From the IMG/VR virus record IMGVR_UViG_3300048050_000048, positions 1 through 22,044 of that record: DNA of 22,044 nt; one strand, given 5' to 3'. The notes beneath the pieces were generated by a model. It searched no databases, had not been told where the DNA came from, and saw only the letters and a list, made by a program, of their open reading frames with translations. Below are positions 1 through 22,044 of this stretch, in pieces (the stretch's first letter is position 1; each line of letters begins with the position of its first letter). This DNA is from a virus. Made by a program: the position numbers and the translations under genes.

Positions 1-612
1 CTGGGCATCGGAACCAAGGCCGAACGCACCGCCGCGCCCAGCTCGACTCGCGTGGTGCTGATGAGCGCGCAGGGACGGCGCTTTACGCAGGCCGTGGCGC
101 GGGAGTACGCCCAGATCGAGCGCATCGTACTGATCTGCGGACGTTACGAGGGCGTGGACGAGCGCATCAACGATCTCTATTGCGACGAGGAACTGTCGAT
201 TGGCGACTACGTAATCTCGGGCGGCGAGCTGGCCGCCTCGGTCGTCGTCGATGCGGTCATGCGTTTGCTGCCCGGCGTGCTGGGCAACGAGGCCTCGAGC
301 GAGTTCGAGAGCTTTGGCGCGACCGATGCCGAGATCGATGTGGATGTGGAGGGGGTGCCGCGCTCGCAATACGGAGCCGGCGGTCTGCTCGATTACCCGC
401 ACTACACGCGGCCGGCCGAGTTTGCCGGGCTCCAGGTGCCCGAGGTGTTGCAGAACGGCGATCACGCGGCCATACGCCGCTGGCGCCGGGAGCAGCAGTT
501 GCAGAAGACTCTGCGCAACCGTCCCGATCTGCTGGAACACGCCGCGCTGAGCAGTGAAGACCGCAGGATTCTGGATAAGCTCCGCACCAACCAGGAAAGC
601 CGTTCCTACTGA
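1..612 (+). CDS. trmD: tRNA (guanine-N1-)-methyltransferase TrmD, 5' truncated by window edge
   Basis: The frame is open from base 1 and encodes the last 203 residues; about 50-60 N-terminal residues of a typical ~250-aa TrmD lie outside the window. TrmD methylates N1 of G37 in tRNAs using S-adenosylmethionine, which prevents +1 frameshifting. Visible family signatures are the knotted SAM-binding core GRYEGVDERI, the ELSIGDYVISGGELAA segment and the LLDYPHYTRP motif, followed by the helical C-terminal domain ending LRNRPDLLEHAALSS. It is a conserved single-copy chromosomal gene and marks this end of the window as host DNA. The reading frame is intact to its TGA stop, which is followed directly by a palindromic repeat rather than the rplS gene that often follows trmD. 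Confidence 0.95.
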   Translation: MGIGTKAERTAAPSSTRVVLMSAQGRRFTQAVAREYAQIERIVLICGRYEGVDERINDLYCDEELSIGDYVISGGELAASVVVDAVMRLLPGVLGNEASSEFESFGATDAEIDVDVEGVPRSQYGAGGLLDYPHYTRPAEFAGLQVPEVLQNGDHAAIRRWRREQQLQKTLRNRPDLLEHAALSSEDRRILDKLRTNQESRSY

Positions 613-824
613 TCCGGCCCAAAAGATTTGCATCGTGCTCTCCCACCCTAGAGCGAAACCAGAGTAGGTATGGCCTGTTGAATGATGTGCAGGGTCGCCG
701 CTCCCTGTTGGTCGCGTTGACTTGAGTGTCGTGGCTTCGGGATACAGTGACTCTGGTTTCGCTATAACCGCACAAAACGCGGTTAGGATGGGGCACCCCA
801 GTTCTATTACTTTTGGGCCGGATC
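611..824. repeat. 214-bp nested palindromic intergenic repeat element
   Basis: The outer arms GATCCGGCCCAAAAG (611-625) and CTTTTGGGCCGGATC (810-824) are a perfect 15-bp inverted repeat. A second perfect 14-bp pair lies inside it, AGCGAAACCAGAGT (652-665) and ACTCTGGTTTCGCT (750-763). A small hairpin AACCGC/GCGGTT sits at 766-784. There is no convincing ORF inside. The nested layout looks like a non-autonomous palindromic element (MITE- or REP-like) that lies directly against the trmD stop and could also fold in the trmD transcript. No clear target-site duplication is visible. Confidence 0.75.
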
Positions 825-858
825 CCTAATCCCTGTTCCCTAATCCCTGTTCCCTGTT
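824..858. repeat. Short tandem heptamer repeat, five units
   Basis: Five head-to-tail 7-bp units: CCCTAAT, CCCTGTT, CCCTAAT, CCCTGTT, CCCTGTT. The array starts at the last base of the palindromic element and ends just before the 3' end of the DinB-like gene. It is a microsatellite-type array; no function can be read from it. Confidence 0.8.
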
Positions 859-859
859 T

Positions 860-1333
860 CTAAAACGTTTTGACCGGTGCGGCCTGCTCCGGGCCCAGAC
901 GTCCCACGGCGATGTCGGCGACAAAGAAGTTTTCGCCGTGTATCGGGCAGCCGGCCAAGCGGCGCAACATGGCGATCTGGCCCACGTGGGTCAGCGCATC
1001 GGCCACCGGCCCCTGTAACAGCCGCTCCAGTTCCGCATGGATCGGCGCACCCAGAGACAGATAAGTATCCAGGGCCTTCAGCGAGCGATAGAAACGCTGC
1101 TTCTCCTGTTCCCAGCCGAGCGGGGTGGAGTTCTGCCAACTGGTCGAGCCCTCGGCCATGCTCAGGGCCCAATCCAGCAGATCGCCCATATGTGCCAGGA
1201 TGATGCGCGGAGTGCGGCCAGCGCCGTCGAAGTCGGCAAACGACTCGGATGCGCCCTCGATTGCGCGCGTGGCGCGATAGGCCAGCGTAGCCAAGGTATG
1301 ACGCAACAAACTGCACTTCAGATCCATATCCAT
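860..1333 (-). CDS. DinB-like four-helix-bundle protein
   Basis: The protein is 157 aa from the MDMDLK start chosen here; an in-frame upstream ATG at 1363 would add 10 residues, and neither start has a good ribosome binding site. The fold class is suggested by two conserved stretches: ILAHMGDLLDWAL (His48) and the later DALTHVGQIAMLRRL (His116, with the typical HxxxQ spacing). These resemble the metal-ligand histidines of the DinB/YfiT superfamily. Members bind divalent metals and many are thiol transferases or of unknown function; no specific substrate can be assigned. It faces trmD tail to tail and is the last recognisable host gene before the prophage. Confidence 0.7.
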   Translation of the reverse strand: MDMDLKCSLLRHTLATLAYRATRAIEGASESFADFDGAGRTPRIILAHMGDLLDWALSMAEGSTSWQNSTPLGWEQEKQRFYRSLKALDTYLSLGAPIHAELERLLQGPVADALTHVGQIAMLRRLAGCPIHGENFFVADIAVGRLGPEQAAPVKTF

Positions 1334-1363
1334 ACGGGAACTATAACGTATCGAGAGATACAT

Positions 1364-1702
1364 TTGGAGGCTGAGTTTATGACGGAATCTATGGTGGAAA
1401 CTCTACGGTGTGGACCGGGAGGTCCACACCACAGCCGGCCGGGAGACAGGCGCTACATACTTGGCGGCGCCGCGTATTTCGCTGCGTGTTTTACGGATAA
1501 GCGCTGAGGCCGCGCCTTTTCAAGGCGTGGGTATACAGAGAAAAACCGTGGGTCTAGCCATAATGCGGGACAAAATAGAGATATGCAACCCGATCCCTTG
1601 GTTTGCTGTGATGACCCTACAGGATGGGGTGTACCTACTGTCAAGTGCTAAATGATGTACCACGATTGAAGATGTTGCGCGTTTTGGTTCATTAAGACCA
1701 CA
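1364..1702. other. Intergenic stretch between host DinB gene and integrase; expected phage attachment junction
   Basis: I see no gene here. It holds a perfect hairpin GGTGTGGACC/GGTCCACACC (1407-1416 with 1421-1430, 4-nt loop) and a 9-bp G.T-containing hairpin at 1510-1530. Neither has a T-tract. Because the integrase gene of an integrated phage normally lies next to an attachment site, attL (or attR) is expected in this stretch or close to it. No tRNA gene or obvious core repeat marks it, and the other prophage end is outside the window, so the core cannot be defined from this sequence. Confidence 0.4.
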
Positions 1703-1735
1703 AAAAAGCGGCCACCATTTCGGTGGCCGCTTTTT
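1703..1735 (-). terminator. Strong intrinsic terminator after integrase (possibly bidirectional)
   Basis: A perfect 14-bp stem, AAAAAGCGGCCACC (1703-1716) and GGTGGCCGCTTTTT (1722-1735), with a 5-nt loop. Read on the minus strand it sits 15 bp after the integrase stop and ends in six T residues; on the plus strand it also ends in five T residues. It therefore insulates the integrase from the host genes in both directions. Confidence 0.9.
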
Positions 1736-1750
1736 ACACCCCCACATCGA

Positions 1751-2881
1751 TCAGGCCGTGCGCTTGAGATGCCCCGCGATTATCGCACGCGAATGAGCTA
1801 CGCCCGCTGGCGCTACATCGCCCCATGTGGACATAGCCCATTTGCGCTTGCTCATCAGCGAGATCGTCGTGTAGTGCTGCTGCATCCGTAAAGTCATATG
1901 CCCAGCGAAAGCCATGATTACCTGGATAGGCGTACCCGCCTCAGCCATGCGCGTGATGGCCGTGTGGCGCAAATCGTACATGCGCAGCCAGGGCAGTCCA
2001 GCAGCAGAGCGAACCTCTCGCCACGCTGGCGTAAGCCCCGTCACGCCCATCATCTGGTTGGGGTCATAGATATAAGTGCTATGTCTTTTTGCGAATAGAT
2101 AATGGCACGGCGACACCGACCCGCGCTCTCTCGCGCGGGCTATCAACTGCTCCAAAGCCCATACCACATCTGGCGTGGCCAGAGGAATGGTGCGAATGCG
2201 GTATTTGTTTTTGGAGCTTTCGCGGCGTATCTGGAGTACTCCCTGCTCAAGCATAATGTCGCCCAAGCGTAGACCTCGAAGCTCGTTGGTGCTTGCCGTC
2301 GTTTGCAGCGCCAGCAGCGAATACCAATAGATGTGCTGCCACCTTATCCGGCTGTTAGCCACGCGCAGGAAGCGGGCCTGCTCATCTGGATCGAGTGCCC
2401 GCTGCACGTCGCTCTCGACGAGCGGGACAAGCGCAAAAGAATCTTTCAAGTCATCCGACCAGAAGCCAGCCGCGCGTAGGACGCGAATCAACAATCCGAC
2501 CTCTTTGCGGATAATCGCAGGCCCGGCAGGGTGAGCCCAGGCAGCTACCGATTTATCACAAAAAGCACGGGCGCATTGATACTCTCGCAGGTGACCGAGA
2601 TGTATCTCATCAAGTCGCAGGTGACCGAAGAAGCGGCTAAGAGATTTAGCCTGCTGCCGTAAGTCGTCGGTTGTACGCTCTGATATATAGCGCACATTGG
2701 TGGAATAACCAGGCTTGAGAATCAGACGATGTGAAAGCCACACATCAAAAGCAGCGGGGAACAGAAGAGAGCCATCTAACTTATCGGAGTAACTCAAACG
2801 CGCCTCTGCGCAGGCAGGACATTTGATATGTCCAGTCGTGTGCGTTAAATTTGAAATCCGTTTGGATCGATCATATTGCAT
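1751..2881 (-). CDS. int: Tyrosine recombinase (phage integrase)
   Basis: The protein is 376 aa and catalyses site-specific recombination between phage and bacterial attachment sites. The C-terminal catalytic domain (about 165-345) shows the expected residues: Arg202 (TNELRGLRL), a beta-hairpin lysine at 224 or 226 (SSKNKYRIRTIPL), Arg305 in YDLRHT with Tyr302 where many family members have His, His328 in AGHMT, and the nucleophile Tyr337 in QQHYTT. The core-binding SAM-like domain is about residues 42-140. The N-terminal 40 residues carry one CPAC pair, too few cysteines for a full zinc site on their own. The start is set by AGGAGG 10 nt upstream of the ATG. It is divergent from a small RHH gene and followed by a strong terminator. 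Confidence 0.93.
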   Translation of the reverse strand: MQYDRSKRISNLTHTTGHIKCPACAEARLSYSDKLDGSLLFPAAFDVWLSHRLILKPGYSTNVRYISERTTDDLRQQAKSLSRFFGHLRLDEIHLGHLREYQCARAFCDKSVAAWAHPAGPAIIRKEVGLLIRVLRAAGFWSDDLKDSFALVPLVESDVQRALDPDEQARFLRVANSRIRWQHIYWYSLLALQTTASTNELRGLRLGDIMLEQGVLQIRRESSKNKYRIRTIPLATPDVVWALEQLIARARERGSVSPCHYLFAKRHSTYIYDPNQMMGVTGLTPAWREVRSAAGLPWLRMYDLRHTAITRMAEAGTPIQVIMAFAGHMTLRMQQHYTTISLMSKRKWAMSTWGDVAPAGVAHSRAIIAGHLKRTA

Positions 2882-2914
2882 CTTGAAGTCGCCTCCTGTG
2901 CGACATTTAAGGGA

Positions 2915-2943
2915 TTGACGGCACGAATTGAGACGGCTAATAG
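2915..2943 (+). promoter_or_regulatory. Candidate promoter for the plus-strand RHH genes
   Basis: TTGACG at 2915-2920 and TAATAG at 2938-2943 are separated by 17 bp, close to the sigma70-type consensus spacing, and point towards the RHH gene at 2995. The -10 hexamer lies inside the tandem 11-bp repeat, so a protein bound there would block it. Sequence-only prediction. Confidence 0.45.
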
Positions 2944-2981
2944 ACAGCCAATAGACGCCTTATAGATTGACATAAGGTCAA
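2935..2981. promoter_or_regulatory. Operator-like tandem 11-bp repeat and TTGAC/GTCAA palindrome in the int/RHH divergent spacer
   Basis: Two head-to-tail copies, GGCTAATAGAC (2935-2945) and AGCCAATAGAC (2946-2956), are 9 of 11 identical and spaced one helical turn apart. Just downstream is the palindrome TTGAC-N5-GTCAA (2967-2981). Direct repeats one turn apart are a common arrangement for ribbon-helix-helix dimers that bind side by side. The position between the divergent integrase and RHH genes suggests control of both. The link to these RHH proteins is inferred. Confidence 0.5.
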
Positions 2982-2994
2982 CTACTATCACCCC

Positions 2995-3165
2995 ATGCCT
3001 CAAATGAAGAGAATGACGATACGGCTGAGCACGATACAACGAAATCAATTGAAACGCTTGGCAGCAAAGCTACAAGTTGACGAGGCCAATGTACTGCGAC
3101 TAGCGATCACCCGCTTAGCCGAGCAGGAAGGTGTCCCGCTAACAGGTAAACAGAAGCCCGATTAG
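2995..3165 (+). CDS. Small ribbon-helix-helix (Arc/CopG-type) DNA-binding protein
   Basis: The protein is 56 aa. It has the RHH layout: a short basic strand MTIRLS (residues 7-12), helix A from about 14 to 27, a turn at VDEA, and helix B from about 31 to 46. RHH proteins dimerise through the strand and insert it in the DNA major groove; phage Arc and Mnt repressors and plasmid CopG are examples. No Shine-Dalgarno sequence is visible. A TACTAT hexamer ends 6 bp before the ATG, so the mRNA may be leaderless from that site, or the leader may come from the TTGACG/TAATAG promoter. It is divergent from the integrase and upstream of a second RHH gene, which fits a lysogeny or integrase regulator. 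It could alternatively be an orphan antitoxin; no toxin gene is next to it. Confidence 0.65.
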   Translation: MPQMKRMTIRLSTIQRNQLKRLAAKLQVDEANVLRLAITRLAEQEGVPLTGKQKPD

Positions 3166-3201
3166 AAGAAACCAATCCCCGTGGTGATCTTTATATCGCT
3201 T

Positions 3202-3249
3202 ATTGCGTCTCATTGCAACGCAATTGACGGGAATATCGCAAATAATTGC
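3202..3249. promoter_or_regulatory. Cluster of palindromes upstream of the second RHH gene
   Basis: The spacer 3166-3282 contains overlapping dyads: ATTGC-AAC-GCAAT (3212-3224), a wider ATTGCG/CGCAAT pair (3202-3224) and a GCAATT/AATTGC pair on its right side ending at 3249. The motif GCAAT recurs in both orientations. The position directly in front of an RHH gene suggests an autoregulatory operator. Confidence 0.4.
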
Positions 3250-3282
3250 AGGGTTGTTGCCATGCACGTGTAAAATTCCCGC

Positions 3283-3459
3283 ATGGCAGCAACACAGAAA
3301 AAAACGGCCGAAACCCAAAAGAAGCGAGAAAACACCGCTCACGTGCGGCTCCCCGTTGAGACCATCGAAGAACTTGACAAAATCGCCAAGGAAAACAATA
3401 TCAACCGCTCAGCAGTGATTGCCATCGCCTGCTCACGGCTACTCAAGACCGGCATTTAA
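3283..3459 (+). CDS. Second small ribbon-helix-helix DNA-binding protein
   Basis: The protein is 58 aa, with a lysine-rich N-terminus (about 1-18), a beta strand TAHVRLPV (18-25), helix A ETIEELDKIAKENN (26-39), the turn NRS and helix B AVIAIACSRLLKTG. This is the CopG/Arc fold. A TAAAAT hexamer lies 6 bp before the ATG and there is no Shine-Dalgarno sequence, so a leaderless transcript is plausible. Its 3' end overlaps the convergent dNMP kinase gene by 17 bp (3443-3459). Together with the upstream RHH gene it is the only plus-strand gene in the prophage part of the window and a candidate regulator. Confidence 0.65.
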   Translation: MAATQKKTAETQKKRENTAHVRLPVETIEELDKIAKENNINRSAVIAIACSRLLKTGI

Positions 3460-4060
3460 CTGGGAAATCTCCGCACACCCCTTCGAGGAAAAACCCGACC
3501 GCCTTCCGCTCGACCTCATGCGGAGTAACAGCACTAATAATGCTCGACCAAGCAGCGTCCGGTAGGCTATCGAGCTGGTGCTCTGATATGTGATGCTGGC
3601 CGTCCGCTATCTCAAAGCCGGGCCGATCCATGCGCACCGCATAATCACACAGAGTGTATTCGTTGAAGAAACGCACATCGGGAATCAGGGCGAACTCTGG
3701 CTGCTCCTGTAAAATTTTTTCAGATAGGCGCTTTACCCAGTAGTCTGGATCGGCGGCGCGACGGTATTCCGTGCCCCACCATTGCAGTAAGGCGCGCTGC
3801 TTTTCGGCGTCCAGGTCATACCGCACCCCAGCCCAGGCGCAAAGATGCTCCATCCCCCGAGATGGCGTCCAATCGGCCATTGGCAAGTTGTCTTGCTGGT
3901 AGCGATCGAGCTGCGCGCAGCTCACTTCCACTTTGAGTGCATCGCCAAAGGCATAGCGCCGCGTACCATGCGGATACGCTTCAAGTATGGCGTTGACGGC
4001 TGTATCCTTGCCGCGTCTAGCCTTGTAGCCAAATCCAACGATTACCGTTCTACCGATCAC
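3443..4060 (-). CDS. Phage deoxynucleoside monophosphate kinase
   Basis: The enzyme phosphorylates dNMPs to dNDPs with ATP to feed phage DNA synthesis. It has a P-loop near the N-terminus, GYKARRGKDT, with the GKDT form usual in phage dNMP kinases. It also has QWWGTEYRR and ALIPDVRFFNE, both typical of this family, and a late HISEHQLD segment. The start is uncertain: an ATG at 4066 gives 207 aa but lies directly on the AGAGGA ribosome binding site, whereas GTG at 4060 gives 205 aa, has 6-nt spacing and makes a GTGA overlap with the methyltransferase stop, so GTG is preferred. It is the last gene of the minus-strand late block and runs convergently into the RHH gene with no terminator visible between them. 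Confidence 0.85.
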   Translation of the reverse strand: MIGRTVIVGFGYKARRGKDTAVNAILEAYPHGTRRYAFGDALKVEVSCAQLDRYQQDNLPMADWTPSRGMEHLCAWAGVRYDLDAEKQRALLQWWGTEYRRAADPDYWVKRLSEKILQEQPEFALIPDVRFFNEYTLCDYAVRMDRPGFEIADGQHHISEHQLDSLPDAAWSSIISAVTPHEVERKAVGFFLEGVCGDFPVKCRS

Positions 4061-4756
4061 GTGCATTCCTCTGAGAAGTCAAAGACTTCCTGAGACAACC
4101 GTTGTGCGGCCACCTCGCAATACTTTTCATTCATCTCAATGCCAATAGCCTTGCAGCCGAGGCTTTTGGCAGCCACGAGCGTCGTACCTGACCCCATAAA
4201 AGGGTCAAGCACCGAGCGCGTCTCGGGAAAGAACCCAATGCACCATTTCATCAACGCCAGAGGTTTTATGGTTGGATGTAGGCGCTGTTCTTTGAATCTT
4301 CCGCCATGCTCCTGGCACATCCCATTCCAGCGCCAGCGGAAGATGCGAGCAGCAGACCTCTGATTCGTCCACGCCAATTCGCAATCAGCGAAGCTGGTTC
4401 CATCATTGCGCTTGTCCCAGATAAGCCAGCGCATCGACGGTGGAAGGTGAAAATAATTCCCGCCCCAAATCACTTGAGACGGCGCGCAACCTCGGCATAG
4501 GTCGATGAGGTCACGCGCCGCTGGGGCATCATCCCAGTCAGAGTCACCGAAGTTCCTTGCAGGATAACTGCGGCAAAACTTTTTTCCAGCGAAGCCTCCC
4601 TTCCCGTTCCTCCCGCCTTATGGGACCGTGACTCATACCGATCCCATAAGGCGGGTCCGTGCAAAGCAGATCGACCTTGACAGCACCGTCGCTCAGCACG
4701 TCGCGGCAATCAGTGTGATAGATAGTGATTCCCGCATGTTCGTAATATGGCTTCAA
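4057..4756 (-). pseudogene. Frameshifted beta-class DNA adenine/cytosine-N4 methyltransferase
   Basis: Two reading frames encode one enzyme. The N-terminal part (4756 to about 4620; TTG start overlapping the upstream TGA) carries the catalytic DPPYG motif at residues 34-38. The C-terminal part (open from about 4617 to 4057) carries NYFHLPP, HPTIKP and the SAM-binding DPFMGSGTT motif. DPPY first and FxGxG last is the beta-class order. Removing one base near 4617-4620 joins the frames into a 232-aa protein, a normal length, with no other stop. As written, translation ends at about 70 aa. A +1 frameshift rather than a -1 is needed, which argues against ordinary slippage. It could be a decayed gene, a phase-variable state or a sequencing error. 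Confidence 0.8.
4612..4655. repeat. 14-bp perfect palindrome inside the methyltransferase, at the frameshift
   Basis: CCCGCCTTATGGGA (4612-4625) and TCCCATAAGGCGGG (4642-4655) are exact reverse complements with a 16-nt loop. The right arm encodes the catalytic DPPYG region; the left arm contains the extra base that breaks the frame. Confidence 0.9.
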
Positions 4757-5070
4757 GCCGTTTCCCCCGACTCAGAGAAGAGCGAAGCAGCGCCACTGGC
4801 TCCGATGTTGGGCAGGCGCAGGATAGTGCGCTTGTCGCTGTGAGCGTCCTCAGTCAAGACATATTTGTCGGGACCGGGAGGCGTCCATATGAGGCTACCG
4901 TTGTCGCCACAGTGCAGCGAGTCTCCGGTGCCATATAAGGCGCGGCGGTGAGCGTCCCCAATCAGGCGGCGCAGCTCTTTGAACTGGCGCGGCGTCAACC
5001 GGCGCATATTGGAGGCCACTCCGAATTGTGTACGAGAAAATATTTCCGTAACCAGTTGAGCCGCTGTCAT
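4753..5070 (-). CDS. Conserved-looking small phage protein of unknown function
   Basis: The protein is 105 aa from the ATG at 5070, which overlaps the lysozyme stop as ATGA and so is favoured over the ATG at 5124 inside the lysozyme gene. I do not recognise a family. The first half is helical and basic, with LTPRQFKELRRLIGDAHRRAL. The second half is Gly/Pro/Asp-rich and likely beta or extended, including SLIWTPPGPDKYVL. There is no signal peptide, no membrane segment and no cysteine cluster, so the position after lysozyme does not make it a convincing spanin or holin. It is translationally coupled to lysozyme upstream and to the methyltransferase downstream (TTGA overlap). Confidence 0.65.
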   Translation of the reverse strand: MTAAQLVTEIFSRTQFGVASNMRRLTPRQFKELRRLIGDAHRRALYGTGDSLHCGDNGSLIWTPPGPDKYVLTEDAHSDKRTILRLPNIGASGAASLFSESGETA

Positions 5071-5501
5071 GCTTGCCCCCAGAGTTTCACTTCCGCCACG
5101 CGGCGCTCTTCGAGATGCTTGCAAATTACTCCACCGGCGATGTCGTACTTCTCCAACTGTGCGGGCACAGCGGCATACTGTCCCAGGTTGAGCAGGCGGA
5201 GCGCGGTGGAGCGCCGGAGTGTTCCCGCGCCGCAGTTAAAGGTGAAGTCCACAAGGGCGTCGAACTGCCCCTGCGTAAGTGGAACCTTGACCTCGCGCGT
5301 TACGGCTGACTCGGCCCATCCCACATCCTTGCGGAGCAGCGCGGACGCCTCGGCCTCGGTAATCCTGTTCGGAAAAGTCTCGCCGGGCAATAGCTTGTGA
5401 CCATAACCGACAGTCGGATACCCAGCCATATCGGGGTAGACTCTGGCGCGCTCACCTTCATTGATCTTGATAAGCGCCAAGCCCGCATCGCTGATTTGCA
5501 T
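5067..5501 (-). CDS. GH24 T4-type lysozyme (endolysin)
   Basis: The protein is 144 aa from ATG 5501, with a good ribosome binding site (GGAAGGG, about 4 nt upstream); upstream in-frame codons up to 5645 lie inside the tail gene and are not needed. It hydrolyses the MurNAc-GlcNAc bond of peptidoglycan for host lysis. The catalytic triad of the family is visible: Glu15 in KINEGERARVYPD, Asp24, and Thr30 in YPTVGYGHKL. QGQFDALVDFTFNCGAGTL matches the conserved second half. There is no N-terminal signal or SAR anchor, so a partner holin is expected, but none is obvious next to it. It directly follows the tail hub gene. Confidence 0.92.
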   Translation of the reverse strand: MQISDAGLALIKINEGERARVYPDMAGYPTVGYGHKLLPGETFPNRITEAEASALLRKDVGWAESAVTREVKVPLTQGQFDALVDFTFNCGAGTLRRSTALRLLNLGQYAAVPAQLEKYDIAGGVICKHLEERRVAEVKLWGQA

Positions 5502-5518
5502 AATCCCTTCCTTTGCTG

Positions 5519-8119
5519 TTAAGAGAGCAGATAACTGATGGTGTAAGTTGTACTGGCGGCAAGCGCAGTGGTAACGCTTAAAGTGAGTTGTGTTTTGCTC
5601 GTGCTCCAACTGAGGCCGGGCACAGCAACCCCATTCGCTCCGCAAACGCCATTAGGGGCAGCCGCTAGAGCGACCGGGAAGACCACTGCGCAGACCTGGC
5701 CAGCGAAAAGTTCGCCTGTGCCTGTTTGTAGCGTGATAAGCCCAGACGCCCCTGTGCCGGTGAGCGTGATTGTTGCTCCCGAACCTACTTGCGTGGAAGC
5801 TCCGAGCGCCGCCGTAGCTGCCGCCGACGAAGAGAGCGCCAGAGACGACACACCGGCAGGCAAGCGCGCGGCGGCCAATGTACCACTGGATATGCTGGCC
5901 GCGCTGAGAGCAAAAGTTGAATAGGCGTTGGATAGCACTTCAGGCCCGGCTTGTACCCATGCGCTAGGGACACCTGCGCAGTTGATGCTGCGCAGGCGCA
6001 CGTTATAACTCTGGCCATCGGACACGTTATTGACATAGCAGGAGCTCACAGCGCCGCCAAACTTGCCCAGCGGCGTCCAAGTGCTAGCTCCGGCCAATTG
6101 CCATTGAACCTCAATCTCTCCGCCAGAGATGACGAAAGCGTCGTTAGGCGGCGTCCACGAAACATAAAGCGAGTTGCGGGCCACGCCGTCTGCCCCGATA
6201 CTCACAGTGTTTGGATAAGTGACCGCGCCGACCGTCGTCCCAGGACCGCTATAGAGCGTTACGGCCTCGGGTCGCGATACTGCCATGATGCCCGCTTGGG
6301 TTGGCTCGGCGTAACCGTAAGGCGAGAGCTGCTCAGTGGTTGCCCAGTTGTTTATCTCCGGACCAGTCTCAGCAATATCCAGCTCGACGGCCAACGTTGG
6401 AACGTTCGCGGATTTGTCGAGAATGAACCGAGTAGCAAGAACCTCGAAATTCTTGGCCGTCCATCCGTAACGAGGATGTGTAAACCCAATCACATCGATA
6501 GCCACGTTCTGATAGCCCTTGAGCGTGGTGCGCAGAGTTCCGCGCCCCTGGAAGCGCCCTCGCATCATGGCGATCTTCTCAAGCCGCTGAGCTGTGGCAG
6601 ACGATGTGGTACAGGGGAAGTGAGCCTCTTTGTAGATACGCTCGCTATTATCCTCGATCAGGTAAGCGTCACCCTCGCCGGGGTCAGTGATGAGCCCATA
6701 TCCATGCTTGTAATCACACATATACGGAGGTACGTCGGCCAACTGCCAGTTATTCTCTGGACTGGTATATGTACCCTTGACTGCGTTCGCAACATCACGG
6801 ATTCCAAAGCGGGGCTTCCAATCAATTGGGCCGACCAGATCCTGGTCAGTAAGTTGCAAAGTCGGCGCAACCCAAGCACTCGGAAAGATGGAATACTGCC
6901 CACCCTGATAACTCAAGCGGCCCGCGCAAGAGGTGAGCATACTTTGCAGAATGGACCCACGCGCTTGGTCGAGAGATACATAGGTATCGCAGGTGTAGCG
7001 CGCCTGTGCGCCTCCGCCGGCCAAGGGGACCTGTTCATCGCAAAGGTTCGCGGCCGCGATCAGTTGCGCCGTTGGAATATCCGTGCCGATACTGAGCCCA
7101 AAGCCTCCCTGCGTGCGTGGCAGGCTCATAAAGTCGGCAATACAGAGCGCGGCATTGTTGGTAAATCCGCGAGTACCGGTGCGCGGGTCGAAAATGTCGT
7201 TTTTTCCCTGAATGACGAAAGACACATTCGGAATTGAAGACGGGAAAACGCCCGAATCGTACCCCATGCGCACATAGGCAAGTGTGCGCCCGAGGCACAA
7301 ATCAGTTGTTGTCCACGATGTGCCACTCGCCAACAAACCTTCAAATGTCGAGGTGTGGTTTCCATTTAGAAACTCAACATAAATCTTGTCTTTATAGTCG
7401 GCATAAAGCGTCCAGAATTGTCCACCATTTGATGTGGCAACCGGACCGCCGCAAACAAACGTAAAAACAGTGTCGTCGTTTGGGCTTACTTGAGTAACGA
7501 TCCAAGTTCCATTGAAGCTATTATCAGGCGACTCTGTAATCGAGATGCTTGAGCCGTCCAGCCCAGAGATACCATCAGCAATCTTCACCGTGACCACGCC
7601 ATTCACGTCGCGACTCATCGATGTGATGTCAGGATGCAACTGAGTGGGCGAATAGCTAGTCCAGCCATATCCAGACCCGTAACGTTCGAGAAGCACCTGC
7701 TTACCATCGATGCGGAGTTGGAACGTTCCCTCATCCGCAACACTCGTATGGCAGTTTAGGACATAAACGCGGTGCAGTTGCTTGTCATTGCTCGTACCCT
7801 GTGAGCTATTCGACTCCTCGAAAATTTTTACGCCACCGACTTTTTGTGTGCCGTAGAGGTATCCCCACGCGCCCACCGGCGTGCTGGCTCCCACGGCGAT
7901 ACCCGCGCGAGGAGCCGTGAGAGCCGCAAGGCCCGACATAGCCCCCGACATAGCCATAGACGCGCCCATGCTGACCAATGAGCTTGTAACAGCCCCCGCA
8001 GTCATAGTTACACCCATTGAGGCCAGCTCGCCAGAGATAGCGATACCTACGCCAGGAATAAAAACGGCAGCACCAATCACAGCCGCGCCGATTGCGACTT
8101 CAGTTATAGCTTTAGCCAT
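5519..8119 (-). CDS. J-like tail hub/tip protein with fibronectin type III and beta C-terminal domains
   Basis: The protein is 866 aa. The first 70 residues are Gly/Ala-rich and hydrophobic (AIGAAVIGAAVFIPGVGIAIS), as at the start of many lambda gpJ-type proteins. The centre (about 80-600) resembles phage tail tip/hub proteins, with segments such as IFDPRTGTRGFTNNAAL and ADFMSLPRTQGG that match the gpJ family. A fibronectin type III-like domain covers about 617-730 (SLYVSWTPPNDAFVISGGEIEVQWQ). The last 135 residues are an Ala/Ser/Thr-rich beta module and are probably the receptor-proximal tip. It would sit at the tail end and contact the host. The ribosome binding site is GGAG 8 nt before ATG. 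It lies at the end of the tail genes, before lysozyme. Confidence 0.82.
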   Translation of the reverse strand: MAKAITEVAIGAAVIGAAVFIPGVGIAISGELASMGVTMTAGAVTSSLVSMGASMAMSGAMSGLAALTAPRAGIAVGASTPVGAWGYLYGTQKVGGVKIFEESNSSQGTSNDKQLHRVYVLNCHTSVADEGTFQLRIDGKQVLLERYGSGYGWTSYSPTQLHPDITSMSRDVNGVVTVKIADGISGLDGSSISITESPDNSFNGTWIVTQVSPNDDTVFTFVCGGPVATSNGGQFWTLYADYKDKIYVEFLNGNHTSTFEGLLASGTSWTTTDLCLGRTLAYVRMGYDSGVFPSSIPNVSFVIQGKNDIFDPRTGTRGFTNNAALCIADFMSLPRTQGGFGLSIGTDIPTAQLIAAANLCDEQVPLAGGGAQARYTCDTYVSLDQARGSILQSMLTSCAGRLSYQGGQYSIFPSAWVAPTLQLTDQDLVGPIDWKPRFGIRDVANAVKGTYTSPENNWQLADVPPYMCDYKHGYGLITDPGEGDAYLIEDNSERIYKEAHFPCTTSSATAQRLEKIAMMRGRFQGRGTLRTTLKGYQNVAIDVIGFTHPRYGWTAKNFEVLATRFILDKSANVPTLAVELDIAETGPEINNWATTEQLSPYGYAEPTQAGIMAVSRPEAVTLYSGPGTTVGAVTYPNTVSIGADGVARNSLYVSWTPPNDAFVISGGEIEVQWQLAGASTWTPLGKFGGAVSSCYVNNVSDGQSYNVRLRSINCAGVPSAWVQAGPEVLSNAYSTFALSAASISSGTLAAARLPAGVSSLALSSSAAATAALGASTQVGSGATITLTGTGASGLITLQTGTGELFAGQVCAVVFPVALAAAPNGVCGANGVAVPGLSWSTSKTQLTLSVTTALAASTTYTISYLLS

Positions 8120-8149
8120 GATTATTTCTCCAAGTCGATAATGGGTGAG

Positions 8150-8575
8150 CTACACTCGCCACGCGCGGGTAGCGAGAGAGAGAGGACGGCGGACTATGCC
8201 CCGCGCGCCAGGAGTGAGTATTTCCGTGCCATGCATGGCCACGATGCCGAGGCTAGAGACTCGGCCTTTGCGCAAGAGCACCGCGTCGCCGCGTTGAGCG
8301 CACAAGACAAGTACCTCTTGCAATCCGTAACGCACGGCAAGATATTGCGCCGCCGCCTCCATGGTGGCGCGCCCACAGAGCAACCGGATGGCAGCAAACG
8401 CCGTTGCCCGATTGCCGTAGCGCCCGCGCAAAGGTTCGGCAACATCTACGCCAGTCATGGCACGGATTGCGCCCGCCACGAAAAGGCCGCAGTCTAGATC
8501 GCCGTAGCGGAAGCGCGACCGCTCACACTGCGCCAAGTAGTCGCTGAGCGCGACTGGCCAGTTTGGATTTCTCAT
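8150..8575 (-). CDS. DUF6950/NlpC-P60-like tail assembly protein
   Basis: The protein is 141 aa. The N-terminus NWPVALSDYLAQCERSRF followed by RYGDLDCGLFVAGAIRAMTG matches the DUF6950 pattern, with a DC pair at the start of a helix, as in cysteine-peptidase (NlpC/P60) folds. LRGRYGNRATAFAAI follows. Homologues sit between small tail proteins and the tail hub, and are thought to act like lambda gpK in tail-tip assembly or local cell-wall cutting. A clear His of a catalytic pair may be in IVAMHGTEIL, in the second half. Enzyme activity is an inference; the positional fit before the J-like gene is good. Confidence 0.75.
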   Translation of the reverse strand: MRNPNWPVALSDYLAQCERSRFRYGDLDCGLFVAGAIRAMTGVDVAEPLRGRYGNRATAFAAIRLLCGRATMEAAAQYLAVRYGLQEVLVLCAQRGDAVLLRKGRVSSLGIVAMHGTEILTPGARGIVRRPLSLATRAWRV

Positions 8576-8582
8576 AAGTCAC

Positions 8583-9206
8583 CTACACGTTATTGACGGA
8601 GGACGGCTTGACGCCCCAGAAGGTAACGCGCTCCTGCTGTCCGGCGACGAATCGCATTCCCGTATCGACAGTTGTGGACGGCAAACCGAGTCGCGTCAGG
8701 GTGGCAGCCAGATCAATCTGATGATCGTCGTTGGTATAGCGCCGATAGCAGGGGCGGTTCAGATCCACGAGGACATTTTCAACAGTGATGGAGCAGGTGC
8801 AAGTTTCAGCATCATCGCTCATTGACGGTTGATCCATCTTGCCCTGATAGATCATGAGCGGGTTGGGAATGAGCGCCGCCGTTACCGGATCGAAGAGCGC
8901 CAACCAGAGTTGCACATTGCCGAGGATGCGCGTCTCGGTGAGCACCTCGCCGAGCATATCTGACGGGATTCCTGAGAGCGTGAGGGTAATACCCTTGGCC
9001 TCGATGGTGGAGTCTTCGGAGATAGCCGAGACGGAGCCAAGTTCCCCAATACCCTGGAAGGTCATGCCGTTCCACGTGTATGGCCCGAGCCCCGTCCACA
9101 CATTCACAATGGAAGTGGCGAAGGTCATCGTGCAGAAAAGTGCAGGGCAAACATAGGGCGCGCAGAGAGCTGCGGTGAAGGCGGGAGTCATTCCAGAACG
9201 CGGCAT
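8583..9206 (-). CDS. Distal tail/baseplate-like protein (resembles DUF2163 family)
   Basis: The protein is 207 aa from ATG 9206, which overlaps the previous stop as TAATG; longer in-frame starts lie inside the upstream gene. It is mainly beta strand, with VNVWTGLGPYTWNGMTFQGIG near the start and YQGKMDQPSMSDDAETCTCSITVENVLVDLNRP in the middle. The phrase order (DGxTY-like start, ITLSGIP, then CYRRYTNDDHQ) is reminiscent of DUF2163/BR0599 tail proteins that precede the NlpC-like gene in many siphoviruses. The role is inferred from position and overall resemblance; no catalytic motif is seen. Confidence 0.65.
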   Translation of the reverse strand: MPRSGMTPAFTAALCAPYVCPALFCTMTFATSIVNVWTGLGPYTWNGMTFQGIGELGSVSAISEDSTIEAKGITLTLSGIPSDMLGEVLTETRILGNVQLWLALFDPVTAALIPNPLMIYQGKMDQPSMSDDAETCTCSITVENVLVDLNRPCYRRYTNDDHQIDLAATLTRLGLPSTTVDTGMRFVAGQQERVTFWGVKPSSVNNV

Positions 9207-9850
9207 TAGAGCGCCTCCCGGATGGCAAATCCCGACACGCCGTAGTTGCCAGCGTTCGTGCTGAACTTGTTGCCAGTGTTTTTCGCCAGGCGGAAGAGCC
9301 CTTTGCAATTGCGCGTTTGGACGGTAACCCCATCCGCCGGAAGGTCGCGCAGGTTTGGCCACACGGCCAAGGTTGCACTACCGCTAGCGTCAGAATTTAC
9401 AGAGTTCAGAACCTTGTAGAGCCGGTTGCCGACCTGGATAAGATCGCCGGGCAAGAGCTGGGAAATAACACTCGGCGACCAGCCGCGCGTGACCAGGCTA
9501 TATCCCGTCTGCCCGGCCCCATTGACGACAGGTGTTCCACGGGCTGGCCCCTTGGGAATCGCGGCCTTAGGATCGCCGAGCATGAAGGCGTTGGCCTGGC
9601 CACGGCACTGCAAGATAAACGCTGACCAAGCATCGGCGGAATAGCGGTGGATCGGCGGAAAGCTCACTTGCCCAGACCACATGCTCTGTTGCCAATCAAA
9701 TACCTGCGATAGATATGCAAAAGACCCTTCAGTCGCAGAGACCTTCTCTTGCGGATCCCACTCGATAGAAGATGGAGCCGTGACGCCGGGCATGGTGTCA
9801 CACGGCAGGCCAATGATATTCAGCCCGTTGAATGTGGTGAGGATTGACAT
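9206..9850 (-). CDS. Minor tail protein upstream of the DUF2163-like gene
   Basis: The protein is 214 aa. It contains DWQQSMWSGQVSFPPIHRYSADAWSAFILQ (a recurring pattern in distal tail proteins), a central loop with Pro/Gly, and a C-terminus GLFRLAKNTGNKFSTNAGNYGVSGFAIREAL that matches the conserved end of a phage tail protein family. The ribosome binding site GGAG is 4 nt before the ATG. A terminator-like hairpin lies only about 13-20 bp upstream of that ATG, so this gene begins a transcription segment that may be attenuated. A distal-tail function is inferred from context. Confidence 0.65.
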   Translation of the reverse strand: MSILTTFNGLNIIGLPCDTMPGVTAPSSIEWDPQEKVSATEGSFAYLSQVFDWQQSMWSGQVSFPPIHRYSADAWSAFILQCRGQANAFMLGDPKAAIPKGPARGTPVVNGAGQTGYSLVTRGWSPSVISQLLPGDLIQVGNRLYKVLNSVNSDASGSATLAVWPNLRDLPADGVTVQTRNCKGLFRLAKNTGNKFSTNAGNYGVSGFAIREAL

Positions 9851-9862
9851 ACAGCTCCAAAG

Positions 9863-9887
9863 AAAAAATGGCGACCCGAAAGCCGCC
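9863..9887 (-). terminator. Intrinsic terminator between the MazG-like gene and the tail genes
   Basis: On the minus strand GGCGGC-TTTCGG-GTCGCC forms a 6-bp stem (one G.T pair) followed by A and six T residues. It lies after the MazG-like gene and directly ahead of the ribosome binding site of the next tail gene, so it would cut the structural operon unless read through or antiterminated. Confidence 0.65.
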
Positions 9888-10053
9888 CTGCTGTGTTCAA
9901 TTGAATTGCGCGGCGGTCGAAGTGCTCCGTCTCGGGATTTTCGGGGAATCCATTAGCCCGGCCACACTGCACCGGATTCATCCCTTGAGATTCATCCCCA
10001 CGCTGCCACCGCGCAAACTTGTTCAGGCACCGCAGTGCCGACATTGTTACTGC
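9888..10053. other. Gap after the MazG-like gene; no supported gene
   Basis: A minus-strand frame of 74 codons (10044-9820) crosses this gap but has no good ribosome binding site and overlaps the next tail gene, so it is not called. A direct repeat GATTCATCCC occurs at 9975-9984 and 9989-9998. I see nothing else. Confidence 0.5.
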
Positions 10054-10353
10054 CTACATGATCTTTCCAAAGATGCGGCCAAACTTCGCTTTCCAGGCCT
10101 CCACTTCTCCTCTGCGCACATCGCCAACCTCAAAAAGCAGATCGAGTGCATAGCAAACTCTTCCGACCTCACGCTCGACTGCCATACGATTCGTCACCCC
10201 CTTATTTTCAGGCGATTCCCATCCATCCCGCAGAATCCATCCAACCTCCGCAGCCACGCGGGAACAAGACTCCGAGCACAGCGCCAATCGTTCCACCTCG
10301 TCATCTGTGAGGCGTACCCGCTTACTGCTGAGTTTGATTGCGTTTTTCTTCAT
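10054..10353 (-). CDS. MazG-like protein with altered metal-binding motifs
   Basis: The protein is 99 aa from ATG 10353 (AGAGGAA 9 nt upstream). The pattern follows small MazG-like nucleotide pyrophosphohydrolases: a first helix ending LRDGWES, then NRMAVEREVGRVCYALDLLFEVGDV, then a last helix EVEAWKAKFGRI. Active MazG enzymes bind Mg2+ through ExxE and ExxD pairs. Here the first is ESCS (28-31) and the second is EVGR (62-65), so each pair has lost its second acidic residue. Catalysis is therefore doubtful; nucleotide binding without hydrolysis is possible. The gene lies inside the tail block, is followed by its own terminator and looks like cargo rather than a virion gene. Confidence 0.6.
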   Translation of the reverse strand: MKKNAIKLSSKRVRLTDDEVERLALCSESCSRVAAEVGWILRDGWESPENKGVTNRMAVEREVGRVCYALDLLFEVGDVRRGEVEAWKAKFGRIFGKIM

Positions 10354-10397
10354 TCCGTCCGTTCCTCTTGGTACCGCAGTACCAGCAAAAGCGTTAC

Positions 10398-13058
10398 CTA
10401 GTGCGTCGCCCAGGCATAGGTTGTGCCGTTGGTTGTGCTGCAAATGACCGTAGCCGTTATCGCACCGCCGCTGGTGTAGGCGCCCATGTAGGTCGGGCTC
10501 GTGGCGTCACTCACGACAGCCAACCGGCCCGCAAATAATGACGAGCAAGTGGGTAATGGTGTGCCAGCCGCACTATACAAATACGGCGTTATGTTTGCAG
10601 CGGGGTAGCCTTTAACGCCGAGGATAAATCCACTCGCATTGGCAGCAATGAGGCCGTTTTTAATCTGTAGATGCCCGTCCGTGCTATCTGTCAGTTTTTC
10701 TCCGCCCTTGGTGGAGATATCGAGGGTGCCAACCGAATCGCCCACAAATGACAGCCGGGTTACAGGAGCAGATGGCTCGCCAACCAAGCACGGTGTGGAT
10801 AGGCAAGCAAATCCGTGGTTTATACCCCATGTGCCATCTAAATCATCGGCGAATGTTCCTCCGTTTTTGCCCACCATATAGATAGACCCTACAGAGGTTC
10901 CTTGGATATTTAGGGCACCGTAGTAGCCAGATGATGTGCCAAGGCTTCCGTGGCTGAGGCTGTAGAGGTCCCCAAACAACCCGATTGTCCCGTCCATATT
11001 GCCAGCGATAAACGGGCTACCACTCCCGCCACTAGCCTTAAGCCACACTTGGTTCGTAGCAATGTGGCCCATTCCGAGAATGGGCGCTGCTGTATTCCCC
11101 TCGCCGATCCCGCAGTTTTGTGTGCAAACGAGGTTAACGCCAACCAATTGCACGCTGCCATCTGCCGCAACCTGTATGGTCCCGCCGCCAACGATCTGGT
11201 ATATCGTCGTGCTTTTCCGCACATAGGCCGGATAGGTCGGATTAATAGTTGCTTTCCCCAAAGCCCCCCACAAATCACTGGTACGGACCAATGTTTTGGG
11301 GGCTAGATACATCGCGCTCGAAGCCGCGACAAAACTAGCAACGGCACCATATCCATTGGTATAGTTGGCGTTCGCTGCGCTAAGCCAGTTATCGCCAAGG
11401 TGTGTGCTGTCGATCCCGACCACTGCGGCCCCGCTGCTGTGCGTTGCAGGGGTTGTTGATCCATATCCGCGCGTCACTGTAGCCGTTAATCCGCCCGATG
11501 TAACAAGCATGTATTCCGAATCAATCTTAAGCAAATAGCCACCCGAAACCCCAGCGCTCAAACTGATAGTCTCAGACGTACCTGCTGCCGGAGCATCCGT
11601 GATCGCTGCCGACAGCGTGGCGGAGTAGTCCTGCGCACGCAGCGACGATGGAGGTACATCGTTTGCATAATCGAGCGCATCCGTAGGCAAGGTCGGCTGA
11701 TACGCCGCCACCAGCATCGAGCGCACATCGACATAATTGCTCGGGTAAGTTGCCATGATCCAGGCATTGATCGATAGGATGCTCGCGTAGCCGGTAGTCC
11801 CCGAGGGCTCGTTTGTTCCGTTGATGACAGTCAGGACGACGTAATTCTGACCGGACGAAACTGCCTTAGCGACCATCGCCGCTATATCCGCCGCCACTTG
11901 GCAATTGTTGATAGTTGTTACAGTTGGATACTGCGGGCATCCGGAGAAGTTATTGCGCCCGGCCCATATGAGTTGCGTGCTATTGAGCAGGTTGCCGAGC
12001 ACAGGAGTCCACCCGGTTCCAGCCGCAACGCTGACGGCTGAAGCCGGGTAGACGTCAGGGGTGAACGGGTAGGTGCCCGAGCCGTACGCCACATATCCCG
12101 TTACCGGAGGAGTGCTCTGGATCGTGATCTGCACTCCAGTGCTGGAGCTTTGTGCTGTCACGGGCCCGTTTCCGCTAGGAAACGAAAGGTTCACCGCGCC
12201 GCTTGTGGGGATAGTGACGGCACTCGTGATCGTTTGCTTGGACGTCCCCGACCACGCGCCCATACGTACTGCGACCTGCCCGGATGTCTGACCACCAACG
12301 CCCTGATTGTTTACAGGCTGACCGATCTTAAGGGCAAGCTGGCTTGGATAGTCAATGCTATACGTAAGGCCTTGCTCTCCATGGGTAAGCGAGTCACCCC
12401 AAGCCGTTGGTGAGGAGAATCCGCTAGGTTGAGCAGTTGTGGTCGCGACGGTGCTTGCGGTCAGCGTTCCAGGCACAAGGAAATCGCCGTTAACGCCGGT
12501 CGCCGTCACCGCGCCCGTATCCCCTTTGAGCCCCTGATCGCCCTTCGGAATACCGCAATTGAGCAGATACGGGCTCGATCCAGATATTGTGCAGGATGCG
12601 CCCGCGCCAGGCGCGAGCGTAGTGATGGCACCCACGGATATCGCCGAGACGGGCAAGGTGACAAGGTTTGGATCATAGGTATCCAGCGTCCAACTTGTAC
12701 CAGTAATGGGCGTCATGCCGTAATCGCGCATGATGGCACCCGTAGCGCGGTTGGCGGTGTACACGTGGTAATAGATACCCGCAGGCGACGGAGCCACAGT
12801 AAGGCCAGCTTGCAGCACACCATTCGATATGAGGCCGCAGACTGCGTTGGGGACAACTTGGATCGACCCGACGCGAAAGCCCGTCGCCGTTTCCGTTGCA
12901 TCTACCGGCGCAAAGCAAAGTTTTGCCGAGGCAACAGGCCGCTCGAATGCGTCGGCGACCTGCGAGGCAGAGACAGCCACCTGGCCAAAAGCGATACGCG
13001 GAATCAGCAAGGCGACGAGAAGAAGGGAAAGAACGAGAAAAGCAATGCGACGAATCAT
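10398..13058 (-). CDS. Large SGNH-hydrolase protein with signal peptide and collagen-like segment, tail-fibre/spike candidate
   Basis: The protein is 886 aa. Residues 1-25 form a classical Sec signal: RR, a 16-residue hydrophobic core, then a small-residue site at AFG-Q. A collagen-like G-x-y run (KGDQGLKGDTG, about 172-182) follows a beta-rich N-terminal domain. An SGNH/GDSL esterase core follows, with block I GDSLTHG (nucleophile Ser223), block II NQGVGGQ (about 252-257), block III WAGRNN (365-370) and block V DSTH (Asp550, His553). A beta module around 485-548 is inserted before block V. The C-terminal 280 residues are repetitive, Gly/Ser/Thr-rich and fibre-like. Phage SGNH domains usually deacetylate surface polysaccharide. 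The start overlaps the upstream stop (TAATG). A cleaved signal peptide is odd for a virion protein. Confidence 0.78.
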   Translation of the reverse strand: MIRRIAFLVLSLLLVALLIPRIAFGQVAVSASQVADAFERPVASAKLCFAPVDATETATGFRVGSIQVVPNAVCGLISNGVLQAGLTVAPSPAGIYYHVYTANRATGAIMRDYGMTPITGTSWTLDTYDPNLVTLPVSAISVGAITTLAPGAGASCTISGSSPYLLNCGIPKGDQGLKGDTGAVTATGVNGDFLVPGTLTASTVATTTAQPSGFSSPTAWGDSLTHGEQGLTYSIDYPSQLALKIGQPVNNQGVGGQTSGQVAVRMGAWSGTSKQTITSAVTIPTSGAVNLSFPSGNGPVTAQSSSTGVQITIQSTPPVTGYVAYGSGTYPFTPDVYPASAVSVAAGTGWTPVLGNLLNSTQLIWAGRNNFSGCPQYPTVTTINNCQVAADIAAMVAKAVSSGQNYVVLTVINGTNEPSGTTGYASILSINAWIMATYPSNYVDVRSMLVAAYQPTLPTDALDYANDVPPSSLRAQDYSATLSAAITDAPAAGTSETISLSAGVSGGYLLKIDSEYMLVTSGGLTATVTRGYGSTTPATHSSGAAVVGIDSTHLGDNWLSAANANYTNGYGAVASFVAASSAMYLAPKTLVRTSDLWGALGKATINPTYPAYVRKSTTIYQIVGGGTIQVAADGSVQLVGVNLVCTQNCGIGEGNTAAPILGMGHIATNQVWLKASGGSGSPFIAGNMDGTIGLFGDLYSLSHGSLGTSSGYYGALNIQGTSVGSIYMVGKNGGTFADDLDGTWGINHGFACLSTPCLVGEPSAPVTRLSFVGDSVGTLDISTKGGEKLTDSTDGHLQIKNGLIAANASGFILGVKGYPAANITPYLYSAAGTPLPTCSSLFAGRLAVVSDATSPTYMGAYTSGGAITATVICSTTNGTTYAWATH

Positions 13059-13456
13059 TATTCGATTTCCTCACCGGTAAAAATGGCGGCCCAAGTGGTC
13101 GCGGCTGGAGTTGGCGGCAGGGCAAAAGAGCTGCTCGTACCAAAGGTCTGGATTGGCTTTCCGGAGGTACCATCCCAAAGCACAGCCGAGTAAGTGGAGG
13201 CTGGGTTGTCTGTGCTGTCGGTAGTCGAATCAACCGACACGGCGGGGATGGTAAGAGCGCCGTTCGCCACCGTGCATGGATAGGACTGATAGAACGTGCC
13301 CAGGCCAGCCGATTTGAGATTGTCGGGGACTGTGCGCGGATAAAATGTGCCGGTTGCAGCAGTGAAATCAGCGTTGGTGTAGATGCGCAGGGAAACGCCT
13401 GAAGTGTTGCCCTGCCATCCGGAGACGGTTACAGATGCGATGGTGATGAGTGACAC
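13058..13456 (-). CDS. Small beta-rich tail-associated protein
   Basis: The protein is 132 aa from a GTG start at 13456, chosen because GGAGG lies 6-8 nt upstream; the ATG at 13537 has no site and would add an unlikely N-terminus. It is predicted to be almost all beta strand, rich in Ser/Thr, with SLRIYTNADFTAATGTFYP early and STYSAVLWDGTSGKPIQTF followed by FALPPTPAATTW late. The last pattern is common in small domains that connect phage fibres to the tail. It is translationally coupled to the SGNH protein downstream (TAATG), so it may be its adaptor or assembly partner. No enzymatic motif is seen. Confidence 0.6.
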   Translation of the reverse strand: MSLITIASVTVSGWQGNTSGVSLRIYTNADFTAATGTFYPRTVPDNLKSAGLGTFYQSYPCTVANGALTIPAVSVDSTTDSTDNPASTYSAVLWDGTSGKPIQTFGTSSSFALPPTPAATTWAAIFTGEEIE

Positions 13457-13600
13457 GGTTTTCCTCCGCAACACCTGCGGTGGGGCAGGCGTCAAGGTTC
13501 GATGGAAAGTGATAACAAACAAGGGAAAAGCAAACACAGAGCCGCAGCAGCCAGAAGGCGCGGGAACACTGGCTGTCTGCTCTCAACTGTTAGCTGCTTT

Positions 13601-15907
13601 TTAGTGCGCCACGCGGCGGTTGTGCTCCATCATGGCCATGCCGGCGTCATGGACGGCCTGGCGGTGGACTTGAGTCAGGGCGCGCTGGAAGTTTTCGCGG
13701 GTGAGCGACGGATCGGTGCAACGGGCATCGATGTGCATGTGAATGGCAGCACCGCCACCAAGTTGATTGTTGGGAACGATGCGGCCCGGCACTTGGGGAA
13801 CAAAGCGTTCGCGACCCAACTCGCCTATGTCGTACTCCATGCCGGGATAGACTGCTCCACCCATGGCTTTGCCGCCTCCAAAGGCCGAACCCGCTCCGAA
13901 GAGGCGGCCACCGAAAAGGCTGCTGGCCCAGTTGCTGTTGTTCAGCATTCCAAGCAGGCCACCGCTGATAGCGCTGCCAGCCTTGCCACCCGGTGGCGCA
14001 TTGGCATCGATGACGTGCATCGGGTTGCCTTTTGTCCCCAGCTTTCCACCGCCGCCAAGACCGAGGAGTTGCGAACCAAGCCCTTCCGCCTTTTGCAAGC
14101 TGATCTTGGCGAGCTGCTGCGAGCCCGACTCAAAGACTTTGCTGAAGTCCATCTTATGGCCGGTCAAGCCCTTGGACAGTTCGTTATTGATAGAGTCAAT
14201 GATGCCGGAGGCGACCTGCTTGATTTGCTCGGCAGTCTCTTGAGACTTCCTGACGACCTCGCCAAAGACACCGTCAACCGCACCCTGCCAGCTGGTGGCA
14301 AATTCGTTTACCGCATCTTCAAGCGCCTGAATTTTCTGCTGGCCACCAAGGTTGTCTATCTTGCTTTGGACGGTCAGTTGCTCCGCAGCGTTTTTTGGAT
14401 CAACATTGATGCCGTTGACATAGGTTCCAGCAGCCCTGAGCGTAGTCAGCTCACCATTGAGCGCTTTGATCGATGCGCTGTAGGCATCAACGTGAGCCTG
14501 AGCGATAAGGATGGCGGCGGCATGGGGGCCGATGGCCCCTGCGGCCAAGTCCCTCTTGGCGTCCCTCTCTTGGAGTTGCGCATCGGCAATCGCAAGTGCC
14601 TCGGCGCTTTTGGCGATCTCTTTGTTGTACGCGGCCCAGCGCTCGCCAGAGTGATCTAGATCCTCATCAAACTCTTCGATTCCTTTTTGCTCTTTCTCCC
14701 AGGTTGCGGTAATGGCTTCGGTAACACGCTCATTTTCTGTCGCGCGAAAGTCATTGTCCTTTACCATCCCCATAACCATGTCGCCAAACTCTTTGGCGGC
14801 CTTAGCGGCGGCTTTCGCTGCCTCTTCAGCGGCTTTCTTGGCGGCATCAGCACCGGCCTTCCCTGCCTCCAAATGGGCCAGCTTCCCGGTCTTGCTGTCG
14901 CGATCCGCCTCGCCTTGCTGTATCCACCCGAGGCTTCCAATGTTACCTTTGAGGTTCTCCAAAGCCGGAAGAATTTTGCTTTGATCTCCATTAGACTTAG
15001 TCTTTGCAAACTCCCGGTCAAGCTGGAAATACTCGTCAGTCATGCCCGTCTTACTGAAGTTCTGGCGCAGATTCTGATAGTTTTGGCGCTTTTCAATCTC
15101 AGCCGCTAATTCGTTGTAATATTTCTCAGTTATCTCCGTAATTTTTTTCTCATGCTCTAACTGCTCCGCCTGAGGGCTTAGTTTATGTCCCCGCAAACTA
15201 TCTGCAACAGACCACGAGTTTGGATCAAGCTCATTCTTATGCCGGGCATCTTCATCATGCTGACGCAACTGATAAGAATTCAGCCCCTGCTTTACAGATT
15301 CAGTACCCGCAGTACCAGCTATTTTCTGGATAAAGTTTGCGCTTGCGGCATCAAGTAATTCACGTTCTTTGGTGATGGCCTTATCGAGTTCAACAGAAAG
15401 ATCAAAGGTGGATTGCCTTGCCTCATCAAGAGCCGTTTTAAGGCTATTATTTGGCTTGTGTTCGAGCTTGGCAATCTTTTCATCGAGCTTATCGTTACCG
15501 ATCTGTAGTTGTAGGTTCTGCTTTTCCAAAGATTCAGAGAGTGAACGATACGCTTCTTCGTTCTTTTTTGCAGCCTCTTCACTCTTTTCGCAGAACTCAT
15601 AAATCTTTTTGCCAGTCTCGAATATTACTTCACCAGCGGCAAGCACGGCGACGCTGCTAAAAGCTGCATTCATAGCAATGGCTACGCCGGGCAGCTTCGC
15701 GATAACAGCTTGCAGATGGCGGGGAATATGGACGCCAAGGCTCTCGCCCAGGAGCATGATGGCACCCCGGGCCTCAGCCATCTGCGCCTTTGTTTCAGCA
15801 GAGAATTTACGCATCATACCCGTAGCGTCGTTCATGGCCTTCTGGAAGGCTTCTGTGCGGGCGACGAGGTCGATATAGGCGGATGCAACCTTTGCGCTGA
15901 CAGCCAT
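13601..15907 (-). CDS. Tail tape measure protein
   Basis: The protein is 768 aa from ATG 15907 (GGAG 8 nt upstream). It sets tail length and is ejected during infection. It has long charged and Ala-rich helices with coiled-coil character through most of its length, including an Ala/Lys run around 365-395. A hydrophobic patch lies near 75-110 (GVAIAMNAAFSSVAVLAAGEVIFETG). A Gly-rich C-terminal part contains AMGGAVYPGMEYDIGELGRERFVPQVPGRIVPN, the typical tape-measure ending. At the usual ~0.15 nm per residue the tail would be roughly 115 nm (inference). It is separated from the chaperone genes by a two-gene cargo module and a terminator. Confidence 0.9.
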   Translation of the reverse strand: MAVSAKVASAYIDLVARTEAFQKAMNDATGMMRKFSAETKAQMAEARGAIMLLGESLGVHIPRHLQAVIAKLPGVAIAMNAAFSSVAVLAAGEVIFETGKKIYEFCEKSEEAAKKNEEAYRSLSESLEKQNLQLQIGNDKLDEKIAKLEHKPNNSLKTALDEARQSTFDLSVELDKAITKERELLDAASANFIQKIAGTAGTESVKQGLNSYQLRQHDEDARHKNELDPNSWSVADSLRGHKLSPQAEQLEHEKKITEITEKYYNELAAEIEKRQNYQNLRQNFSKTGMTDEYFQLDREFAKTKSNGDQSKILPALENLKGNIGSLGWIQQGEADRDSKTGKLAHLEAGKAGADAAKKAAEEAAKAAAKAAKEFGDMVMGMVKDNDFRATENERVTEAITATWEKEQKGIEEFDEDLDHSGERWAAYNKEIAKSAEALAIADAQLQERDAKRDLAAGAIGPHAAAILIAQAHVDAYSASIKALNGELTTLRAAGTYVNGINVDPKNAAEQLTVQSKIDNLGGQQKIQALEDAVNEFATSWQGAVDGVFGEVVRKSQETAEQIKQVASGIIDSINNELSKGLTGHKMDFSKVFESGSQQLAKISLQKAEGLGSQLLGLGGGGKLGTKGNPMHVIDANAPPGGKAGSAISGGLLGMLNNSNWASSLFGGRLFGAGSAFGGGKAMGGAVYPGMEYDIGELGRERFVPQVPGRIVPNNQLGGGAAIHMHIDARCTDPSLTRENFQRALTQVHRQAVHDAGMAMMEHNRRVAH

Positions 15908-15943
15908 GATGCAATCTCCAATTCTGCGTTTTGGGCACAAGAA

Positions 15944-15963
15944 AAGCCGCCCGGAGGCGGCTT
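15944..15963 (-). terminator. Intrinsic terminator ahead of the tape measure gene
   Basis: AAGCCGCC (15944-15951) and GGCGGCTT (15956-15963) form a perfect 8-bp stem with a 4-nt loop. On the minus strand it is followed by TTCTT. It lies 28 bp after the stop of the secreted protein and 37 bp before the tape measure start, so it closes the inserted module. Confidence 0.75.
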
Positions 15964-15991
15964 GCGTGAAATAGCCTTACAACTTCAGCAA

Positions 15992-16561
15992 TTATTTAAC
16001 AGGTTGAAAAACAACGGTCCGATCAAACTCGCTTACCACACTCTTCGTGGTCGCAATTTGTTCAGCATCCATACGGCCGCTCAAGTGGAGGTTAAATCCA
16101 TTATCGGTGTCAGCTATAACCGTAATCCACACTTCTTTAGCGCTGCCAATTTTTCTCACAAGCTGTTCATCTTCGATGGTGACGGAAGAGTGCGCCTTCA
16201 TCATCCCACTATCTTCTTTCCATGGCATTAACGGAATCATCCGCGAAACGCCGTCCAGACGAACCTCTATCGAGGCATGGGAGAAAAAGGCGATTGGCCC
16301 GCTAACCTCCAAGTCCAAACCAAGCCGCTTTTTTGTTTTGTCATAGCTTTGAGCTATAACCGGAAAAGCTTTGATAACTGTGTGCTTTCCGTAAGGCCCG
16401 CTCATCTCCAGCTTGTGCGCATCTCCGGCAGGGACAAATAGCGACTCACGGAGAGAATCATTGCGGCTCTCGCGCATGATAAAACTATCTTTCTTGGCTG
16501 GCTGCTGACCATGAAGAAAAGGGACAAGCACAAGAGCCGCGCATAAAATTATCTTTTTCAT
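15992..16561 (-). CDS. Secreted/periplasmic protein of unknown function in a cargo module
   Basis: The protein is 189 aa. Residues 1-19 are a Sec signal peptide (MKKIILCAALVLVPFLHG, cleavage probably around HGQ-Q). There is no lipobox: Cys7 is within the hydrophobic core and not followed by a suitable site. The mature part is predicted as mixed beta with charged loops; I recognise no family. It follows the 57-aa membrane peptide by 3 bp and is followed by its own terminator, placing it in a self-contained unit between the tail chaperone and the tape measure. That site is used for morons in HK97-like phages, where the product blocks superinfection. A role in superinfection exclusion or lysogenic conversion is inferred, not shown. 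Confidence 0.65.
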   Translation of the reverse strand: MKKIILCAALVLVPFLHGQQPAKKDSFIMRESRNDSLRESLFVPAGDAHKLEMSGPYGKHTVIKAFPVIAQSYDKTKKRLGLDLEVSGPIAFFSHASIEVRLDGVSRMIPLMPWKEDSGMMKAHSSVTIEDEQLVRKIGSAKEVWITVIADTDNGFNLHLSGRMDAEQIATTKSVVSEFDRTVVFQPVK

Positions 16562-16564
16562 ACG

Positions 16565-16738
16565 CTACCTGAGAACCGCATAAGCGATAGCTGCCAGTAT
16601 GCCCGTGAACAGGTTGCCAAGAAAGACAGCCACAGCAACCCCTAAGAGCCCCAGAGGGGCAGGCGCGCGCCGCTGTGCTCGAACTTCAGGATCAGAAACC
16701 ACCTCAGATAAACCCAATAGACTTTGATTTGATGCCAT
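16565..16738 (-). CDS. 57-aa single-pass membrane peptide
   Basis: Start ATG 16738 has a strong ribosome binding site, GAGGGGGG, about 4 nt upstream. Residues 1-28 are hydrophilic, with an Arg-rich stretch VRAQRRAPAP just before the membrane. Residues 29-55 form one long hydrophobic segment (LGLLGVAVAVFLGNLFTG and onward). The positive residues before the helix favour an N-in orientation. It is coupled to the secreted protein gene downstream. It could be an envelope partner of that protein, or a holin-like peptide displaced from lysozyme, although a single-pass 57-mer far from lysozyme makes the first reading more likely. It has no recognised family. Confidence 0.6.
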   Translation of the reverse strand: MASNQSLLGLSEVVSDPEVRAQRRAPAPLGLLGVAVAVFLGNLFTGILAAIAYAVLR

Positions 16739-16755
16739 ATACCCCCCTCACGGGA

Positions 16756-16764
16756 AGTGTAGCA
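16756..16764 (-). promoter_or_regulatory. Candidate extended -10 promoter for the envelope module
   Basis: On the minus strand TGC-TACACT forms an extended -10 element 18 bp before the membrane peptide start. No good -35 hexamer is present 17 bp upstream (ATAGTC-like). If real, it would let the module be expressed in the lysogen independently of the late operon. Confidence 0.3.
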
Positions 16765-16790
16765 CTGCTCTACGCGCGGACTATGCGTCA

Positions 16791-16823
16791 CTCCCAGCGC
16801 CGAAATATTTTCGGTGCTGGGAG
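16791..16823 (-). other. 15-bp hairpin after the chaperone extension stop
   Basis: CTCCCAGCGCCGAAA (16791-16805) pairs with TTTCGGTGCTGGGAG (16809-16823) with one G.T pair and a 3-nt loop. There is no T-tract in either direction. It begins 5 bp after the stop at 16828 and may act as an RNA stabiliser or processing site, or as a weak terminator upstream of the cargo module. Confidence 0.7.
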
Positions 16824-16827
16824 CAGG

Positions 16828-17507
16828 TCATGGTTGGACAGGAACCGATACGGGCGAAAGAATGGCGGCAAACTGGAAAGCCAGATCCTCATCCGTTTCA
16901 GGCTCATAGGCGGGTCGCTTGCGGCCAGGGATGAAGTCGGCGGCAGAGAGCGGCGGGTTGGGCGCGGCCATGGAGTAGTTGGCCGTGACCGAGGCCAGGA
17001 GACCGACGAGCAGTTCCTCACGTTCTTGCCTTTGGCTACGGCGGTCGGTAAGCGCGGAGAGCTGACGAGGGGTCAACCCCCAAAACTCCGGTTCTGCAAT
17101 GCCCAGATCATAGAGGGCATGACTCCACAGGTAGAGCCAGAGCTGAGGGCCGGTTAGCTCTGGGCCTTGGTAGGGCCCGCGCCTTCATCGTCCTCCGACT
17201 CGGCCATGCAGGCGACCCAGGCGGCGAGCAGTTTGGCCCAGATGGCGTTGTAGTTGTGCTGGGTGACCAGCGCGGAGGCTTCAGCCAGGGTGATTTTAGG
17301 CAGATATGGCAGCAGCGCGGCATAGAGCATGGCGCGAATCAGCGAGATGCGGGGGGTGAGCAGGTCACGCTTGGAAAGGCCGGTGATGAGGGCGCGGTTG
17401 GTGGCGTCCTCTGCTTCGGCGATGGAGTCGAAAGTGAAGAGCAAGCGATATTCATTCCCAGCCACCTTCAACGTGGTGACGGGTTCGGTGGGATTGGCGT
17501 GGGGCAT
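16828..17507 (-). CDS. Tail assembly chaperone, long -1 frameshift product (G-T type)
   Basis: Ribosomes that slip -1 at GGGCCCT (17172-17178) continue in the downstream frame to the stop at 16828, giving a 226-aa fusion: 112 residues of the short chaperone plus a 114-residue extension. The extension reads LTGPQLWLYLWSHALYDLGIAEPEFWGLTPRQL and then SALTDRRSQRQEREELLVG, with ADFIPGRKRP near the end. This is the usual make-up of phage T-type extensions. In lambda, gpG and gpGT load the tape measure and recruit tail tube protein at a set ratio. An independent start for the extension (for example the ATA/GTG-like codons near 17076) has no good ribosome binding site. Placement between tube and tape measure genes fits exactly. 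Confidence 0.82.
17137..17178 (-). promoter_or_regulatory. Programmed -1 ribosomal frameshift signal
   Basis: The heptamer G-GGC-CCT (minus strand 17178 to 17172) fits X-XXY-YYZ in the zero frame. An 8-nt spacer (17171-17164) follows, then a perfect 8-bp stem CCAGAGCT/AGCTCTGG (17163-17156 with 17144-17137) with an 11-nt loop. The zero-frame stop TAA starts in the stem/loop. Heptamer, spacing and stem are all as expected for bacterial -1 signals. A TGA in the -1 frame just upstream (in GAT-GAA) limits the slip to this site. Confidence 0.85.
17154..17507 (-). CDS. Tail assembly chaperone, short form (G type)
   Basis: The protein is 117 aa from ATG 17507, with AAGGAA about 9 nt upstream; the upstream ATG at 17543 lies in a hairpin and is not preferred. 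The beta start VTTLKVAGNEYRLLFTFDSIAEAEDATN is characteristic of phage tail chaperones, followed by helical LTPRISLIRAMLYAALLP and a C-terminal helix WAKLLAAWVACMAES. An acidic tail ESEDDEGAGP leads into the slippery site. Zero-frame translation ends at TAA 17154-17156, inside the stimulatory hairpin. The short form is expected in large excess over the fusion and is absent from finished virions in the related lambda system. Confidence 0.85.
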   Translation of the reverse strand: MPHANPTEPVTTLKVAGNEYRLLFTFDSIAEAEDATNRALITGLSKRDLLTPRISLIRAMLYAALLPYLPKITLAEASALVTQHNYNAIWAKLLAAWVACMAESEDDEGAGPTKAQS

Positions 17508-17539
17508 GGGATGGGTTTCCTTCCAGGACAGCGGACAAG

Positions 17540-17575
17540 CCATCCCGCGCTGAAGATATTTTCAGCGCGGGATGG
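17540..17575 (-). other. 15-bp hairpin after the tail tube stop
   Basis: CCATCCCGCGCTGAA (17540-17554) pairs perfectly with TTCAGCGCGGGATGG (17561-17575) around a 6-nt AT-rich loop. There is no T-tract. It starts 13 bp after the tail tube stop and resembles the hairpin at 16791-16823 in size, position and AT-rich tip. Confidence 0.7.
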
Positions 17576-17587
17576 GCTAGAGGCGGC

Positions 17588-18055
17588 TTAGGCGCCGGGA
17601 GTGAAGCCGAGTGTGGTGTTGAGCTTGATGGACGTTTTGAAGGTAACCGTCTTGTCAAAGCTGATCTGCGGGGCCGGGTAATCCACAACATAGCCAGAGA
17701 AGGTGTAGAGGTTACCGTTGGTGGTCTGGCCAGGGCCACAGGGGAGCTGGAGCTTGAAATCGGTGAGAGCGCCAGTAGCGAAGGCGGTTCCGAGCGCGGT
17801 TTGGCCCGCATCGCCGGGTAGAAAGACGCCGTCGAAGTCAAGTTTGCCGGGGCTCATCTTGTTGGGGATGGACTCCTCAAGCACGCCAGGACCAACAGCG
17901 GGAGATTGGAGGTTCGTGATGTCATCAAAGGACCAAGTCTGGCCGCTGAGTTGAGGATTCTTGACCTGTGCGATGGAGGTGAAGGTTTCGCCTGTACCGC
18001 CTGTACCGATGAGCAGTGTTGCGCCTTTGCCGGTAAAGCCTTTGCTTCCAGCCAT
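17588..18055 (-). CDS. Major tail tube protein
   Basis: The protein is 155 aa with ribosome binding site GGAGC 8 nt before ATG. The pattern KGATLLIGTGGTGETFTSIAQVKNPQLSGQTWSFDDITNL, then MSPGKLDFDGVFLPGD, then TFKTSIKLNTTLGFTPGA, is typical of siphovirus tail tube subunits (lambda gpV N-domain fold), which stack as hexameric rings around the tape measure. It is a single-domain protein without the extra Ig-like C-terminal domain found in lambda gpV. It lies between the tail terminator and the chaperones, as in other HK97-like phages. Confidence 0.88.
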   Translation of the reverse strand: MAGSKGFTGKGATLLIGTGGTGETFTSIAQVKNPQLSGQTWSFDDITNLQSPAVGPGVLEESIPNKMSPGKLDFDGVFLPGDAGQTALGTAFATGALTDFKLQLPCGPGQTTNGNLYTFSGYVVDYPAPQISFDKTVTFKTSIKLNTTLGFTPGA

Positions 18056-18085
18056 GGATATTGCTCCTATTTTTTTGGGTTGAGG

Positions 18086-18478
18086 CTAATCAGCATATTG
18101 GATTAGCGCGTGGAAGGCGGTGCAGTAGATGCGGCTGCCATCGACGAAGCGGTCGGCCAGATTGGCCGACTCAGCGCGATAAACCTTCGTGCCATCGGGC
18201 AGCACTCCGGCGTAGCCATTGAGAATGCTTTTGAGAGTGAGAGCCAGAAGACGGGCGTCTCTGGCACGTAGCGCCAGGCAATCGAAGACAACGCGACAGG
18301 TGGCAACACCCACCGGGCCGTCGCCACCCTGTTGGCTAACATCGCTGGGGCTCTGATAGGTGATGCAGGGATATTGCGACATATCCTCCGGTGCAGGTGG
18401 ATGTTGAATGCGGCTGCCTACCACCTCTGCTACCGCAGCCTGAGTGAGTAGCAGCGCGACTAAGCCGTCTGTGAGCAT
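18086..18478 (-). CDS. DUF3168 tail terminator/completion protein
   Basis: The protein is 130 aa; the ATG has TTGGAG 5 nt upstream. The family pattern is visible: short helix LVALLLTQAAVAEVVGSRI, then PPAPEDMSQYPCITYQSPS, and a second part with VATCRVVFDCLALRARDARLLALTLKSILNG. DUF3168 proteins cap the growing tail tube and form the tail side of the head-tail joint (SPP1 gp17 and lambda gpU type). It lies 12 bp after the gp10-like gene and before the tail tube. Confidence 0.85.
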   Translation of the reverse strand: MLTDGLVALLLTQAAVAEVVGSRIQHPPAPEDMSQYPCITYQSPSDVSQQGGDGPVGVATCRVVFDCLALRARDARLLALTLKSILNGYAGVLPDGTKVYRAESANLADRFVDGSRIYCTAFHALIQYAD

Positions 18479-18490
18479 AGGTCTCCAAGA

Positions 18491-19021
18491 TCAGTAGTTT
18501 TCGCCGCCATTGTTTTGGTCGAGGCCAACCCCCTCGTCGGCATTTTCATCCGCGAAAAGGTTGTCGGCCAGGGTGGCGAGAAACATATCGACGGCGGTCT
18601 GTGAGGACTCATCGAAAGCAGACTCAAGAAAGTGTTTAGCAGCAATCGAGCGAATCTTTCGACCGCCGCCTTTGGTCTTGCCACCGTGCGCAGTAAGAAT
18701 CCACCCGTTGTTTTGCCGGTAGGCCACCAAACCGCCGATGGCGCGGCTAGGGCCGACTTTGACGCGCCCGTTTCCGTATTTGCGCGAAAACTGAATTTCG
18801 GTGTGCATGTCGGCTTTGAGGATTCCCGGAGGTAGTGAAGTTTGCTCTGGCGTTTCCTCGCCTGTGCGCTCTGGGGTATGCGCGACAACGGCATCGAGCA
18901 TTACATTGCCCGCAGCCTGCAACCCGGCCCCCATTGCGCTTCTGGCCGCGCGCTGGGTGAGCGCCTTGAGGGCGCGCTCCATTTCGCGCGTGTCAATTGT
19001 AAGTGTGATTTCGTCGCTCAT
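18491..19021 (-). CDS. HK97 gp10-like head-tail connection protein
   Basis: The protein is 176 aa. The N-terminal LTIDTREMERALKALTQRAARSAMGAGLQAAGNVMLDAV, then VAHTPERTGE, then a beta segment RVKVGPSRAIGGLVAYRQNNGWILTAHGG and a final helical HFLESAFDESSQ, is the standard gp10/neck order. The protein has an acidic C-terminus (ADENADEGVG). Its ATG overlaps the upstream stop by one base (TGATG). Members take part in joining head and tail in HK97-like phages. Confidence 0.85.
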   Translation of the reverse strand: MSDEITLTIDTREMERALKALTQRAARSAMGAGLQAAGNVMLDAVVAHTPERTGEETPEQTSLPPGILKADMHTEIQFSRKYGNGRVKVGPSRAIGGLVAYRQNNGWILTAHGGKTKGGGRKIRSIAAKHFLESAFDESSQTAVDMFLATLADNLFADENADEGVGLDQNNGGENY

Positions 19022-19386
19022 CAGTTGCTATCCGCGTCAATGGCCATGCAGAAGAGCTTGACCGCACGGTTGCGGCGCAGGACGTTATCAACCGCCTGCA
19101 CCAAATAAGTGTTGTCGCCAAACACGACGCGCATTCCCGGCGAGAGGGTGATGGTCGGGCCGGGCCATCGGATGGTGATTACATCGGTGGACTGCGCGGC
19201 GATTGCGCCATCCTGTACCAGCTCCTTGTAGGCGTTGGAGATGGAGGACTCAATCTTAGCGCGGGCAGTGAGAACCACCGCCCAGGTGGAGACAGGATCG
19301 CCAGCCGGATCGCGCGTGTTGGTGGCCTTCTGGATGGAGATGAGGTGGCGCAGTTCGCCGGGGCGAATAATGGGATCGTAAGCCAA
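19021..19386 (-). CDS. Head closure/head-tail adaptor protein
   Basis: The protein is 121 aa from a TTG start at 19386, with GGAG 8-9 nt upstream; the longer frame to 19455 overlaps the connector gene and lacks a site. The pattern RPGELRHLISIQKATNTRDPAGDPVSTW, then ARAKIESSISNAYKEL and VITIRWPGPTITLSPGMRVVFGDNTYLV, matches the Phage_H_T_join/SPP1 gp16 family, which closes the connector after DNA packaging. Confidence 0.85.
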   Translation of the reverse strand: MAYDPIIRPGELRHLISIQKATNTRDPAGDPVSTWAVVLTARAKIESSISNAYKELVQDGAIAAQSTDVITIRWPGPTITLSPGMRVVFGDNTYLVQAVDNVLRRNRAVKLFCMAIDADSN

Positions 19387-19402
19387 TGTTTTTCTCCGCT
19401 TT

Positions 19403-20068
19403 TCAGAACCCGAAGGTGTCGAAGGTTTCGCCGGCCAAAAGGGCGCGGACACCAAGGTCGATTTCCTTGGGTGGTGTGGAGGCCGCGGCGTCGCGGTTGG
19501 AGTACCAGTAAGAGATGAGCAGCAGCATCGCCTGCACGATGGTCATGGGGCATCGGTTGACCGTGACGCCATCGCCATAAGTTCCGGTGGTGTAAGAGAT
19601 GCAGACATTCTCAAGCGTATTGAGGTTGGTAACTGGCCAGTAGCCCGCGATAGGAACGATGCGCGCCGGTTCGGAATTGATGGCGACGGAATAGGTGGAG
19701 GGGTCGAGAGTCTGGGTTACGTTGTTGGCATCAACGTAAGTGATGGACTCGACCGAAACCGCGCGCGGAAATGGGAGACGGATGGGCGCTGGTTGCCAGC
19801 CGCGATGGTAGAAAGTATCGCGGTCGTTGGGGTTAAAAGTCCCTGAAGGGATGAGGAACGGAAACCAATCAAGCCAAAGCTTCATGGTGCGGTCGAAGAT
19901 GGCCCGTTGGGTGACCCGTTCAACGTATTGACGCGCGGCGGTGATGAGGCCGGTAATCAAGGGATCGTCGAGTACGAAGTTGACGTCGAGCACAAGCTGC
20001 GAGTGAGCCAGGGCAAGCGTAACCGGCTCGGCGGCAGGCGCCGATGTTTCTTTGTAGATGAGGGGCAT
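19403..20068 (-). CDS. Head-tail connector (gp6-like) protein
   Basis: The protein is 221 aa from ATG 20068 with GGAG 9 nt upstream; the ATG at 20107 has no site. The N-terminal part shows the helical connector pattern LALAHSQLVLDVNFVLDDPLITGLITAARQYVERVTQRAI, followed by a beta half with PIRLPFPRAVSVESITYVDANNVTQTLDPSTY and a final helix VQAMLLLISYWYSNRD. This is the HK97 gp6/phiE125 gp8 type of adaptor that binds under the portal. It follows the capsid gene in the usual order. Confidence 0.85.
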   Translation of the reverse strand: MPLIYKETSAPAAEPVTLALAHSQLVLDVNFVLDDPLITGLITAARQYVERVTQRAIFDRTMKLWLDWFPFLIPSGTFNPNDRDTFYHRGWQPAPIRLPFPRAVSVESITYVDANNVTQTLDPSTYSVAINSEPARIVPIAGYWPVTNLNTLENVCISYTTGTYGDGVTVNRCPMTIVQAMLLLISYWYSNRDAAASTPPKEIDLGVRALLAGETFDTFGF

Positions 20069-20090
20069 GGGTTTTGCTCCACAAAACAGC

Positions 20091-20151
20091 AGCCAGCTAT
20101 CAGCCATCAGCGCCGTAACGGCAACTGCTAACCGACAACTGATAACTGGCT
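20091..20151. repeat. Inverted heptamer-repeat hairpin between capsid and connector genes
   Basis: AGCCAGCTATCAG (20091-20103) and CTGATAACTGGCT (20139-20151) pair over 13 positions with one mismatch that is a G.T pair in one strand. A small GCCG-TAA-CGGC hairpin sits in the middle (20112-20122). Both sides are built from degenerate 7-bp units (CAGCYAT-like on the left, AACTGAY-like on the right). There is no T-tract. It fills the gap after the capsid stop. Confidence 0.65.
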
Positions 20152-20157
20152 TATTGG

Positions 20158-21351
20158 TTACTTGATGGTTAGGCCGACGATGGGCTGTGTGGTTCCAGCG
20201 GTGACCGTACCGGCGTTGGTGACGACGCCGCCAACGCGAGCGAAGGCGACGAAGCCGGTACGGTTGATTTCGATCCAGCGATCAGCGCTCTTTTTGAGCA
20301 TGATGCCGGGAAGCACTTCGCGGAAGGTGTAGCCCTCAGCGAAGTTGCCGAACTGGATGGCCACATTGCCGGTGACGACGCCGGGCTGGTAGGGGTTGAG
20401 TTTGACCGGATACCCGAAGATGGTTCCGGCGAAGCCAGAGATGCCGCCGTCGTTGAACGGCAGGAAGATGGGGCGACCGTTGGCATCGAGAATGTTGAGG
20501 ATGTTGTTGGCCAAGGTCGTGTTGGACATGAGGAAGGCCGAGCCGATGGAGTACGCGGGATCGAGGGCAGCAAGCAAGCCGGTGAGATCGGCATACTTGA
20601 CGGTGGAAGCCGTACTGCCGATAATGCCGGTGAAGGCCGTATTGAGGGCCGCGACGTTGCTGCCATTGCCAGCGGTAATCCAATTGGACACCGTACGCAG
20701 ATAGCGGCTATTGATGGCCTTCTCGACAAAGCCAACGAGATCGAACTCCACGTCCTGAAGCAACGAGTTATCGAGCAGGATGGGATTGGAGCGAATGTCA
20801 TCCACTTGGCAGGTGACGCCGCCAGCGGAGGGATCGGTGTTGGTGATAGGGGCGGAGTTGAGGACAAATCCATGGCCCAGATCGTTGAGCAGCGGAGCCT
20901 TGACCGCCTCGCCGGTGGAGGTGCGGAACTTGTGGACAAGGTCATAGACCGAGCCCGCATCCTTGAGCGCGATCTTGGGGTCGGTGACGCCCACGGGGAT
21001 CATGACGCCGCCGTCGATGGCCACGGTGAGATCGCGGCGCTCGAATTGCTCACCATGCAAAAAGCTGCGCAGTGCAATGCCGGTGGCTGAACGGCGCTCG
21101 GCAATGGAGCGGGTTTCGGTGCTGGCGTCGGCAGCCGGAGCACCACGCGGAATGCGACCAGAGCTGCGCTGCTCGGCATCGTGGGCTTCGAGCTGTTCCA
21201 TGCGCTGGGCATCGGCCTGGAGGATGTTGGCGTCGGCCAGCATCTTGTCAACGGCGGTACGCTGCTCCGCCGTCACGTCCGCGCCGCTCATAATGGCGTG
21301 CGCATCAGAAAGAAGCTTGCTGCGCTTTTCGCGCAGTTCTTGGAGGGTCAT
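20158..21351 (-). CDS. HK97-family major capsid protein
   Basis: The protein is 397 aa with AAAGGAA 7 nt before ATG. Residues 1-105 form a coiled-coil delta (scaffold) domain with repeated heptads (LQELREKRSKLLSDAHAIMSG, then AEQRTAVDKMLADANILQ), likely removed by the prohead protease. The HK97 fold follows, with SVYDLVHKFRTSTGEAVKAPLLN, then NSLLQDVEFDLVGFVEKAI and GIMLKKSADRWIEINRTGFVAFARVGG, which match the N-arm, E-loop/spine and A/P-domain patterns. The capsid crosslinking Lys/Asn pair of HK97 itself cannot be assigned by eye. The gene is preceded by a 337-bp non-coding gap with strong secondary structure. Confidence 0.93.
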   Translation of the reverse strand: MTLQELREKRSKLLSDAHAIMSGADVTAEQRTAVDKMLADANILQADAQRMEQLEAHDAEQRSSGRIPRGAPAADASTETRSIAERRSATGIALRSFLHGEQFERRDLTVAIDGGVMIPVGVTDPKIALKDAGSVYDLVHKFRTSTGEAVKAPLLNDLGHGFVLNSAPITNTDPSAGGVTCQVDDIRSNPILLDNSLLQDVEFDLVGFVEKAINSRYLRTVSNWITAGNGSNVAALNTAFTGIIGSTASTVKYADLTGLLAALDPAYSIGSAFLMSNTTLANNILNILDANGRPIFLPFNDGGISGFAGTIFGYPVKLNPYQPGVVTGNVAIQFGNFAEGYTFREVLPGIMLKKSADRWIEINRTGFVAFARVGGVVTNAGTVTAGTTQPIVGLTIK

Positions 21352-21494
21352 GGTGTTTCCTTTCGTTTTTTGTGCGATGGGTGCGAGACAGCGGCATCGA
21401 CGGGATGTGCTTCAGCGCGGCAAGGCAGACGGTTGCGATTGAACGCAGCCAACAAGTGGCGCTTCCGGCTTGCGTGAAATATTTTTGTGAATTG

Positions 21495-21570
21495 TGCCCA
21501 GGCGAGAGCGCAGGGGGCAGACCCTGCACTGTGTGGTTTTGAGAGTCAACCTGCTAACTCTCGCCGGGCA
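21495..21570 (-). ncRNA. Candidate structured RNA element, 76 nt, three-way-junction fold
   Basis: TGCCC-A-GGCGAGAG (21495-21508) pairs with CTCTCGCC-GGGCA (21558-21570): 13 bp with one bulged base. Inside are GCAGGG/CCCTGC (21510-21515 with 21522-21527) and GGTT/AACC (21535-21538 with 21548-21551); an alternative GAGAGT/ACTCTC hairpin (21541-21546 with 21557-21562) competes. Strand is given as the direction of phage transcription; the fold is possible on both. It may be a leader or attenuator for capsid expression, a processing site or a packaging-related DNA structure. Confidence 0.4.
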
Positions 21571-21628
21571 TTGCGCGGGCAGGATTTGATACCTGCTCTA
21601 ACCAGCTACTGACCACGCCGCCGCGCAA
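21571..21628 (-). ncRNA. tRNA-like fold lacking an anticodon arm (candidate tRNA remnant)
   Basis: On the minus strand an 8-bp acceptor-like stem (TTGCGCGG with CCGCGCAA; 21628-21621 with 21578-21571) is joined without a gap to a T-arm-like hairpin GCAGG-TATCAAAT-CCTGC (21596-21579), close to the tRNA T-loop TTCAAAT with one extra base. The 24 nt between contain TAGCTGGTTAGAGC-like text reminiscent of a D-arm. There is no anticodon arm and no CCA. It abuts the neighbouring fold exactly at 21570/21571. Not called as a functional tRNA. Confidence 0.4.
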
Positions 21629-21688
21629 ACTTGAATTTGAGAAAAAGAACCGGGCTGCCTATCACTTGGCACACCCGGCGGAAGAAAA

Positions 21689-22044
21689 TTAGTCCGACAC
21701 TGCGAATGCGGTGCGGATGGCCATACGCCGGTTGGCGTCGGAATTGCGGAGCGACCGCTCGGCTGCGCAGTTGGGATCATTGCAGTCATCGTCTGAGCAA
21801 AGGTCACAAGCCCCGGCGATGCACTGGTCACAATCACACTCGCATCCGTTGCCGTTGGCGTCACGTTTCTCTGGACGATGCGCGGCGGCAGTTGCCTCAA
21901 GCCGGGTGCGCAGTTCCACAGGGCAACTGGAGGGCAGCGTGCGCGCCTCAGAGTTGGAAGCCAGATAGGCCGGGTAGGTGACGGGCGACACGTCGAAGAG
22001 CTGGTCAAACTCAAGGATGCGGCGCGTTACAGAGCCGTCTGGGT
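21689..22044 (-). CDS. HK97-type prohead protease, C-terminal part, with Cys-rich tail
   Basis: The frame is open to the window edge, so only the last 117 residues are present; a GTG at 21991 is internal, not a start. RRILEFDQLFDVSPVTYPAY is the conserved final segment of HK97 gp4-like (U35) prohead proteases, which cleave the capsid delta domain and themselves during maturation. The protein then carries a long unusual tail: an acidic stretch with eight cysteines in about 28 residues (CECDCDQC, ACDLC, DDCNDPNC), followed by ERSLRNSDANRRMAIRTAF. Gene order, directly upstream of the capsid gene, supports the call. The catalytic Ser/His part lies outside the window. Confidence 0.85.
   Translation of the reverse strand, partial: PDGSVTRRILEFDQLFDVSPVTYPAYLASNSEARTLPSSCPVELRTRLEATAAAHRPEKRDANGNGCECDCDQCIAGACDLCSDDDCNDPNCAAERSLRNSDANRRMAIRTAFAVSD

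Follow-up and report, generated by a model that had tools for sequence, protein, structure and literature searches.

Few products of a tailed phage are in greater demand than its capsid protein. Structured 5′ leaders are known for phage capsid and coat genes, as represented by the T7 gene 10 leader and the MS2 coat operator, and the put RNAs of HK022 are two-domain cis-acting RNAs located near the start of an operon. RNA-level setting of capsid amount in HK97-type phages is, to our knowledge, little described. Here, we analysed an IMG/VR virus record over its full 22,044 bases (the window) and propose, with a probability of about 0.85 based on comparison of related sequences, that a two-part element preceding its capsid gene (element C) is an undescribed cis-acting leader of the capsid mRNA.

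The window is an Acidobacteriota prophage, with a host trmD gene at its left end (nearest relative in Acidobacteriaceae, 80% identity) followed by an integrase and a block of tail and head genes on the minus strand. The capsid gene and the gene in the prohead-protease position, both on this strand, are separated by 337 nt (21352-21688; Table 1), and all RNA readings of the gap were made on the minus (mRNA) strand. The protease-position fragment has no Pfam match; its C-terminal Cys/Asp-rich tail (CECDCDQC..CDLCSDDDC) is common to many relatives. A scan of the gap for sigma-70 promoters found none, and the hairpin directly after the upstream stop codon falls short of the pattern of the terminator scan. 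In the related loci L033 and L036, clear hairpins of terminator type, with U runs, occupy the same position as that of the window, upstream of element C, suggesting a separate 5′ end for the capsid transcript. In L008, L009 and L011, a small additional ORF (MDLKTALLILIGLVRKL...) lies between element C and the upstream gene, and the gap thus seems to be an insertion place for extra pieces. Covariance searches, suggested as a check by the first-pass annotation of this DNA, returned no Rfam 15 match (4227 models) to positions 21000-22044 at E values up to 10; at gathering score, the window and ten related loci (11 sources) likewise gave no match.

Table 1 Features in and around the gap between the protease-position and capsid genes of the window
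Feature	Coordinates	Strand	Basis and details
Major capsid gene, HK97 fold family	20158..21351	-	PF05065, E 1.7e-24
Shine-Dalgarno AAAGGA, in A-rich unpaired stretch	21358..21363	-	Sequence; A-rich spacer likewise in relatives
Element C, whole putative two-part leader	21383-21473	-	21 nt beyond the first flagged folds, toward the capsid gene
Element C domain 2, hairpin	21383..21418	-	P5, GA-UC pairs, bulged G, P4; comparative pairing
Element C domain 1, three-way junction	21420..21473	-	P1 (GCAAG.CGGA), P2 (GCCA CUUGU UGGC), P3 (UGCG UUCAAU CGCA, T-loop-like)
Element B, long imperfect hairpin	21495..21570	-	GGCGAGAG/CUCUCGCC and GCAGG/CCUGC, strongly conserved loop CUCAAAACCACACAG; z -4.32
Element A, degenerate initiator tRNA(fMet)	21571..21628	-	Acceptor UGCGCGG/CCGCGCA, 7/7 pairs; D-stem broken; anticodon arm lost; T-arm at 21579-21596 with intact 5/5 stem and one extra loop base (8-base T-loop)
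Terminator-like hairpin and U-rich run, directly after upstream stop	21639..21678	-	Fold -19.9 kcal/mol; equivalent in relative L001 -17.2
Gene in prohead-protease position, 3′ end	21689..22042	-	117 aa within the window, truncated by its edge; assigned by position and Cys-rich tail common to relatives

Element C was first seen when the sequence upstream of the capsid gene was read in 16 related loci. These share the block GGCTGCnTTCAATnGC followed by GnGAAGC and CTGTCC directly before the capsid start; elements A and B, by contrast, are not kept. Nineteen distinct phages carry element C ahead of their capsid gene. Compensatory changes were found in 28 of its 33 pairs, with 91-96% of alignment cells paired compared to 26-54% when the partners were slid. 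In domain 1, compared across 18 phages, double changes affect 17 of 20 pairs (91.5% paired, 36-46% slid), and in domain 2 they affect 11 of 13 (96% paired, 26-54% slid). The alignments behind these counts, of 18 and 15 rows, were arranged manually and contain N placeholders, which bias pair counts toward the structure, and kinship among the sequences inflates shuffle tests. A MAFFT alignment of domain 1 from five sequences, made without placeholders and free of this bias, had 96.7% of cells paired as opposed to 32-44% when slid, and RNAalifold, run independently, returned the same three-way junction for this domain. Held-out matches, which guard against placeholder bias, were also obtained: a model trained on five leaders found matches before the capsid genes of untrained relatives, with scores ranging from E 7e-9 for L052 to weak ones for the most divergent, and missed L027, while a model of 18 leaders recovered L213, fetched afterwards and held out, at E 8e-14 and 76 nt before the capsid start. 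The compensatory changes that the first-pass annotation proposed to look for in the gap of related phages are thus found in element C, outside the two folds it had flagged, which most relatives lack.

Few unpaired bases of element C are conserved, namely a G in the loop of P2, the UUCRAU loop of P3 and the bulged G in domain 2. Across 18 phages, 63-113 nt separate the core of the element from the ATG, and in the window the element ends ~31 nt ahead of the capsid start codon, followed by the open A-rich ribosome-binding stretch. Folded alone, the window sequence gives no signal (z +0.7), so a reader of this single sequence would miss the element. In L004, only parts of it are recognisable by eye.

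As a conserved non-coding stretch, element C could in principle be a DNA signal, for example for packaging or replication. We consider this hardly credible given the paired changes, the fixed place before the capsid start and the excess of G-U pairs over A-C mismatches on the capsid-sense strand (30 to 11 and 11 to 2), the last of which points to that strand as the RNA strand. By analogy with HK022 put, the element might also be an antitermination or promoter-proximal RNA acting on RNA polymerase for late read-through of the capsid operon; it is compact and two-domain, would lie near the transcript start, and is preceded by a terminator-like hairpin in the window and in L001, the closest relative. 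However, each record has a single copy, located before the capsid gene and nowhere else, and a search of the related records with an early model (R1) gave no convincing second one, which makes a put-like role quite unlikely. A cis-acting mRNA leader is favoured by this exclusive place before the capsid gene together with the A-rich ribosome-binding stretch that follows, the terminator-like hairpin upstream and the G-U excess.

The distribution of element C is limited to part of the related capsids. In a sister capsid clade (~51% identical; L015, L219 and L221-L223) element C is absent and other hairpins are present, so the element is not essential to such capsids. Three of these loci (L221, L222 and L223) have two hairpins of their own (CCGGA..TCCGG and TCCGATTAGTCGGA) as a leader directly ahead of the capsid start. 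Element C was not found with distant prophage capsids (~30% identical) in bacterial genomes. Upstream of a distant capsid in an Acidobacteriota genome (L180), a leader starting TTTCACGCA seems to form two simple hairpins and is perhaps a reduced form of the element. Matches of a later model (R2) in three acidobacterial genomes were weak (up to 32 bits), had no related capsid nearby and were judged to be chance, as was a pattern match in L037 that falls within an ORF. An origin of element C from a tRNA has no sequence support (25 to 480 of 500 shuffles as good). Pairing of its conserved CUGUCC tail with the Shine-Dalgarno sequence was likewise rejected, since own pairs were no better than swapped ones (p 0.43, in a test weakened by the script taking an earlier CTG in several sequences); the tail is explained instead by pairing within domain 2.

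From its position, we infer that element C influences capsid output. The few conserved unpaired bases give little hint of a ligand, and would fit an RNA that binds protein or makes tertiary contacts better than a ribozyme or a ligand riboswitch. Most likely, element C would act as a protein-binding or 5′-stabilising leader that sets capsid synthesis apart from that of the upstream gene, because a terminator-like hairpin stands between the two in the window and in L001. Among the ways in which it might do so, we rate autogenous translational control, rather than RNA processing or stabilisation, at somewhat less than even odds.

The leader idea had initially been attached to other parts of the gap. 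The first-pass annotation described a 76-nt and a 58-nt fold with no base between them, the latter made of an acceptor-like stem and, stacked on it, a GCAGG/CCTGC arm (loop UAUCAAAU) but no anticodon arm, and offered a decayed tRNA or a structured leader controlling capsid output as possible readings. Both folds are present as described (elements B and A, respectively), and the tRNA reading is supported for the shorter one. A capsid leader at these folds is not supported, since most relatives lack their stems, an outcome the annotation itself had named as speaking against its proposal, and among 17 related records only L001 has element B and merely the outer stem of element A. What stands of the idea is the strongly covarying element C, 21 nt further on.

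Element B is a lineage-specific hairpin. None of 200 shuffles was as stable as its fold in the window, and its counterpart in L001 is also folded (z -3.4), although the comparison comprises these two sequences only. In the same pair, element B is 84% identical compared to 73% for the capsid DNA, and its loop CTCAAAACCACACAG is unchanged. A DNA search found the element absent from the other 16 related records, a pattern built on the loop matched no other viral contig, and searches of phage records for elements A and B found none. The folding and the higher conservation relative to the capsid DNA would be expected if elements A and B formed a functional capsid leader; the 16 other related records, however, have the capsid gene, most of them with element C, and do without both, and we regard such a leader as very unlikely.

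Element A combines a 7-pair acceptor and a 5-pair T-arm with the absence of an anticodon arm and of an intact D-stem. Its fold stability is unremarkable (z -1.80, 11 of 200 shuffles as stable), ARAGORN called no tRNA in the region, and the tRNA covariance model (RF00005) found nothing in the whole record. When elements A and B were searched against 297 Acidobacteriota genomes, 11 matches were obtained at E up to 0.01, seven of which cover the same ~26 bases (query 45-70); all four of these seven that were fetched are tRNA-Met(cat) genes, of initiator type by sequence. End-to-end alignment of element A with an acidobacterial tRNA-fMet, allowing free deletion of tRNA parts, scored 27, compared to 22 for the best of 1000 dinucleotide shuffles, and in a second run 0 of 500 shuffles reached 27. 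The alignment spans nearly all of the element, including the 5′ part, GGTAGCTCGTTGG against AGTAGCTGGTTAG, the T-arm and the 3′ acceptor. Element A is thus supported as a degenerate copy of a bacterial initiator tRNA(fMet), a relic or a remodelled fragment seen in one genome.

Element A resembles the initiator tRNA(fMet) of Acidobacteriota in parts of the 5′ half and, over 24 bases that differ by one substitution and one inserted base, in the T-arm and 3′ acceptor. The 24-mer GCAGGTTCAAATCCTGCCCCCGCA, one substitution away from element A when the inserted loop base is ignored, occurs in 33 of the 297 genomes, whereas the CCGCGCA acceptor is found in none of these 33. Relative to tRNA-fMet, the acceptor of element A has a double change at 5-68 (G-C to C-G) that keeps pairing, and a U1-A72 pair where initiator tRNAs have a C-A mismatch. 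Unlike tRNA(fMet), the element has no anticodon arm, a broken D-stem, an 8-base T-loop and no CCA, and cannot work as a tRNA because the anticodon arm is lost. It is complete only in the window and in none of the 17 related records searched. In L001, the outer stem (UUUGCGC/GCGCAAA) is kept around a plain hairpin with no T-arm, and this counterpart has no tRNA likeness (211 of 1000 shuffles as good). In L014, the 134 nt between the upstream stop and element C form a long branched fold closed by UUACGCGGC/GCCGCGUAA. This closing stem is similar to that on the outside of element A and carries one compensatory change. The fold was rejected as a homologue, as the z-score is not exceptional (-1.2) and tRNA likeness is absent (88 of 300 shuffles as good).

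The intact acceptor and T-stem of element A, with other parts lost, raise the question of whether it is kept as a processing signal. RNase P cuts hairpins consisting of an acceptor stem, T-stem and T-loop (PMC11143913), so processing of element A is possible. The two stacked stems (7 and 5 pairs) resemble a minimal RNase P substrate, and a cut before 21627 would leave the capsid mRNA with a separate 5′ end and elements A, B and C downstream of it. The pairing-preserving change at 5-68 and the replacement of the C-A mismatch are in line with this scenario. However, unlike minimal substrates, element A has a 24-base bulge between the acceptor 5′ strand and the T-arm, no CCA and no conservation, the T-arm being absent from its nearest relative and the entire element from the others, and the T-loop has an extra base. 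On balance, retention for RNase P processing appears doubtful.

Taken together, we consider it probable that the gap contains three modules: the remains of a captured initiator tRNA(fMet) (element A), a lineage-specific hairpin (element B) and a conserved 5′ leader of the capsid mRNA (element C), in which a junction with a T-loop-like arm is followed by a bulged-G hairpin and an open ribosome-binding site. A more far-reaching possibility is that element C represents a new class of RNA leader with a tRNA-elbow-like core (P1, the conserved-G loop of P2 and the UUCRAU T-loop of P3) that binds the capsid or another protein for autogenous control, the initiator-tRNA fragment having been added upstream in the window lineage as a processing or capping module; we judge this unlikely. 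The tRNA remnant is an example of a phage picking up and remodelling a host tRNA inside a late operon, and the predicted role of element C, strongly covarying and tied to one gene, is directly testable with simple reporters.

No description of element C was found in the open-access literature, a search that did not extend to a 2017 survey of 224 candidate RNAs. Like the HK022 put RNAs, it is a two-domain RNA that would act in cis near the start of an operon, but it differs from them in being present as a single copy and before the capsid gene only. It shares with the T7 gene 10 leader and the MS2 coat operator a structured region just before a capsid or coat gene, in element C followed by the open A-rich ribosome-binding site, whereas its fold differs from both and matches no Rfam family. 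As far as Rfam 15 and the open literature show, element C is therefore new as a family and belongs to a kind already known, the structured leader of a phage structural gene.
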